Below, in pieces: positions 1 through 64,000 of a stretch of 64,000 nt of DNA. The stretch comes from Salipiger mucosus DSM 16094 (GTDB lineage Bacteria > Pseudomonadota > Alphaproteobacteria > Rhodobacterales > Rhodobacteraceae), in NCBI RefSeq assembly GCF_000442255.1, contig NZ_KE557274.1, forward strand, positions 549,311-613,310, given 5' to 3'. Under the pieces are notes generated by a model. That model ran no database searches. It saw only the letters and a list, made by a program, of their open reading frames with translations, and had not been told where the DNA came from. A program made the translations under genes and the position numbers. Position 1 is the stretch's first letter, and each line of letters begins with the position of its first letter.

Positions 1-2074
1 TCGTGTCGCAGTCCATCACGAGGCCGATTGTGCCCGTCGGGGCGATCACCGAAACCTGCGCATTGCGAAAACCGTATTCTTGGCCGAACGTCAGGGCTTG
101 GTTCCAGGCCACGCGGGCCGCCTCGGCGATGTCGTCCTGAGGGCAGCCCGCCGCATCGAGTGCAACAGGGTTCACGTTCACGCCTTCGTACGCGTCCTCC
201 TTGCCGAAGGCCGCGTTCCTGTGATTGCGAATGACGCGCAGCATGTGCTCGCGGTTGGCCTCGAAGCGACGGAACGGGTCCATAGGCACCGCGAGGGTCG
301 CCGACATGCGATAGGCCACCCCGGTCATCAGTGCCGTGATGGCGCCGCAGAGCGCGCGACCTTCCTTCGAGTCGTAGCCCAGGCCCATGTTCATCAGCAG
401 ACCGCCGATGTTGGCGTAGCCGATGCCGAGGGTGCGGAAGTCGTAGGAGCGCTGGGCGATCTCCTTCGAGGGGAACTGGGCCATGGTGACCGAGATCTCG
501 AGCGTGAGGGTCCAGAGCTCGCAGGAGTGCTCGAAGCCGTCGACGTCGAACCGGCCACCCTGATAGTAGGGCAGGAGGTTGATCGAGGCCAGGTTGCAGG
601 CCGTGTCATCGAGGAACATGTACTCCGAGCAGGGGTTCGAGCCGCGGATCGGACCGTCCTCGGGGCAGGTGTGCCAGGCGTTGATCGTGTCGTGGTACTG
701 GATGCCGGGATCGGCCGATGCCCATGCGGCTTCGCCGATCTGTGCCCAGAGATCGCGTGCACGAATTTCCTTGCGGAAGCTCGTGTCCTTGCGCCCCAGA
801 AGCTCCCAGACATCGTCGTTCGCGACCGCCTTGAGAAAGGCATCGGTGACGCGCACGGAGTTGTTGGAGTTCTGGCCGGACACGGTGTTGTAGGCCTCGG
901 AGTCCCAGTCGGTATCGAGATCGGGGAACTCGATGCTGGTGAAGCCCTGACGTGCGTACTGCAGAACGCGGTTCACGTAGGTCTCCGGGACATGGGCCCG
1001 CTTGGCCGATTTCACTGCTTTCTTGAGCGCGGGGTTGGCCTTCGGATCGTGGGCCTCGGGGCCCTCCATTTCCGCGATGGCGCCGAAGATCTCGTTAAGC
1101 TTCTCCTGGTGGGTCTTCGAGCCGGCGACGAGGGCGGCCACCTTCTCCTCTTCCTTGACCTTCCAGGAGACGAACTCCTCGACGTCCGGGTGGTCGACAT
1201 CGCAGATGACCATCTTGGCGGCACGGCGCGTGGTGCCGCCCGACTTGATGGCGCCGGCTGCCCGGTCGCCGATTTTCAGGAAGGACATCAGGCCCGACGA
1301 CTTGCCGCCGCCGGACAGGCTTTCGCCCGCGGCACGGATGTCGCTGAAGTTGGTGCCGGTCCCTGAGCCGTACTTGAACAGGCGCGCCTCGCGCTCCCAG
1401 AGATCCATGATGCCGCCCTCATTGACGAGGTCATCCCCGACAGACTGAATGAAGCAGGCATGCGGTTGCGGATGCTCGTAGGCGGATTGCGATTTCACCA
1501 TCTCGCCGGTGAAGTGGTCGACGTAGTAGTGCCCCTGGCCGGGTCCATCGATGCCGTAGGCCCAGTGCAGGCCGGTGTTGAACCACTGCGGGGAGTTCGG
1601 TGCCGAGCGCTGCGACGCGAGCAGGTAGCGCATTTCGTCGTAGTAGACCCGGGCATCGGCCTCGGTCGCGAAGTACCCGGCTTTCCACCCCCAGTAGGCC
1701 CAGGTCCCGGCGAGGCGGTCGAATACCTGGCGGCTGTCCGTTTCCCCGACAATCCGTTGGTCTTCGGGCAGCTCGCGGAGGGCGTCCTCGTCGGCAACCG
1801 ACCGTTGCAGGAACTCGGGCACGTTGTCTTCCGCAACCTTCATGAGGCGCGCGGGAACGCCGGCCTTCCGGAAATACTTCTGCGCCAGAACATCCGCCGC
1901 CACCTGGCTGAACCCCTTCGGAACAGCGAAGTCGACCATCGAGAAGACCACCTCGCCACTCGGCTGTCGGATTTCCGACGTCCGAGGTTCGAAATCGATG
2001 AGATCGTAGGGACCTTCCTGGTCCGTGGTGAAGTGGCGGGTAAGGCGAAGGCCCTGGGCAGTTGGCGGAGTCAT
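1..2074 (-). CDS. nrdJ: Vitamin B12-dependent (class II) ribonucleoside-diphosphate reductase, 3' end outside window
   Basis: Reduces ribonucleotides to deoxyribonucleotides with an adenosylcobalamin-generated radical, in the cytosol. About 691 residues are visible and the C-terminus lies beyond position 1. Family hallmarks in order: NSPQWFNTG (about residue 146), a glycine-rich stretch with KYGSGTGTNFS, SGGGKSSGLMSFLK, and the active-site NPCSE motif (about residue 430). Start at 2074 is preferred because AAAGG sits six bases upstream; an in-frame ATG at 2080 directly abuts that site and is less likely. The region upstream is too short for a cobalamin riboswitch. It is odd to find this normally chromosomal gene beside a plasmid initiator. 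Long open frames on the opposite strand are shadows. Confidence 0.96.
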   Translation of the reverse strand, partial: MTPPTAQGLRLTRHFTTDQEGPYDLIDFEPRTSEIRQPSGEVVFSMVDFAVPKGFSQVAADVLAQKYFRKAGVPARLMKVAEDNVPEFLQRSVADEDALRELPEDQRIVGETDSRQVFDRLAGTWAYWGWKAGYFATEADARVYYDEMRYLLASQRSAPNSPQWFNTGLHWAYGIDGPGQGHYYVDHFTGEMVKSQSAYEHPQPHACFIQSVGDDLVNEGGIMDLWEREARLFKYGSGTGTNFSDIRAAGESLSGGGKSSGLMSFLKIGDRAAGAIKSGGTTRRAAKMVICDVDHPDVEEFVSWKVKEEEKVAALVAGSKTHQEKLNEIFGAIAEMEGPEAHDPKANPALKKAVKSAKRAHVPETYVNRVLQYARQGFTSIEFPDLDTDWDSEAYNTVSGQNSNNSVRVTDAFLKAVANDDVWELLGRKDTSFRKEIRARDLWAQIGEAAWASADPGIQYHDTINAWHTCPEDGPIRGSNPCSEYMFLDDTACNLASINLLPYYQGGRFDVDGFEHSCELWTLTLEISVTMAQFPSKEIAQRSYDFRTLGIGYANIGGLLMNMGLGYDSKEGRALCGAITALMTGVAYRMSATLAVPMDPFRRFEANREHMLRVIRNHRNAAFGKEDAYEGVNVNPVALDAAGCPQDDIAEAARVAWNQALTFGQEYGFRNAQVSVIAPTGTIGLVMDCDT

Positions 2075-2184
2075 GTTCATCCTTTCGGTTTATTCGTTCT
2101 ATTCTTCACTGGCGGGGAAGGAGCCAGGTATGGCGGGCGTGGGCTTGCTACAATCCCACAAAAATTGAAGACGCAGAGACGGAC

Positions 2185-2211
2185 GTGGCCCTGTTCGTCA
2201 ACAAGGGCCAC
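2185..2211 (-). terminator. Hairpin between the 165-residue gene and nrdJ
   Basis: GTGGCCCT and AGGGCCAC pair across a short loop, and the stem extends with one bulge (TGTT/AACA). It lies about 35 bases past the stop of the minus-strand gene ending at 2246 and upstream of nrdJ. There is no clean T tract, so it may be a weak terminator or a processing site. Confidence 0.5.
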
Positions 2212-2245
2212 GCGTCAAATCATTGATTTTGGGCGGTTAAATTCG

Positions 2246-2743
2246 CTAGATCGATTTCACGGTTTCAACCGTCTTCGACCATGCCCGCTCTGCATCCGTT
2301 CGGTGGCGCGGACGCGACTTTTCTGTCCGGGCACTGCGTCCGGGCGGCGTGATCTCTTCCGGCTCCGGCGCCGGCAGGAGAAACTGCTTCGGCTTGGCGT
2401 CCTTTTCCGGGGCCGGCTCGGGTTCGGGGTCAGCAGCCTGTTGGGCAGGTGCCTTGATGGGGTTCATCCGACGCGGCGGACGTTTGCGCGGCGCGCTGGG
2501 CGCGTAGGGCTCGACGACGTCATCCGTTTGCCTGTGCCGATCCCAAGTCGATGCGCTAAACTGGTCCGGGTCGAAGGAAAGCGCCTGCGTTTTCTGAGAC
2601 CGTGGCTGGCGCTCCGATCCTTCTGCAGGGGCTTCCGGCCATCGCGCCACGGTCTTGGACCTGGACTGCTGCTTGGCCGGAGCCGGCTTGGGGGCAGTGT
2701 CACGGCCGAGGACGTCGTCGAAAAAGGAAAAGTCTGAGCTCAT
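2246..2743 (-). CDS. Hypothetical proline- and charge-rich protein (165 aa)
   Basis: Unrecognised. The product begins MSSDFSFFDDVLGRD and is then low-complexity: rich in Pro, Ala, Glu, Lys and Arg, with PEPEPAPEKDAKPK in the middle and a basic C-terminus ending TVETVKSI. No signal peptide, membrane segment or enzyme motif is visible. It is probably mostly disordered. It is co-directional with the two replication-region genes upstream (gap of 54 bases), so it may be the last gene of that transcript. It could be a small DNA-binding or partition accessory protein, but nothing in the sequence proves this. The opposite-strand open frame through this region also runs through nrdJ and is a shadow. 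Confidence 0.6.
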   Translation of the reverse strand: MSSDFSFFDDVLGRDTAPKPAPAKQQSRSKTVARWPEAPAEGSERQPRSQKTQALSFDPDQFSASTWDRHRQTDDVVEPYAPSAPRKRPPRRMNPIKAPAQQAADPEPEPAPEKDAKPKQFLLPAPEPEEITPPGRSARTEKSRPRHRTDAERAWSKTVETVKSI

Positions 2744-2797
2744 GGGTGTGGTTCTCGCGAATTTCTTGGTGGTTGTAAAGGATTGGCGTTCATTTGT

Positions 2798-3946
2798 CTA
2801 TCCCCGCACGATCTTCAGCAAGAACAGGTAGTAGTCGAGCGACCAGTCGCGGGGAGGTGTTCTTTCGCCGTGGTGAATGGTTCTGAGCCACCGGTTCCAG
2901 TTGGAGGGATTCAGCCCGTCCACGTCAGCGTGGATGGCACCGAGTTTCTTTGCCCAGCCGGGTCCGATTGAGAGGATCCGGTCCATGCGGTCATTGCGCT
3001 GGGCCGGGCTGATTTCCGGAACGGTTCGTTGCTCCCGGGTGTACCGGTTCATCAGGGCAAGGAACCGGCTTTCCGCGGTCCCCGTGTCGCCGTCCGGTGG
3101 CCCCTGGGTTTCGAGGGATGCGATGAAGTCATCGTTGACCGAGAGGATGTCATCGCTCGAAAGGCCCATGATGACGGCTTCGACGGCAATGAGGCTGCTG
3201 AAGTAGACCGGGCGTTTCGCGTAGCTTTCCTTCAGCCGTGCGATGCGGTCCGACTGTGCCTCGATCTGACTCTGCCGCCGGATACCGGCCGCAACGTCGC
3301 TGCGCATCTTCGGTGTCATCGTGGCGATTTTCGCCGCCCGCTTGCTCCGCATGTACTCGATGCAGGTCGGGAAAGTCTCCAGATCGTCGATTTTCAGGGT
3401 CGCGATGTCCTCGCCGGTGTGGTCGTGCGCGACCATGATTTCGTAGGCGGCCGGATCACACTGCTCGCGCTGGAACCGAATGAGCCCTTCGAAGGCCTGA
3501 TCGCAATGCTCTCCGGTTGCTTCCCGTAGGAAGAACTTGGCCAGCAACACGAACTCGTCGTCCGGGTGCATCTGGAGCCGACGGGCCCAGTCGATCTGGC
3601 GGTGCCATGTGTGCTCCCGGATCGGGGCAACAACCTCGACGCCGAACTCGTCCACGAGCGTACGCACGAGCCGCGGGGCAGGGGACAGAGGATCGGCTGC
3701 CCGCTTCTCGACATACCGGTAGAACTGGATGTCGGGTTTCTCGAGGGCAGCGGCCCGGACGGGATCTTCCGGAGGCCGGCTCAGGACATCGTTGATCCAC
3801 TCCCGGCGGAGAGCGTCTGCCGTGAAACGGGTCTCTTCGACTTCCTTGTCGATGACCTCCAGCAGCGTCGGCTCGACATGCAGCTGGGCGAGGAGGCCTT
3901 TGACGTAGTGCAGGGGTGCGTCGATGTCTTGCTTGGCGTAGGTCAT
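2798..3946 (-). CDS. Unknown protein translationally coupled to the replication initiator (382 aa)
   Basis: Unrecognised. The start is chosen at 3946 because ATG overlaps the TGA of the rep gene as ATGA; the open frame extends further upstream but only inside rep. The product (MTYAKQDIDAPLHYVK...) is soluble and mixed alpha-helical in appearance, with many Arg/Glu/Asp residues, an Arg/Lys-rich central part around RSKRAAKIATMTPKMR, and a C-terminal WNRWLRTIHHGERTPP. No ParA Walker motif, HTH or signal peptide is obvious. Tight coupling to an initiator suggests a role in replication control, copy number or segregation. That is inference from position only. Confidence 0.75.
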   Translation of the reverse strand: MTYAKQDIDAPLHYVKGLLAQLHVEPTLLEVIDKEVEETRFTADALRREWINDVLSRPPEDPVRAAALEKPDIQFYRYVEKRAADPLSPAPRLVRTLVDEFGVEVVAPIREHTWHRQIDWARRLQMHPDDEFVLLAKFFLREATGEHCDQAFEGLIRFQREQCDPAAYEIMVAHDHTGEDIATLKIDDLETFPTCIEYMRSKRAAKIATMTPKMRSDVAAGIRRQSQIEAQSDRIARLKESYAKRPVYFSSLIAVEAVIMGLSSDDILSVNDDFIASLETQGPPDGDTGTAESRFLALMNRYTREQRTVPEISPAQRNDRMDRILSIGPGWAKKLGAIHADVDGLNPSNWNRWLRTIHHGERTPPRDWSLDYYLFLLKIVRG

Positions 3947-4998
3947 TCGTACTCCGCGAGGATGCTGTCGATGACGGAATCGTCGAGCTGTTCCATTTCG
4001 GTTTCCTTCCGCGTGCTGAACTTCAGGCGCAGCCAACGGAGAAAGTTCACACCAGGGTCGGTCACCCGCTGGCCGGCCACTGAGGCCCGCCAGTCGTCCA
4101 GGTAGCGTTCCAGCTCCCCTTCGTCGGTGCCGTTCGAAGACATGATGAAGACGGCTTCCTCGAGGGCTTCGTCGGAAACGGTTAGGTTGAGCGTGTTTTC
4201 CTCGTCGGTCTGGCCGGTCAGCATGTCGACAGTTTTCGGGTCCCGTCCGCGCGGAATGGGATCGTTTCCGGTTGCGACGGCCTCCGACGGCAGCTCGGTG
4301 CGCGGGATCACCGTGAACCGCAGGGTCTCCACCTTGCCACCCTTGCCGCCGCGAATGTAGGACACGTCGATCCCGAAGGGGGCAATCCGGTTCACTTCCT
4401 TGACGGCCTTCTCGATCACGTGGCGTTTCAGGTTGTCGAACCGGCAGTACTGGTCGGTCCCGATCCCGAAGCGGTCGCGGAATTCGTCGACCGGGACGGT
4501 CCAGGTCCGATGGAACCGGTTCTTGAACAGGGTCATGATCTCGTAGAGCTTGGCTCCGTGCGTCGTCTTGAAGTGCGAGAACAGCGACATGTTGATCTTG
4601 CCGTAGATCTGCGGCTCGAAGATGAAACGCATCAGGATGGGATCGAACGCGTACTCCAGCATGCCGTTCGAGGTCCGGGAGACGTCGTAGGACAGGAAAT
4701 GGCAGCTGACGGAATGCTCATCGTCTCCTTCACGGTAATCGATGTCGATCTTGACGCTGCCGAGGTTCTTGAGGGACCGGTGCATCAGCTTGATGCTCGT
4801 GTGGCCAAGATAGTTCAGCAGTTCGGCGACAGGCACGCTCTGGATCCCGGCGTCGGCGGACTCGTTGTAGGACCGGTGAAGAAGGTAAAGGAAGGTCTTC
4901 ATGTCCTGCAGGTCGAGCTGATGCTTCCCACGGGCCATGATGACCTCGTAACTTTTGCAGACCGAGGCCTGCCTGGATATCGCGGTTCGACTGCTCAT
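3943..4998 (-). CDS. Rep_3-family (RepB-type) plasmid replication initiator
   Basis: Initiator that binds iterons and melts the plasmid origin. The product fits the Rep_3 twin winged-helix fold: KSYEVIMARGKHQLDLQDMKTF near the N-terminus, then MSLFSHFKTTHGAKLYEIM and a second domain starting RTWTVPVDEFRDRFGIG and FDNLKRHVIEKAVKEVN, which is typical of this family. Length 351 aa from ATG at 4998. An in-frame GTG at 5043 preceded by AAGGA is an alternative that would add 15 residues. The gene is read away from an AT-richer iteron block at 5057-5176. A perfect 10-bp inverted repeat spans the upstream region and probably serves autoregulation. It is followed without a gap by the coupled unknown gene. 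Confidence 0.9.
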   Translation of the reverse strand: MSSRTAISRQASVCKSYEVIMARGKHQLDLQDMKTFLYLLHRSYNESADAGIQSVPVAELLNYLGHTSIKLMHRSLKNLGSVKIDIDYREGDDEHSVSCHFLSYDVSRTSNGMLEYAFDPILMRFIFEPQIYGKINMSLFSHFKTTHGAKLYEIMTLFKNRFHRTWTVPVDEFRDRFGIGTDQYCRFDNLKRHVIEKAVKEVNRIAPFGIDVSYIRGGKGGKVETLRFTVIPRTELPSEAVATGNDPIPRGRDPKTVDMLTGQTDEENTLNLTVSDEALEEAVFIMSSNGTDEGELERYLDDWRASVAGQRVTDPGVNFLRWLRLKFSTRKETEMEQLDDSVIDSILAEYE

Positions 4999-5049
4999 GG
5001 ATAGGTGAACTTCCCTACGTCTGTTCTGAACTTCACTAGTCACCTATCC
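4999..5049. promoter_or_regulatory. Inverted repeat operator of the rep gene
   Basis: GGATAGGTGA (4999-5008) and TCACCTATCC (5040-5049) are perfect inverted copies 31 bases apart, flanking the rep start region. The interval contains TAGGGAAGTTC on the minus strand, close to the iteron core. In iteron plasmids an inverted partial iteron upstream of rep is the usual site for repression by Rep dimers; here that role is inferred. Confidence 0.6.
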
Positions 5050-5056
5050 TTGTTTC

Positions 5057-5176
5057 CCCTAAAGGACAACAAGAAAATGAAGTGAACTTCATAAGATCTG
5101 TAGGGGAAGAACAGAGATTTTTCGAATGTTGACATAAAATCTTTAGGGAACTTCCATAAAATCCTTAGGGCAAATG
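5057..5176. other. Iteron-type origin of replication
   Basis: Directly upstream of rep there are 22-base repeats with the pattern CATAARATCTKTAGGGRA: copies at 5090-5111, 5133-5154 and 5155-5176, the last two spaced exactly 22 bases. Related inverted cores (CCCCTAAAGG at 5057; AGTGAACTTC at 5081) lie beside them. The block is distinctly AT-richer than its surroundings. This is the expected anatomy of a Rep_3 origin. No clear DnaA box was found by eye. Confidence 0.65.
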
Positions 5177-5247
5177 GGAGTTAACGCCCGAATTGTCCCA
5201 GTCATGGCAATAACTTAACTGACCCCCAGAACCCCCCTGAATATTGA

Positions 5248-5297
5248 ATGCGCGCGCGTGCGCGTGCGCCTGTACGTGCGTGCGCCTACGCGCGCGA
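5248..5297. repeat. Alternating purine-pyrimidine (CG/TG) tract
   Basis: About 50 bases of almost unbroken alternating purine-pyrimidine, starting ATGCGCGCGCGTG and ending TACGCGCGCG with two C-C interruptions. Such sequences are Z-DNA-prone. It sits between the iterons and the palindrome array, in non-coding DNA. Confidence 0.55.
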
Positions 5298-5420
5298 GGC
5301 GTCGGGCTTTCCGCCGACCTTTGACTGTCCCCGAGCCGGATTCCGGGAGACAACCTGGTTACCGTACTTCGCGTGGCCGCGACTTCGTCAGCCAGTTTCC
5401 CGCTCAGCTTTCTGGAATCG

Positions 5421-5979
5421 GATTCCTAACGGCGCGTGACCGCGCTTGTAGGAAATCGGGTACCGTGCCGGGTATCCGGTTCCCTGTTTCGTCGATGGTT
5501 ACCCGGGAAGGAACAGGGAACCTGTGGCACGTGACCGTGCCCGGGAAACCTGCTTCCTCCTGGTCGGTAAGCCGAGTCCTGGCCCTTCTGGTGAGCCAGA
5601 CTCCGAAGATCCCTTCGGAATTCAGATTCCGGATGGCGCGTGACCGCGCCGGATGCACACGAGTCCGACATTCGGAAGACTGATTCCGGAGAGCGCGTGA
5701 GCGCGCCAGGAAGACCGGGGCTCGCCGGTCCTGTCATCCGTTTCCTGTTTTGGACCTGAAGGTCCAGGTCGTGATCCGCTTGCCGAAGAATGTGCAGGGA
5801 GTCGGATTCCCAAGGGCGCGTGACCGAGCCAGACGGATCCGGAAGACCGGTCCTGGATCAGGTTCCGGGTAGGATCGAACGTTTCCCGGATCAAGGACTG
5901 GAACCGATAGGCGCGTGCGCACCCGGGTATCGGGGTGGCAACGACGAGATCAGGGCTCATGCCGGCGCGGTCACGCGCC
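5421..5979. repeat. Array of GGCGCG-TGAC-CGCGCC palindromes beside the origin
   Basis: Six copies of a 16-base dyad with a TGAC spacer: 5431-5446, 5526-5541, 5635-5650, 5692-5707, 5815-5830, and an inverted copy at 5964-5979. Copies one, three, four and five are each preceded by GATTCC exactly four bases upstream. Copy two reads GGCACG-TGAC-CGTGCC, so both arms changed together and the dyad is conserved. Other palindromes are interleaved: GGTTCCCTGTT/AACAGGGAACC (5478-5488, 5512-5522) and TGGACCT/AGGTCCA (5751-5766). No convincing gene overlaps the array. The region 5177-6080 therefore appears to be a structured cis element such as a centromere-like partition site, a primosome or single-strand initiation site, or a protein-binding array. 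Confidence 0.7.
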
Positions 5980-6080
5980 TTGCCAGTCGTGATCACCGAC
6001 CAATGCAAATTGGTTTCCTGGCAGAAGCAAGTTTCCTTCACCGACCGAAGAAACCTGTTCAACGGTGCAGCGCGATCTCT

Positions 6081-6338
6081 CTACGCGTCTGGCAGAGTCG
6101 GAATCCCGGTTTCCCGAGGCGCTGATGCGCCAATGGCCTCCGGTTTGCGGAGCAGAGATGTGGAGATGCGGCGTACAAGCCGCAGGAACGGCCCTGTGTT
6201 GCTTTTCCGACCTTCGATGACCCTGAGGTCCCGAAGGTCTTCCAATGACACTCCACGGACCGTCTCTGGCCGTTCAAGCCTATCCGCGGAATGGACGAAG
6301 ACGAAAGCTCGAAGAGCACTGTCGAACAGGCCTGACAC
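6081..6338 (-). CDS. Possible small hypothetical protein (85 aa)
   Basis: An open frame starting with GTG (MSGLFDSALRAF...) with a plausible amino-acid mix (VSLEDLRDLRVIEGRK). It has no clear ribosome binding site and no recognised motif. It fills part of the otherwise gene-free stretch between rep and the lipoprotein gene. It could equally be non-coding DNA belonging to the repeat region. Confidence 0.25.
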   Translation of the reverse strand: MSGLFDSALRAFVFVHSADRLERPETVRGVSLEDLRDLRVIEGRKSNTGPFLRLVRRISTSLLRKPEAIGASAPRETGIPTLPDA

Positions 6339-6396
6339 GTCGGATTAACCTGGCGGGAATATCGTTCCATCACGATTGCCGACCGGAGATAGACGA

Positions 6397-7371
6397 ATGA
6401 TAAAGTTCGGACGAATGATGACCCGCGTGGCTCTGTTGAGCTTCGTGACGGTCATGACCGGTGCTTGCTGGCCAGGCGGGGACTCCGATCCGGCCGATGA
6501 CATCGAGGCAGAGCTGAGCGAGAAATACCCTGCGGTGTTCAAGGCCGACGCCGTCGGCCCGTTCTTGTCTCAGATCCGGCCGGAGCTGCGCGATCTGCGG
6601 TATGCCGACCGGGAAGAGTATACCTCGGTCGTTCGTGGCATGGCCCAGATCATGCGGCTCAAGCCGCTGACGGTCACCGTCGAGGATATGCGACAAGACC
6701 TTCCCGAAGTCGACATGTACGAAGGTCTTTCCGACCCTTTCTCGAGCGAGTTTCTGTCAAGCTTCTACGAGGTAGAGGCTGAGCGGATCGGCAACGGCGG
6801 AGTTACGTTCGAGAGTATCAAGACGATGGGTGCGGCTCATCAGGAAAACGCCGTGACGAAGTACAGAAATGCGCTGTTGAGGTACCTCGAGGACCTTCGA
6901 GCCAAGCGCGAGACTCTGGTCGAAAAGGACGAACAGCTCGAGGAAGTCTTCGCGTTGATCTCGTTCATCCAGCCGCAGGTCGATCAGGACGATGACACGC
7001 TTCGGATCAACGTTCAGACCCGGAACGGCACGGAACAAGACCTTTCATCCCTCGGGATTACGGTGGCAGCCTGGGAAACGGAGGAGAGGTTCGGAGAACC
7101 CGAGGTGCTCGGGACGAGGATCGTGTCGTTCGACACGCCATTCGCTGCAGGGAATGACAGGTTCCTCGACGTATCGATCAATGCTCCGGGCTACGAGAGT
7201 GGCCCGATCAGTATTACTGCGACACAACTGACGAGCGAAGCGGGACTTTCGTTCGAGCGTTCGGCGATGGAAAAGCCGCTGCGAATTGCCGAGGATATGA
7301 TCAACGACGCAGAGCGGGCCCGCCGGTCAATCCAGAATGATCTGACCAGAGCATTGACCGATTTTCCGTGA
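6397..7371 (+). CDS. Predicted lipoprotein of unknown function (324 aa)
   Basis: Start at 6397 is chosen because GGAG lies eight bases upstream. The N-terminus is a lipoprotein signal: MIKFGRMMTRVALLSF, then VTVMTGAC with the lipobox cysteine around residue 24. The mature part is acidic, with helical segments (YRNALLRYLEDLRAKRETLVEKDEQLEEVF, here abbreviated as residues about 155-185) followed by a beta-rich region (DTLRINVQTRNGTEQD, VLGTRIVSFDTPF). It is predicted to be anchored in the outer or inner membrane facing the periplasm. The family is not recognised. It stands alone, convergent with the minus-strand gene ending at 7375, from which it is separated by only three bases. Confidence 0.75.
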   Translation: MIKFGRMMTRVALLSFVTVMTGACWPGGDSDPADDIEAELSEKYPAVFKADAVGPFLSQIRPELRDLRYADREEYTSVVRGMAQIMRLKPLTVTVEDMRQDLPEVDMYEGLSDPFSSEFLSSFYEVEAERIGNGGVTFESIKTMGAAHQENAVTKYRNALLRYLEDLRAKRETLVEKDEQLEEVFALISFIQPQVDQDDDTLRINVQTRNGTEQDLSSLGITVAAWETEERFGEPEVLGTRIVSFDTPFAAGNDRFLDVSINAPGYESGPISITATQLTSEAGLSFERSAMEKPLRIAEDMINDAERARRSIQNDLTRALTDFP

Positions 7372-7374
7372 AAG

Positions 7375-7872
7375 TCACGGCCCGGACGGGCCGTGAGCAG
7401 CTTCCCTTTCCCGGCGCCGCTTGCCGAAGCGTTTGCTCTTTTTTCCTGTCGAAAATCCTGCAGGGTCGGTCTTTGGGGCTTGGGTGGACGAAGATGCCTG
7501 CCGGGCCGGCTTGGACGGCTCTCGGGTCACTTGCCGTTCGTAGTTGAGCGGATCCACGCGGCGCAGCCAGATGTCCATCGCGAGATCCGCATCTTCGTCG
7601 AGGATCCATCCCCCTCCGGTGACCCACTCTTCGATTTTCTCGTAGCTCTTGATGCGGGGAGGAGGATCCCGGGGGATGGCCGTGTCCTTGTATCCCCGGT
7701 CCTTGAACAGCCAGAACCATGGAAGGTCCTTGACCGAGGTGTTGCTGCCGGGTGATGGCGACCGACCCGCTGATGATGGTCGCGACTCCGCGCCTGCCGC
7801 GGGGCTATTCTCGCGCGTCGTTTTCTCTTTCCGCGACGTCTGCTTCTTGAGCCGCTTAGTGTTAATCTTCAT
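7375..7872 (-). CDS. Hypothetical basic protein downstream of recX (165 aa)
   Basis: Start at 7872 is chosen because its ATG overlaps the end of recX (ATGAAGATTAA, 11 bases), suggesting coupled translation. The N-terminus is Lys/Arg-rich (MKINTKRLKKQTSRKEK), the centre is a compact segment (DLPWFWLFKDRGYKD, KIEEWVTGGGWILDED, MDIWLRRVDPLNYER), and the C-terminus is again strongly basic (GKKSKRFGKRRRERE). No known domain is recognised. Basic tails and linkage to recX suggest a nucleic-acid-binding protein, as inference. A longer upstream reading exists but only inside recX. Confidence 0.65.
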   Translation of the reverse strand: MKINTKRLKKQTSRKEKTTRENSPAAGAESRPSSAGRSPSPGSNTSVKDLPWFWLFKDRGYKDTAIPRDPPPRIKSYEKIEEWVTGGGWILDEDADLAMDIWLRRVDPLNYERQVTREPSKPARQASSSTQAPKTDPAGFSTGKKSKRFGKRRREREAAHGPSGP

Positions 7873-8395
7873 CAGCGAAATTCTCTTCCACAATCCGGCG
7901 GCAAATGTCGTACCCGAAGCCTTGCCGGGCGAGTTTCGCCATATCCTTCTGACGGTACTGATCCTGGTCTTCCGGCCGAAAAGCACCAACCCGTTTCTTC
8001 CTGGCGAACGCGATGGCGGCTTCCAGCTCATCGTATTCCGCCTCGTCGATGACGTCCCGGTACTGTTCCGGATCGATCTGCTTCTGTCTCAGCTTCCCGT
8101 CGATTTTCCGGAGCGACATTCCGGTCCGGAGAGCGTTCTCGATGAAAAGCTCCACGAAACGCCGGTCGTCGACGTAGTTCCGCTCGGTGCAGTACGCGAT
8201 GGCCGCATCGATTTCGGCGTGAAACTCCGACAGATCTGTTTCAGTCCCACGAAGTCGGCGACGGATCTTTCTTTCAAGAACAACCCGGAGGTGACCGGTC
8301 GTCGTCTCGTAGCTCTTGAGATAGCCCAGAGCTGCCTGCACAAGCCACTCCGAGGTGATTGAATCCGCCGCGGGGCGAGGATTTTCTTCAGTCAT
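7862..8395 (-). CDS. recX: RecX-family regulatory protein
   Basis: RecX modulates RecA filaments in recombination and SOS. The 177-residue product has the three-helix RecX repeats: WLVQAALGYLKSYETTTGHL near residue 17, then ERNYVDDRRFVELFIENALR, then KKRVGAFRPED and the signature LARQGFGYDICRRIVEE at the end. Length matches the family. It is not next to recA here but in a plasmid-like backbone. It overlaps the following basic gene by 11 bases and is divergent from the recombinase-like gene at 8460, with about 65 bases shared between them. No GTTC-N7-GTTC LexA box is evident in that gap. Confidence 0.88.
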   Translation of the reverse strand: MTEENPRPAADSITSEWLVQAALGYLKSYETTTGHLRVVLERKIRRRLRGTETDLSEFHAEIDAAIAYCTERNYVDDRRFVELFIENALRTGMSLRKIDGKLRQKQIDPEQYRDVIDEAEYDELEAAIAFARKKRVGAFRPEDQDQYRQKDMAKLARQGFGYDICRRIVEENFADED

Positions 8396-8459
8396 TGCGA
8401 GATCCGTATTTCCGTGCGAGAATCTGTTCCATGAGACTGTTTGTCAAGGTCAGGAGCGC

Positions 8460-9146
8460 ATGGAGATGGCCCGTTCTGTAGGAAAGAGCAGGAGGATCAA
8501 GGAAAGGACGGTCAACGGGATCCGGATCCTGTCCGATCTCGATGTCGACAACATGCTGACCGTCGCATCGAAAACGAGATACCCGATCCGGAACCGGGCG
8601 ATTATCCTGCTTGGCACGGATGCCGGTCTCACGCCGCGGGAAATGTCCTTCCTGAAACGCTACCACGTCTACGGGGATGACGATCTGTTGGGAGAGGCCA
8701 TAGACCTGCGGGCGAAGCCGGGCGTGTATCTCACCTCCCGGGTGATACCGATGGCCCGCGAAGGGCGTCTCTGGAATGCGCTGCACTCACTGCTTGAGAA
8801 CGCGCCGGCTGTCCCTGGCGATCCCCTGATCATCTCGGAACGCGCGGTGGATGGTGGCGGGGCCACGAAGGACCCGGGATCGAAGCCGCTGCGGGCCATG
8901 CGCCGGGACAGCATCTCCTACGTTTACTGGAAGATCATGGAAAAGGCGGGGATCGCCAACGCATCTGCGCTGACGGCCCGGGCGACATTCATCGTCCGGG
9001 CCTGTCGGCAGGCGACCGAGGACCGGTTGAGCCTTCGATCCGTGCAGGAGATGACAGGCCTGCGCTCTCTGGAGTCCGTGCAGAGATTGCTGGAGTCCTC
9101 GCAGAGCGACCAGGAAACGATCATCCGGGACCTGTTCGGCAATTGA
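8460..9146 (+). CDS. Tyrosine-recombinase-fold protein lacking catalytic residues
   Basis: The catalytic-domain pattern of phage integrases is recognisable but eroded. RNRAIILLGTDAGLTPREM matches the usual box I, except that Thr stands where the first catalytic Arg should be. LTARATFIVRA aligns with HxLRHT, keeping the Arg but lacking both His. VQEMTGLRSLESVQRLL aligns with LGHxSxxTTxxY, but the final His and the nucleophilic Tyr are replaced by Leu. I infer a DNA-binding protein without strand-transfer activity. AGGAG lies 3 bases before ATG 8460 and 9 before ATG 8466, so the latter start is possible. It is divergent from recX and close to the origin. Confidence 0.65.
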   Translation: MEMARSVGKSRRIKERTVNGIRILSDLDVDNMLTVASKTRYPIRNRAIILLGTDAGLTPREMSFLKRYHVYGDDDLLGEAIDLRAKPGVYLTSRVIPMAREGRLWNALHSLLENAPAVPGDPLIISERAVDGGGATKDPGSKPLRAMRRDSISYVYWKIMEKAGIANASALTARATFIVRACRQATEDRLSLRSVQEMTGLRSLESVQRLLESSQSDQETIIRDLFGN

Positions 9147-9196
9147 CCCATGCGACCGGCCCGCAAACTTTGCGGTCTATTGTGTGGAGGATTTCG

Positions 9197-9676
9197 ATGT
9201 CCAGGCTGGTCGACGCAGAACTGGATCACGTTCTGGAAACAGCGCTGATCTCTCCGGCTTTCGAGATCGATGGGACCACGGACGAGTATGCGTTTCTGCT
9301 CGAGGTCGACCCGGAAGATGGTCCGGTGATTGAGCGCTCCGAGGATGGCTACTTCATCCGGGCCATCGAGTGTTTCGACGAGCCGGCGGTTGTCCTGTTC
9401 TCTCCGGAGGGCGTGACCTGCGGGTTCTATTGGCGTTTCCAAGCCTGGATCGATGAGGCGCATCGTGGCCTCGGGTTCGGTGTCGAGATGATCCTGGCCT
9501 ATGCGGACCATTTTCAGGATCTGGCCTGGGACGGGGAACTGGAGGCCTCCCAGGGGCTGGGGTTCTCCGAACGTGGCCATTCGGTGCACGTGACAGCCCA
9601 GCGCATTGCCAGGATCCGTGACCAGGGAGCCGATCCCGACGCGTTCGATCCGGTTCCGGCTCCGGCCTTCTGCTGA
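9197..9676 (+). CDS. Hypothetical protein with GNAT-like segment (159 aa)
   Basis: Start at 9197 is supported by GGAGG seven bases upstream. The product begins MSRLVDAELDHVLETAL. Around residues 85-105 it has WIDEAHRGLGFGVEMILAYA, which resembles the R/Q-x-x-G-x-G/A acetyl-CoA loop and following helix of GNAT acetyltransferases, but only part of that fold is evident. It is acidic overall and presumably cytosolic. It follows the recombinase-like gene on the same strand after 50 bases and may be co-transcribed. The substrate is unknown, and the GNAT assignment is tentative. Confidence 0.6.
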   Translation: MSRLVDAELDHVLETALISPAFEIDGTTDEYAFLLEVDPEDGPVIERSEDGYFIRAIECFDEPAVVLFSPEGVTCGFYWRFQAWIDEAHRGLGFGVEMILAYADHFQDLAWDGELEASQGLGFSERGHSVHVTAQRIARIRDQGADPDAFDPVPAPAFC

Positions 9677-9680
9677 GTTT

Positions 9681-9703
9681 CCCGAAAATCCGCTCGGTCG
9701 TAG
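9681..9703 (+). repeat. Copy 1 of intergenic motif AAATCCGCTCGGTYGTAG
   Basis: CCCGAAAATCCGCTCGGTCGTAG directly after the stop of the 159-residue gene (written here in full only as the core AAATCCGCTCGGTCGTAG). It is one of three intergenic copies within 2 kb. Here CCGCT and AGCGG can form a small stem. Confidence 0.5.
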
Positions 9704-9831
9704 CGGGGTCGGCTCATGCCGCGTTGCAGCAAACGCAAGGCGGCATCCAGTTTGTGTCCGTTGTCATTGAGAGCGGGGAGGCAAATGTTAGCGGCAACAG
9801 AGAACACAGATGATCTTTCAAGGAGGCCGAC

Positions 9832-10047
9832 ATGGCTGCTATCGACACACAAACCACCCCGCTCAACGGCATGCGTGACCGCGTGCAGGCACTTCTGGAG
9901 ACCTGGAAGGTTCGCCGCGCCCAGCGCGCCGAGTACAACCGCGTTCGCCGGGAACTTTCAGGGATGACCGACCGCGATCTTGCCGACATCGGCATCCCAC
10001 GCGTCAGCATCGATGATATCGCCTACGAGGCTGCCTATCGTATGTAA
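9832..10047 (+). CDS. DUF1127 small Arg-rich protein (71 aa)
   Basis: The C-terminal motif RRELSGMTDRDLADIGIPR is the DUF1127 (YjiS-like) signature of small alphaproteobacterial proteins, several of which act in RNA turnover and stress responses in relatives. A strong ribosome binding site AAGGAGG lies upstream of ATG 9832. The protein is basic and has no membrane segment. It is flanked by two copies of the 18-base intergenic motif and followed by a hairpin at 10058-10077. The precise role of this copy is unknown. Confidence 0.85.
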   Translation: MAAIDTQTTPLNGMRDRVQALLETWKVRRAQRAEYNRVRRELSGMTDRDLADIGIPRVSIDDIAYEAAYRM

Positions 10048-10057
10048 GCCGATGTAA

Positions 10058-10077
10058 CGGGTGCCATTGGGCACCCG
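10058..10077 (+). terminator. Hairpin after the DUF1127 gene
   Basis: CGGGTGCC-ATTG-GGCACCCG is a perfect 8-bp stem 10 bases past the stop codon and between convergent genes. It is followed by AAAATCC rather than T residues, so it resembles a stabilising or bidirectional terminator hairpin more than a classical intrinsic terminator. Confidence 0.55.
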
Positions 10078-10096
10078 AAAATCCGCTCGGTTGTAG
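10074..10096 (+). repeat. Copy 2 of intergenic motif AAATCCGCTCGGTYGTAG
   Basis: Core AAATCCGCTCGGTTGTAG immediately after the DUF1127 hairpin, in the convergent gap before the gdh stop. It is followed by AGCG, which can pair with CGCT of the motif. Confidence 0.5.
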
Positions 10097-10117
10097 AGCG
10101 TCCCTCGCGCCTGGAGC

Positions 10118-11539
10118 TCACAGTCCCTTGCTGTCGTAGGCCGCGACAATCTTCTTGATGCTGAGAGCGTATGCGGCGGACCTCAGGTCCCCGAACTTGC
10201 GGTCGCCGTGCCAGATCTCCCGCATCGCCTGGTAGGCTTCGCGCATGGTGTCGTCGAGGCCGGAGCGGACGAGATCGAGTTCGCGTGGGCCATGCAGGTA
10301 CGTGCGCTTGAAGCTCTCGCCGATGCCTTCCATGCCGTTGCGTGACATCACACGGTCGATCTCGTTGATCAGCATGATGTTGCGGGACTCTTCGAGACGC
10401 CTCTGCATGCGGCCGAAGCGCATGTGGCTGAGATTCTTCACCCACTCGAAGTAGGAAACGATGACGCCGCCGGCGTTGGCATAGAGATCCGGGATCACGG
10501 TGATGCCGCGGTCCTTCAGGATCTTGTCGGCCCTGGCCGTCGTGGGGCCGTTGGCGGCCTCGATGACGACCTTTGCATGGATCCTGGAAGCGTTCCCGTC
10601 GTGAATGACGCCCTCGACGGCGGCGGGGATCAGGATGTCGCAGTCCTCCTCGAGAACATGGATGGCGTCGCCCTGGCGGATGACGGTCCCGTGCGGGTAG
10701 TGGGTCACGCCACCGCGCTCGCGAATGTACGTTTGCAGGTGCTCGATATCGATGCCGTCGTGATCCACCACGGCCCCGTCGCGCTCGATGACCGCGGTGA
10801 TCTTGCAGCCGTCTTCTTCGGACAGGAACTTCGCAGCGTGATAGCCGACGTTTCCGAGGCCCTGGACGATGACCCTTTTGCCGGCCAGGCCTCCCTGCAG
10901 ACCGGCCCGGGAGACGTCGTCGGGATGGCGGAAGAATTCCCGAAGGCCGTACTGGACGCCGCGACCGGTGGCCTCGATGCGTCCACGGATTCCGTTCTGT
11001 CCGACCGGCTTTCCGGTGACACAGGCGGCCGCGTCGATATCGGTGGTGTTCATGCGGGAGTACTGGTCCGCGATCCAGGCCATTTCGCGCTCACCGGTGC
11101 CCATGTCCGGGGCGGGGACGTTCTGGGAGGGGTGGATGAGATCGCGCTTGATGAGCTCGTAGGCGAACCGCCGGGTGATCTTCTCGAGCTCGTCTTCCGT
11201 CCATTTCGAGGGGTCGATGCAAAGGCCGCCCTTCGAGCCGCCGAAGGGCACATCGACGAGCGCGCACTTGAGGGTCATGAGCGCGGACAGGGCTTCGACC
11301 TCTTCCTGGTTCACGGTGGGAGCGTAGCGGATGCCGCCCTTGACCGGTTCACAGTGCTCGGAGTGTACCGAGCGGTAGCCGGTGAAGGTGTGAATGTGGC
11401 CGCGAAGCTTCACGCCGAAGCGCACCGTGTAGGTCGAGTTGGCGACCCTGATTTTCTCTGAGAGACCGGGATCCATGTCGAGCTTGTCCATGGTGGCCTG
11501 GAAGATTGCATCGGTGGAGTCGCGGAAGCTGCTGGTCAT
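10118..11539 (-). CDS. gdhA: Glu/Leu/Phe/Val-type NAD(P) glutamate dehydrogenase
   Basis: Catalyses reversible oxidative deamination of glutamate to 2-oxoglutarate in the cytosol. The 473-residue product has the expected N-terminal substrate domain (KGGIRYAP and the catalytic-lysine region CALVDVPFGGSKGGL), PAPDMGTGEREMAWI, and the Rossmann domain with GLGNVGYHAAKFL, then EAANGPTTARAD and PDLYANAGGVIVSYFEWVKN. Length and motifs fit the tetrameric catabolic-type enzyme. The leader forms a stem covering the ribosome binding site (11544-11564). An lrp remnant lies upstream, suggesting the locus once had a dedicated Lrp/AsnC regulator. Confidence 0.93.
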   Translation of the reverse strand: MTSSFRDSTDAIFQATMDKLDMDPGLSEKIRVANSTYTVRFGVKLRGHIHTFTGYRSVHSEHCEPVKGGIRYAPTVNQEEVEALSALMTLKCALVDVPFGGSKGGLCIDPSKWTEDELEKITRRFAYELIKRDLIHPSQNVPAPDMGTGEREMAWIADQYSRMNTTDIDAAACVTGKPVGQNGIRGRIEATGRGVQYGLREFFRHPDDVSRAGLQGGLAGKRVIVQGLGNVGYHAAKFLSEEDGCKITAVIERDGAVVDHDGIDIEHLQTYIRERGGVTHYPHGTVIRQGDAIHVLEEDCDILIPAAVEGVIHDGNASRIHAKVVIEAANGPTTARADKILKDRGITVIPDLYANAGGVIVSYFEWVKNLSHMRFGRMQRRLEESRNIMLINEIDRVMSRNGMEGIGESFKRTYLHGPRELDLVRSGLDDTMREAYQAMREIWHGDRKFGDLRSAAYALSIKKIVAAYDSKGL

Positions 11540-11543
11540 GAAA

Positions 11544-11564
11544 CACCTCTTTTTCAGAGAGGTG
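11544..11564 (-). promoter_or_regulatory. Hairpin sequestering the gdh ribosome binding site
   Basis: On the mRNA, CACCUCU (11564-11558) can pair with AGAGGUG (11550-11544), with loop CUGAAAA. The 3' arm is the only good Shine-Dalgarno sequence, four to five bases before the gdh ATG. Translation of gdh is therefore likely to depend on opening this stem. Confidence 0.55.
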
Positions 11565-11617
11565 CTGCGCCCGGATTAAGTGAAGTTTTCGCCCAGGGGC
11601 CAGACTTCCTGATTTTT

Positions 11618-11639
11618 CCAGAAATCCGCTCGGTTGTAG
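11618..11639 (+). repeat. Copy 3 of intergenic motif AAATCCGCTCGGTYGTAG
   Basis: GAAATCCGCTCGGTTGTAG about 80 bases upstream of the gdh start, followed by GCACCC...GGGTGC, a stem similar to the one beside copy 2. Confidence 0.5.
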
Positions 11640-11754
11640 GTGCACCCCTTTATCACGGGTGCGCGACCGACGGGTGCGGCTTCACAGCCCACGTCTCGCG
11701 ACGCAGCCTTTCAAAGAGGTCGGAGAGTCACGCTTCGTCGGGTTGGTCTGGATC

Positions 11755-11862
11755 CGGAAGCTTCGATGCGACGGCCCGGCTGGCCTTGAGGGCCTGCTCT
11801 TACGGATACAGGATATCGAAGGGGTACGTTCAAAACACAGCTATGTCGTCCTCCGCACCTGA
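11755..11862 (+). pseudogene. 3' remnant of an Lrp/AsnC-family regulator gene
   Basis: The translated fragment KLRCDGPAGLEGLLLRIQ, followed by IEGVRSKHSYVVL, matches the C-terminal domain of the intact Lrp-type gene at 22279-22785 (KLRCSGPAGLERLLLRIQ, IDGVRSTHSYVVL). DNA similarity is obvious over about 105 bases. The N-terminal HTH is missing and no start or ribosome binding site precedes it. It lies beside gdh, a common Lrp target, so this is probably the decayed former regulator. The 390-base gap 11540-11931 holds, besides this remnant, only the gdh leader hairpin and motif copy 3. Confidence 0.75.
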
Positions 11863-11934
11863 AAGTTTTCCGAAAGGCAGCTCGGGAGCTCCCCGCATCT
11901 GGCAAAAGGAAGCTAGCGCTGCCAGTATGCGGTG

Positions 11935-12657
11935 ATGATCGAGCTGAAGCCCTTGTCGGATGACGATCCCGCTCTCGAATTCTCACCGCTACTGCGAGCT
12001 GCGCAGCGGACACTTGAGTACGCCTGCGACTATGGGTCTATCGGTCTGACGACAAGGAAGAACTTCAAGCGTGATTTCGTGCACTGGTCGGTGGAGGCGT
12101 TCGAATGGCCCGGGTTCGGGCCGCAACAAGCCTTCCAGTTCAGGAAGGTCCTGAACGAGTACGAGTTCGTCCCGCTGCAGGTTATTCATTTCCTGCTCCT
12201 GCACACCCGGCTTGGCCGACACTACAAGGGCGAGTTTAGGTTGACTGCCAAGGGGCGGGGGCTTGCCGAAAGCCCTGGCGACCTGTTTTCATGCATCGTC
12301 CCGTTCTTCCTCTTCGAAGTGGATCATGCGTCCTATGGACGCTTCGGTCGGCGCCCAGTCGGAACGTGGGACATCTGGTTGAATGTTCTGAACGTCGAGG
12401 TCGAGGACGGCGCTACCGAGCGTGATCTTTTCCAACAGTTCTATGGAGACGGTCCGAACTGGGACAACGACGGTTGGCGGGAGATCGTAGCGTTCTCCCA
12501 ATGTGTCACTAGGCCACTGGCTTGGGCGGGCCTCGTGACCCTGCAGGAAATCGATGGTGGCGGAGTATCGTCCCGGATGTGTTTCAAGACACCGTTGTGG
12601 CGCTCGGCGCTCATCCTCGACACTGACGATCAGGTTCGACCGGCCGTGCGGCATTGA
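11935..12657 (+). CDS. Hypothetical protein (240 aa)
   Basis: Unrecognised. The product starts MIELKPLSDDDPALEFSPLL, is soluble, and carries aromatic-rich stretches (FVHWSVEAFEWPGFGP, VPLQVIHFLLLHTRLGRHYKGEFRLTAKG split here by residues about 60-105) that look like a compact helical and possibly winged-helix fold. No catalytic motif or signal peptide is visible. The ribosome binding site is weak; GTG at 11932 is an alternative start. It is convergent with the GMC operon, separated by a 12-bp-arm hairpin at 12673-12722. Confidence 0.65.
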   Translation: MIELKPLSDDDPALEFSPLLRAAQRTLEYACDYGSIGLTTRKNFKRDFVHWSVEAFEWPGFGPQQAFQFRKVLNEYEFVPLQVIHFLLLHTRLGRHYKGEFRLTAKGRGLAESPGDLFSCIVPFFLFEVDHASYGRFGRRPVGTWDIWLNVLNVEVEDGATERDLFQQFYGDGPNWDNDGWREIVAFSQCVTRPLAWAGLVTLQEIDGGGVSSRMCFKTPLWRSALILDTDDQVRPAVRH

Positions 12658-12672
12658 GCTCAAGGATAGGGA

Positions 12673-12722
12673 ATCCGGGAATGGCATACTTCGCGCACAC
12701 CGCAATGCATCCATTCCCGGAT
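12673..12722. terminator. Long inverted repeat between convergent genes
   Basis: ATCCGGGAATGG (12673-12684) and CCATTCCCGGAT (12711-12722) are perfect 12-bp arms around a 26-base loop, located between the stops of two convergent genes. Probable bidirectional terminator. Confidence 0.6.
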
Positions 12723-12731
12723 CGCTATTGG

Positions 12732-14300
12732 TTAGAGTGAGCCGCGGTTCATCTCTCCCGCGATGTGTTCAGCCTGCCGGATGGCCAGGGCGACAATCGT
12801 TAGCGTCGGGTTCTCGGCAGCGCCGGTGGTGAACTGTGACCCGTCTGAGATATACAGGTTGGGCACGTCGTGCGCCCGCCCATTGCGGTTCACCACGCCA
12901 TCCTCGGGACGTTCGGACATCCGGTTGGTACCGAGGTTGTGCGTCGAGGGGTAGGGCGGCGTCGGCAGCGTTCTGGTCGCGCCGACCGCATCGTACATCG
13001 CTGCACCTTGGCGATAGGCATGCTCGCGCATCGCCTTGTCGTTGGGGTGATCGCTGTAGTGCACGTTGGCCACCTTGAGGCCGAAGTCGTCCTCGACGTC
13101 CGACAGGGTGACGCGATTGCTCTCCTGCGGCATGTCCTCGCCGACGATCCACATGCCGGCCATGTTCTCGTAGGCGTCGAGGGCGGTTGTGAACTCACGC
13201 CCCCAGGCGCCGGGATCGAGGAAGGCGGCCATGAAGGGCAGGCCCAACGACAGCGTTTCGAGCTCGTAGCCGCCGACAAAGCCGCGGGAGGGGTCATGGC
13301 GCGCCTCGTCCTGCACGATCCCGGCCATGGTGGTGCCGCGATACATGTGCACCGGTTTCTCGAAGATGCCGTAAACCGAGCCGGTCAGGTGCCGCATGTA
13401 GTTCCTGCCGACCATGCCAGAGCTGTTGGCCAGACCATCGGGGAACATCGAGGACGCCGAGTTGAGCAGCAGACGCGGGCTCTCGAAGGAGTTGCCTGCG
13501 ACGCAGACCACGCGGGCACGCTGCATCTGCAGGTTCCCGTCAGTGTCGAAGTATTCGACCCCCGTCACCTTGCCGCTTTCATCGTGCAGGATGCGCGCCA
13601 CGTGGGCCTTTTCGCGCACCTCGAGATTGCCGGTCGCCTCGCCCGCCGGAATGTCGGTATAGGCTGCCGACCACTTGGCGCCCCACTTGCAACCCTGGAA
13701 GCAGAAGCCGGTCTGCTGGCAGGCCATGCGGCCGTCACGTTCCTCGCTGTTGATCGCCATGCGGCCGGTGTGGACCTCCTTGTAGCCCAGCTTCTTCGCG
13801 CCGGCCTCGAAGACCTTGAAGTTGTTGCTGCCGGGCAGCCCGGGGATGCCGTTGGTGCGGGTGACGCCCAGCTTGTCCTCGGCGCGGTCGTAGTAGGGGG
13901 CCATCTCCTCAGCATCGATGGGCCAGTCGAGCAAGTTCGCGCCCTCGACCTCGCCATAGGTGGTGCGGGCTTTCCACTCGTGCGGCTGGAACCGGATCGA
14001 GGCACCGGCCCAATGTGTGGTGGTGCCACCGACCGCCTTCACGATCCAGGCGGGCAGGTTGGAAAAGTCCTTGGCGACTCGCCAGTCGCCGCTGGTGGTG
14101 CGCGTGTCGGTCCAGGCGAGCTGGCCGAAACTTTCCCACTCGTCGTTCACGTAGTCCTGCGGCAGGTAGCGTCCGCCCGCCTCGAGCGCGACGACGCTCA
14201 CGCCCTTCTGGGCCAATTCGTTGGCCAGGACGCCGCCGCCCGCGCCGGTGCCGATGATGACGACCACGTTGTCGTCGGTCATTTCGAAAGGTGCAGCCAT
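12732..14300 (-). CDS. GMC-family FAD dehydrogenase, gluconate 2-dehydrogenase-like large subunit
   Basis: Oxidises a sugar acid or polyol with FAD, feeding electrons to a cytochrome or quinone. The 522-residue product has the FAD Rossmann motif IIGTGAGGGVLANELA at residue 15, a cysteine cluster CQQTGFCFQGCKWGAK (about residue 195) as in the flavoprotein subunit of membrane gluconate-type dehydrogenases, and the C-terminal GMC signature AAENPTLTIVALAIRQAEHIAGE. A good ribosome binding site (GGAGG) precedes the ATG. It follows its Tat-exported partner subunit after 18 bases and is probably carried across the membrane with it. The substrate cannot be told from sequence. Confidence 0.85.
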   Translation of the reverse strand: MAAPFEMTDDNVVVIIGTGAGGGVLANELAQKGVSVVALEAGGRYLPQDYVNDEWESFGQLAWTDTRTTSGDWRVAKDFSNLPAWIVKAVGGTTTHWAGASIRFQPHEWKARTTYGEVEGANLLDWPIDAEEMAPYYDRAEDKLGVTRTNGIPGLPGSNNFKVFEAGAKKLGYKEVHTGRMAINSEERDGRMACQQTGFCFQGCKWGAKWSAAYTDIPAGEATGNLEVREKAHVARILHDESGKVTGVEYFDTDGNLQMQRARVVCVAGNSFESPRLLLNSASSMFPDGLANSSGMVGRNYMRHLTGSVYGIFEKPVHMYRGTTMAGIVQDEARHDPSRGFVGGYELETLSLGLPFMAAFLDPGAWGREFTTALDAYENMAGMWIVGEDMPQESNRVTLSDVEDDFGLKVANVHYSDHPNDKAMREHAYRQGAAMYDAVGATRTLPTPPYPSTHNLGTNRMSERPEDGVVNRNGRAHDVPNLYISDGSQFTTGAAENPTLTIVALAIRQAEHIAGEMNRGSL

Positions 14301-14318
14301 GTCAGTTTCCTCCCCGCC

Positions 14319-14843
14319 TCAGATCCACGTGATGTCGTCGAAGCCGCGGTCGATGTAGCCGCCGAACGAGTAGGATTCGCCCTCGTAGCCGAAGATCGGC
14401 CAGACCTCTTTCTGGTTGTAGAGGCCGGTCACGAGGCCGCCGCGTACACGCTGGAAGAAGTCGCTGTCCTCGATCCCGCGCAGGATGGCGACGCGGTCGG
14501 CCTCCCAGCCGGCGCCGCGGTAGCCGTCGAAGCCGGCCTGCCTGGCGGCGTCGTCCAGCATGTCGGTGCCGGCCTGGGCGAATTCGACTTCCTGGGGCGC
14601 GTCGTAGCCCTTGACCGCAGCCGCGTAGAAGCGATCACCGACCTTGTCGTGGGGGTAGATGTCGCGCGCCATCTGGACCAGCGTGGCAAAGGTTTCGGGC
14701 TTCATGGCATCCATTTCCGCCGCCCAGGCCGCGTCGCTGCCCGCGACGAAGCCGGACCCGACGACGAGGCCCGCGCCCGCCGCGACACCGCGCGACAGAA
14801 GCTGGCGACGCGTCAGCGTCCTGAGAGACCGTGTCTCGATCAT
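14319..14843 (-). CDS. Tat-exported gluconate 2-dehydrogenase subunit 3-type protein
   Basis: Small partner of a GMC dehydrogenase. The N-terminus has a twin-arginine signal (TLTRRQLLSRG followed by GVAAGAGLVVGSGFVAG), ending near AWA. The mature part (FATLVQMARDIYPHDKVGD, then ILRGIEDSDFFQRVRGGLVTGLYNQ, and VWPIFGYEGES) matches the subunit-3 family (PF13618 type). It is thought to escort the folded flavoprotein through the Tat pathway. GGGAGG precedes ATG 14843. It is second in an operon VOC - small subunit - large subunit, all minus strand. Confidence 0.85.
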   Translation of the reverse strand: MIETRSLRTLTRRQLLSRGVAAGAGLVVGSGFVAGSDAAWAAEMDAMKPETFATLVQMARDIYPHDKVGDRFYAAAVKGYDAPQEVEFAQAGTDMLDDAARQAGFDGYRGAGWEADRVAILRGIEDSDFFQRVRGGLVTGLYNQKEVWPIFGYEGESYSFGGYIDRGFDDITWI

Positions 14844-14921
14844 TCTTTTTCTCCTCCCTGTGTTGGGTTTTCCGGCCCCGTTGCGACTCCTCTTCCGCGC
14901 GGGGGCAGGGACGTCCTCACG

Positions 14922-15317
14922 TCATTTGAACCGACCGCTGCGTTCGAGCACCTCGATCTGGTAGCCGTCGGGGTCGGCCACGAAGAAGAAGCGGCCGACG
15001 AGCGTGCCACCGGGCGCGAATTCCACCAGTTTGCGGGGGGCGAGGCCCTCACGCTCGAAGCGCGCGTGCTCGGCGTCGAGGTCCTCGACCGAGACGGCGA
15101 GATGGCCGTAGCCGTCGCCGAGGTCATAGGGTTCTGTCCGGCCCTTGTTGACCGTGAACTCGACCTCGAATTCGGATTCGGCATTCGACATGTAGACGAG
15201 GGTAAAGTCGTCGAAATCGAGCCGGTCCGCCACCTCGAGCCCGAAGGCGGTACGGTAGAATGCGACCGAGCGCGCCTCGTCGAGGACGCGGATCATGCTG
15301 TGTATGGCCTTCGCCAT
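14922..15317 (-). CDS. Glyoxalase I / VOC-family protein
   Basis: A 131-residue metal-dependent VOC fold protein of the lactoylglutathione lyase type. Recognisable features are HSMIRVLDEARSVAFYRTAFG at the N-terminus (metal His 6), the central GYGHLAVSVEDLDAEHARFE with another candidate metal His, and FFFVADPDGYQIEVLER with the C-terminal Glu ligand. AGGAGGG precedes the ATG. As first gene of the GMC dehydrogenase operon it may detoxify or isomerise the carbonyl product; the substrate is not known. Confidence 0.85.
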   Translation of the reverse strand: MAKAIHSMIRVLDEARSVAFYRTAFGLEVADRLDFDDFTLVYMSNAESEFEVEFTVNKGRTEPYDLGDGYGHLAVSVEDLDAEHARFEREGLAPRKLVEFAPGGTLVGRFFFVADPDGYQIEVLERSGRFK

Positions 15318-15414
15318 GGTCCCTCCTGTGCAGCAGTATGCTCACAGAATGTGCAGGTAGGGCCGGATTAGGGGTAGTAGACCGTTACTACCGGCATACA
15401 CCTTTGGTCGTAAC

Positions 15415-15702
15415 TCACTCGGCCGCGACTGCGGCGGTCTGGCCGCTGCGCCCGAGGTGGATCAGGCAGGTTGTGCGCAGGAGCGAGGTGAAATTCTCGG
15501 GCTCTCCGCGCAGTTCGAGCACTTCGGAATGCAGGGTCGACAGGAAATGGGGTGTCGACATTCCCTGGTTCCTCGCGATCTCGTCGAGCGTGTCCCAGAA
15601 GGCGTTTTCCAGCCGGATGCTGGTGCTTTGCCCGTTGAGGCGAAGGCGTCTGGTTGTCGATGCGTAGCGTGCGGGGTCCTGACCCGCGAAGACTTGACAC
15701 AT
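15415..15702 (-). CDS. Ribbon-helix-helix domain protein (95 aa)
   Basis: Start at 15702 is set by GGAGG 8-10 bases upstream; a longer open reading upstream has no coding character. The product contains RRLRLNGQSTSIRLENAFWD, where the STSIRLE strand is typical of the RHH_4 family, followed by the two helices (LDEIARNQGMSTPHFLSTLH, then LRTTCLIHLGRSG). Probable small transcriptional regulator or DNA-binding protein. It sits alone between the GMC operon and a secreted-protein gene, all on the minus strand. Confidence 0.8.
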   Translation of the reverse strand: MCQVFAGQDPARYASTTRRLRLNGQSTSIRLENAFWDTLDEIARNQGMSTPHFLSTLHSEVLELRGEPENFTSLLRTTCLIHLGRSGQTAAVAAE

Positions 15703-15911
15703 GAGTTGGTCCTCCCATCGGTTACGGGAAGTGCGCGACGCACACTTTCGACCGTGCCGATACCAGGGGATGGTCTCACTGGAACCGCTCCCGGTCAAAT
15801 CTGTTCGACCAGGCGAGGGTCCGCTGGCGTACATCGGAGCAAAGCTTCTTCGGCTCGCGCGTTGTGAATCGAGGCGGGAGCATACGACGTCGGACAGTCG
15901 TTCCGCGTCAT

Positions 15912-15962
15912 GCTCCCTCCTCCTGACGGAGACGGTCCAGCTGTCGGTCAGGAGGAGGGAGC
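15912..15962. terminator. Perfect 16-bp inverted repeat with polypurine arm
   Basis: GCTCCCTCCTCCTGAC (15912-15927) and GTCAGGAGGAGGGAGC (15947-15962) are perfect complements with a 19-base loop, and the stem continues as CGTC/GACG after a two-base bulge. It is 28 bases downstream of the secreted-protein stop (minus strand), so it is best read as that gene's terminator. One arm contains tandem anti-Shine-Dalgarno-like CCTCC. Confidence 0.55.
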
Positions 15963-15989
15963 GACGCACAGCTGGACCAATGGCAGACG

Positions 15990-16577
15990 TCAGTGCGTCA
16001 TGTGATGCTCGCAAGTCACCGCTGGATTGAACGGCTCCAGGTCTCCGTTCGGGTTTTCCCTGAAGAGCCACACATGCTGATCGAAATGCGGCTCGAAGCC
16101 GTGGGCCTCGTCCGCCACGGTCGCCAGGTCGTCAGCCATGGCATCCCACATCCGGCCGTTGATCTCGGGATGAGCGTGTCCGGTTTCAGCCCAGGCCGCT
16201 TGCCAGACCAGGTTCTCGATCCCCACGAGTTCGAGTGACCCGTCCTCCTGCGGTTCGTAGAGCAGAATGGCCGGGGCCATCCAATCCGTATGGATGCCGT
16301 TGCCGTTGACGCGAGGCTTGTCCCCGGTGATCCCCAGCAGCGCTGGCTGAAGGTAGTGGATGCCCATGCCCCCAAGCTCTGCTGGCAACCCCTCGGCCGC
16401 GGCCGAGACGCAATGCCCTGACGGATCAGGAATATAGCCGTCGGCAAGCGCCACCTCGACGTCCTTGTATTTCTCCATGGCGGCTCTCAGCGCGTCCAGA
16501 TCCACGTCCTCGGCCCACCCGGCTCCGGGAAAACTCAACGAGAGCATCATTGCACCTACAACAGAAAATCGTCTCAT
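15990..16577 (-). CDS. Secreted histidine-rich protein of unknown function (195 aa)
   Basis: ATG 16577 follows GGGAGGAG. Residues 1-23 form a Sec signal peptide (MRRFSVVGAMMLSLSFPGAG, cut near GWA-ED). The mature protein has conserved-looking His, Glu and Cys residues: HCVSAAAEGLPAELGGMGIHY, NGNGIHTDWMAP, ETGHAHPEINGRMWDAM, HGFEPHFDQHVWLF, and a tail ending TCEHHMTH. The pattern suggests a periplasmic metal-binding protein. The family was not identified. Monocistronic, with a strong hairpin downstream. Confidence 0.7.
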   Translation of the reverse strand: MRRFSVVGAMMLSLSFPGAGWAEDVDLDALRAAMEKYKDVEVALADGYIPDPSGHCVSAAAEGLPAELGGMGIHYLQPALLGITGDKPRVNGNGIHTDWMAPAILLYEPQEDGSLELVGIENLVWQAAWAETGHAHPEINGRMWDAMADDLATVADEAHGFEPHFDQHVWLFRENPNGDLEPFNPAVTCEHHMTH

Positions 16578-16833
16578 GTCTTCTCCTCCCTTGGCGTGTG
16601 CGACGGGGCCAGGCTTGTCCGGCTCGATGCGGGACGGCCCTCGAGACTCACGGCACCAGTCTACCACGAGACGCTACGAACCATCGCGGGAAACGTCTTG
16701 CTGACCGCAAATGGCACGGGCCGGCACCTGTCCGCTGTGCCGCACGGTAAAGTCGTCTCGGTGGTGCGATTTTGCCTGAAACTTTCCAGAAACCACGCAC
16801 CTGTACCCGAGATCCGGAAAACAGAGGTGCCGC

Positions 16834-17871
16834 ATGTCCGATCTTCAGACCCCGATTGACGCTCTCCTGGCCGAAGGCTTCGCCGCGGGCATGAAAACCT
16901 GGGACGGGCAGTTCTTCCACCGAGAATTGAACGGTGACGAGGAGATCGCGGTATACGTGACCGAGCGCACCTTCCCGGCCAACACATCCGGAATGAATAT
17001 CTGGCTCCAGGACAGTCGCAATGCGCGACCGAAGCATCGCGAAGACGTTCTGATGGCGGATTCCGATGATCCGGCAACTGACATGCTCGACCGGATCGCC
17101 TGCCTTGAAGCCTTCACGGCAGACAGTCTTGTCGAGGCGGTCTGCACCATCCAAAAGCGTCTTGGCCGATCCTACTCGGATGTGGCGCACAAGGCATTCC
17201 CGCCGGACGATCCGAAGGCCCACAAGCAATACCACCGGCTGCAGGAATATCTCGAGGCTGAACGCCGGCGCGTGGCCGTCGGCGACCCGGCGCAGCGCAG
17301 AGCAACCATTCCCGCTCTCGACGGGAAGGTAACGCCGGGCCTGATCTACCAGGCCAGCGGCTTCGGTCTGGCCGACGAGAAACCCGGCTTCACCCGTCGC
17401 ACTCGCTCGCTTCGAGACCAAGGCCAGGAGATCTGGGTTTCCCGCATCGAGACCTTCGACAGCGTGCCGCGGACGCAGGCGGGCCCGTCGGAAGGATATG
17501 TGGTCTCGTTCTGTGAGGAGGCAGATGCCGGAATCGGGTTCCATCACCACATCCCGGAAGACGAAGGTGGCCTTGTCGACCAGGAGCGGGCCTACATGCT
17601 GGCGGCCGCGGTCGAGGCCAGCCGGAAACCGTTCGTGGCGGACGGTGCGGAGTTCCTGGCAACGGTCCTGAGTGGCGAACGCAACAACGGACACACCGTC
17701 AAGAAGGCTTTCGACATGGTCCACGAGGACCGCTACGAGGAGCTCGGGGCAGGGGACGACGAGCTGCTCTGGTGGCAGTTCATGGATGACCTGCACGAGC
17801 GCACCTACGGCTTCAGCTACGAGGTCGAGAACTTCCTGGAGCCCGAACGCGAAGCAGCGCCGGCTATGTGA
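16834..17871 (+). CDS. Hypothetical protein (345 aa)
   Basis: Unrecognised. GAGGTG lies five bases before ATG 16834. The product is soluble and acidic, with MKTWDGQFFHREL near the start, a middle helix-rich region (YHRLQEYLEAERRRVAVGD), ETFDSVPRTQAGPSEGYVVSF, and a C-terminal segment with WWQFMDDLHERTYGFSYE. No signal peptide or known catalytic motif. It is followed after 73 bases by the Doc module, but nothing ties it to toxin function. The 256-base gap upstream (16578-16833) shows nothing beyond promoter-length DNA. Confidence 0.65.
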   Translation: MSDLQTPIDALLAEGFAAGMKTWDGQFFHRELNGDEEIAVYVTERTFPANTSGMNIWLQDSRNARPKHREDVLMADSDDPATDMLDRIACLEAFTADSLVEAVCTIQKRLGRSYSDVAHKAFPPDDPKAHKQYHRLQEYLEAERRRVAVGDPAQRRATIPALDGKVTPGLIYQASGFGLADEKPGFTRRTRSLRDQGQEIWVSRIETFDSVPRTQAGPSEGYVVSFCEEADAGIGFHHHIPEDEGGLVDQERAYMLAAAVEASRKPFVADGAEFLATVLSGERNNGHTVKKAFDMVHEDRYEELGAGDDELLWWQFMDDLHERTYGFSYEVENFLEPEREAAPAM

Positions 17872-17944
17872 CCGGCGCGGTTTGTCGATTTCAGGCGCCG
17901 ATGATAGTTTTCCGGGAAGGCAGCCGAAACCCAAGAGCTTCAAC

Positions 17945-18112
17945 ATGACCGATCAGAACAAAGACCAGACGTCCGAGACCGAGGACGCGACCCAGGAAGA
18001 GAAGACGGCGCGGCAAAGGTTCCTCAGCCCTGCCCAGCGCAAGCTTCTCCAGGGCGGCATGCGGAGCTTGCAGGAGAACGGACCAACTTACGATGATCTC
18101 AAGAACCGCTGA
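17945..18112 (+). CDS. Small protein upstream of Doc, probable antitoxin (55 aa)
   Basis: Begins MTDQNKDQTSETEDATQEEK, then a basic helix RQRFLSPAQRKLLQGGMRSL and ENGPTYDDLKNR. It overlaps the doc start by 20 bases, so translation is coupled. Position and size fit the antitoxin of a Doc/Fic module; it does not resemble Phd. The N-terminal half is acidic and probably disordered, as is common for antitoxins. Confidence 0.65.
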   Translation: MTDQNKDQTSETEDATQEEKTARQRFLSPAQRKLLQGGMRSLQENGPTYDDLKNR

Positions 18113-18587
18113 CGACAATCCACTGGCAGTCGAGGACGAGCTCGGAATTCCGAATTGCGATACGCTCGTGATCTTCCACGACATCGAGGTGGGCCGCTCC
18201 GGTGGTCTGCCGGGGCTGCGTGACGAAGGCCTTCTGGAATCCGCTGTCGGGAGTGTCGTCAACGCCATGTCTTTCGATCCGTCCATGGACCAGGTCGATG
18301 CGGCGGCGAAGCTCGCCTTCGGCATAATGAAGAACCACCCATTCGCCGACGGCAACAAGCGCACCGCACTGGGCGCGGCCGAGATGACACTCCGCGGCGC
18401 CGGTTACCGCATCAAGGAAGACTTCAAGACCATCGCCGATGCCATTGTCGATTTTGCCGCCAACGCGAAGGATCACACTGCGATGTCTGACTGGCTCCGG
18501 GAGCGCCTCGAGGTGACCATGGACAATGCGCTCGGAGAGGCCCCCGCCGGAATCCGAACCGCGTTCTCCGAGCTCTCCGTCCGGTAA
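18093..18587 (+). CDS. doc: Doc-type toxin of the Fic superfamily
   Basis: Doc proteins phosphorylate elongation factor Tu; Fic relatives transfer AMP. The product (164 aa) contains HDIEVGRSGGLPGLRDEGLLESAV, typical of Doc, and the core motif HPFADGNKRTA (HPFxDGNKRTA) near residue 80. The length is slightly more than the 126 aa of P1 Doc. It overlaps a 55-residue probable antitoxin and is followed by a frameshifted ADP-ribosyltransferase-like gene. Plasmid maintenance or phage defence are the likely roles. Confidence 0.88.
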   Translation: MISRTADDNPLAVEDELGIPNCDTLVIFHDIEVGRSGGLPGLRDEGLLESAVGSVVNAMSFDPSMDQVDAAAKLAFGIMKNHPFADGNKRTALGAAEMTLRGAGYRIKEDFKTIADAIVDFAANAKDHTAMSDWLRERLEVTMDNALGEAPAGIRTAFSELSVR

Positions 18588-18659
18588 CTTCCGGCGGTCG
18601 TGTGACTAGCATGCCGGTGCCGACCTCCTTCGTGTCATCCAACAAGAAGGGGCGGTGTG

Positions 18660-19092
18660 ATGACGGACATTCCGCGCAGAGCCACGTTCTTCCATGGCAC
18701 CAAGACTGACTTCGACGCGTTCGATCTCGACCGGTGTGGATCTCGCTCAGACGGCGCCTCGAATGGTGCGCTCGGCGTCTGGATGGCAAATGAGTACTGG
18801 CTTGGTGAGCGCTTCGCCGGAGACCATGGCATTGTCATGGAGGTTCACTGCAAGCCGGTCCCAAGCTACCGGATGTCCGTCCAGGAGCACGCTCACGGAC
18901 AAGGCCGACGCACGGCAAGATCCGCAGGCCTATTTTCATGACCTTCGCGACCAAATGGTCGGTGCGGGATATGGCGCCGTCGAGATCGTCGAGACGGATG
19001 GCACTTCCCACATGAGCGTGCTCCTGGACATGGACGCCATCACGCACATCGAGAAGCACGAGCTCGCAGCCCATCCGGCACCTGGGCCCTGA
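18660..19092 (+). pseudogene. Frameshifted ADP-ribosyltransferase-like gene
   Basis: Frame one reads MTDIPRRATFFHGTKTDFD, then GVWMANEYWLGERFAGDHG and PSYRMSVQE. The coding sense continues in another frame as LTDKADARQDPQAYFHD, MVGAGYGAVEIVETDGTSHM and ITHIEKHELAAHP. The switch occurs near 18880-18895. FHGT and the following W-A-x-x-x-x-A pattern resemble ART/PolyVal-type ADP-ribosyltransferase domains seen in toxins. One base gained or lost explains the break; a sequencing error is possible. It lies 72 bases after doc on the same strand. Confidence 0.6.
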
Positions 19093-19108
19093 CCCCCGGT
19101 TTGTTGTT

Positions 19109-19576
19109 TCAGACCAGCAAGGAGACGATGTAGGCGCCATAGACGCCTCCCGTCAGCTGGAACCCGAAAACGGCGTAGGAACCGGCCTTCAGGACTATTG
19201 GGACCTCGAGATCCCCCTTCCGCATGGTCAGCAGGCGTTCGTGTCCCATCACCAGTTTGAGGTGCCTCGACGAGAGCGAGATCAGGACGATGACGCTGGC
19301 AATGAACAGGCTTCCGGAGAGGATGATCATCGGAATGCCGAGGATCGGAATGGTGAACGACCACATCGTGAGCGACAGGAAGGCCATCGCGGCGGATCCG
19401 GACGAGGTCTTGAGGTAGGCGAGGTACTGCAGCTGGATCGCGACCCCGGGTATGGTGCCGGATGACGCCGTCGGTTCTCCGTGCTTGAGCCTGGTGAAGG
19501 CCTCGATGGCGAAAGACGCCGCCAGGAGCACAATTCCAGATAGTGCGCACATCCACTGGAGCGTCGGAAGATCCAT
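19109..19576 (-). CDS. Inner-membrane protein of unknown function (155 aa)
   Basis: ATG 19576 (MDLPTLQWMCALSG) follows a GGGA-containing leader; the longer open frame upstream reads into the Fic region and has no coding character. Four hydrophobic segments are visible: SGIVLLAASFAIEAF, MAFLSLTMWSFTIPILGIPM, LFIASVIVLISLSS, and AGSYAVFGFQLTGGVYGAYI near the C-terminus. A basic loop (SRHLKLVMGHERLLTMRKGD) lies between the third and fourth. No family recognised. It is divergent from fic and may share its promoter region. Confidence 0.65.
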   Translation of the reverse strand: MDLPTLQWMCALSGIVLLAASFAIEAFTRLKHGEPTASSGTIPGVAIQLQYLAYLKTSSGSAAMAFLSLTMWSFTIPILGIPMIILSGSLFIASVIVLISLSSRHLKLVMGHERLLTMRKGDLEVPIVLKAGSYAVFGFQLTGGVYGAYIVSLLV

Positions 19577-19667
19577 TTTGCACCCGTCCCTTGGTTTCCT
19601 GGGCGGCGGTATCATCGCTTGCGGAACGGCGAAAGACGGGGCTTGGGCGCCGTGCCGGTCTGTTCCC

Positions 19668-19760
19668 AACCTACAACATGGCGCCGCTTCATGGCCTATA
19701 TTGAATGTTATGGCCTTAAAATATAATGTGGCGGATATACTCGTCACCATGTTGTAGGTT
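19668..19760 (+). promoter_or_regulatory. fic promoter enclosed by a 14-bp inverted repeat
   Basis: AACCTACAACATGG (19668-19681) and CCATGTTGTAGGTT (19747-19760) are perfect inverted copies 65 bases apart. Between them are TTGAAT (19701) and TATAAT (19722), a promoter-like pair with a 15-base spacer pointing to fic. The right arm ends four bases before the GTG start and includes its only ribosome-binding-like sequence. Likely a looped operator; a small palindromic element is the alternative. Confidence 0.6.
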
Positions 19761-19764
19761 TTCG

Positions 19765-20943
19765 GTGAACCAGAATGGCCTCTCTGCGGCGGTCCGCGCC
19801 CGTCTGAAACACTACCCCGCGCCGCACGCCGCTCATTTCGGCGTCGTGCCCGCTCCGCCAACGCGTGGCGCCGTGCGCATCGGCGGCCCGGAAACAGGGC
19901 AGCGCGTTGCAGAGGCGGACCGTGCGCTTGCCCGGCTCTCAACGCAGACGCGAGCCGGCAGTGCCTTTGCCCTGACGCGGATCCTGGAGCGTCAGGAAGC
20001 CGTGAGCAGCTCGTCCATCGAAGGGACGAACAGCACGCTCGATGCGCTTCTCGAGCTCGAGGAGGACGGTGACGGCGACGAGGACGCCAAGGAAACACGG
20101 GGTGTCACATTGGCGCTCGATCATGGATTGGCAGAGATCCGCGATAGACGGCACGACGCGTTCGAGGTGCCGATGGTTCTGGAGCTCCACCGGCGCCTGG
20201 CCGCGGACATGGCTGGTTTCCGTGGAACGCCTGGCGTTCTTCGGACCGAGGTTGTCTGGATTGGCGGGCATGGAAGGGATCCATCGACGTCGACCTGGAA
20301 CCCGCCCCCGCCCGATGACGTGCCGGCCTGCATCGAAGACAACATGGCGTACATGCGTGCCGAGCCCGAGGACATCTCGCAGATCGCGGTGATCGTCCGT
20401 GCCGCCGTGGCGCACGCCCATTTCGAGGCTGTTCACCCGTTTCAGGACGGCAACGGCCGGATCGGGCGCCTGATGCTTCCGCTCGCCTTCGCGGCGGACG
20501 GCCATGCGCCCCTCTATCTCTCACCGTGGATCGAGGCCCACAAGACTGACTACTACGAAGCCCTGAAGAGCGCCCAGCAGAGGCTGGATCACGGACCGAT
20601 CATTGATCTTCTTGCGCGCGCGGTCATTGGCACCGAGCAGGAGTTCAATGCAACCGTGGCCGCCGTGGATGCGGTCGAGGAGGAGTGGCGAACAAGGTTT
20701 CGACTGCGCAGGAACTCCACCGCCGAGCGTGCTCTTCATCTCTTGAAGGCATACCCGGTGTTGCGCGCCCGGACTCTTGCTGATCGGCTGGGCGTCAGTT
20801 TCAAGGCGGCCTCCGACGGGCTGTCGCGACTGGAAGTCCTTGGCGTGGTCGAGGAAAAGACAGGCTACGCGCGCAACCGGATCTTTGTGGCGACCAGGTT
20901 GCTAAGGATCCTGTCGCGGCCATTCGGAGCAACGCCGGATTGA
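19765..20943 (+). CDS. Fic-family protein with C-terminal winged helix
   Basis: Probable AMP-transferase. The start is taken as GTG 19765 (VNQNGLSAAVRARL); codons further upstream lie inside the inverted repeat. The N-terminal domain carries the inhibitory-helix motif SSSSIEGTN ([S/T]xxxE[G/N]), so it is a class II, self-inhibited Fic. The catalytic motif HPFQDGNGRIGR is complete (about residue 235). The C-terminal 60 residues (LRARTLADRLGVSFKAASDGL, then LEVLGVVEEKTGYARNRIF) look like a winged HTH, which could bind the flanking inverted repeat for autoregulation. 392 aa. Confidence 0.9.
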   Translation: MNQNGLSAAVRARLKHYPAPHAAHFGVVPAPPTRGAVRIGGPETGQRVAEADRALARLSTQTRAGSAFALTRILERQEAVSSSSIEGTNSTLDALLELEEDGDGDEDAKETRGVTLALDHGLAEIRDRRHDAFEVPMVLELHRRLAADMAGFRGTPGVLRTEVVWIGGHGRDPSTSTWNPPPPDDVPACIEDNMAYMRAEPEDISQIAVIVRAAVAHAHFEAVHPFQDGNGRIGRLMLPLAFAADGHAPLYLSPWIEAHKTDYYEALKSAQQRLDHGPIIDLLARAVIGTEQEFNATVAAVDAVEEEWRTRFRLRRNSTAERALHLLKAYPVLRARTLADRLGVSFKAASDGLSRLEVLGVVEEKTGYARNRIFVATRLLRILSRPFGATPD

Positions 20944-21061
20944 AGGTCCCGATTTTACCGATCTCCAATGGCCTCTCTACGGCTGCCCGCCACATCGTCC
21001 TCGACTGCTGCCCGCCAGGCGTCCGCGACGTCGGCTCCGGGGACGAAGCTGACGTTACCAA

Positions 21062-22225
21062 TCAGAGGTTTCTCCAAGTGAGGAGAGCGCCGACTGTCAC
21101 GGAGACAGCAGCCACGCTGGTTACGCCCGCAAAACCAAAAGAGGTAAAGAGCGGCCCCATGATTGCAGGGCCGGCGAAAACGGCCGAGTAGGTGACAGCG
21201 CTGTTGAGCCCCATCACTGCACCGCGCGCGGCTTCCGCCTGCCGGTTCAGGGAGACCACGAGGGCATTCAGACCCAGCTGGTTCAATCCGCCCCAGATAA
21301 CGGCAGCTGCGAAGGCCAAAGCCGGGGACATCAGCGCGAAGCGCCATCCCCCATAGCTCAACACGAGACAAACGAAGATCGACAGCATATAGGCTCGAGA
21401 GATACGTGGTGCCAGTATGCCCAACCCGATGCCGGCCACCCCGAAACCGATCCCGTAGGCCAGCACGAACAGGCCGGCTCCCTGGGCATCGACGCTGAAG
21501 GCGTGGCGCAAGCCCTCGCCGTAGAATGCGAAGCTGCCGTAGAATGCCGTCATGTAGGCGAACATGATCACCAGCAAGGTCGGCACCCCCGGGAGTTTGG
21601 CCGCCCGCCAGGGGCCGGCGGGGCCGGAAACCGCATTGCGCACGCGGGGCAAGGTCATGAACAGACACCCGGCCGTCAGCAGGGATACCCCCGACAGCAG
21701 AGCGTAGACCATGCGCCACCCCGATTGCTCTGCGACGAACGCCGCCAAGGGCACTGCCACCACCAGAGAGATCGCCCATCCCGTAAGCACGACGCCAAGT
21801 CGAGCGGGCGCCCGGCCTTCCGGCGCGGTCGCGGCGGTGGTGGCGTAGGCACCGGGCAGCAGCACGCCGGTTGCCAGCCCGGCAACGGCCTGTGACGCGC
21901 AGAGCCAGACCCACCCCGGACTCATGCCGCTCAAAGCCTGGGCCAGGGCCAGAAGGAGGGCGCCGCCACCCAGGACACGGCCGGCGGACCATCGGTCGAT
22001 CATCGTGGCGAAGCCGAGCGCGGAGAGGGCAGTGGCCGCACCGAAGACCGAGATCGCCCATGCCACCTGCGCGGGATACGCGCCGAGATCCGCCGCGACG
22101 TTGGAAAGGATCGGGCTGAGAACGAACGAGTTGGCGCCCACCATCATCACCCCCATCAAGAGAGCCGGGACGCGCAAGGCAAGGAGAATATTGTTCTGCT
22201 TTTTTGCGTTACTACTGTATGTCAT
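21062..22225 (-). CDS. MFS transporter (probable exporter)
   Basis: About twelve hydrophobic segments in 387 residues, with major facilitator features: a loop-2 motif GFATMIDRWSAGRVLGGG after TM2 and PGAYATTAATAPEGRAPARLG between TM4 and TM5. It resembles drug/metabolite efflux members of the DHA1 type rather than a nutrient symporter. It is divergent from an Lrp/AsnC regulator with 53 bases between, a layout common for amino-acid exporters under Lrp-type control. Convergent with fic at its 3' end. Confidence 0.85.
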   Translation of the reverse strand: MTYSSNAKKQNNILLALRVPALLMGVMMVGANSFVLSPILSNVAADLGAYPAQVAWAISVFGAATALSALGFATMIDRWSAGRVLGGGALLLALAQALSGMSPGWVWLCASQAVAGLATGVLLPGAYATTAATAPEGRAPARLGVVLTGWAISLVVAVPLAAFVAEQSGWRMVYALLSGVSLLTAGCLFMTLPRVRNAVSGPAGPWRAAKLPGVPTLLVIMFAYMTAFYGSFAFYGEGLRHAFSVDAQGAGLFVLAYGIGFGVAGIGLGILAPRISRAYMLSIFVCLVLSYGGWRFALMSPALAFAAAVIWGGLNQLGLNALVVSLNRQAEAARGAVMGLNSAVTYSAVFAGPAIMGPLFTSFGFAGVTSVAAVSVTVGALLTWRNL

Positions 22226-22278
22226 AAGCCCTGATCACGCGACGAACCCGATAAGTTCAAGAGTGAAAGGAGGACGGA

Positions 22279-22785
22279 GTGACAGAAACGAACGGCATTC
22301 GAAGATCCCCCTCTCATCCGTCCGGACTCGACCGGATCGACCGAATACTGTTAAGGCTTCTCGCCGAGCGCGCAGATCGCTCTTATGCTGATCTTGCCGA
22401 GGCTGTTCATCTGTCTCCGCCCGCGGTCCACGAACGCGTCAAACGTATGCGTCGCGATGGCGTCATCCGCCAAACGGTCGCACAGCTCGATGGCGAAAAG
22501 ATCGGATGCCCGCTCCTCGCCTTCGTTCATGTCATGACCGAGGGCTGGGGCATGACGGCACCGACCGAAGCGCTGCGCGACCTGGCGGATGTGGAAGAGA
22601 TACACACCGTTGCCGGGGACGCCTGCCTGATCCTGAAACTTCGATGCAGCGGCCCGGCGGGCCTGGAACGACTCCTCTTGCGAATACAGTGCATCGACGG
22701 GGTGCGTTCGACCCACAGCTACGTCGTCCTCGGCACCTACCTCGAACGGGGTCCAATGCCGGAACTGTCCGAGCCCGCCACCTAA
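22279..22785 (+). CDS. Lrp/AsnC-family transcriptional regulator
   Basis: GTG start at 22279 with AAGGAGG five bases upstream. The N-terminal HTH is clear (LDRIDRILLRLLAERADRSY, then LAEAVHLSPPAVHERVKRMR) and is followed by the RAM domain ending KLRCSGPAGLERLLLRIQ and GVRSTHSYVVLGTYLERGP. 168 residues, normal length. Probably controls the divergent MFS gene in response to an amino acid. A decayed 3' part of a close relative lies next to gdh at 11755-11862. Confidence 0.92.
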   Translation: MTETNGIRRSPSHPSGLDRIDRILLRLLAERADRSYADLAEAVHLSPPAVHERVKRMRRDGVIRQTVAQLDGEKIGCPLLAFVHVMTEGWGMTAPTEALRDLADVEEIHTVAGDACLILKLRCSGPAGLERLLLRIQCIDGVRSTHSYVVLGTYLERGPMPELSEPAT

Positions 22786-22803
22786 TCGAATGAGGAGGAA
22801 GGG

Positions 22804-24342
22804 CTGATTCTGTGGAAAAACACCCGTTCGCAAGCGCAGAATATCGATTGCAGAACACGGGGCGTGCGCCTTTCCTGTCAGGCTTTTCGCGGTTGCTGCG
22901 GTGCAGGAAGGATCTTGGCCAGTTTGCGGAGGTTTTGGGCGGTTGCGGCAAGAAGGAATTCGTCATTTGCGCCGCGTGGACCACGTAATCGCAGCCTGTT
23001 CAGGCCAAGGATCCGTTTGAGGTGGGCAAAGAGCATCTCGACCTTCTTCCTCAGCTTCATCGAGATCACATACTGCTCGGTTTTGGCGATCTCGCGAGCG
23101 ACCTCCCGGGCATCTTCATGTTCTTCGCGAGTGATCTTGCGGGCATCCGCATTCGGGCAGCACTTCGCTTTTGATGGGCATGCCTGACAGACCTCTTTCA
23201 GCGCCCGATAGCGGGCTGTGCCCTTGCCGGTTGGCCCGCGGTTCGGATCGGAATAGTTCCGGCGGAACTGCTTCAGCTCATGCCCCTCGGGGCAGATGTA
23301 TTGGTCGTTCTCCGCATCCCATTCAAAGTCGACGCGTGTCCAAGTCCCATCGGATCGTCCGGATTTGTCGAAAACGGGGATATGCGGGGCAATCTTGCGC
23401 TCGACCAACCAGCCCAGCATCGGCCCGCTGCCATAGGCCGTGTCCGCGATCAGGCGTTCGGGATGGAGGGCGAACTTGGTCTTCACACGCTCCAGCATGG
23501 TCTTGGTCGCACCGACCTCGGCCTGCCGAATGGACCTGGTGGCTTCGACATCTACGATTACGCCATGGTCGGTGTCGATCAGGTAGTTGTCAGAATAGCT
23601 GAAGAAAGCCGGACCCTTACGTGCGGCCGTCCACTGGCTGGCCGGGTCGGAATGCGACGTGAACTTCGGCTGCACCTCGCTGGCAGCACCGAACGCTGCC
23701 TCGTCCAGAGTCTCAAGATACTCGCGAACGGCCCGCGGGGCATCAGCAGGATCGACCTGCGCCGGATCCCACTCCTCCTTCGGAGTCGAGTTCTGCTTGT
23801 TGGCATCGGCTTCGATCAGGCTCGCGTCGATGGCCATGCGCTGTCCGCTGACCAGGCCCTCTTCGATGCACCGCGCGACGGTCGTCTCAAACAGGTGGCG
23901 GAGCAGTTCGCTCTCGCGGAAACGACCATGGCGGTTCTTCGAGAAGGTGGAATGGTCCGGAACCCGATCGCTGAGGTCCAAGCGGCAAAACCAGCGATAC
24001 GCCAGGTTCAGATGGACCTCCTCGCAGAGCCGCCGCTCGGACCGGATACCAAAGCAGTATCCGACCAGGAGCATGCGGATCAGCAATTCGGGATCGACGG
24101 AGGGGCGCCCTGTGTGACTGTAGAAATCGGCAAGGTAGGCGCGGATGCTGCTGAGATCGACGAACCGATCAATGGATCGAAGCAGATGATCCCGGGGGAC
24201 GTGATCTTCCAGCGAGAACTCGTAGAACAGCGCTGGCTGCGCCTCCTGCTTGGATCCCATCATCGCCATTCCTCCCGCCCGTTGGCGGAATTGAATCAGC
24301 AAGATGCCCCTCGATCAAGCGCGAGTTTTTCAACAAAATAGG
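22804..24342 (-). mobile_element. IS1182-family insertion sequence
   Basis: Imperfect terminal inverted repeats: ATTCTGTGGAAAAAC (22807-22821) at the left and GTTTTTCAACAAAAT (24325-24339), the inverse of ATTTTGTTGAAAAAC, at the right. They enclose a single intact transposase gene. Exact ends are uncertain by a few bases and no target duplication was resolved. Confidence 0.75.
22878..24263 (-). CDS. IS1182-family transposase
   Basis: DDE transposase. The start is taken at ATG 24263 because GGGAGGA is six bases upstream (an earlier ATG abuts it). Features: MMGSKQEAQPALFYEFSLED, the N-terminal block LLRSIDRFVDLSSIR, DHSTFSKNRHGRF, the DDE region starting GQRMAIDASLIEADANKQ, LIADTAYGSGPMLGWLVER, the Cys-rich segment CQACPSKAKCCPN, and the C-terminal RKKVEMLFAHLKRILGLNRL with the catalytic Glu. 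It appears full length (461 aa) and could be active. Confidence 0.92.
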   Translation of the reverse strand: MMGSKQEAQPALFYEFSLEDHVPRDHLLRSIDRFVDLSSIRAYLADFYSHTGRPSVDPELLIRMLLVGYCFGIRSERRLCEEVHLNLAYRWFCRLDLSDRVPDHSTFSKNRHGRFRESELLRHLFETTVARCIEEGLVSGQRMAIDASLIEADANKQNSTPKEEWDPAQVDPADAPRAVREYLETLDEAAFGAASEVQPKFTSHSDPASQWTAARKGPAFFSYSDNYLIDTDHGVIVDVEATRSIRQAEVGATKTMLERVKTKFALHPERLIADTAYGSGPMLGWLVERKIAPHIPVFDKSGRSDGTWTRVDFEWDAENDQYICPEGHELKQFRRNYSDPNRGPTGKGTARYRALKEVCQACPSKAKCCPNADARKITREEHEDAREVAREIAKTEQYVISMKLRKKVEMLFAHLKRILGLNRLRLRGPRGANDEFLLAATAQNLRKLAKILPAPQQPRKA

Positions 24343-24434
24343 CTCGGAGCGGAAGTTCGCTGCGCACCGCATGAACGGCAGCTTCGGGTACTGTCGAGCG
24401 CGCCGCGCGCCGATTAGGGGCAAACTCGGGGTCG

Positions 24435-24451
24435 GTGCCTAACAGAGGCAC
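24435..24451 (-). terminator. Short hairpin downstream of the 24458 gene
   Basis: GTGCCT-AACAG-AGGCAC lies seven bases past the minus-strand stop codon at 24458. There is no T run. The segment 24343-24434 between it and the IS end shows nothing else. Confidence 0.4.
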
Positions 24452-24457
24452 ACCTTG

Positions 24458-25228
24458 TCATGGTCCCGCCGGCGCCGTCGTCGGGCGTTCGCTTGTCACC
24501 TGGGCCGTGTTCTCGAACCGTCCCAGGTACCCTGTCTTCTTGTTGCGGGCATGGCAGACCGTTTCGGGCACGTGCCCGGCGTAGTCGAGATCCGCAGCGT
24601 CGAAGACAAGGCAGTGACGAGCGGCATCGACCTCGTAAGTCGCGCCGACGAACCCCTCGGCCGCAAGTTCGTCCTCAATGGCGTCCAGGTCATCGACATC
24701 GGTCGCGTCAAAGAAGACGCCGGCGACCCTGGCCTGGAGGACGCGACCGGTCAGACCTTTGCCCGGGAGCTGTGCCTCGCAGGCCTTCGTCACCTGGAGT
24801 GCCTTGACTGGGTTGGCGTAGCCGAGCCTGGAGGTTTCGTCTTCGTCAGGTCGGATGTCCGAGGGAGCGAAAGATGGCATCGGCGACAGGTCGGGAACAT
24901 AGATCGTTGTCCGCGCGTCCGCCGCAGGCTCGCCTTCGTTGAGTTCGAACGAGAGGCGGGGTGCCAGCTCGCGGAAGGCGTCGATGATCACCGCAGCTTC
25001 CTTGTCGTCGATGAAGAACGGGTCCTTCAGGGTGAAGGGCAGGGCCCGCGACTCGACGGAGCTGGCCGTGATCGTATCCCAGAGGTGGACCGAGGATTGC
25101 CGCTGGCCCGGGAAGACCACCAGCGCATGCCGCTAATCGATCATCCGACCCTTGTGAATCTTGCGCCCGTGTTGCGCGAGATTGAGATCACGAACGCCCA
25201 GCGCGTCGTTGAAATTCGGTGTGCTCAT
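24458..25228 (-). pseudogene. Unknown gene interrupted by an in-frame amber codon
   Basis: From ATG 25228 the frame reads MSTPNFNDALGVRDLNLAQH, GRKIHKGRMID, then TAG at 25133-25135, and continues in the same frame as RHALVVFPGQRQSSVHLWDT through to 24458. The second part alone has only a GTG (25120) as start. Both sides look like one coding sequence of about 256 codons. The longer part includes LPFTLKDPFFIDDKEAAVII, TTIYVPDLSPMPSF and DLDAIEDELAAEGFVGATYE. Function unrecognised. Readthrough, a sequencing error or a nonsense mutation cannot be told apart here. Confidence 0.55.
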
Positions 25229-25338
25229 GATCGTGATCTGCGCGATCCCGTGCAATTTTCAGGATCGCAGATGTTTGGAAGACTTGCGGAACCACCTGCG
25301 AAGACGGCACCCTGTGGCCAGGACGGAAAGGAAGCGGC

Positions 25339-25578
25339 ATGGACTGGAGCGATCCAAAAGCCAGGCTCTCACTGATCGAGGAGGTCGGCCCGGAAAAATT
25401 CGGGGCACTCCTGCGTGCGCATGAAGAGGCCTGCGTGGTCGACACGGTGAACGGGTACCGGATCCGGACGACCGAAACCCGTTTCGGTACCCTGTACACG
25501 CTGGAGGGAACGAGAGCGGCCTATGCGTCTCTTGCACGGGCTCGCGACGAGGCGATGGTTCTGCCGCACCAGGCGTGA
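25339..25578 (+). CDS. Hypothetical protein (79 aa)
   Basis: AAGGAAG lies six bases before ATG 25339. The product MDWSDPKARLSLIEEVGPEK... is small, acidic and soluble, with YRIRTTETRFGTLYTLEGTR in the middle that looks like a short beta-rich fold. No known family. Small plasmid-type gene, convergent with the truncated gene at 25586 (7 bases between stops). Confidence 0.6.
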   Translation: MDWSDPKARLSLIEEVGPEKFGALLRAHEEACVVDTVNGYRIRTTETRFGTLYTLEGTRAAYASLARARDEAMVLPHQA

Positions 25579-25585
25579 CGGTGCC

Positions 25586-26088
25586 TCACATCCCTGGCGG
25601 CTTGGGCAGCTGGCGCGCGTCAGGGCATTCCGGTGATGGATCATCGGGTGTCAGTACCCGCTCAATCGTAATCACCGCCGGATCGAGGATGACCCAGCTG
25701 TCTTCCAGCTCGGGAACGAGTTTCCTGAGCTTCGCGTCGCTCATGCGGTCCACCTTGTCACTGCCGATTTCCAGGATCCGTTCCAGGGCCGTGGTGGTGA
25801 CGCCTTCGTAGCGGTTCAGATAGACGAGGGCGGATGCGCCTGCGCGGCGGGCTCGTTGGTTAGTGCTCTTCCAGGAGCCGGACCGGTCTTTGACACGCTT
25901 CACCTCGGGAAGATCGAAACGCTCGCCGTGGACAGTGACCTCGAGAACGCTGCCGCGGCCGGCGCGCATCCTGGCCTGGGCGAGGGAGCCGAGGTGAACG
26001 CCTTCCGGCTGATCCCGAAGACCACAGAACTGGAAGGTCTCGAGATCTGTCCAGCGGCTCCGAAAACGGGTGGCAGCGTCATTAGAAG
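25586..26088 (-). pseudogene. 5'-truncated hypothetical gene at the edge of the efflux cassette
   Basis: An ATG exists at 25969, but good coding sense in the same frame extends upstream without a start: SNDAATRFRSRWTDLETFQF, CGLRDQPEGVHLGSLAQ, then MRAGRGSVLEVTVHGERFD. It ends at the 15-bp inverted repeat (26089-26103) that bounds the TetR-RND cassette, where its frame runs into the 3' end of tetR. The gene has therefore probably lost its beginning when the cassette arrived. Remaining parts include WKSTNQRARRAGASALVYLN and LVPELEDSWVILDPAVITIE. Function unknown. Confidence 0.55.
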
Positions 26089-26099
26089 TCAGGCGCCGC

Positions 26100-26696
26100 C
26101 TACTTGGGGTCGAGTGCCTGCACCACGGAGGCGATACTTCTGTTGGCCTGATCGACGATCTGGTCGAGGGCGATGTCGTTTCCTGCAGTCCAGTCCTTGA
26201 AAGAAAGCGCGATCGCTTGCGAGACGAGGTGAGAGATTAAGTGCGCCGCGGGTTCCTGTCCGCGCCCCAAGCGCCGCGACAGGAGAGGAGTCAGCTCCCG
26301 AGTGAAGTTCGTGATAATGGCACTGAATACTGGCTGAAGGTCGGGCGATTCACCTAAGATCTTGCCGATGTTCCGGATGACGGAGCGGTCAGGCGCCGCA
26401 TCGGTAGCGACCTGTCTTACCAGGCATTGCAGATCCTGCAGGAGCGGCTTTTCCGAGATCTCGAGCCAGTCGTAGGCATGACCAAACCGTTCGGTTTTCG
26501 GCCCGACGATGGCGTCCTGCTTGTTTTTGTAATGGTTGAAGAATGTGCGCCGGCTAATCCCGGCATGCTCAGCGATCATGTCGATGGTTACGGCCTTGTA
26601 TCCATGGTCCACCGCAAGCTGCAGGGTCGCGCGTTGGATCGCGCGCGCTGTCTTTGTCCGCTTTCTGGAAGTGGCCGGTGTTTTTTGGGCGCCCAT
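26100..26696 (-). CDS. TetR/AcrR-family repressor
   Basis: 198 residues. The N-terminal HTH is typical: ARAIQRATLQLAVDHGYKAV, then IDMIAEHAGISRRTFFNHYK with the TFFNHYKNK recognition segment. The C-terminal ligand domain is diverse. It is divergent from the MFP-RND operon, and a 17-bp palindrome (26727-26743) in the shared gap is the likely operator. Probably derepresses the pump when its drug ligand binds. Confidence 0.92.
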   Translation of the reverse strand: MGAQKTPATSRKRTKTARAIQRATLQLAVDHGYKAVTIDMIAEHAGISRRTFFNHYKNKQDAIVGPKTERFGHAYDWLEISEKPLLQDLQCLVRQVATDAAPDRSVIRNIGKILGESPDLQPVFSAIITNFTRELTPLLSRRLGRGQEPAAHLISHLVSQAIALSFKDWTAGNDIALDQIVDQANRSIASVVQALDPK

Positions 26697-26726
26697 CGCG
26701 ACACTCCATCACGTTTGGTTCAGATT

Positions 26727-26743
26727 ATTGCACAGAGTGCAAT
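26727..26743. promoter_or_regulatory. Palindromic operator of the efflux operon
   Basis: ATTGCAC-AGA-GTGCAAT is a perfect dyad in the 106-base gap between divergent tetR and the membrane fusion gene. Size and position are as expected for a TetR dimer site. Confidence 0.65.
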
Positions 26744-26802
26744 TTTGTGGAAGTGAGTTGGCAAAGCCGGGCGCGCTGCACCGGCCCGCACGAGGAATAC
26801 AA

Positions 26803-27957
26803 ATGACCTTTCGCTTAACGCACCTACTCGCCGTCGTTTTTCTTGCAAGCGCCGCGAATGCCCAGATGCCGCCGTCGACCGTTGGTGTGATAGAACTCGA
26901 AACCCAAGCTATTCCGCGCACCATTGTCGAGCCCGGGCGCGCGATTGCTTCGGCCGAGGTGGATATCCGCCCGCGCGTCGAAGGCACCATAATGGAGATT
27001 GTCTACCAAGCCGGGCGGCCGGTCGAGGCTGGCGATGTGCTCTTCCAGATTGATCCTTCGACATACGAGGCCGATTTGCGTGCGGCAGAAGCCGACCTCG
27101 CCGCGGCACAGGCGTCGGTAGCGGAAGCCGAGGCGGCCCTGCATCGGTCGGAGCAATTGCTCGGGACCGGGACGTCGCAGGCGCAGGTCGATACAGCCCG
27201 CAGCACGCTCGAACAGGCAAGGGCGACGCTGCAATCGGCAACCGTGACCCGCGACCTGGCGCGGACGGACCTGGACCGCACGACAGTCACGAGCCCCATC
27301 ACGGGGGTTGCTGGTTTCGCGACCGTTTCGGTTGGCGATCTGGTCTCGGCCAACCAGGCGGATGCCCTTGCGACCGTCACGCAACTCGACCCGATCGACG
27401 TGGAGATCTGGGCCCCCTCGGCACGGATCCTGTCACTGATCGAGGATGTGTCGAGCGACCGGGTGGAGATCGCGGAGTCGATCACGGCAACGCTGACGCT
27501 CGAGACGGGCCGCGCCTTCGATGCGGACGGGCAGATGGTCGCGACCGGTCAGAACGTATCCGAGACGACCGGCTCCCGCGCGACCCGCTTCCGCTTCGAG
27601 AATCCCCGCCATGTGCTTCTCCCCGGCATGTTCGTTCGGTCGGAAGTCATGCTGGGATCGACGCGGGCGATCCTCGTGCCGCAATCGGCCACCGAGCGCG
27701 CGCCAACCGGAGAGCTGACAGCCTGGGTCGTCGTGGACGAAACGGCCGAGCAGCGCAGTCTGCAGGAAATCGGCACGCATGAACACGGCTGGATCGTGAC
27801 CGATGGCGTCGCGGCCGGAGAGCTTCTGGCCATCGACGGACTGGCGAACCTCACACCTGGCGCCGAGGTCCGGACCGTTCCGGCGATGCTGGACGAGGAC
27901 GGCGTGGTCCGCGATCTCGAGGGCCCCAACGCGTCCAACGACGCCGAAGCGGAATAA
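26803..27957 (+). CDS. RND efflux periplasmic adaptor (membrane fusion protein)
   Basis: Periplasmic link between an RND pump and an outer-membrane channel. ATG 26803 follows GAGG; residues 1-20 are a signal peptide (MTFRLTHLLAVVFLASAANA). Then come the lipoyl/barrel half (AEVDIRPRVEGTIMEIVYQA), a helical hairpin (YEADLRAAEADLAAAQASVA, then TARSTLEQARATLQ), the second lipoyl half (DLDRTTVTSPITGVAGF) and the beta-barrel (PGMFVRSEVMLGS). No lipobox Cys is present. The stop is 9 bases before the RND start. No outer-membrane factor gene is nearby. Confidence 0.93.
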   Translation: MTFRLTHLLAVVFLASAANAQMPPSTVGVIELETQAIPRTIVEPGRAIASAEVDIRPRVEGTIMEIVYQAGRPVEAGDVLFQIDPSTYEADLRAAEADLAAAQASVAEAEAALHRSEQLLGTGTSQAQVDTARSTLEQARATLQSATVTRDLARTDLDRTTVTSPITGVAGFATVSVGDLVSANQADALATVTQLDPIDVEIWAPSARILSLIEDVSSDRVEIAESITATLTLETGRAFDADGQMVATGQNVSETTGSRATRFRFENPRHVLLPGMFVRSEVMLGSTRAILVPQSATERAPTGELTAWVVVDETAEQRSLQEIGTHEHGWIVTDGVAAGELLAIDGLANLTPGAEVRTVPAMLDEDGVVRDLEGPNASNDAEAE

Positions 27958-27966
27958 CGGTACATC

Positions 27967-30900
27967 ATGGCTCAGTTCTTCATCCACCGGCCCGTCTTCG
28001 CATGGGTCATCGCCGTTCTCGTGATGCTCATGGGGGCGATCAGCCTGTGGCGCTTGCCGATCGAGCAGTATCCGCAGATCGCCCCGACGACGATCAACAT
28101 CAGCGCCAATTACGGCGGCGCCAACGCCGAGGTCGTCGCCAACTCGGTCACCACGGTGATCGAGGATGCGCTGACCGGGATCGAGGGCGTGATCTACATG
28201 ACCTCGTCATCCTCGGCGGGGAGTGGCAGCGTCGTTCTGACCTTCGAGGACGGTGTCGATCCGGACATCGCGCAGGTGCAGGTGCAGAACGCGATGCAGC
28301 GCGTCACGGCACAGCTTCCGTCGATCGTGCAGCAGAACGGCGTTTCCGTGCGGCGCTCGACCAGCTCGACGCTGCTGGTCGCCGCATTGGTCGACCGCGC
28401 CGGCAACAGCACCTCGCTGGAGCTGGGTGATCTGGTGACGGGCCGGATCGTGGGCCCGGTGCAGCGCCTCGACGGCGTCGGTTCGGCCCGGCTTTTCGGA
28501 ACCGGCTACGCCATGCGGATCTGGATGGACCCGTTGCGGATGAACCAGTACGGCGTGACCCCCGCCGACGTGACCGCCGCGATCTCCGATCAGAATTCCA
28601 ACGTCACGGTGGGCGAACTCGGCAGCGAGCCCATCGCCAAGGGCCAGCAGATCACGGTGGCCCTGTCGGTGCAGTCGCAGCTCAGCACCGCCGAAGAGTT
28701 CGAACGCATCCTGCTCAAGACCTCTCGGGACGGATCGACTGTCTTCCTCGGCGACGTCGCCGACATTGCCATCGGGCAGGAATCCTACGGCACCGGCGGG
28801 CGCTACAACGGCCAGCCCGCGGCAGGCTTTTCGGTGTCGCTGGCACCGGGCGCGAACGCCGTCGCCACCGCCGATCTCGTCCGCGAGACGCTAGCCACCC
28901 TGGGGGCGGCGCTGCCCGAGGGCGTCGAGGTCGTCTACCCCTACGACACCTCGCCCTTCATCGAGGAATCCATCACCCAAGTCTACCACACACTGATCGA
29001 AGCGGTGGTCCTCGTCTTCCTCGTGATCTTCGTTTTCCTGCAAAGCTGGCGGGCGACGTTGATCCCCATGGTCGCTGTGCCCGTGGTGCTTCTCGGGACC
29101 TTCGGCGTGCTGCTGCTCTTCGGCTACACGATCAACACCCTGACGATGTTCGCGCTGGTTCTCGCCATCGGCCTTCTGGTCGACGACGCCATCGTGGTCG
29201 TCGAGAATGTCGAACGGGTTATGGACGAGGAAGGGCTGGGCCCCGTCGCGGCGACCGAAAAGAGCATGAGGGAGATCACCTCGGCGCTGATCGGGATTGT
29301 CCTCGTCCTCTGTGCGGTCTTCCTGCCGATGGCCTTCATGACAGGCTCCACCGGGGCGATCTACCGCCAGTTCTCGATCACGATCATCACCGCCATGGTC
29401 CTGTCGCTGGGTGTCGCGGTCATCCTGACACCGGCCATGTGCGCAACCTTGCTCAAGCAGAGTATCCGCCGATCCGGCTTTGCGCCGGCGCGCTGGTTCA
29501 ACACCTCCCTCGAGCGCACCACGTCCGGCTATGGCCGCGCGGTCGGCGATCTGATCCGGCGGCCCTTTGCCATGCTGGTGGTGCTGGCCGCGATCACCGG
29601 GGGTGCGCTTTACTTCTACGACCGCCTGCCCAGTTCGTTCATCCCGCAGGAGGATCAGGGCGTCCTGCTCGTCATGGTCTCGACTCCCGACGGGTCCACG
29701 ACCCCCAAGACCGAAGCGCGCGTCGCAGAGGTCGAGGACTATCTTCTGAATACGCAGGGCGAGGCGGTCGAATCTGTCTTCGGCGTGATGGGCTTCAGCT
29801 TCAGCGGCTCGGGGCAAACGGCGGCCATGCTGTTTGTCAAGCTGGCCGACTACGAAGAGCGCAAGGGCACGAGCGCCGCTGATATTTCCGGGCGGATCAA
29901 CCAGCACTTCTACCTCAACAGTCGGGCGGGCACCGTCTACGCTTTGCAGCCGCCGGCGATCCAGGGCATGGGGGCAGCCTCGGGCTTTTCGATGTACCTC
30001 GTTGACCGGGGCGGCCAAGGCGCGGAGCGCACGGCGCAGGCGGCCGACGAGGTCGTGGCGACAGCGCAGCAAGACGGGCGCGTGACCAACCTGCGCGGCA
30101 ACGACAACCCGATCCAGTCCTCGCTCCGCATCGATATCGACCAGCAGAAGGCGGCCGCCCTCGGCCTGTCCGTCAGTGAGGTCAATGCGATGCTCTCGGT
30201 GATCTTCAGCGGGCGCGAGGTGGGCGATTTCCCGATGGCCGACGACCTGCGCCCGGTGATCGTGCAAGGACAGGCCGAGGCCCGCTCGCAGCCCGAGGAT
30301 ATCGGGCGCTGGTATGCCCGCAACGACTCTGGCGAGATGGTCTCGCTCGATGCCTTCACCTCGCTTGTCTGGGACGAGCAGCCTCAATCCATCAACCGCT
30401 TCGCTGCCACTCGGGGGATCGAGCTGACCGGCACCGCCGCCGAGGGCGTATCCTCCGGCGACGCGATGCTGCTGATGGAGGAGTTCGTCTCCGACCTCGG
30501 CGAAGGTTTCGGCGTCGAATGGACCGGACTGTCGTATCAGGAGCGCCTGTCGGGCAATCAGGCGCCGCTCCTTTACGCGTTGTCCGCGCTCGTCGTCTTC
30601 CTCGCCCTCGCCGCGCTCTACGAAAGCTGGGCCCTGCCGCTGGCGGTGATGATGACGGTCCCTGTCGGCATTTTCGGAGCCATCGGCGCGGCGCTGTTCT
30701 TCGGCCAGCTGAACGACGTGTACTTCAAGGTCGGACTTCTGACGACGATCGGCCTGGCCGCAAGGAACGCGATCCTGATCGTGGAATTCGCCGAGGAGCA
30801 GCGGCGCGAAGGCAAGGGCCTCGTGGAGGCTGCGATCACTTCCTGCCGGATGCGCCTTCGTCCGATCCTGATGACGACGCTAGCGTTCATGTTCGGCGTG

Positions 30901-31080
30901 CTGCCCCTGGCGATCGCTTCGGGAGCTGGCGCCGCCGCACAGCAGTCGATCGGCATCGGCGTTCTAGGCGGCATGACCGCCGCGGCGTTCATCGGGATAT
31001 TCCTGGTGCCGGTCTTTTACGTGGCTATTCTCGGCAGCGTTGGACGCGTTCGGCAGGCAAGGCTGCGGGTTGAGGCGTAG
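27967..31080 (+). CDS. AcrB/HAE1-type RND multidrug efflux permease
   Basis: Proton-driven inner-membrane exporter of drugs or lipophiles. 1037 residues, standard HAE1 length. Signature segments: MAQFFIHRPVFAWVIAVLVM at TM1, LPIEQYPQIAPTTI, TM4 with AIGLLVDDAIVVVENVERVM carrying the two Asp of the proton relay, and GLAARNAILIVEFAEEQ in TM10. Two large periplasmic loops are present, ending with a short basic tail. Forms a tripartite pump with the adaptor upstream; the channel must be encoded elsewhere. A strong hairpin follows at 31117-31170. Confidence 0.96.
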   Translation: MAQFFIHRPVFAWVIAVLVMLMGAISLWRLPIEQYPQIAPTTINISANYGGANAEVVANSVTTVIEDALTGIEGVIYMTSSSSAGSGSVVLTFEDGVDPDIAQVQVQNAMQRVTAQLPSIVQQNGVSVRRSTSSTLLVAALVDRAGNSTSLELGDLVTGRIVGPVQRLDGVGSARLFGTGYAMRIWMDPLRMNQYGVTPADVTAAISDQNSNVTVGELGSEPIAKGQQITVALSVQSQLSTAEEFERILLKTSRDGSTVFLGDVADIAIGQESYGTGGRYNGQPAAGFSVSLAPGANAVATADLVRETLATLGAALPEGVEVVYPYDTSPFIEESITQVYHTLIEAVVLVFLVIFVFLQSWRATLIPMVAVPVVLLGTFGVLLLFGYTINTLTMFALVLAIGLLVDDAIVVVENVERVMDEEGLGPVAATEKSMREITSALIGIVLVLCAVFLPMAFMTGSTGAIYRQFSITIITAMVLSLGVAVILTPAMCATLLKQSIRRSGFAPARWFNTSLERTTSGYGRAVGDLIRRPFAMLVVLAAITGGALYFYDRLPSSFIPQEDQGVLLVMVSTPDGSTTPKTEARVAEVEDYLLNTQGEAVESVFGVMGFSFSGSGQTAAMLFVKLADYEERKGTSAADISGRINQHFYLNSRAGTVYALQPPAIQGMGAASGFSMYLVDRGGQGAERTAQAADEVVATAQQDGRVTNLRGNDNPIQSSLRIDIDQQKAAALGLSVSEVNAMLSVIFSGREVGDFPMADDLRPVIVQGQAEARSQPEDIGRWYARNDSGEMVSLDAFTSLVWDEQPQSINRFAATRGIELTGTAAEGVSSGDAMLLMEEFVSDLGEGFGVEWTGLSYQERLSGNQAPLLYALSALVVFLALAALYESWALPLAVMMTVPVGIFGAIGAALFFGQLNDVYFKVGLLTTIGLAARNAILIVEFAEEQRREGKGLVEAAITSCRMRLRPILMTTLAFMFGVLPLAIASGAGAAAQQSIGIGVLGGMTAAAFIGIFLVPVFYVAILGSVGRVRQARLRVEA

Positions 31081-31116
31081 GCGGCGCCTGATGGTAAAGG
31101 TGACGTTGGGACGAGC

Positions 31117-31170
31117 GCCGACACCCAGTCCGCGCCGCGCCGTGGTCATGGCCGCGGAATGGGTGTCGGC
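31117..31170 (+). terminator. Strong hairpin after the RND gene
   Basis: GCCGACACCCA...TCCGCG (31117-31134) pairs with CGCGGA...TGGGTGTCGGC (31153-31170), seventeen pairs with one mismatch, around an 18-base loop. It lies 36 bases past the pump stop codon. Likely a transcription terminator or mRNA-stabilising stem. Confidence 0.6.
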
Positions 31171-31309
31171 AAAGCGATTAATTCCTCTCCATCACATAGA
31201 CTTGCTATCGACTGGGAAAGAAACCGTCTTCTAAACGACGTTAATCCGGACGCAGGGTCAAATTCACATGTGAGCGGCACATACTGCCAGTGCTCGGGTG
31301 GATACGAAC

Positions 31310-31630
31310 ATGCACGACAAGGAACATCGCAGACTGACACGGCAGATCGATGCGCTCGGTCGAAAGATGCCGATCCTGAAACGGCCGTCACAGGCGTTGA
31401 TGCGCCGGGGCTGGGGAGCCGTGCGTCTGCCGTTCTCTGCCTTGATGATCGTCGGCGGGCTGTTGTCGTTCCTTCCGGTTCTCGGGATCTGGATGCTGCC
31501 CTTGGGCTTGCTGTTCCTGGCCTTCGATGTGCCGATCCTGCGCAAGCCCATGTCCGGAAGCTTCATTCGAGCGCGCAGGTGGGGCGGGCAACGCATCCGG
31601 GCGTTCAAGCGGCGGCGCCTGCGGAAGTGA
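31310..31630 (+). CDS. Small inner-membrane protein (106 aa)
   Basis: From ATG 31310 (MHDKEHRRLTRQIDALGRKM); a GTG at 31298 would add four residues. One long hydrophobic region (LPFSALMIVGGLLSFLPVLG, IWMLPLGLLFLAFDVPILR) forms one or two membrane segments flanked by strongly basic ends (SFIRARRWGGQRIRAFKRRR). Similar small membrane proteins occur in Rhodobacterales, but no function is known to me. Monocistronic between the efflux cassette and a tiny zinc-ribbon gene. Confidence 0.65.
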   Translation: MHDKEHRRLTRQIDALGRKMPILKRPSQALMRRGWGAVRLPFSALMIVGGLLSFLPVLGIWMLPLGLLFLAFDVPILRKPMSGSFIRARRWGGQRIRAFKRRRLRK

Positions 31631-31710
31631 CTTGTTCCTTGTCGGGGACCGTGGAGGCGCATAGCTGAGGAGGGCGCCGCTCGACACGGCCGCGGCTTGG
31701 CGAGGGCGAC

Positions 31711-31842
31711 ATGAGCGAAGGGCAGCGCTATCTCTGGATCCTGTGCCGGTGCGGGAACCAAAGCACCGTGCCATGGTCGATGGAGAACACGACATTGCGC
31801 ACCGAGATTCTGCCTCGGGCAAGATGCTCCAGATGCGGATAG
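31711..31842 (+). CDS. Tiny zinc-ribbon protein (43 aa)
   Basis: GAGG lies six bases before ATG 31711. The product MSEGQRYLWILCRCGNQST... ends with RARCSRCG and has two cysteine knuckles (CRCG near residue 12 and CSRC at the C-terminus), as in rubredoxin- or zinc-ribbon-type mini proteins. Trp/Tyr content also argues for a real fold. Probably binds zinc; partner unknown. The following 31843-32017 shows nothing. Confidence 0.5.
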   Translation: MSEGQRYLWILCRCGNQSTVPWSMENTTLRTEILPRARCSRCG

Positions 31843-32017
31843 GTTGGTGCAGAGGACATGCGGGTTTTCTGGAATGTCCACGGCGCCCCCATGGAGGGTG
31901 CTCAAACCGAGGAAGAATACCGCGCTCTTGGAGGTCTGCCAGCTGATACAAAGTGGCAGAAGATCTAGTGGACCTGCTCGAGGTGTGTGCCGACGCAACA
32001 TCGGCGCACTTGGAGGC

Positions 32018-32715
32018 TCAAGCCGTCACTGACCTGAAATCCGCACATAGATCCCAGACCTTCGCGAGGCCCACGCCCTGGACGCGGATTCCACCGGCGA
32101 TCTCGCCCGTGTAGGTTCGGTGATGATGTCCGTGGACGACCAGGCGCGCCTGCATATCTGCTGCCAGGCGGTCCAGGAACTCGACCCGAAATCATGGTTC
32201 GAAGGCGCCTCGTGAGTCACGAGGACATCCACCTGGTGCTGCCGGAGATCCTCGACGGTCCACGGCATGATCGTCGTCAGGTGTTTTCGGGGCAGGGTGC
32301 CTTTCCATCTCTCCTGCCGCGGCGTCCTCGCGATGAGCTCTTCCTCGGTGTCGAACCGGGCCTCGCCATCTCCACGCCAGAGTTTTCCGCGAATGACACC
32401 TCCGAGACCGCCGATCCGAATGCCGTCGATTTCGATGACTCGGCCGTCGATGCGGTGGGCATCGTACTCCTCCACGAGTTCCCAAAGACTGTCGCAGGAG
32501 TTGTCGTGGTTGCCGGTGATGAAGTGCAGGCCGATGCCACGCTCCAGGACTGCATCGAAGGCACGGCGGGCCTTTTCCGTGCCGTTCGGGTCCAGTTTCC
32601 CCTCGGCAAGATCGCCCAGGACGATCACGGCGCGCGGCTGCGTTTTCAGCGCTTCGAACAGCGGGTCCCAGCGGCCGTGCGGGTCTCCATAGAAGATGAT
32701 TTGTTCATTATTCAT
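32018..32715 (-). pseudogene. Metallophosphoesterase gene with a -1 frameshift
   Basis: Calcineurin-type phosphoesterase. The first frame gives IIFYGDPHGRWDPLFEAL, VIVLGDLAEGKLD and LHFITGNHDN, i.e. D-x-H, GD and GNHD metal motifs, and VLVTHEAPSNHDFG. After the G triplet near 32188 the expected C-terminus continues in another frame: VEFLDRLAADMQARLVVHGH, HHRTYTGEIAGGIRVQGVGL, ending SVTA. The last metal motif GHHH is thus out of frame. One missing G explains the break; a sequencing error is possible. Without the shift the product would be a normal 232-residue enzyme. Confidence 0.75.
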
Positions 32716-32799
32716 GGTGTGTTGTCAAGGATACTTCATGTTGCCAGGTAAGGCAACCTCGGGCAATCGGGGAGGGTGCCTATCCGGCTTCGGATGAGG

Positions 32800-33918
32800 T
32801 CACCTGGCATCCAGAAGATCGAAAAACGACGGCTGAGCCGCGGACACGGTGTCGTCCTCCAGTGACGACAAGCTCACTCCCAGGAGACGGATCGGCTTCT
32901 CGAAGGGATGCACTTCGCCAAGGATCGAGGCGGCGATCCGTGAGACATCCGGGGCATCACGGACTGACGTGCTCAGCGTGCGTTGCCGCGTGATCTGCTC
33001 GAAGTCCACGTACTTCACCTTCACGGTGACCGTCCGTCCGACGACGCCTTTTTCACGGGCGCGGGTTTCGACCTTCTGCGCGATGTTGCCGAGCTCGTGG
33101 ACGGCAGGCTCGAGATCCGTCAGGTCGGTCTCGAAGGTCTCTTCGGCGCCGACGGACTTGCGTTCGCGATGGGGTTGCACCGGGCGGTCGTCGATGCCAC
33201 GCGAGATGGCGTGGTAGTGCTCGGCCGAGGAGCCGAAGTGCTCGAGCAGGAACGTGATATCACGGTTCCTGAGATCGGCACCGGTCTCGATCCCAAGTCC
33301 ATGCATCTTCTCCTCGGTGACCGGCCCGATCCCGTGGAAACGGCCGACGGGCAGGGCGGCCACGAAGTCCAGCGCGCGCGATGGGCGGATGACCGTGAGG
33401 CCATCGGGCTTGTCCTGGTCGGACGCGAGCTTAGCGAGAAACTTGTTGAAGCTGACGCCGGCGGACGCAGTCAGCTCGGTTTCGGCTCGGATTGCCGCAC
33501 GGATTTCCGTGGCGATGTCGGTGGCCGTTGCGCCAGCATCGCACGCCTCGGTGACGTCCAGGTAGGCCTCGTCGAGAGAGAGTGGTTCGATGAGGTCCGT
33601 GTAGCGAAGGAAGATCTCGTGAATTTGCGCGGAGACGGCCCGGTACACATCGAACCTCGGGGCCACGAACACAAGGTCCGGGCACGCCCGGGCGGCGCTC
33701 GTGGAGGGCATGGCCGACTTCACGCCGAATGTCCGGGCCTCGTAGCTGGCGGCTGCCACGACGCCACGCGCCTTCGCACGGCCCACGGCCACCGGGACGC
33801 CGCGCAACTCGGGGCGATCTCGCTGTTCGACCGAAGCGAAGAAGGCATCCATGTCGATGTGGATGATCCGTCTGCGCGTCGTGGGCTGCGGTGCGGTGGG
33901 TGTGGGAGCGGGTGTCAT
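32800..33918 (-). CDS. dinB: DNA polymerase IV (Y-family)
   Basis: Error-prone translesion polymerase. 372 residues with RIIHIDMDAFFASVEQRDRP (first catalytic Asp), YEARTFGVKSAMPS, the SLDEAYLDVT motif with the second catalytic Asp-Glu pair, ASAGVSFNKFLAKLASDQDK, the HhH segment VGRFHGIGPVTEEKMHGLG and a little-finger domain. The C-terminal FFDLLDAR is a plausible beta-clamp binding tail. No good ribosome binding site or LexA box was seen upstream. Y-family polymerases are common on plasmids. Confidence 0.95.
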   Translation of the reverse strand: MTPAPTPTAPQPTTRRRIIHIDMDAFFASVEQRDRPELRGVPVAVGRAKARGVVAAASYEARTFGVKSAMPSTSAARACPDLVFVAPRFDVYRAVSAQIHEIFLRYTDLIEPLSLDEAYLDVTEACDAGATATDIATEIRAAIRAETELTASAGVSFNKFLAKLASDQDKPDGLTVIRPSRALDFVAALPVGRFHGIGPVTEEKMHGLGIETGADLRNRDITFLLEHFGSSAEHYHAISRGIDDRPVQPHRERKSVGAEETFETDLTDLEPAVHELGNIAQKVETRAREKGVVGRTVTVKVKYVDFEQITRQRTLSTSVRDAPDVSRIAASILGEVHPFEKPIRLLGVSLSSLEDDTVSAAQPSFFDLLDAR

Positions 33919-33977
33919 GCGTTGGTCTGGTTGGGCGTCCAGAATACCTAGGGTCAGTTGCGCCCATGTGAATGCAT

Positions 33978-34004
33978 CCCGTCGCCGATATCATGGGCGA
34001 CGGG
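33978..34004 (-). terminator. Hairpin at the end of the dehydrogenase operon
   Basis: CCCGTCGCC-N9-GGCGACGGG, perfect 9-bp arms, 18 bases past the stop of the GMC gene at 34023 and upstream of dinB. Terminator-like stem without T run. Confidence 0.55.
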
Positions 34005-34022
34005 CCCCGATCCCCCGCTTCG

Positions 34023-35645
34023 TCAATTGTCCGCGGCGCTGGCGGCAATGGTATCCACGGCGCGCAGAGACAGGGCTGCGATGGTGAGCGTTGGGTTCGC
34101 CGTGGCCGATGTTGGAAAGGTGCCCGAGCCCAGCAGGAACAAGTTGCGGTGATCGAAGCTGCGCAGGTCGCCATCGACCACTGCGTTTGCCGCGTCAGAG
34201 CCCATGCGCACCGTGCCGATGATATGGCCGGCGCCCTTGGCGTCCGGGGCATGGTTGATGTCGGTGGCACCCAGGGCGGCGAAGATCTCGGCATGGGCGT
34301 CTTGGGCGGCCTGCAGCCCGGCGCGCGTATAGTCGGAATAGGCATAATGGATGCGGGGCAGGGGCATGCCGTTGGCGTCGCGCTTGTCGGGGTCCAGCGT
34401 CACCCGGTTTTCCGGGTCCGGCGATTGCTCGACCAATGAGGTCAGGCGGATCTGGCGCGAGGTCGCATCCTTGATTGCGGCGTCTAGCTCGGTCCCGCGT
34501 AATCCGGTCTTCGCCAGCGTGGCAGCGGTCGAGAGGGGCGCACCGGTGGGCCAGTTGTGGCCGTCGTTGCCGATCTCGATCCGAAAGGCCGCGCGGTCCT
34601 TTCGAAATGCGCCGTCGCGTAGGCTTTCGATTCCCGAGGTGGAGAGCGGGCCCCGGAAGGGCCAGACCGGATCTGGTGCCATGGCCCAGCTAAGCTTGGA
34701 GGGATGGTCCATCAGGTTGCGCCCGACCTGGTCGGAACTGTTGGAGATGCCGGCCTCGGCCCCCTCCTGGGCGGAGTTGAGCAACAGCCGCGGGGTCTCG
34801 ATGCCATGGGCCGCGAGGACGACGACCTTGCCGGTGGCGGTGCCGGTGCTGCCATCGGCGCGGCGGAAATCGACCGAGGAGATCTTGCCGTCAGGCCCGA
34901 GGTTGAGGCGCGTGGCGGTGGTCTGATCGTGAACGGTCGCGCCGTTGGCTTCGGCCTGGGCGACGTGCACGGTGGCATCGTATTTGGCCTGGATCGGGCA
35001 GATCGGGATGCACGATCCGTTGCCGCAACATTCTGGCCGCTCCGCATGAAACTCCGAGTTGCGTCCCTGCGGGGTTGAGCGCACTTTGTATTTTGTGCCC
35101 TCCAGCGCATTGAACATCTGCTTATCCGAATAGGTCATCGGAATCCCCGGCATCGGGAAGTCGCCCGACCGGGGCGATCCCAGATCCTCTGTGCTGTCCC
35201 CGGCGACGCCGATTTCCTGTTCGGCGGCCAGGTAGAAAGGCTCAAGCGCATCATAGTCAAAGGGCCAGTCCACCGCATGGCCGTAGGTCGACTTCAAGTT
35301 GAAATCGGTGGGCAGGTTGCGAAGGGTCGTTCCCAGCCAGTGCCAGGTCGTGCCGCCGACCACTTTCACATAGGTGGATTTGAAATTCTCTGGGCCGGCC
35401 TGCTGATAATACTCCTCGATCTTGTGGCTTAGCGGATGCGGGGCGGTATCGTCGTTCGGATAGGGCGATTCCGGCACCTTGATTTTGGCTTTCCAGAATC
35501 TATCGACGGCATCGAAGCGGTCGATCTTCTTTCCGCTTTCCAGAAATGCGACCGTCAGGCCCTTTTGCGCCAGTTTGGCGCCGGCCAGGGCGCCAGCGAC
35601 CCCGGTGCCGATGATGAGAATGTCTGCGGTGATATCAGAAGCCAT
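34023..35645 (-). CDS. GMC-family FAD/3Fe-4S sugar-type dehydrogenase, large subunit
   Basis: Periplasmic oxidation of a sugar, polyol or similar alcohol. 540 residues from ATG 35645 (MASDITADILIIGTGVAG); upstream reading has no coding character. The FAD motif is ILIIGTGVAGALAGAKLAQKG. RPECCGNGSCIPICPIQAKY matches the cysteine pattern that binds the 3Fe-4S cluster in bacterial FAD-glucose dehydrogenase. C-terminal GMC signature TSATANPTLTIAALSLRAVD. It follows the Tat-exported small subunit by 52 bases and lies in an operon with a multicopper oxidase and a cytochrome c. Substrate not predictable. Confidence 0.88.
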   Translation of the reverse strand: MASDITADILIIGTGVAGALAGAKLAQKGLTVAFLESGKKIDRFDAVDRFWKAKIKVPESPYPNDDTAPHPLSHKIEEYYQQAGPENFKSTYVKVVGGTTWHWLGTTLRNLPTDFNLKSTYGHAVDWPFDYDALEPFYLAAEQEIGVAGDSTEDLGSPRSGDFPMPGIPMTYSDKQMFNALEGTKYKVRSTPQGRNSEFHAERPECCGNGSCIPICPIQAKYDATVHVAQAEANGATVHDQTTATRLNLGPDGKISSVDFRRADGSTGTATGKVVVLAAHGIETPRLLLNSAQEGAEAGISNSSDQVGRNLMDHPSKLSWAMAPDPVWPFRGPLSTSGIESLRDGAFRKDRAAFRIEIGNDGHNWPTGAPLSTAATLAKTGLRGTELDAAIKDATSRQIRLTSLVEQSPDPENRVTLDPDKRDANGMPLPRIHYAYSDYTRAGLQAAQDAHAEIFAALGATDINHAPDAKGAGHIIGTVRMGSDAANAVVDGDLRSFDHRNLFLLGSGTFPTSATANPTLTIAALSLRAVDTIAASAADN

Positions 35646-35697
35646 GGCAAGCCGTCCTTGCTGGAAGAGGGTGGGAGATGGGGCGCCGATCAGGACG

Positions 35698-36144
35698 TCA
35701 GCCTTCTGGCGGGTCCGACCAATACCCCATGCCGCCCCCGCAGGATGCCATTGGCTTGCTGAAATCCACCGCCTGCCACACCAGAGCATCCGTATAGGTC
35801 AACACGTCCAGATCTTCGGGATCGGGGGATTCTCCGGTATACCAGGCCGATACGATAGCATTGGCCAGGTCATCGTCATCTGTATCGCCAGCGACCATGG
35901 CGGCGATGTCATCGCCACGCCCGAGGCCGGAAAAGGCCTTGAGCATGACTGAGGCAATATCCTGATCAAGCCCCTCCTGCCTGGTCAGCTTCTCCGAAAA
36001 CGCGAGGAAGTCGGGGGGCTCCATCCCGGCGGCAAAGGCTCCTGCCGGAAACTGCAGGGCCGACAGCGCGGAAACTGCCGTCATGGTAGAGAGAAATTTT
36101 CGGCGCGTCAGGGACGGCGTATTGGCGGCAGGAGCGTGATTCAT
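35698..36144 (-). CDS. Tat-exported small subunit of sugar/sorbitol dehydrogenase type
   Basis: 148 residues. Twin-arginine signal: SLTRRKFLSTMTAVSALSAL with cleavage near AFA-AG. The mature part (FLAFSEKLTRQEGLDQDIAS, then ANAIVSAWYTGESP and YTDALVWQAVDF) matches the small subunits that chaperone FAD-dependent glucose/fructose dehydrogenases through Tat. AAAGGA precedes the ATG. Partner of the large subunit directly downstream. Confidence 0.8.
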   Translation of the reverse strand: MNHAPAANTPSLTRRKFLSTMTAVSALSALQFPAGAFAAGMEPPDFLAFSEKLTRQEGLDQDIASVMLKAFSGLGRGDDIAAMVAGDTDDDDLANAIVSAWYTGESPDPEDLDVLTYTDALVWQAVDFSKPMASCGGGMGYWSDPPEG

Positions 36145-36210
36145 GTGGATGTTCCTTTCGTCATGATCCCGAAGCGCCGCGTGCTTCGGGCGCCAGCCGG
36201 GCAGCCTCGA

Positions 36211-38017
36211 TCAGCCCTTTTCGTGTGTGCCATGGCCACGCGCCTGGGCCGGATCCAGGATCAGCATGTTTTGCATCATGCCGGTGTCCTCATGCGGCAG
36301 GATATGACAGTGATAGACGATTTTCCCGGTCCATTGCCGATAGGTCTGGCGGATTGTCACCTGCTTGCCCATCGGCACCCAAACCGTGTCCTGAATGAGG
36401 ATCTCGTCATCGTCGTAGCGGATCTCGTTCGTGACCGTCCCGTCGGGGGCCAGATCTGCAATGCCGATCACAGCAAAGGAATTGGCGTGGATGTGGAAGG
36501 GGTGTCCTTCGGAATTGTTCTGATGGCCGGGCGAGGCATTTTTGTCGGGTCATTTGGGGGTGTCCCGGAGAGCCGATGATCCAGTCCTCCACCGTGTCCA
36601 GCATGACCACCTGAGAGACGCTGAGCTCCTCGTATTGCTGGTTGTTGATAAAGAAATCAATGCCGACAACCGGGTTTGCCTTCGCGGGAAACTGCATGCC
36701 GAAGGTAATATAACGAGTCTTGGAGACCTGCGAATCCGAGGGCAGGGGGAAATGACGCGTCTGCACCGGAAGCTTGGCGGGCAGTGCCATGTCCTTGCGA
36801 TCCTCGGTCACCACGATGCGGGCCAGAAGCCGCCCGTCACTTTTGAGGAATTGCAGCGATTGCGGCGCTTGGCGCAGTTCGTAGATGCCCGGCTTCGCAG
36901 CGGCCTTGACCAGGAACTCGCCGCGGTTCGCGGGCGCAAGAAGCAACTGGCTGTCGGTCGCGGGGGCCCCGGGTGGCAGGGCTGGCAGGCGGCGCAGCCG
37001 GGGCAGGTTGACCCCGTCCATGCCGATCAGGTGCAGATCATGGCCCTGCAGATAGATCGGCATGACATCGTCTGAATTGGCATTGAGCATGCGGAACCGC
37101 GCAACCTCGCCCTGCGCCAGGGTATAGGTCGGAATGCCGGTATCGATCTGCGTGCCATGCGGGTGCGCCGGATCGTTGGGGTTGTGCACCTCCTTGAAAA
37201 TCGGCTCACCATTGAGCAGGAAATACCGCAGCCGGTAGTCCCCCGTGGTGAAGCCACCCTTGAGGTCCGGTTGTACCTCGCCATGAATGGTGACGTTGCT
37301 GCCGAAGGTCTGCCAGATCGCGTTTTGGCGGGGCTCGTAGATATAGGTGCCCGCGCCATCCTTGTCCGGGTTGTCGGTCGGAAACAGGCCGATGTCCTGC
37401 ACCACGAGGATATGCTCCTGCGCGGCCTTGAGTTCCGGCACCTCGTCGAGATCGCCGCGGATCAGGATAGCGCCGGCCATGCCGCTGACCGCCTGCACCG
37501 CCGTCGAGCCGTGCTTGTGCGGGTGGTACCAGAACAGGCCGGGAGGCTGGTCCTCGGGGATGATGACACTGTAGGATTTCTGCCCGCCTTCGGGCGGAAC
37601 CGAAATCATGGGTGCCAGAGGGTCGGAGGTGCCGAGCGGCTCGAAGATATGCGGCGCGATTTCCAGCCCGTGCATATGCAGGTTGGTGGAATTCAGATCG
37701 TGGGGGACATTGTGGTTGCCGTCCCATTCGGAGGAATCATAGGCCGTGAGGTCGTTGACGATATCGACATTCAAGGTCTCGCCCGGGCGGGCCTCCAGCA
37801 GGGGGCCGGGAACCGTGCCATTCCAAGAACGCAGTTTGACCGGCGTGCCGTCCAACGTCTTACTCAGCCATTGTGCCGTCAGTTGGTAGTTGCGCTGCGG
37901 ACCGGTCTTCGGCGACGAAGGCGGCGCGGTCTGACTGCCGGCCTGGACCGGCATACCGGCCGCGGCCAGCACGCCGCCAGAACGGGATAGAAAACCCCGG
38001 CGTGTCACTTTCACCAT
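36211..38017 (-). pseudogene. Tat-exported multicopper oxidase gene with a +1 frameshift
   Basis: Laccase-like copper oxidase. Tat signal TRRGFLSRSGGVLAAAG; copper motifs STNLHMHGLEI and FWYHPHKHGS are in frame one. Near the T run at 36539-36543 the frame is lost: frame one ends in an Arg-rich tail, whereas the expected C-terminal copper site continues in the next frame as NNSEGHPFHIHANSF, then GKIVYHCHILPHEDTGMM. Removing one A from the coding-strand run restores a single protein of about 600 residues. It is the second gene of the cytochrome-oxidase-dehydrogenase operon (18 bases after the cytochrome). Sequencing error versus true inactivation is open. Confidence 0.8.
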
Positions 38018-38035
38018 GAAGCTGCTCCTGGCGGT

Positions 38036-39445
38036 TCAGAACTGGTTGGGATCGGTACAGGCGTTCGGGGTGCCCTTGTTAGCGAAAACCGAATGCTGTT
38101 CGAAGGCCACGGCCATCTGAAGCGAGGAATCCAGCGGGATCGCTCCGGGAAATGCGCCGCTGGGGTAGAGGTCCGGGAACTGGTAGTTGGAGAAATAGGC
38201 GGCGTTCTGCGGGCTGCCGCCATCGGCGCAGATGCCCGGAAAGCCGAAGACCGGGGGGATGTCCTGACCGGTGTCCGCGCTGGTCTGGTCGGCGGCGGCG
38301 AAGGCAGCGGTGTGGCACGACACGCAGGACGACTTGGGGTTGTCTACGGGGCCGGCCAGGCGGCCCGCGCAGCCCCAATGCTCGTAGGTGTCGATCTTGG
38401 TATTGAGCACGCTTTGCGACGCCGGGACGCTGTCGGCACGGGGCACGGCCGGAAAGGTGTCCGGATCAGATCCCCATTGCAGCCCCAGCGGCACCAGCCG
38501 CTCGAGCACGGTGTCGCCCGGCGCATTGGCGGAATAGCCGAAGGTGCCGTATACCCAGCGGGTCGGGGAGCGATGATCGACGACGGCCACATCGACCTGG
38601 GTGAGGCGCGTGGTCTGCAGGCCGCGCTGGCAGGTATATTCCTCGTCCGAGGATACTTGGTGGCGGTTCACCTGCCAGACTGCGGAGTCCGCGAGATAGG
38701 GCACACAGTCCGGCGTCGCGTTCGTAGTCAGGAACTTGGCGACCAGCGTGCCTTCGGAAAAGGGGAGGCCGGCGGGAACCGTTTTCCCGTTTTGCTCGAC
38801 TAGCGCCGGTGCGCCGTCCTCCGGGAAGGCCTGACCCAGGGCATAGGCGCCCCATTTGTTGTAGACTCCGACCGCCCAGCTTTCGAAACCATGGGCAAAG
38901 CGGGCCTGGCAGGCCTCGGTCATCCCCGAGATCGGGGTCGCGTTGGGCATCGGGCTTCCAAGGAAATCGGATAGATGCGCGGTGCGCTCATTGGTGGTTC
39001 CATGAGCGAACTCGCGGCCCATCGTTGGATCATAGGCCATCCAGGGCATGTGAAACCAAGCTGTCTCGCCGTTCACGTTCGTCTGGAAGCCCAGCTCATT
39101 GGACAGGTTCGGGTCCTGGCCGCGCAGCACGACTTCCATGATCGCAGCGATGTAGTCTTTCCAAGGGCCGCTTTGCCAATCGAGCGGAGCTTCCGAGGAG
39201 AAATCCACGTCGATGAACAGCCACGGACACTCCTGCTTGCCGCATTCTCCGGGGTCCTGTTTAGGGTAGTCGTGGCTTAGCTCGAACACCGGCCCGCTGT
39301 AGTCGACTGGGGGCGTATTGACCGCATCTCGAAAGGCAAGATCCGCCGCGGATTCCTGAGCGAGCGAGGCGCCGGTGGAAAGTGTGCCCATGGCGAGTGA
39401 CAGGGCAAAAGCCGAGCGGGAGAAAGCGGGCGTGAAAGGCGCCAT
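38036..39445 (-). CDS. Secreted monoheme c-type cytochrome (469 aa)
   Basis: ATG 39445 has AAAGGA nine bases upstream. Signal peptide MAPFTPAFSRSAFALSLAMG with cleavage near SLA-QE. A single CxxCH heme site (KSSCVSCHTAAF) lies near residue 375. The remainder is not a classical cytochrome c; it has Trp/Tyr-rich parts such as ETAWFHMPWMAYDPTMGREF and several extra Cys. Probably a large periplasmic electron carrier or enzyme with a heme domain, linking the FAD dehydrogenase to the multicopper oxidase encoded downstream. First gene of the operon. Confidence 0.75.
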   Translation of the reverse strand: MAPFTPAFSRSAFALSLAMGTLSTGASLAQESAADLAFRDAVNTPPVDYSGPVFELSHDYPKQDPGECGKQECPWLFIDVDFSSEAPLDWQSGPWKDYIAAIMEVVLRGQDPNLSNELGFQTNVNGETAWFHMPWMAYDPTMGREFAHGTTNERTAHLSDFLGSPMPNATPISGMTEACQARFAHGFESWAVGVYNKWGAYALGQAFPEDGAPALVEQNGKTVPAGLPFSEGTLVAKFLTTNATPDCVPYLADSAVWQVNRHQVSSDEEYTCQRGLQTTRLTQVDVAVVDHRSPTRWVYGTFGYSANAPGDTVLERLVPLGLQWGSDPDTFPAVPRADSVPASQSVLNTKIDTYEHWGCAGRLAGPVDNPKSSCVSCHTAAFAAADQTSADTGQDIPPVFGFPGICADGGSPQNAAYFSNYQFPDLYPSGAFPGAIPLDSSLQMAVAFEQHSVFANKGTPNACTDPNQF

Positions 39446-39492
39446 CGAGCAGAATCCTTTGACCAATAACAGGTTACTTCAACCCTAGGCGC

Positions 39493-39538
39493 ATGTGGCA
39501 GGTCAAGGCAACCTATGCGTGAGAGAGGCGTATGTTGA
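39493..39538 (+). repeat. Left copy of a 46-bp direct repeat around the IS5 gene
   Basis: Shares ATGTGGCAGGTCAAG at the start and CGTATGTTGA at the end with 40745-40790; the middle is diverged. It lies 75 bases upstream of the IS5 transposase start. Confidence 0.5.
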
Positions 39539-39619
39539 TTTGCTTGAGGAGAGTCTGAAAAACCTCGCGCTTTGGCCGGGTTGAGATAAACTGGGCGAGA
39601 CGAAGAAGGATGCCCACCA

Positions 39620-40576
39620 ATGCCCAAGCAACCTGCGTTTCCCGGTCTCCGCCACGCGATGAAGAAGAAGCAGACCCGGCGTGAGAAGTTTCTCGCGGAG
39701 ATGGACTCGGTGGTGCCCTGGACGCGCCTTCTGGCGCTGATTGAGCCGCATTATCCGAAGGTTGGGCCGAAGGGTGGTCGGCCGCCGATGCCACTGGAGA
39801 CGATGCTGCGGGTGTATTTCCTGCAGCAATGGTATGCGCTGAGCGATCCCATGGCTGAGGAGATGCTCTACGACAGCGAGTCCATGCGCCGGTTCGCAGG
39901 CATCGAACTCGGTGATGATCGTGTCCCGGATGAGACGACGATCCTGAACTTCAGACACCTGCTGGAGAAGCACGCGCTGACGGAGCGTTTGTTCGTTGAA
40001 GTGAACAAACATCTGGCCGATCAGGGCATCACGCTGCGCTCGGGCACACTGGTCGATGCGACGATCATCGACGCGCCGTCCTCGACCAAGAACGAAGCCG
40101 GGGCGCGCGATCCGGAGATGTCGTCAACGAAGAAGGGCAATGACTGGTTCTTCGGGATGAAGGCGCACGTTGGCGTCGATGCCGAGAGCGGCATCGTGCA
40201 TAGCCTCGAGACCACCACGGCGAAGGTGCATGACAGCCAGGTCTGGGATGAGCTCCTCCATGGCGAGGAGACGTCGGTGTGGGCGGACAAGGGCTATGTC
40301 AGCGCTGCGCGCGAGGCCCATTTCTCCGGCCCGGACAAGTTCTGGGGCGTCATGCGGAAGGCGCCGAAGGGCGCTGCGCTGGACCCCATCGACGAGCACA
40401 TCAATCGGATTATCGCGATGGTGCGGGCGCGGGTGGAGCATCCATTCCGCGTGCTCAAGCGCCAATTCGGGTATCTGAAGACCCGCTACCGTGGCCTCGC
40501 GAAGAACCGCGCGCAGCTCTTCACGCTGTTCGCCCTCGGCAACCTCTTTCTCGTGCGACGGAGGTTGATGGCGTGA
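39620..40576 (+). CDS. IS5-family transposase
   Basis: DDE transposase of 318 residues: WTRLLALIEPHYPKVGPKGG and PPMPLETMLRVYFLQQWY at the N-terminus, ETTILNFRHLLEKHALTERL, the first catalytic Asp in SGTLVDATIIDAPSSTKN, VHDSQVWDELLHGEETSVWA with DKGY, and the C-terminal EHPFRVLKRQFGYLKTRYRG including catalytic Glu. Full length and in frame. The terminal inverted repeats were not resolved; AGTCTGA at 39550 and the inverse TCAGAC at 40594 are weak candidates. Confidence 0.9.
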   Translation: MPKQPAFPGLRHAMKKKQTRREKFLAEMDSVVPWTRLLALIEPHYPKVGPKGGRPPMPLETMLRVYFLQQWYALSDPMAEEMLYDSESMRRFAGIELGDDRVPDETTILNFRHLLEKHALTERLFVEVNKHLADQGITLRSGTLVDATIIDAPSSTKNEAGARDPEMSSTKKGNDWFFGMKAHVGVDAESGIVHSLETTTAKVHDSQVWDELLHGEETSVWADKGYVSAAREAHFSGPDKFWGVMRKAPKGAALDPIDEHINRIIAMVRARVEHPFRVLKRQFGYLKTRYRGLAKNRAQLFTLFALGNLFLVRRRLMA

Positions 40577-41287
40577 GGCGGAGTCTGTCCTCAGACGCGG
40601 TATTGGGCGCTCGAGATCCACAGATCAGGTGCAACAAGCCCGGTCCGCAGCGCATCTGCCGCTTTCAAAACGCGAGGGCCCGGTAATCGGCGCAGCCGAA
40701 GCGGTAGATCAGACGTTCCTTGAAATATTGTTGGATCGTTGACGAATGTGGCAGGTCAAGACTCCCTTTGCGGGAGCGGGCCGTATGTTGAACTGTGTAA
40801 AGAACTGTCCCGGGACCAGCTTATAGCGCCCTGAGGTAGCGTCCGGAAAATAGTTTGGTAATCGCATGGCCGCGGCATCACATATTGTCCGGATTACATG
40901 GTGAATTCGGGCGGGGGATCAGCGCCGCGCGCGAAGCGTTACCGATCTTTGACCGGGCCTGGACACACCGTGAATTGGACGAAGCCGAGATGACTTTCTT
41001 GTCATTGCCGTCAGAGGCGCGGCGGCACGCTGTTCCGTGCCACGAAGTCGCTGATCATATGGTGGCGCGGATCCTTTCCGACGCGCGCAAGACTGGCGCT
41101 CGTGAGGGTTTTCGGAACGCCGGCAGCTGATGGCGAGCGCGGGAGCGCCTGTCAAAGGCTTTCAAACCTGCGTAACAATCCGAGCAATCGGTCCCGGAAA
41201 TCCCCATATATTGGCTATACGTACCTCTTGCAGCAAGGGGCGGTGTCTTGAACGTTGCCGACCCCGCGAAACGGAAAGGAGATACCG
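40577..41287. other. Gene-poor stretch with insertion debris
   Basis: Holds the right copy of the 46-bp repeat (40745-40790) and a possible eroded coding remnant on the plus strand at about 40910-41130 that reads ELDEAEMTFLSLPSEARRHA and VADHMVARILSDARKTGARE, without a good start. No RNA gene or further element was recognised. Confidence 0.4.
40745..40790 (+). repeat. Right copy of the 46-bp direct repeat
   Basis: Begins ATGTGGCAGGTCAAG and ends CGTATGTTGA like the copy at 39493-39538. Too diverged (about three quarters identical) for a target-site duplication; perhaps the end of a second, lost element. Confidence 0.5.
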
Positions 41288-41602
41288 ATGTGGAAGCGAC
41301 TTATAGCAATGACACTGACTTTCGGGCTTGCAAGCACCGCGCCACCCGCGCTTGCGCAAACACTTTGCGGACCGCACACGGTGATATCCGAGCGGCTCGA
41401 AGCTTACCAGGAAAGTGTGATCGGCCAGGGTCTCGAGACCCCGACACGACTTTTTGAAATATGGCGTTCCGCGGAAAACGGAAACTGGACCATACTCATG
41501 CTCCGTCCTGACGGCACGGCCTGCGTCGTGGCAGCTGGCACTGCGTGGATCGATAGAGGTCCGGATTTCGATTCGGGGCTGTCTGCGCTTCTTCAAAATT
41601 AG
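41288..41602 (+). CDS. Small secreted protein (104 aa)
   Basis: AAAGGAG precedes ATG 41288. Signal peptide MWKRLIAMTLTFGLASTAPP with cleavage after ALA. The mature protein has two Cys and a beta-rich look: TLCGPHTVISERLEAYQES, FEIWRSAENGNWTILMLRP, then GTACVVAAGTAWIDRGPDFD. Such small periplasmic proteins are frequent in Rhodobacterales; function unknown. Confidence 0.7.
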   Translation: MWKRLIAMTLTFGLASTAPPALAQTLCGPHTVISERLEAYQESVIGQGLETPTRLFEIWRSAENGNWTILMLRPDGTACVVAAGTAWIDRGPDFDSGLSALLQN

Positions 41603-41772
41603 ATGGCGCGCGGACGCGGGCGAAACGACCTTTTCTTTCGATCGGCCCGACGCCTGGCGGAAAACTTCCTGAAGGAGCAGTGACACCAACCGGCGATGAT
41701 GATGATGTAGCCGCGCCAGACGGCATTGATGTGCCGAGGTAGGATCGCGAGAATCCAAATACGGAGGTGGTC

Positions 41773-42440
41773 ATGTCGGAGATTATCACGGTCGGGCTCA
41801 ACCTGGCGAAGAACGTGTTTCATGTCCATGGCGCGGATGACAGTGGCGCGGTAGTCCTTCGCAAGAAGCTCCGAAGGGCCGAGGTGCCGGAGTTTTTCGC
41901 CGAGCTGCCGCCCTGCCTGTTGGCGATGGAGGCCTGCGGCGGCGCGCATTTCTGGGGACGGGAACTGGCAAAGCTGGGCCACGAGATTAGGATCATCCCG
42001 CCCGCCTACGTGAAGCCTTTCGTGAAGCGGAAAAAAATGATGCGGCTGACGCGGAAGCAATCTGCAAGGCAGCCCTTCGGTTAAACATGCGCTTCGTCCC
42101 GGTGGAAAGCGAAGAAACGCAAGGCACTGCCAGCAACTTCCGTGTCCGGGAACTGCTGATCCGGCAGCGCAGCCAGACGATCAATGCCCTCCGCGGGCAC
42201 TTGAGCGAATACGGATGGGTAGTGCCGCAGGGAGCGACGAATGTCCGGCGGTTGGTCGCGGCAGTCGCCGACGAAGAGGTGGGCCTGCCGAAACCGGCAC
42301 GAGTCTCATTGCAGGTCTTGACTGCGACGCTCGCGCAGCTCGTTCGACATATCGAGATCCTAGATGCGGAGATCGACCGGGGTGCCAGAGAGAATGTGGT
42401 TGCCCGGCGCCTGATGATGATCCCCGGCATTGGTCCGCTG
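41773..42440 (+). pseudogene. Decayed IS110-family transposase
   Basis: N-terminus MSEIITVGLNLAKNVFHVHG aligns with the IS110 DEDD motif, but Asn replaces the first Asp. After VKPFVKRKK, an A run at about 42032-42038 is one base short and the frame is lost. The true continuation NDAADAEAICKAALRLNMRF and VPVESEETQGTASNFRVREL is in the next frame. Coding sense stops at MMIPGIGPLI near 42440, so the C-terminal Ser-containing domain is missing. Non-functional by three criteria. Confidence 0.8.
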
Positions 42441-42456
42441 ATCATCATCAGGCGCC

Positions 42457-42496
42457 GGGATCGGTCGCCGCTCTCGCGGGCGCGGCGACCGATCCC
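42457..42496. repeat. Perfect 15-bp palindrome at a junction
   Basis: GGGATCGGTCGCCGC (42457-42471), 10-base loop, GCGGCGACCGATCCC (42482-42496). It lies between the broken IS110 gene and the epimerase remnant. It may be a REP-like target of IS110, a terminator, or an element end. Confidence 0.6.
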
Positions 42497-42671
42497 GAAT
42501 AGTACCGGATCACGCCTGTTGCCGGCTCGAGGTCAACTGAAGCGGCATCGTTCCATGTGATCGATGCAGACAGTCAAGAATCATTTCGAGAAGATCTGTC
42601 TCTGGCAGTGCCGGGCGCCAAGGCCGGCGGTGGGCCCGGCATGACGTCCCTGCCGTGTTGGGGCGCTGCCG
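42496..42671 (-). pseudogene. Remnant of an aldose 1-epimerase gene
   Basis: Two blocks match the intact gene at 57079-57972 in the same orientation. 42496-42574 aligns with about 57311-57392 (by hand about 66 of 82 bases equal), and 42580-42671 aligns with about 57610-57712. The roughly 215 bases between the blocks are deleted. No open frame survives. Differences run mostly towards A/T in the remnant, as expected for a decaying copy. Confidence 0.75.
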
Positions 42672-42817
42672 GGACACCCGCCACGATACGCTGGCTTCTC
42701 CGGCCGCTCACCCAAATTCTGCCATAGCTCGACGTCTTGGCCTGCCTGCTGAGGCTCCTGGTTCAGGCCAAGGTGTCCGGTCGAAGGTGAGGCCAGTTCA
42801 CGGGCGTAGTGCCATGC

Positions 42818-44041
42818 TCACTCTTTGATTGGGATTACGCCGCTTGCCGCCAGATGGTCGATTTCTTCATCGCCATAGCCAAGCAAGTCTTTCAGGACGC
42901 CACCAGTGTCCTCACCAAGCAGGCTTGGTGCCCTGGCGGCCGAAGGACCTTTTCCATCGAAACGGATCGGTCCGCGGACCAGCCGCAGCTTGCCCTCACT
43001 TGGGTGTTCGGCCGTTTCCACGAGCCCGCGTGCGCGGACATGCGGCTGCTCCAACGCGTCTCCAATTGAAAGAATAGGGGCGTTGGGGACATCGAATTCG
43101 CTCAGGCGATCGAGCCAATAGGCTGTCGAGTCCTTTATCATTCGATCGCGGACAATATCCTGCAGGGCGTCACGGTTTTGCAGTCTCTGCTCGTAGGCTG
43201 CGAAACGCGGATCATGGATCAAATCTTCACAGCCGAGGCAGCGAGCGAAATTTTGCCAGAACTGTTCTGTCAGGCATGCCACGATCACATGACCGTCGGA
43301 TGTCGGGTACGAGCCGTATGGGACGATACTCGGGTGCTCCGTTCCGACCGGCTGAGGGCTTTTCTTGCTCACGAAATAAATCTGCGAAAGGTAACCTTGC
43401 AGGGCGATCAAGCTGTCCAGCATGGCGACCTCGACATGCTGCCCTTCCCCGGTGGCATTGCGTTGGTGCAAAGCAGCCAGAAGGCCGAATACCGAAAAGA
43501 TGCTGCCGGCCATGTCGCCCATGGGTATCCCCAGCTTGTTCGGGGCCATGCCAGGCTCGCAATTCACGCTCATCACGCCGGAGAGAGCTTGTGCCACTAT
43601 GTCGAAAGCGGGTTTGTCGCCAAGTGGGCTGTCCTGTCCGAATCCGGTGATCGACCCGTAGATCAACCGTCTGTTCTCTTGCAGTAGCGTCTCGTAGTCC
43701 AGTCCGAGGCGCTCCATGACCCCTGGGCGGAAGTTCTCCAGCACGATGTCACTCTGCCGGGCGAGGTCCTTTGCGACCTGAAGGCCTTCGGGCGATTTCA
43801 GATTCAACGAGATGCTTTTCTTACTGCGATTGAGCGCGATGTAATAGTGGCTGAGTTTGCCTTGAAACGGTGGAAAATTCCTAGTCTCGTCACCTCTTTC
43901 GATCGGTTCCACCTTGATGACCTCAGCGCCGAGGTCGGCGAGGACCATGCTCGCGTAGGGACCTGACAGAATCCGCGAGAAATCCAGCACTTTCACTCCG
44001 GCCAGCGGGGCTGCTTCTTTGGGCGTCACGGTGTCGTTCAT
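42818..44041 (-). CDS. CaiB/BaiF (class III) CoA-transferase
   Basis: Transfers CoA between acyl groups in the cytosol. 407 residues with LAGVKVLDFSRILSGPYASM, DLGAEVIKVEPIERGDETRN, SLNLKSPEGLQVAKDLA and DIVLENFRPGVMERLGLDY, where the Asp is the class III catalytic residue. Length is standard. It overlaps the thioesterase gene by four bases (ATGA) and is the last gene of the minus-strand half of the catabolic island. It probably activates an imported or intermediate acid using a CoA donor. The exact acid is unknown. Confidence 0.92.
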   Translation of the reverse strand: MNDTVTPKEAAPLAGVKVLDFSRILSGPYASMVLADLGAEVIKVEPIERGDETRNFPPFQGKLSHYYIALNRSKKSISLNLKSPEGLQVAKDLARQSDIVLENFRPGVMERLGLDYETLLQENRRLIYGSITGFGQDSPLGDKPAFDIVAQALSGVMSVNCEPGMAPNKLGIPMGDMAGSIFSVFGLLAALHQRNATGEGQHVEVAMLDSLIALQGYLSQIYFVSKKSPQPVGTEHPSIVPYGSYPTSDGHVIVACLTEQFWQNFARCLGCEDLIHDPRFAAYEQRLQNRDALQDIVRDRMIKDSTAYWLDRLSEFDVPNAPILSIGDALEQPHVRARGLVETAEHPSEGKLRLVRGPIRFDGKGPSAARAPSLLGEDTGGVLKDLLGYGDEEIDHLAASGVIPIKE

Positions 44042-44466
44042 TTCGTTTGCACTGCCTTGGCTGAGATTTTCATGATGGCCGTCGCGCTTGCGACCTGCCC
44101 GGTTGAGCAGGTGACATCGCTGTCCAGGAAGATCAGCGAGCGTGTGGATTGGCGGATCGAGGCGCGCACTTCCAGGAAGTCGCCCACCTTGGCGGCACCC
44201 AGAAAACGCGTTTCCATTTGGATGGTGACGACGGGCTGGCGATCCGCTGCGTTCCAGGCGACGAGGGCCACCACTTGATCCATGAGGCTGGTGAGAACCC
44301 CGCCGTGCACAAGGCCAATATGGTTCCTGTGACGGTCAGTGGTCTGCAAGCCGTACTTCTGCCCGTCTTCGCTTTCGGTGGATCGAAGCAACGGTCCTAT
44401 CGTCTCCATGAATCCATCGATTCGGACAGCTTTCCACTCGTCCGATACTGTTCCTTGGCTAGTCAC
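44038..44466 (-). CDS. PaaI-type hotdog thioesterase
   Basis: 142 residues with the family motif HRNHIGLVHGGVLTSLMDQV (HGG plus catalytic Asp) and VVTIQMETRFLGAAKVGDFL. Hydrolyses acyl-CoA, perhaps to release CoA from dead-end intermediates of the pathway. It is coupled by ATGA to the CoA-transferase and starts 3 bases after the IclR stop codon, so the three genes form one operon. Confidence 0.9.
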   Translation of the reverse strand: MTSQGTVSDEWKAVRIDGFMETIGPLLRSTESEDGQKYGLQTTDRHRNHIGLVHGGVLTSLMDQVVALVAWNAADRQPVVTIQMETRFLGAAKVGDFLEVRASIRQSTRSLIFLDSDVTCSTGQVASATAIMKISAKAVQTK

Positions 44467-44469
44467 GTC

Positions 44470-45255
44470 TCAGCCTCCTGTTTCGATCTGAAGGTCCTGG
44501 ATCTCATCCCGGACCGATTGCATGGCTTTCGCGAGTTTCGGAATTTCCGTGTCTTGCAGGCGCTCTGAAATGCCGATGGCGACGATCGATCGCGACATCA
44601 TGCCGCCTATGCCGAAGACTGGTACCGCCACGACCGTTACGCCCGAAATGTAGGTCCCCTGGTCGACAGAATAGCCGCGTTCACGCGCTTCCCGCACTTC
44701 GTCGAGCCATGTCTCGAAGGCGGGCGGGTGATCCCAGACCAGCTTGTCGAACCTCTGTCTCAGCGTGGTCTCGTCGCTGACGTTGAAGGCTGCGAACAGG
44801 CGGCCGGTGGCGCTGATGAGTGTCGGGAAGCGGCTGCCGAGATCGACCTGAAGGCGGAAGGGGAGATTGGATTGTGAAAGGGCTACGACGATCATCTGGT
44901 TGGGTTCGGCCAATTGCGTGGCAATGCTGGTGACGCCGAAGGTTTCCGACAGTTTCGAGAGTCGCGGCTGTATGAGGGACGAGAAGGCGTTGCGCTGAAG
45001 TGCCGATCTGGCCAGCGGCAGGATTCCGATTCCGATCATATAGCGCTTGGTGTTCGAATCGAAATCCACGAGGCCCTCGTCCTGTAGAACGCGGAGAATG
45101 TGGAGGCAGGTGCTTGGCACCAGATCCAACTCGCGCGCCATCGGGTTGACGCCGACAGGTTCGGGTGAACGAGCAAGAAACCTCAATATTGCCAAGGCCC
45201 TGGAGACAGCGGGCACCTGTCGTTTGGTCGAAGGGTTGATCTGGTTTTCTGTCAT
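44470..45255 (-). CDS. IclR-family transcriptional regulator
   Basis: 261 residues. N-terminal winged HTH: VPAVSRALAILRFLARSPEP, LDLVPSTCLHILRVLQDEGL, DSNTKRYMIGIGILPLARS. The C-terminal effector domain ends with GVTVVAVPVFGIGGMMSRSI. It heads its own operon with the thioesterase and CoA-transferase and is divergent from the acyl-CoA synthetase operon. Dyads at 45282-45318 in the shared gap are candidate sites. It replaces the MerR-type LiuR usual for leucine catabolism. Confidence 0.93.
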   Translation of the reverse strand: MTENQINPSTKRQVPAVSRALAILRFLARSPEPVGVNPMARELDLVPSTCLHILRVLQDEGLVDFDSNTKRYMIGIGILPLARSALQRNAFSSLIQPRLSKLSETFGVTSIATQLAEPNQMIVVALSQSNLPFRLQVDLGSRFPTLISATGRLFAAFNVSDETTLRQRFDKLVWDHPPAFETWLDEVREARERGYSVDQGTYISGVTVVAVPVFGIGGMMSRSIVAIGISERLQDTEIPKLAKAMQSVRDEIQDLQIETGG

Positions 45256-45281
45256 CTTTCGGCCTTGGCTGGATGGTCATG

Positions 45282-45318
45282 CATTGCGTATATACAATGA
45301 AGATAGCGTATTGACAAT
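45282..45318. promoter_or_regulatory. Candidate IclR operator region
   Basis: Two short dyads lie in the 148-base divergent gap: CATTG-N8-CAATG (45282-45299) and ATTG-A-CAAT (45310-45318), in an AT-rich patch within otherwise GC-rich DNA. Position just upstream of iclR suits autoregulation and control of both operons. Confidence 0.45.
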
Positions 45319-45403
45319 AATTGGCTGTGATCCGTACGGTTGTCAACGAGCCGGATGACCCGCTTGCGGTGCACCGGAGACGAGACTTGGGAGACAGACC
45401 GGA

Positions 45404-46963
45404 ATGACCCGCCTGACGGATTTCACGTCCTATGCAGATGCTCAGAAGCATTATTCGAAAGAGGGTCTTTGGGCGCTCTTCGATGGAACACGGGAGCGGT
45501 TCAACATCGCCCATGAATGCATCGATCGGCACGTGGAGGGCGACAACGTTGCGTTGCGGATCGCGCATTCGGATGGTTCCGACGAGGTTGTCTCCTTTGC
45601 GGAGCTCTCGCGTCGATCATCGCAGATCGCGCATTTCCTGAAGGGCAGGGGGGTCGGCAAGGGTGACCGTGTCGCGGTCATGATCGACCCATCGCTGGCC
45701 TTTTACTGTGCGCTTTTCGGAGTCATCAAGGCCGGCGCCGTGGCGGTGCCGATGTTCTCGCTCTTCGGTCCCGATGGCATCCGGCTGCGTGTAGACGACT
45801 GCAAGCCCGAAGTCTTTTTCACGAATTCCGACAAGGCGCCGGAGGCCATCGAGGGCGGTGCAAAGGACGTCATCGTAGTCGATCGGGATTTCCTGGACGG
45901 GTTGGATGATCTTCCTGAAACATTCGATTGGGAGACCACGGGCCGGGATCTGGCGGTTCTGCAATATACCTCCGGCACGACCCGGGCCTTGCCGGCCGCG
46001 GTGCAGCACAGCCACCAGTCGATCGTGACGCTGATGGTGGCGGCGCTGTACGCCACCGGTATCCGTCCGGGTGACAGGTTCTTCTGTCCGTCCTCGCCGG
46101 CCTGGGGTCACGGGCTGTGGCATGGCACGTTTGCCCCGCTGGCGATGGGTGTCTCGACCGGCACCTTCAGTGGCAAGTTCGACCCGGTCCGGTTGCTGAA
46201 GGCTTTGCAGGACTTCCGGATTACCAATCTTACCGCTGCGGCCACGCATTACCGGATGATGCGGAATTCGGGCGAAGCCGAGCGTTTCACCTACTGCTTC
46301 AACAAGCTGTCCTTTACCGGAGAGCCGATCGATTCCGAGACCGCCGCCTATGTTGAACGGATTTTCGGTACCAAGGTCCGCTCGATGTATGGCACGACCG
46401 AGATCGGCGTGATCATCGCGAACTATCCCGGCGCCAACGACCTCGAAGTGCGCGACGGCGCGATGGGCAAGGCGGTTCCGGGCGTCGAGGTCGAGGTTCA
46501 GCGTCCCGACGGCAGCCCCGCCGACCCCGGCGAGACGGGCGAGCTGATGGTGAAAAAACGGGGCGAATGGTTCCCGACCAAGGATCTGGGGCGCGTTGAC
46601 GAGGACGGGTATTTCTACCACGGCGGTCGCGCGGATGACGTCATCATCTCGGCCGGCTGGACCATCGGCGCGGTCGAGGTGGAAGACGCCGTGCTCAGCC
46701 ATCCGGCGGTCGCGGAATGCGGTGTGATCGGTGCGCCTGACTCGGTGCGCGGCCTTGTCGTCAAGGCCTTCGTCATTCTCAAGCAGCCCGAGACCGAGGG
46801 TCTGGTAGAAGCCATCCAGGATCATGTGCGTGCCCGCCTCGCGCGGCACGAATACCCACGCCAGATCGAATTCGTCACCGAGCTTCCGAAAACACCCGCC
46901 GGTAAGGTCAACCGCAAGATCCTGCGCGACCGCGAAGCCGAGAAATTTTCCGTCGCGGAGTGA
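45404..46963 (+). CDS. AMP-forming acyl-CoA synthetase
   Basis: Activates a carboxylic acid with ATP and CoA. 519 residues with the P-loop-like motif LQYTSGTTRALPAAVQ (note TTRALPA instead of the common TTGxPK), PAWGHGLWHGTFAP, the A5 motif RSMYGTTEIGVI, the A8 motif KDLGRVDEDGYFYHGGRADD, and the A10 motif KTPAGKVNRKILRDR with the catalytic Lys. It resembles medium/short-chain acid ligases. First gene of the plus-strand operon, so it probably activates the substrate brought in by the TRAP transporter. Confidence 0.93.
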   Translation: MTRLTDFTSYADAQKHYSKEGLWALFDGTRERFNIAHECIDRHVEGDNVALRIAHSDGSDEVVSFAELSRRSSQIAHFLKGRGVGKGDRVAVMIDPSLAFYCALFGVIKAGAVAVPMFSLFGPDGIRLRVDDCKPEVFFTNSDKAPEAIEGGAKDVIVVDRDFLDGLDDLPETFDWETTGRDLAVLQYTSGTTRALPAAVQHSHQSIVTLMVAALYATGIRPGDRFFCPSSPAWGHGLWHGTFAPLAMGVSTGTFSGKFDPVRLLKALQDFRITNLTAAATHYRMMRNSGEAERFTYCFNKLSFTGEPIDSETAAYVERIFGTKVRSMYGTTEIGVIIANYPGANDLEVRDGAMGKAVPGVEVEVQRPDGSPADPGETGELMVKKRGEWFPTKDLGRVDEDGYFYHGGRADDVIISAGWTIGAVEVEDAVLSHPAVAECGVIGAPDSVRGLVVKAFVILKQPETEGLVEAIQDHVRARLARHEYPRQIEFVTELPKTPAGKVNRKILRDREAEKFSVAE

Positions 46964-46998
46964 TCCGCGCACCAACATACCGTTCCGAGGAGAAGACT

Positions 46999-48138
46999 AT
47001 GAACGAGATGACGCAAAGAAAATTCCCGAAGATTACCCAGGAGGGACTCGACGACCTACGTGCTCGGATCGGCGTGAAGATCGAGAAGACGGTTGAGCCC
47101 TGGTGCTATGAGGCCACCCGCGACAACATTCGCCACTATGCACACGGCATCGGTGACGACAATCCGCTGTGGTGCGATCCTGCCTACGCGCAGACTACGA
47201 AATACGGTGACGTCATCGCGCTGCCCAGCTTCCTGTTCGCGACGAACCGGATCATCTCGGGCTATGTCGGTGGCCTTCCGGGCGTCCACGCCATGTGGTC
47301 AGGTGCCAACTGGAACTGGCACAAGACGATCACCCGCAACATGGAATTCCGCACCGAGGCATACCTCAAGGACTTGGTCGAGCACGACACGCGCTTTGCT
47401 GGTCGTGCGGTGCAGCAGATCTACCACGTGGACTTCTATGACAATATGACGGGTGACCTCGTGGCCGATGCCGACAGTTGGTGCTTCCGGACTGACCGGG
47501 ACCAGGCGCGTGAAAACGGCACCAAGTACACCGATGCCAAGGAGAAGGGCCGTCGCGTCTGGACGGAAGAGGAGCTGCAGGAATACTACAAATACTACGA
47601 ACAGGAAGAGATCCGCGGCGCCAAGCCCCGCTACTGGGACGATGTCGTTGAAGGAGAAGAACTGCCCACCATGGTCAAGGGCCCGATGACCGCGACTGGC
47701 TTCATCGCCTACGCGCAGGGCTGGGGCGGTCTCTATATCCGCGCCAACAAGCTGGCTTGGCAGCTGCAGCAGAAGCACCCAAGTGCCGGTCCCAAGAACC
47801 GCTATGGGATCCCGGATTGCCCCGAGCGTGTGCACTGGGAAGAAGAATTCGCACTCGAGGTCGGCGCGCCGGGCGCCTATGACTATGGTCCCGAGCGCAC
47901 CTCGTGGCTGACGCACCAGATCACCAACTGGATGGGCGATGACGGCTTCCTGCGCCAGGCCAAGTGTCAGGTCCGCCGGCACAATCCCGAAGGCGACATC
48001 ATCCTGATCCACGGAACGGTGGTCCGGAAATTCGAGGAGGGCGGCCGTTATCTTCTGGAAATCCAGCAGCGCGCTGAGCAGCAAGACGGCGAACTGTCGG
48101 CCATGGGTTCGGCCATCGTCGAGCTGCCGAAGCGCTAA
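46999..48138 (+). CDS. FAS1-like dehydratase / MaoC-type double-hotdog protein
   Basis: 379 residues from ATG 46999 (CCGAGGAG upstream). It has two hotdog halves: an N-terminal FAS1-like dehydratase region (YEATRDNIRHYAHGIGDDNP, then LPSFLFATNRI) and a second half beginning KPRYWDDVVEGEELPTMVKG with TGFIAYAQGWGG. Such proteins add or remove water across a 2,3-bond of CoA thioesters. In this operon it could dehydrate a 3-hydroxyacyl-CoA, for example 3-hydroxyisovaleryl-CoA to 3-methylcrotonyl-CoA. That substrate is inference. Confidence 0.85.
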   Translation: MNEMTQRKFPKITQEGLDDLRARIGVKIEKTVEPWCYEATRDNIRHYAHGIGDDNPLWCDPAYAQTTKYGDVIALPSFLFATNRIISGYVGGLPGVHAMWSGANWNWHKTITRNMEFRTEAYLKDLVEHDTRFAGRAVQQIYHVDFYDNMTGDLVADADSWCFRTDRDQARENGTKYTDAKEKGRRVWTEEELQEYYKYYEQEEIRGAKPRYWDDVVEGEELPTMVKGPMTATGFIAYAQGWGGLYIRANKLAWQLQQKHPSAGPKNRYGIPDCPERVHWEEEFALEVGAPGAYDYGPERTSWLTHQITNWMGDDGFLRQAKCQVRRHNPEGDIILIHGTVVRKFEEGGRYLLEIQQRAEQQDGELSAMGSAIVELPKR

Positions 48139-48173
48139 GACCGGGAAACGCAACGGCAAGGGAGGCAATGCCG

Positions 48174-48659
48174 ATGCTTGAAAAGGTCCTGAGCAAGGTT
48201 GAGGACGCCCTTCACTTGGCGGGCTGTCTCTGCCTTCTCGCAGTGGCCCTACTGGTCAACGCGGACATTCTACTGAGATTGTTCGCAAGCCGGCCGGTGC
48301 AGATCCAGTTCGAACTGACGGAGCTGTATCTGATGCCGGCCTTGGCCACCCTGTCGTTGTCGCGGGTTTTCCGCGACGGCGGCCACCTGGCGCTGGAATT
48401 CACACCCGAACGCCTGCCGGGCGTGTTCGGAGCGGTGATCGTCAAGCTGCGCCTTCTGCTGCCGGCGGCATTCTTTGTCGCCGTGACGGCGATGTCCGGC
48501 AAATTCGCCTTCGAAGCCATTTCCCACGGGGATGTGGAATACGGGGTGATCGATTGGCCGCTCGGATGGGCCTATGCCGTCATTCCCCTAGGGTGCGGCG
48601 TGCTGGTCCTGCGGCTTCTGCACGACGCCTTTTTGAATGGCGGCGCGTCAGAGACCTAA
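48174..48659 (+). CDS. dctQ: TRAP transporter small permease (DctQ)
   Basis: Four hydrophobic segments in 161 residues: LAGCLCLLAVALLVNADILL, LYLMPALATLSLSRVF, LRLLLPAAFFVAVTAMSG, and WAYAVIPLGCGVLVLRLLHD, the DctQ topology. GGAGG fits ATG 48174 (eight bases) better than ATG 48168. Partner of the periplasmic binding protein and large permease that follow. Confidence 0.9.
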   Translation: MLEKVLSKVEDALHLAGCLCLLAVALLVNADILLRLFASRPVQIQFELTELYLMPALATLSLSRVFRDGGHLALEFTPERLPGVFGAVIVKLRLLLPAAFFVAVTAMSGKFAFEAISHGDVEYGVIDWPLGWAYAVIPLGCGVLVLRLLHDAFLNGGASET

Positions 48660-48688
48660 AAACTTTGTCGAATGGGAGGAGACAAACG

Positions 48689-49690
48689 ATGAATACCAAG
48701 AGCACATGCCTTGCAGCCCTAGCCGCTGTACTGACGTTCGGACCGTCCGTGGTCCAGGCTGAGACTCTGCGTCTCGGCGATTTCCAGTCGACCAGCCATA
48801 TCGTGTCCGCCGAGGGCACCACCAAATGGATGGACGCCGTTGAGGAAGCCACCGACGGAGAGATCTCGTTCCAGCACTTTCCCTCACAACAGGCCGCCAA
48901 GTCCAAGGCCCAGCTGGACGCGGTGAACAACGGTATCCTCGATGCGGCGCTTCTGGGCACGCCCTATCACGCCGACGTTCTGCCGCTGAACTCGGTGGTC
49001 GCCCTGCCGGGTTTCTACAGCTCGGCCGAGCAGGGGACAAAGGCGCTGCAGGGCATGCTGAAGGAGGGCCCGCTGCGGGAGGAGATCTTGGCGACGGGCG
49101 TCACCCCGATCTTCGGTTTCGTGCTGCCGCCCTATCAGGTGCTTGCCAAGAAGCGGCTGGGAGGTCCGGCCGACTGGGATGCAATGGACATCCGCACCTC
49201 CGGTTCCACCCAGGCCATGACGGCGCGCGCCCTGGGCGGTGTCGGCATCTCGATCCCCGGCCCAGAAGTCTATACTGCAGTTGAGCGCGGACGTCTTGAC
49301 GCGGTGCTGTTCCCGTTGGCCTCGGTGCCTGGCTACAAGCTGAACGAGGTGGTCAGTCACATCTCGACCAATGGCTCCTTCGGCGGGTACAGCTTTGTCA
49401 TGGTGATCCGCAGCGACCTGTTCGACGGCCTGTCGGAGGAAGTCCGGGCCGAGCTGCTTCGCCTTGGCGACGAGACCGCGCTGCACGTGGCACGGGCCCA
49501 AGACGAGTCCGTCGAGGGGCTGATCGAGGAATGGCAGGCTCAGGGCATCGACACCTACAGCTTCACCGACGAGGAGCTGGCAACTGTAAGCGAGGAACTG
49601 AAGGCCGTCGGCCTCGACTGGGCGGAGCGGATCGACAATGACCAGGCCCAGGCGGTGCTCGAGGCCTATCGCGCGGCAATCAGCCAATAA
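48689..49690 (+). CDS. dctP: TRAP transporter substrate-binding protein (DctP)
   Basis: 333 residues, GGGAGGAG before ATG 48689. Signal peptide MNTKSTCLAALAAVLTFGPS, cleavage near VQA-ET. The mature part fits the DctP fold: LRLGDFQSTSHIVSAEGTTK, AAKSKAQLDAVNNGILDAAL, and the signature-like DIRTSGSTQAMTARALGGVG with the Arg that normally binds the substrate carboxylate. This implies a carboxylic-acid substrate. A perfect 10-bp hairpin follows, probably lowering expression of the permease relative to this protein. Confidence 0.93.
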   Translation: MNTKSTCLAALAAVLTFGPSVVQAETLRLGDFQSTSHIVSAEGTTKWMDAVEEATDGEISFQHFPSQQAAKSKAQLDAVNNGILDAALLGTPYHADVLPLNSVVALPGFYSSAEQGTKALQGMLKEGPLREEILATGVTPIFGFVLPPYQVLAKKRLGGPADWDAMDIRTSGSTQAMTARALGGVGISIPGPEVYTAVERGRLDAVLFPLASVPGYKLNEVVSHISTNGSFGGYSFVMVIRSDLFDGLSEEVRAELLRLGDETALHVARAQDESVEGLIEEWQAQGIDTYSFTDEELATVSEELKAVGLDWAERIDNDQAQAVLEAYRAAISQ

Positions 49691-49714
49691 GACTGCCATG
49701 AACACTTCATCCGA

Positions 49715-49740
49715 GACAGCCGCCGCGACGGGCGGCTGTC
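49715..49740 (+). terminator. Intra-operon hairpin between dctP and dctM
   Basis: GACAGCCGCC-GCGACG-GGCGGCTGTC, perfect 10-bp stem followed by TT. Such stems commonly allow more binding protein than permease to be made. Confidence 0.65.
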
Positions 49741-49768
49741 TTGCTCACATAACGCGCGCGGGCCAAAG

Positions 49769-51058
49769 ATGCTGACCTTTCTTGCCATACTCGTTCTGTT
49801 GGCCGTCCTGATGGCATTCAGGGTGCCCATCGCATTCGCCATGGGGATCGCGGGGACCTTGGGCCTTGCGGCGCAACTCGGCGTACGCCCATCGCTGGCG
49901 GTTCTTGAGCGGACATTCTTCGATACCTCCGCCTCTTTCATTCTCGTGGCCATTCCGCTGTTCATTCTGATGGCGGAACTGCTGACCGCGGGTGACGTGA
50001 CGCGCCGCGCGATCATCGCGTGTCAGTCCTGGATCGGCCATGTCAAAGGCGGGCTTGCCATGGCGACGGTCGCCGCCTCGGTGATCCTTGCGGCCCTGGT
50101 CGGAAGCTCGACCGCCTCGACTGCGGCGATGTCGGCTTCGGCCTTTCCTGAAATGCGCGCGCACCGGTACTCTGACCGGCTTTCCGCAGCGGTGGTCAGC
50201 GTCGGCGGAACGCTTGCCGTGGTGGTGCCGCCCTCGATCGTGCTGGTCGTTTACGGCGTGCTGACGGAAACCTCGATCGGCAAGCTCTTCATCGCGGGCA
50301 TCATCCCCGGGCTGTTGACGGCCACCGGTTTGGCCGTAGTCATCAAGATCATTGCCCAAACCACGGATCAGGCTCCCAAGGGAGAGCCTTTCGTCCTGAA
50401 GAAAGCCGTAAGCGAAAGCCGTCACGTCGTTCCAATGGTGCTGCTGATGGTGGCCGTGATCGGGGCGATCTACGGCGGCATCGCCTCTCCCTCCGAGGCG
50501 GCGGCACTGGGGGTCATGGGCTCGCTGGTGATCGTGCTGGCGCAACGCACGCTGAGCTTCGTGCAGTTCAACAAATCGGTCAGTGGAGCGATCCGTGCGA
50601 CGGTGATGATCGTGGCCATCGTGGCCTGTTCGGCGATCTTCTCGAATTACCTGGCCTTCACGCGCATCACCCATGCCATGTTGGAATTCGTTGCGACGAC
50701 GGAAATGCCGCGCGAGGTCATAATGGGCATCATCATTCTCGTGCTTCTCGTGATGGGCATGTTCATGGACCAGCTCGCGATCCTGTCGCTTGCCATGCCA
50801 TTGGCTTTCCCGACGGCGATGGCGCTCGACTACGATGCGGTCTGGTTCGGAATTGTCGTGACTAAGACGGTCGAGATCGGGTTGCTGACGCCGCCCCTGG
50901 GCCTGAATGCCTATGTGGCGGCCGCCCAGACCCGCGTTCCCCTGGGCACGATCTTCCGCGGGATCCTGCCCTTCCTGGGTATGGAGATCGTTGTGTTGAT
51001 CCTGCTGCTGTCCTTCCCGGAGATCACGCTTTTCCTGCCGGACCTCATGACGCGCTAA
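49769..51058 (+). CDS. dctM: TRAP transporter large permease (DctM)
   Basis: 429 residues, about twelve membrane segments, DctM family: [80 protein letters not shown], and [20 protein letters not shown]. Works with DctQ and DctP as a sodium-coupled importer of an organic acid. Co-directional with the downstream carboxylase genes after 98 bases, probably one transcript. Confidence 0.95.
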
Positions 51059-51156
51059 CGCCGGCCCGGCCGCACCACCCCGCATTGCGCCAGACGACTG
51101 CCCTCTCGCGAGGGGACAGGAGAACTGTGCGCCAAACATACGGAGACCGAAAACGA

Positions 51157-52764
<1,608 letters not shown>

Positions 52765-52766
52765 CA

Positions 52767-54757
<1,991 letters not shown>

Positions 54758-54758
<1 letters not shown>

Positions 54759-55627
54759 TGGCCGATCCTGTCCGGATATTCGAGGTCGGCCCGCGCGACG
54801 GTTTGCAAAACGAGAAGGCGCATATTGCGACGCGGGACAAGATCGCCCTGATCGACCTTCTTTCTGTGGCGGGGTTCGACCGGATCGAGGCAACAAGTTT
54901 CGTGTCGCCGAGATGGGTGCCGCAACTGGCCGACGCGGCCGAGGTCATGGCCGGGATCACCCGCGTTCCAAGCGTCGGCTACGCCGTGTTGACACCCAAC
55001 CTGAAAGGCTTTGAACGTGCGCTCGCCGCGGGGGCGGACGAAGTCGCCGTCTTTGCCTCGGCGTCCGAGGCCTTCAGCTTGAAAAACATAAATTGCTCGG
55101 TCGAGGAGAGCCTGGCCCGTTTCAACCCGCTCATGGCCGCGGCACGGCGGGCTGGTATCCCTGTGCGGGGCTACGTCTCTTGCGCGCTGGAATGCCCCTA
55201 TTCCGGGGCGGTCTATCCGAGTGCGGTTCGTGACGTGGCAGGCGCTCTTCAAGAGATGGGCTGCTACGAGATCTCCCTCGCTGACACCATCGGCCGCGCT
55301 CCGCCTGAGGCGACACGGGCAATGCTCGCGGCCGTTCTGGGCGTAATCCCTGCCGCGCGTCTGGCCGGACATTTTCACGACACCTCAGGGCAGGCGCTGG
55401 CGAATGTCGAGGTAGCGCTGGAGATGGGGCTGCGAGTTTTCGACAGCGCCATAGGTGGCCTGGGAGGGTGTCCGTATGCGCCGGGTGCCAAGGGCAACCT
55501 GTCCACGACCGCGCTTGTCTCGATGCTGGAAGATCGCGGTTTCGCCACCGGCCTCAACCGTTCCCGGCTGACCGAGGCCGAACGGCTGGTCGCGGAGCTC
55601 GCTCAGGAAAAGGAGATCGAACAATGA
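54758..55627 (+). CDS. Hydroxymethylglutaryl-CoA lyase
   Basis: Cleaves HMG-CoA to acetyl-CoA and acetoacetate. 289 residues, TIM barrel: VRIFEVGPRDGLQNEKAHIA with metal-binding Asp, IEATSFVSPRWVPQLADAAE, CYEISLADTIGRAPPEATRA, LAGHFHDTSGQALANVEVAL with the HxH metal site, and the signature AIGGLGGCPYAPGAKGNLST with the catalytic Cys. Translation is coupled to mccA (TGATG) and to the hydratase (ATGA). This gene fixes the pathway end as HMG-CoA. Confidence 0.95.
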
Positions 55628-56415
55628 GCCACGATTCCATTCGCGTGACCCGCGACGCGCGAGGGCTTGCCACCGTAACGCTTGCGCGGCCGGAAAAACA
55701 CAACGCCATGAACGCCGCGATGATCGCCGAGCTCAGCGAGGCCGCGGAACGCACTTGCCGCCGACGACAGCGTCCGGGCCGTGATCCTTACCGCCGAGGA
55801 CGGAGTTTCTGCGCCGGGGGCGACCTGGGCTGGATGCGCGCGCAAGCCGAAAAGGACCGTGCGGGCAAGGTACAGGAGGCGCAGGGCTTGGCGCGGATGC
55901 TGGGCCTCTGGAACCGCATGCCGAAGCCGGTGATCGGGCAGGTCCACGGCGCGGCATATGGCGGCGGGATCGGGCTGATCGCGGTCTGCGATATCGTCGT
56001 TGCCGAAGAAAACACCCGCTTTGCGCTTACCGAGACACGCCTGGGCCTGATCCCGGCAACCATCGGGCCCTTCGTCGTTTCGCGCATGGGCGAGGCCTTT
56101 GCCCGGCAGGTCTTTTTCACCGCGCGTCCCTTCGACGCGGCCTTCCTCATGCGTGCGGGAATGGTGGCCCGTATCTGCCCGGCCGACGGACTTGCCGAGG
56201 CCGTGGAGGACGAAGTCTCCGCCGTGCTCGACTGCGCGCCCGGCGCGGTCTCGGCGGCCAAGTCCTTGTGCCGCGACCTGTCTGGGCCGGAGCCGATGGA
56301 GGCGGGAGACATGACCGCCAACGCCCTGGCCGATCGCTGGGAGACAGAGGAAGCGCAGGAAGGCATCGCTGCCTTCTTTGCCAAGAAAACCCCGTCGTGG
56401 CGGCAGAGAGCTTGA
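55624..56415 (+). CDS. Enoyl-CoA hydratase, methylglutaconyl-CoA hydratase-like, with compensating frameshifts
   Basis: Crotonase fold, 263 residues. RPEKHNAMNAAMIAELSEAA, SFCAGGDLGWMRAQAEKDR (oxyanion hole), VHGAAYGGGIGLIAVCDIVV, FALTETRLGLIPATIGPFVV with catalytic Glu, and FTARPFDAAFLMRAGMVARI resemble LiuC-type hydratases that make HMG-CoA. Between about 55753 and 55806 the frame used gives an unlikely RTCRRRQRPGRDPYRRGR, while the next frame gives LAADDSVRAVILTAEDG, the normal family sequence. So one extra base and one missing base cancel out. Activity is uncertain unless these are read errors. Confidence 0.85.
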   Translation: MSHDSIRVTRDARGLATVTLARPEKHNAMNAAMIAELSEAAERTCRRRQRPGRDPYRRGRSFCAGGDLGWMRAQAEKDRAGKVQEAQGLARMLGLWNRMPKPVIGQVHGAAYGGGIGLIAVCDIVVAEENTRFALTETRLGLIPATIGPFVVSRMGEAFARQVFFTARPFDAAFLMRAGMVARICPADGLAEAVEDEVSAVLDCAPGAVSAAKSLCRDLSGPEPMEAGDMTANALADRWETEEAQEGIAAFFAKKTPSWRQRA

Positions 56416-56426
56416 GGAGATTAGCG

Positions 56427-57026
56427 ATGCTGACAGTACACAGACAGGCCGTTTTGGTCGAAATGGTGATGCCCGGTCGGGCGGCATGGACGGGGTTTCG
56501 TCCGTTCGGCTTGGTGCTGGTGGGCGTCTTCGCGCTGACGCTGGCTGCCAAAACGGTGGTGCCGATGTGGCCGGTGCCGATGACCATGGGCACTTTCGCC
56601 GTGCTGACCCTGGGCGCGGTCTACGGGCCGCGTCTTGGGCTGATCACCGTGATGGCCTACCTCGCCTGCGGAGCGCTCGGCCTGGATGTCTTCTCCGGAA
56701 CGGCGTCTTCCGAAACCGGACTTGCCTACATGGTGGGCCCTACCGGCGGCTACTTGGCAGGCTACGTTTTCGCGGTTTTGGTTATCGGGTTGGCGGCGCG
56801 GGCCGGGTGGGATCGGTCTGTCCCGCGGATGGCCCTATCATTACTGGCGGGCAATGTCGTCATCTATCTGCCGGGGCTTGCATGGCTGGGCGTTCTCTTT
56901 GGTTGGGACAGGCCTCTCCTCGCGTGGGGCGTAGAGCCATTCCTCGTCGGGGACGTTCTGAAACTGTGCCTCGCCACCTGCGTCACGCCGCTGGCTTGGC
57001 GCATGGTCAGCCTCAACAGGCGATGA
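56427..57026 (+). CDS. bioY: Biotin transporter BioY
   Basis: Substrate-binding membrane component of ECF-type biotin uptake, able to work alone in some bacteria. 199 residues, about six membrane segments: FGLVLVGVFALTLAAKTVVP, VPMTMGTFAVLTLGAVYGPR with the BioY motif PVPMTMGTF, LACGALGLDVFSG, YMVGPTGGYLAGYVFAVLVI with GPTGGYLxGF-like signature, and a hydrophobic C-terminus. GAGGAG precedes ATG 56427. Placed at the end of an operon that needs biotin for its carboxylase. No bioMN genes are nearby. Confidence 0.93.
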   Translation: MLTVHRQAVLVEMVMPGRAAWTGFRPFGLVLVGVFALTLAAKTVVPMWPVPMTMGTFAVLTLGAVYGPRLGLITVMAYLACGALGLDVFSGTASSETGLAYMVGPTGGYLAGYVFAVLVIGLAARAGWDRSVPRMALSLLAGNVVIYLPGLAWLGVLFGWDRPLLAWGVEPFLVGDVLKLCLATCVTPLAWRMVSLNRR

Positions 57027-57078
57027 TCGGGGCTGGGTGGCGCCTCTTGTCCGACCGGGCGCCCCCACCATGGGCAGT

Positions 57079-57972
57079 TCAGTTGACGCGCAACAGGGTA
57101 GTGCCGGACAGGCGCTCCCCTGGACGGAGGAGTCGCAAGCCGGTCTCGGCACAAGCGTTCGGCAGAGTTTCGAGCGCGCCGGCGACATGCGAAGCGGGTT
57201 CAATGCAGAGGTAGTCGGTTTTTTGCAGTACTGCGAGATGCGAGAGCGCGGCGTCGCCCGACAGGCTGATAGCGATGCCATCGTCGACCTGGGCCGTCGC
57301 GGTCCTCCAGCCCGAGTAGTGCCGGGTCACGCCCGTTGCCGGCCCGGGGTCGCACGAGGCGGCGTTGTTCCATGCGACCGATGCGGACAGTCCCGCTGGG
57401 CCGAAGGGGGTCCATTGCCGCGCCGCAGTGACCCTGACGCGGATTTCCCCGGAGTGCATGAAATACGGGTGCCAGCCGATGCCGCCGGGCATATCGAACC
57501 GGCCCGTGTTCGTCAGCTCCAGCCGGATGGCAAGGCCGTCCTCCTTCAGCTCGAAACGCTGCCTGGCTGTGAAGTCGAATGGCCAGTCCTCGTCGGAGCG
57601 ATAATCCAGAACCATCTCGAGAAGGTCTGCCTCTCGCAGGGCCAGGCGCCAAGGGCGGCGGTGGGCCGGGCCGTGCATGACGTCCTTGCCGTTTGCCGTG
57701 TTGGGGCGCAGCCTGACCTGCTGTCCTGCGAGGCGGAAGGCGGCATCGCGCAACCGGTTGTGGAACGGGAACAGCGGAAAAGCCCCCGCTTTAGGCCAGT
57801 TCGCCGGGTCGAAAGATGTGTCCCGCAACGGCACCAGGATATCGCCGTGCTCGACGTGGGTCAGCGACAGTATTCGCCCGCCGGCCGAGGGCGCGAAGCG
57901 CGCCGCGAGGCGGGCGTTGCGAATGTCGTAGGTCTCGCGCTCCCGCGCCAAGAATGTCCCGGGCGCGGTCAT
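57079..57972 (-). CDS. Aldose 1-epimerase family protein
   Basis: Interconverts anomers of sugars or uronic acids. 297 residues of galactose-mutarotase fold: LAARFAPSAGGRILSLTHVE, FPLFPFHNRLRDAAFRLAG with the N-R motif, KDVMHGPAHRRPWRL with a catalytic-type His, and GGIGWHPYFMHSGEIRVRVT with the second His. The start overlaps the uronate dehydrogenase stop (ATGA), so both act together, presumably supplying the right uronate anomer. It is convergent with bioY. A decayed partial copy lies at 42496-42671. Confidence 0.88.
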   Translation of the reverse strand: MTAPGTFLARERETYDIRNARLAARFAPSAGGRILSLTHVEHGDILVPLRDTSFDPANWPKAGAFPLFPFHNRLRDAAFRLAGQQVRLRPNTANGKDVMHGPAHRRPWRLALREADLLEMVLDYRSDEDWPFDFTARQRFELKEDGLAIRLELTNTGRFDMPGGIGWHPYFMHSGEIRVRVTAARQWTPFGPAGLSASVAWNNAASCDPGPATGVTRHYSGWRTATAQVDDGIAISLSGDAALSHLAVLQKTDYLCIEPASHVAGALETLPNACAETGLRLLRPGERLSGTTLLRVN

Positions 57973-58850
57973 GGCAGCCGCTGACGGATCTCGCCATCAT
58001 GGTCGATGACGCAGAATCGCCCGCCTTGGAAATACCCGGCGACTTGTGGCAGGGGCGACGGCCGCTCGTGGCGCGTCTCCGGGCCGGCCAGCGCTTCGGA
58101 GGTATCCGCCGGCACGTAGCCGAGCCGTGTCGCGGCGCTGTTGTCCCACCAGCCGGAAGGCACGCGGGAGACGCCGAACACCGTCGTGCAGGTGATGTCG
58201 GGGTGCTCCAGCCCTATCAGGACAAGCTGCGCGAGATCGCGCGCGCTGACCCACATGTTGAGCGCCCGCGCATCGGTAGGGCGGTCGCCGGCATTGCCGA
58301 TTCGGATGTTCAGCGTCCGGATCCCGAACTTGTCGAAGTAGAGGCCCGCTTCGAGCTCGCCCCAGCATTTGCTCAGCCCGTAGAGGGTATCGGGACGCAT
58401 CGGGTCCGTGTTGGAGACCAGGGTCTCGCGCGGGTAGAAGCCAACCGCGTGGTTCGAGGAGCCGAAGACCACGCGCTCGATCCCGTTGCGGCGCGCCGCC
58501 TCGAGCACGTTGTGCGTTCCCAGGACGTTGATGTGAAGGATCTCTTCGATGCCGCGCTCGTTAGGGTACCCGGCAAGGTGCACCACGGCGTCTGTATCTG
58601 CAACGCATGCCGTCAGGGCCTCGCCGTCGGATATGTCGACCCGGTCCCAGGTCTCATCCGCTGCGAGGGGGCCGGGATCGGCAGTATCGACGATCTTGAT
58701 TCCCCCAGTTCTGCCCGCAAGGGCGCGACGAAGCGCCGTGCCGACACGGCCGGCTCCGCCGGTCAGGGCGATGCGGCTGGTCGAGTGGCGCAGGGGCGAC
58801 TCTGGGGTGTGCAGCCTTCGATCGGTGGTCGATTGGGTGTTGTTCGACAT
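57969..58850 (-). CDS. udh: Uronate dehydrogenase (NAD-dependent)
   Basis: Oxidises galacturonate or glucuronate to the aldarolactone. 293 residues, extended SDR fold: RIALTGGAGRVGTALRRALA (Gly-rich NAD motif), DAVVHLAGYPNERGIEEILH, the family-specific VVFGSSNHAVGFYPRE, YGLSKCWGELEAGLYFDKFG with the YxxxK catalytic pair, and RIGNAGDRPTDARALNMWVS. The SSNHxxGFY stretch distinguishes uronate dehydrogenases from other epimerases. Operon with an aldose epimerase and divergent from an ABC importer. Confidence 0.88.
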   Translation of the reverse strand: MSNNTQSTTDRRLHTPESPLRHSTSRIALTGGAGRVGTALRRALAGRTGGIKIVDTADPGPLAADETWDRVDISDGEALTACVADTDAVVHLAGYPNERGIEEILHINVLGTHNVLEAARRNGIERVVFGSSNHAVGFYPRETLVSNTDPMRPDTLYGLSKCWGELEAGLYFDKFGIRTLNIRIGNAGDRPTDARALNMWVSARDLAQLVLIGLEHPDITCTTVFGVSRVPSGWWDNSAATRLGYVPADTSEALAGPETRHERPSPLPQVAGYFQGGRFCVIDHDGEIRQRLP

Positions 58851-59309
58851 GTGTCAGATGCCCTCGGGAAGTCGCCGGTGCAGCGTGTGTTCAGGCCCGG
58901 GCGGGACGATCCCCGCACGGTTGCGAAAGCGCTCGTATGGCTCACGCAGCGCAGGCGATGGGACTGTTCTTTTCAGTTTGCGAGGCCAGGCGGAAAACGC
59001 CCCGGACCGCTTGCAGAGATGCCGTGCTTTCGGCGCTGTGGTCAAGAGAATGTACAATTTTAAGTTCACTTCTACTGCTGTCCATGGGCTGGTGGCATGC
59101 GTTTCCTCTCTATTTTACGGTCATTTACCGCCTCCTGGCGGACGGAGGCAGAGCGGATCAGATCCTCAACTGCATTCTACGCCATAAATAATGTATAATA
59201 AAGGTTGATTAGTGTAAATTGGTGCATTACCAACATTGTTGCGCGCTACCGTCGGTCAGGGATGGAGACCAGGGCCGGAGGTGAGCGCGCCCGAAAAGGG
59301 AGGATGGAA
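58851..59309 (+). promoter_or_regulatory. Divergent control region of the uronate/ABC operons
   Basis: No gene is supported in these 459 bases. The right half is AT-rich and holds TATAAT (59194-59199) as a possible -10 box of the ABC operon and, just downstream, TTGGT-GCATT-ACCAA (59219-59233), a dyad of the type bound by GntR or LacI regulators. The GC-rich left part near 58851-59050 shows nothing recognisable. Confidence 0.5.
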
Positions 59310-61262
59310 ATGAAACGAGATATTGCTTCGGGCGCATCCGGGCCCGCGAGGCGCTCGATGGCTCACCTGATGCTGAGCGCTGCGGTACTTCCGATGCTCG
59401 CGATTCCAGCAGTCGCGCAGACCGCGACGGGACAGGCGCCCGGGCTGGCGCAGATGGTCGAGGCCGGGGAGCTGCCGCCGGTGGTCGAGCGCGTCAGCGA
59501 CGAGCCAGAGGTCGTGGAGCCTCTGAATGCCGTCGGCGACTACGGCGGCGATCTTCGGATCTACCTGCGGGGAAGTTCCGACCACAATCATATCTTGCGT
59601 GTCGTCGGCCCCCAGGGGCTCGTGCGCTGGGATCCCGATTACACCGAGATCGTTCCCAACGTGGCCGAGAGCTTCGAGGTCACCGAAGGCGGTCGCGTGT
59701 TCACGTTCCATCTCCGGGACGGGATGAAGTGGTCGGACGGCGAGCCGTTCACGGCAGACGACATCATGTTCAACATCGAGGACCTCGTCATGAACGAGGA
59801 CTTCGCGCCGACCCCGCCGCGCTACATGTCCGGTGGCGAGCCCATGAAGGTCGAGAAGGTCGACGACTACACGGTGCGCTTCACCTTCAAGGAGCCTTAT
59901 GGCGACTTTCTCGCAGAGCTTGCCAGCCCTCTGGGTCAGCACCCGGTTCTCTACGCCAAGCACTACTGCTCGCAGTTTCTGCCAAGCTACAACGACAGTC
60001 TGGATAAGCTGATCGAAGCGAACGATGCCTCGGATTGGCAGAATCTGTTCCTGCAGAAGTGCGGCGACCTCGAGATCCCTGCCCGCTGGGGCAATCCCGA
60101 GCGGCCGACGCTGGACCCCTGGGTCATCAAGGAGCCCTACGTCGGCGGTACGACACGCGTCGTCCTCGAGCGCAACCCGTACTTCTGGCAGATCGACACC
60201 GAGGGCAAACAGCTTCCCTACATTGACCAGGTTGTCGCGCCGGTGGATCAGGACGTCGAAAGCCTGATCCTGTCGGTCATCGGCGGCAATGTCGATTTCG
60301 GTCTGCGCCACATCGACCCGCCGTCGAACCGGCCGGTTCTGGCCGAAAATCGGGAGAAAGGCGATTACCGCTTCTTCGAGGCCAAGTCGACCGGCGGCAC
60401 GGACATGTCGATCAGCCTAAACCTGACGCACAAGGATCCCGATCTGCGTGAACTGTTCAACGAGGAGGACTTCCGCGTCGCGCTCTCGCTCGGCATGGAT
60501 CGCCAGGAGATCATCGATACGGTGATGCTGGGCGAGGGTGAGCCGTGGCAACAAGGGCCGTTCGAGGATCATCCCTATTACCATGAGCAGATTGCCACGC
60601 AGTATCTCGAGCACGATCCGGAAAGGGCGAACGAACTGCTGGATGGTCTCGGACTGGAGCGGGGCGAAGACGGCATCCGGCGTATGGACAACGGCGAGCC
60701 GGTCACCTTCCAGGTCGATGTGATCCCAACCTTTGATCCCACCTGGGTCGACTCGCTGCAACTGATCGAGCAGCAGTGGGCCGAACTGGGCGTCGACATG
60801 GAGATCAACCCGATGGAGCGCACGTTCTTCTACGAGCGGACCTCCAACAGCAATGACCATGACGCCGCAGTCTGGCGGGCGACGCAAAGCTGGGTTCCCG
60901 GCCAGATCCCGCAGATGCTCGTCCCGGTGCACCATGACAGCCGCTACGGCATCGCATGGCGGGACTGGTATCTGAGCGGTGGTGCCGAAGGCGAAGAGCC
61001 GCCTGAGACCATCAAGACGCGGCTGGAACTCTACGAAAAGGCGCGCGGTCTGACCGATCCGCAGGAACGCATCGAGACCTTCCACAAGATCGCCGACATC
61101 GCGGCGGAAGAGTTCGAGGTGATCGGCGTTTCCACAGCGGTCCCGACCTACGGCATCGTCAAGAACGACCTGAAGAACGTGCCGGATAGCATGCCGAGTT
61201 CCTGGTACTATCCGACGCCGTCGCCGACCCTGCCGCAGACCTGGTTCTGGCAGGACGAGTGA
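59310..61262 (+). CDS. Family-5 extracellular substrate-binding protein of an ABC importer
   Basis: 650 residues; ATG 59310 fits GGGAGG (six bases) better than ATG 59304. Signal region RRSMAHLMLSAAVLPMLAIP ends near AVAQ. SBP_bac_5 features: PQGLVRWDPDYTEIVPNVAE, FTFHLRDGMKWSDGEPFTAD, TRVVLERNPYFWQIDTEGKQ and FRVALSLGMDRQEIIDTVML. Though the family is named for peptides, long members of this kind bind oligosaccharides (for instance AgpA of rhizobia). With uronate dehydrogenase next door, a uronide substrate is inferred. A hairpin follows the stop. Confidence 0.92.
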   Translation: MKRDIASGASGPARRSMAHLMLSAAVLPMLAIPAVAQTATGQAPGLAQMVEAGELPPVVERVSDEPEVVEPLNAVGDYGGDLRIYLRGSSDHNHILRVVGPQGLVRWDPDYTEIVPNVAESFEVTEGGRVFTFHLRDGMKWSDGEPFTADDIMFNIEDLVMNEDFAPTPPRYMSGGEPMKVEKVDDYTVRFTFKEPYGDFLAELASPLGQHPVLYAKHYCSQFLPSYNDSLDKLIEANDASDWQNLFLQKCGDLEIPARWGNPERPTLDPWVIKEPYVGGTTRVVLERNPYFWQIDTEGKQLPYIDQVVAPVDQDVESLILSVIGGNVDFGLRHIDPPSNRPVLAENREKGDYRFFEAKSTGGTDMSISLNLTHKDPDLRELFNEEDFRVALSLGMDRQEIIDTVMLGEGEPWQQGPFEDHPYYHEQIATQYLEHDPERANELLDGLGLERGEDGIRRMDNGEPVTFQVDVIPTFDPTWVDSLQLIEQQWAELGVDMEINPMERTFFYERTSNSNDHDAAVWRATQSWVPGQIPQMLVPVHHDSRYGIAWRDWYLSGGAEGEEPPETIKTRLELYEKARGLTDPQERIETFHKIADIAAEEFEVIGVSTAVPTYGIVKNDLKNVPDSMPSSWYYPTPSPTLPQTWFWQDE

Positions 61263-61271
61263 ACCTCTCCA

Positions 61272-61300
61272 GGCTGCGCCACCCGCAGGGCGGCGCAGCC
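61272..61300 (+). terminator. Hairpin after the ABC binding-protein gene
   Basis: GGCTGCGCC-N11-GGCGCAGCC, perfect 9-bp arms, 9 bases past the stop. Likely partial terminator giving more binding protein than permease. The rest of the 247-base gap to the permease shows nothing further. Confidence 0.55.
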
Positions 61301-61509
61301 ACCCCGAGCTAGACCCGCCGCGTGTGGCAACACGCTCGTGTCACCGCTCCTAAGACAGCTTTCCGAAAGAATGGACCGATGACGAAACAACTCCAGCCCG
61401 GACTCGCCCCGGACAGTTCATGCGTGGACCATGCGCTCCCTTGTTCGGCAGACAATAGAGCAAGGCGGGCCTGCTCCGGACGAAGCAAACAGCACACTGG
61501 GGCTTTCTG

Positions 61510-62496
61510 ATGCTACTTTTCTACATCGGACGCCGCGTCCTTTGGGCCATCCCGTTCATGTTCGCGGTGTCGCTCATTGCCTTCGCGCTGATCTCCGCAC
61601 CGCCCGGGGATTATCTTACGACCTTCGCCGCGACGCTGGCGCAATCTGGCGACGTGGTGGATGAGGCAAGGCTTGATGCGCTGCGTGAACGCTATGGCTT
61701 CGACCAGCCGTTCATCGTCCAGTACCTCCGCTGGATCGGCGGCGTTCTTCAGGGTGATTTCGGAATTTCCTTTGAATGGCAGCAGCCGGTAGGGCAACTG
61801 ATCTGGGAGCGCATGGCGCTGTCGGTCACCCTGGCGCTGGCGACCCTGATGTTTACCTGGGCCGTCGCCCTGCCCATCGGGATCTACTCGGCTGTACGCA
61901 AGTACTCGATCGGCGATTACTTTTTCACGACGATCGGGTTCATCGGCCTCGCCACCCCGAACTTTCTCTTTGCGCTCGTCCTCATGTACGTCGCTGTGGT
62001 CCACTTCGGTTCGGACGTCTCCGGCCTCTTTTCCTCCGAGTATCAGGACGCACCGTGGTCCCTGGCGAAGGTCGGCGACCTCCTGTCGCACATCTGGATT
62101 CCCGTCATCATCCTCGGCACCAGCGCGACCGCAAGCCTCGTGCGCATCATGCGCGCCAACCTTCTGGATGAGCTGTACCGCCCGTACGTGACGACCGCAC
62201 GGGCCAAGGGTCTGTCCGAGTTCCGGCTCATCATGAAATATCCCGTGCGCATCGCGATCAATCCGTTCATCTCGACGATCGGCTGGGCCTTTCCGCAACT
62301 GATCTCGGGCGCCGTCATCACGGCCTTCGTGCTCTCGCTGCCGACATCGGGACCGCTCATGCTGCAGGCGCTTCTGGCACAGGACATGTATCTCGCGGGC
62401 GCCTTCATCCTTCTGCTCTGCTGTCTTTCCATCGTCGGGATGCTCGTTTCCGACATCCTGCTCGCGGTGATCGACCCGCGCATTCGCTTCCGGTGA
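61510..62496 (+). CDS. ABC importer permease, DppB type
   Basis: 328 residues, about six membrane segments: MLLFYIGRRVLWAIPFMFAV typical of DppB/OppB, the periplasmic part with RLDALRERYGFDQPFIVQYL, and the EAA loop TARAKGLSEFRLIMKYPVRI near residue 230 that contacts the ATPase. Forms a heterodimer with the next permease; the stop overlaps a GTG. Confidence 0.93.
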   Translation: MLLFYIGRRVLWAIPFMFAVSLIAFALISAPPGDYLTTFAATLAQSGDVVDEARLDALRERYGFDQPFIVQYLRWIGGVLQGDFGISFEWQQPVGQLIWERMALSVTLALATLMFTWAVALPIGIYSAVRKYSIGDYFFTTIGFIGLATPNFLFALVLMYVAVVHFGSDVSGLFSSEYQDAPWSLAKVGDLLSHIWIPVIILGTSATASLVRIMRANLLDELYRPYVTTARAKGLSEFRLIMKYPVRIAINPFISTIGWAFPQLISGAVITAFVLSLPTSGPLMLQALLAQDMYLAGAFILLLCCLSIVGMLVSDILLAVIDPRIRFR

Positions 62497-62501
62497 CACA
62501 C

Positions 62502-63647
62502 ATGACTGCCAATACCGAAACCGACCCCCGAGCCCTTGAACAGAAACCGGAAGATTTCGCGTCTCAGTGGCGCTTGATCTGGATCGCCTTCCGCAGGCAT
62601 CGGCTGGCCATGACTGGCGCGATCATCGTACTGATGTTTTACCTCGTGGGTGCCTTTGCCGAAATCCTCGCTCCATTCGACCCGAACGAGAGTTCGTCGG
62701 CAAACATCTACCACCCGCCGCAGATGGTTCGTTTCATCGACCACGACGCCGACGGCGGCTGGTCCTTTAGCCCGCACGTGATCGGGATGACGATGGAGCG
62801 GGACAAGTTTACGCTCAAGACCACCTATACCGAGAACCCAGAGGATAAGATCTACCTCGACTTCTTCGGCAAGGGAGAGCCCTACAAGCTCTGGGGCCTC
62901 ATCCCGATGGAGCGCCATTTCCTCACGACCGAGAACTCCGATGAGAGGTTCTTCCTCCTGGGCGCCGATCGCCTGGGGCGTGACATGCTCAGCCGGACGA
63001 TCTACGGAACCAGGGTCTCCATGTCCATCGGCCTGATCGGCGTGGGGCTCAGCCTGCTGCTGGGGCTGATCCTTGGCGGGGTCTCCGGCTACTACGGTGG
63101 CAAGGTCGACATGTTCATCCAGCGTATCGTCGAGCTGGTGATCTCGTTGCCGACGATTCCGATCTGGCTGGGCCTGAGCGCGGCACTGCCGCAGGACTGG
63201 TCTCCTCTGGCGCGATACTTCGCGATCACCATCATCCTGTCACTGGTGGCCTGGACTGAACTCGCCCGTGTCGTCCGTGGTAGGTTCCTGGCTCTGAGGA
63301 CCGAGGACTTCGTGACCGCGGCCCGGCTTGATGGCTGCAAGCGTGGCAGGGTGATCTTCCGGCACATGATGCCCTCGATGGTGAGCCACATCATCGCCTC
63401 GGTTACGCTGGCGATCCCCGTGATGATCATTGCCGAGACGTCGCTGTCGTTTCTCGGGCTCGGGCTGACGCCGCCGATCATCTCTTGGGGCGTGCTGCTG
63501 AAGGAGGCGCAGAACATCCGCTCTATCGCCCAGGCCCCCTGGCTTTTCGCACCCGGTGGCGCAGTCTGCCTTGCGGTGCTGGCTCTGAATTTCCTAGGCG
63601 ATGGTCTGCGTGACGCGGCCGACCCCTATGTGCAGGACAGTCACTGA
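62502..63647 (+). CDS. ABC importer permease, DppC type
   Basis: 381 residues from ATG 62502; a GTG at 62493 overlapping the previous stop would add three residues. N-terminal WIAFRRHRLAMTGAIIVLMF, then a large periplasmic insertion (residues about 70-140), FFLLGADRLGRDMLSRTIYG typical of DppC/OppC, and the EAA loop TAARLDGCKRGRVIFRHMMP. The insertion of about 70 residues is longer than in standard DppC and is shared by the sugar-type family-5 systems. The stop overlaps the ATPase start (TGATG). Confidence 0.92.
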   Translation: MTANTETDPRALEQKPEDFASQWRLIWIAFRRHRLAMTGAIIVLMFYLVGAFAEILAPFDPNESSSANIYHPPQMVRFIDHDADGGWSFSPHVIGMTMERDKFTLKTTYTENPEDKIYLDFFGKGEPYKLWGLIPMERHFLTTENSDERFFLLGADRLGRDMLSRTIYGTRVSMSIGLIGVGLSLLLGLILGGVSGYYGGKVDMFIQRIVELVISLPTIPIWLGLSAALPQDWSPLARYFAITIILSLVAWTELARVVRGRFLALRTEDFVTAARLDGCKRGRVIFRHMMPSMVSHIIASVTLAIPVMIIAETSLSFLGLGLTPPIISWGVLLKEAQNIRSIAQAPWLFAPGGAVCLAVLALNFLGDGLRDAADPYVQDSH

Positions 63648-64000
63648 TGGATGGTGAAACAATGACTTCCGAGTGGAACACGCCGGTTCTGGAACTCAAG
63701 AACCTAACGACCGAATTCGTGACCAAGCGCGGAGCCTTCCGCGCGGTTGATGACGTCTCGCTTGAACTTCACGCCGGCAAGACCCTGTGCGTCGTCGGTG
63801 AAAGCGGCTCTGGCAAGAGCGTGATGTCGCGTTCGATTCTGCAGATCGTCGATCCGCCGGGCCGGGTGGCCGGGGGGCAGGCGCTCCTGCACCGGCACCG
63901 CACTGCGCGTGCCGGTGCAGGGGAAGAGACTGTCGACCTGCTGAAACTCAACCCAAAGTCCAGGGCGATCCGCAGCCTGCGTGGGCGCGACGTCGCCATG
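63647..64000 (+). CDS. ABC importer ATPase (DppD type), 3' end outside window
   Basis: First 118 codons of the nucleotide-binding subunit. Start at 63647 overlaps the permease stop as TGATG; ATG 63662 is an in-frame alternative. LELKNLTTEFVTKRGAFRAV, DDVSLELHAGKTLCVVGESG and the Walker A motif GESGSGKSVMSRSIL are clear. Signature and Walker B lie beyond the window. Confidence 0.93.
   Translation, partial: MDGETMTSEWNTPVLELKNLTTEFVTKRGAFRAVDDVSLELHAGKTLCVVGESGSGKSVMSRSILQIVDPPGRVAGGQALLHRHRTARAGAGEETVDLLKLNPKSRAIRSLRGRDVAM

Follow-up and report, generated by a model that had tools for sequence, protein, structure and literature searches.

An array of short palindromes in the non-coding DNA upstream of a Rep_3-type initiator gene of Salipiger mucosus DSM 16094 is read here as a candidate CcrM-gated, cis-acting control region of the Rep_3 origin of a large secondary replicon, a reading in which our belief and our doubt are about equal. 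As the array is packed with CcrM sites, it probably serves to time the replicon or to control its copy number and is probably not a hidden segregation site. The window, by which we mean the whole stretch of 64,000 nucleotides that was analysed, is found at 549-613 kb of a contig of 702,451 bp (hereafter C2), and its relevant features are the following:

2246-2743, minus strand: third gene, after the partner gene (165 aa, no family match)
2798-3946, minus strand: coupled 382-residue partner protein, conserved alongside Rep
3943-5043, minus strand: Rep_3-type initiator, 366 aa (Rep3_N and Rep3_C)
5005-5170, no strand: iteron-like repeats of the CATAAAATCTTTAGGG type, three copies at 5090, 5133 and 5155
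5248-5297, no strand: mostly alternating purine-pyrimidine tract, predicted to be Z-DNA-prone, between iterons and array
5330-6150, no strand: whole dyad/GANTC array, non-coding, the densest GANTC region of C2
5431-5446, plus strand: dyad 1, with GATTCC at 5421
5526-5541, plus strand: dyad 2, with changes in both arms (GGCACG/CGTGCC) and without a GANTC within 12 bp
5635-5650, plus strand: dyad 3, perfect, with GATTCC at 5625
5692-5707, plus strand: dyad 4, with GATTCC at 5682
5815-5830, plus strand: dyad 5, with GATTCC at 5805
5964-5979, minus strand: dyad 6, perfect and inverted, no GANTC within 12 bp
6118-6131, plus strand: diverged relative of the dyad, a GGCGC-TGAT-GCGCC hairpin preceded by GANTC sites at 6095 and 6101

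The initiator matches the Rep domains WH1 and WH2 (PF01051/PF21205) with E-values of 1.3e-11 and 1.2e-13, over the curated cut-offs, and the end of its gene overlaps the start of the partner gene. Iteron-like direct repeats with spacings of 43 and 22, which are putative Rep sites, adjoin rep, and the tract at 5248-5297 contains a 22-bp alternating run that is the maximum of C2; this predicted Z-DNA-prone element between iterons and array is conserved. The partner protein gave nothing convincing in a Pfam search over seven members (best E 0.078, each hit confined to a single member), no match to PDB sequences (best E 1.2) and nothing better than E 1.9 with Foldseek, and no recognisable ParB or DNA-binding fold was found in it by these profile, PDB and Foldseek comparisons. 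Its predicted structure, modelled from five sequences, is all-helical and of modest quality (pLDDT 71, pTM 0.51).

On sequence comparison, Rep and its coupled partner define a rare family of large replicons, with seven members in 72,556 plasmid records, since tblastn searches (E 1e-30) with queries from four members returned the same six to seven records. The members, of 316 kb to 1.32 Mb, come from Salipiger CCB-MM3, two Bosea, two Acetobacter, Methylorubrum AM1 and Rhizobium leguminosarum, and share full-length Rep homology and a coupled partner gene downstream; Thalassospira, two further Acetobacter and Methylobacterium hispanicum were added from genome contigs (four relatives among 82 pattern matches). 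Partner proteins aligned from seven replicons are 15-40% identical to that of the window. Among 394 genomes of Rhodobacteraceae, the partner was found in its own genome only, and a Rep of at least 50% identity occurs, among 20 genomes of the genus, in that genome and one other (G163). With a cut-off of E 1e-20, a class-wide search by Rep profile gave matches in 9 of 385 genomes, and the matches beyond the own genome look like more distant Rep_3 proteins; the corresponding partner profile matched none of the 385, a result that is uninformative as the search had no positive control. Viral contigs yielded six distant partial relatives of Rep and nothing closer.

The six copies of GGCGCG-TGAC-CGCGCC that drew attention to this locus are all present with at most two mismatches, four of them preceded by GATTCC at a distance of four bases and one, at 5964, inverted as had been described. 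Allowing three mismatches, there are nine dyad matches in the window where 4.4 are expected, six of them within 550 bp, and the composite of GATTCC, four bases and dyad (pattern GATTCCNNNNRGCGCGTGASCG) occurs four times, each time free of mismatches although up to three were permitted, against 0.67 expected. The original prediction took the double arm change of the copy at 5526 as a sign of selection on the dyad; the change is genuine, but covariation within the window is weak, because this single event stands against three other copies in which an arm change is left uncompensated (of 36 arm cells, 33 are paired). Short perfect hairpins with arms of at least five bases number 20 in 5300-6380, compared with 7.7 in shuffles.

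Both exact copies of the dyad in the 5.69-Mb genome, and two of its three one-mismatch copies, lie within the array, where the motif is concentrated; the total at up to three mismatches is close to background (427/419 with the array counted in, versus 405/400 for the reversed pattern). A search for GATTCC-N4-dyad arrays in 20 genomes of the genus, own included, uncovered no further one. With up to two mismatches the composite motif is present in 16 of these 20 genomes, own included, and its matches outside the own contig are isolated single sites, one of them exact (in G162). Exact dyads were also met in 55 stretches of viral contigs, which were set aside as background because each had a single match and no array.

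GATTCC contains GANTC, the methylation site of CcrM, a point that the first inspection had overlooked. With 12 GANTC in about 800 bp, compared with 9 in the next interval of C2 and a mean of 1.24, the array ranks first on the contig for GANTC whether intervals of 400, 800 or 1800 bp are compared, and so does the corresponding spacer on the complete CCB-MM3 plasmid at all three sizes. GANTC is also the most enriched of the 16 palindromes of the form XYNY'X' at both places (9.6-fold in the array and 7.6-fold in the CCB-MM3 spacer, the runners-up reaching 3.65-fold and 2.5-fold), and its densities of 14.6 per kb (array of the window) and 8.8 per kb (array of CCB-MM3) compare with 1.83 and 1.29 per kb in non-ORF DNA elsewhere on C2 and on the CCB-MM3 plasmid, respectively. 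For the array proper, the count was reached in 5 of 1000 dinucleotide shuffles; for the broad spacer 5044-6387, which takes in A+T-richer iteron DNA, it is unexceptional (107 of 1000). The over-representation of GANTC looked for in a CcrM-controlled origin is found at the replication module. A second GANTC-rich interval of C2, at 651 kb, appears by eye to be coding DNA directly preceding a tRNA-Pro gene, and patterns resembling CtrA sites (TTAA-N7-TTAA) or DnaA boxes were not found near the array.

The closest relative is plasmid unnamed1 of CCB-MM3, which resembles C2 in its Rep (50%), its partner (40%), its neighbouring genes and its Z-prone tract, and which carries a dyad/GANTC array at the matching spacer. 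It differs in that its dyads are of the GGCGC..GCGCC and CGGCC..GGCCG types and its array is longer, with units of about 157/314 bp; the dyad of the window is absent from it except for a single three-mismatch match. In this plasmid GGANTC stands about 9 bp before the GGCGC..GCGCC hairpins and about 7 bp after the CGGCC..GGCCG hairpins. The longest alternating run of this 316-kb plasmid measures 21 bp and is also situated between iterons and array, in the tract at L127 7735-7791. In Bosea ANAM02, CATCGG(9)CCGATG dyads are followed by GANTC two bases further on, and the array of Bosea RAC05 resembles it, both being downstream of the third gene; the rep-upstream spacer of ANAM02 taken alone is weak (138 of 1000 shuffles reach its count). 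R. leguminosarum has dyads of the form ATTCGG-AATC-CCGAAT with GANTC at their centre and up to 15 GANTC per 500 bp, and the 617-bp spacer of Thalassospira holds nine. The rep-upstream spacers of four Acetobacter relatives and of M. extorquens AM1 contain no GANTC, and the three in M. hispanicum are at chance level; for M. hispanicum, as for A. pomorum and A. malorum, the spacer ends were set roughly. A GANTC cluster was thus counted in 6 of 12 replicons, that of the window included.

In four of these six replicons (all but those of R. leguminosarum and Thalassospira), 20 of 26 repeated dyads have a GANTC within 12 bp (4 of 6 in the window, 9 of 12 in CCB-MM3, 4 of 4 and 3 of 4 in Bosea) versus 7.4 under the null, a number reached in 0 of 5000 draws; the dyad patterns were chosen after inspection of the sequences, and dyads that share a locus do not count as independent. 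The pairing in the window taken alone, where two dyads have no GANTC nearby, gives p 0.07. A less strict test, covering nine regions, came out only mildly positive in total (p 0.022 and 0.0095), with no excess in R. leguminosarum. Among the repeat units of CCB-MM3 and Bosea the central base of GANTC varies, yet the site is kept.

GANTC is also enriched at Rep_3 origins more widely. Upstream of 40 other Rep_3 genes of the family (41 loci requested, 40 matched, 28 and 12 from two Rep searches; the second Rep of the own genome is included), 222 GANTC correspond to 6.3 per kb versus 0.91 in the rest of the loci, a mostly coding control; this enrichment is 6.9-fold, the next palindrome reaching 2.3-fold. 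Base-composition shuffles of these upstream stretches gave a mean of 131 and a maximum of 165, so that part of the contrast with the rest of the loci reflects depletion elsewhere. In a wider set of 58 Rep_3 loci, which includes distant classmates, the copy of the CCB-MM3 genome (L059) and a few loci twice, GANTC averages 6.1 upstream of the gene, 1.2 inside it and 1.6 downstream. The RepA spacers of C2 and CCB-MM3 have five each. We also observed, at a Rep_3 origin in another genome (G340, L140 860-1350), many TGTGCCA-type repeats interleaved with GANTC. The enrichment of GANTC at Rep_3 origins is the most testable of our results.

We propose that the unit of these arrays would be a replicon-specific dyad with a neighbouring GANTC, the dyad being a predicted binding site for Rep or, more likely, for the coupled partner. 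In Caulobacter and Agrobacterium, CcrM methylates only late in the cell cycle, and the GANTC sites of the array are expected to be methylated with the same timing. Passage of a replication fork would then leave the whole cluster hemimethylated until CcrM acts, dyad occupancy or GcrA binding would depend on whether an origin has just been replicated or is fully methylated, and this difference could limit or time initiation. The dyad-binding protein, the methylation of GANTC at this locus and the gating of initiation by methylation are inferred. Tentatively, and leaning towards doubt, we would go further and regard replicon-specific dyads with CcrM sites as an undescribed class of methylation-gated timer, in which the array is read by the partner of a Rep_3 family confined to large alphaproteobacterial replicons, while CcrM marking would be general to Rep_3 plasmids.

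Arrays beside iterons are typical of incompatibility or handcuffing regions, and the dyads might simply titrate or pair Rep or the partner, with GANTC present only because it lies inside a GGANTCC operator and with no role for methylation. Palindromic GGANTCC is indeed over-represented (4 in the array of the window versus 0.50 in shuffles, and 9 versus 0.98 in CCB-MM3), but GANTC is enriched despite varying flanks in R. leguminosarum, Bosea and other inspected Rep_3 loci, and we consider this explanation unlikely.

The setting of the array on C2 bears on whether it could be a partition site. ARAGORN, run over the 700 kb of C2, reported three genes, a tRNA-Pro being the one clear case among them, for which reason the contig looks extrachromosomal; its ends showed no overlap at six lengths tried. 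C2 carries in addition a RepA (RPA) module at 257258-258364, near the GC-skew minimum at 261 kb, and CCB-MM3 one at NZ_CP014597.1:266805-267854, with its minimum at 268 kb, so that on both replicons the minimum is near the RepA module and not near the Rep described here, a point against the CcrM-gated reading. The stretches sampled from Bosea gave no clear skew placement. CCB-MM3 252-303 kb matches C2 196-264 kb and 509-561 kb with order kept, the intervening 245 kb of C2 having no such ordered match and other matches being scattered. Judged from this layout, the element probably has two replicators, of which the Rep_3 module of the window is the second. No repABC set was found at the origin, the locus consisting of Rep_3 and partner and the other module of C2 being RPA/RepA.

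The original prediction had noted that no parAB genes were nearby and had proposed the array as the cis site of an unrecognised partition or replication-control system. The window has no ParA or ParB_N match, but the contig does have a ParA (237 residues, at 227.5 kb, with an adjacent 241-residue ORF), and CCB-MM3 has an AAA ATPase (ParA) and annotated ParB genes at 261-264 kb, near RepA. The replication-control half of the proposal fits the array in the CCB-MM3 spacer and the conservation of the partner with Rep; its partition half is weakened by these ParA and ParB genes, since a RepA module and ParA elsewhere on both replicons make a hidden partition system unnecessary. Nothing came to light that would connect the array with the degenerate recombinase, which the prediction had named as a candidate. 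A centromere whose dyads are bound by the partner or by another centromere-binding protein would account for replicon-specific dyads clustered beside an origin, and would agree with the lack of a ParB_N (PF02195) match on C2 and on six of seven complete relatives, a soft absence because the profile also missed the annotated ParB of CCB-MM3. Against it, ParA-type matches occur on all seven relatives (six over the cut-off) and on C2, with an adjoining small or ParB-annotated gene at each of five places looked at; neither a ParB nor a DNA-binding fold is recognisable in the partner; no dyad with up to two mismatches is present at the ParA locus of C2; and the only AAA_31 match of C2 lies 327 kb from the array and not beside the putative cis sites. 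We regard this explanation as quite unlikely. In Bosea, ParA and a small ORF are within a few kb of ScpB, and in ANAM02 also of ScpA (NZ_AP022849.1 391971-396646; NZ_CP016463.1 205209-209929), at a distance from rep of some 310-357 kb, the replicons being circles of about 700 kb.

A methylation-sensitive promoter, by which GcrA and CcrM would control rep or the divergent gene at 6376-7371 while the dyads serve as ordinary operators or attenuators, would be in line with the GANTC peak at 200-500 bp upstream of Rep_3 matches and with the promotion of repC expression by GcrA reported for Agrobacterium in the accessible text of PMC11514494. An array of 0.8-1.7 kb far exceeds the needs of a promoter, however, and the repeated dyads of Bosea lie downstream of the third gene, which leaves this explanation improbable. 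A structured non-coding RNA or RNA array is very improbable, for despite the hairpin excess, a fold z of -3 to -4 in some windows of 160 nt and a more stable minus strand over 1.7 kb of CCB-MM3 (-751 versus -669 kcal/mol for the plus strand), the two strands of the window fold about equally, most sliding windows are unremarkable at both loci, and the hairpins of the array loci differ among themselves in type and orientation.

For the preferred reading of a CcrM-gated control region, the host has CcrM-type sequences (N6_N4_Mtase and RAMA), the gene being split into two reading pieces in the assembly. This ccrM-type gene (L261 700-1815) comes after an rnhB-like frame, and its two-piece reading is either a sequencing error or real. 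CCB-MM3 has a gene for an MT-A70 family methyltransferase, which might modify the array, some 1.7 kb downstream of its rep and partner genes (L127 11901-12440). GANTC methylation has been reported, in the portions available, in Paracoccus (PMC3925955) and Sulfitobacter (PMC9025767). In the literature searched, "CcrM" and "iteron" appeared together in three papers (one review, one paper on Vibrio and one on a phage), and "GANTC" and "iteron", among the matches listed, only in that same review. If the reading is right, CcrM marking extends to iteron (Rep_3) origins and the array offers a compact, mutable test piece. A 2026 survey (PMC13342612), in the part available, holds that further timers coordinating secondary replicons with the chromosome, beyond Vibrio crtS and Agrobacterium methylation, are still to be found.

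Rep_3 plasmids of the Rhodobacterales type, from the same family and genus, share the initiator family and the upstream GANTC enrichment, but their Rep is only about 20-31% identical, the partner occurs in 0 of 393 other genomes of the family, and a comparable dyad array was not noticed in the few loci inspected. The origin of Vibrio chromosome 2 follows a once-per-cycle logic. That origin, with RctB and Dam-methylated GATC, is similar in having adenine-methylated, initiator-controlled repeats, as far as the available text of PMC2865523 goes; here, methylase, motif and initiator are different, and GANTC stands beside the dyad and outside the iterons. The origin ori2 of Agrobacterium Ch2 is likewise that of a low-copy secondary alphaproteobacterial replicon with CcrM sites at its replication module, and GANTC-rich repABC loci, effects of CcrM on ori2 and effects of methylation on its replication are described in the accessible parts of PMC11514494 and PMC6090056. 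The present locus differs from it in having a Rep_3 iteron-type initiator in place of repABC and GANTC paired with repeated dyads in arrays of 0.8-1.7 kb, and the CcrM-gated array is, on our best reading, a new variant of the control known from repABC replicons.
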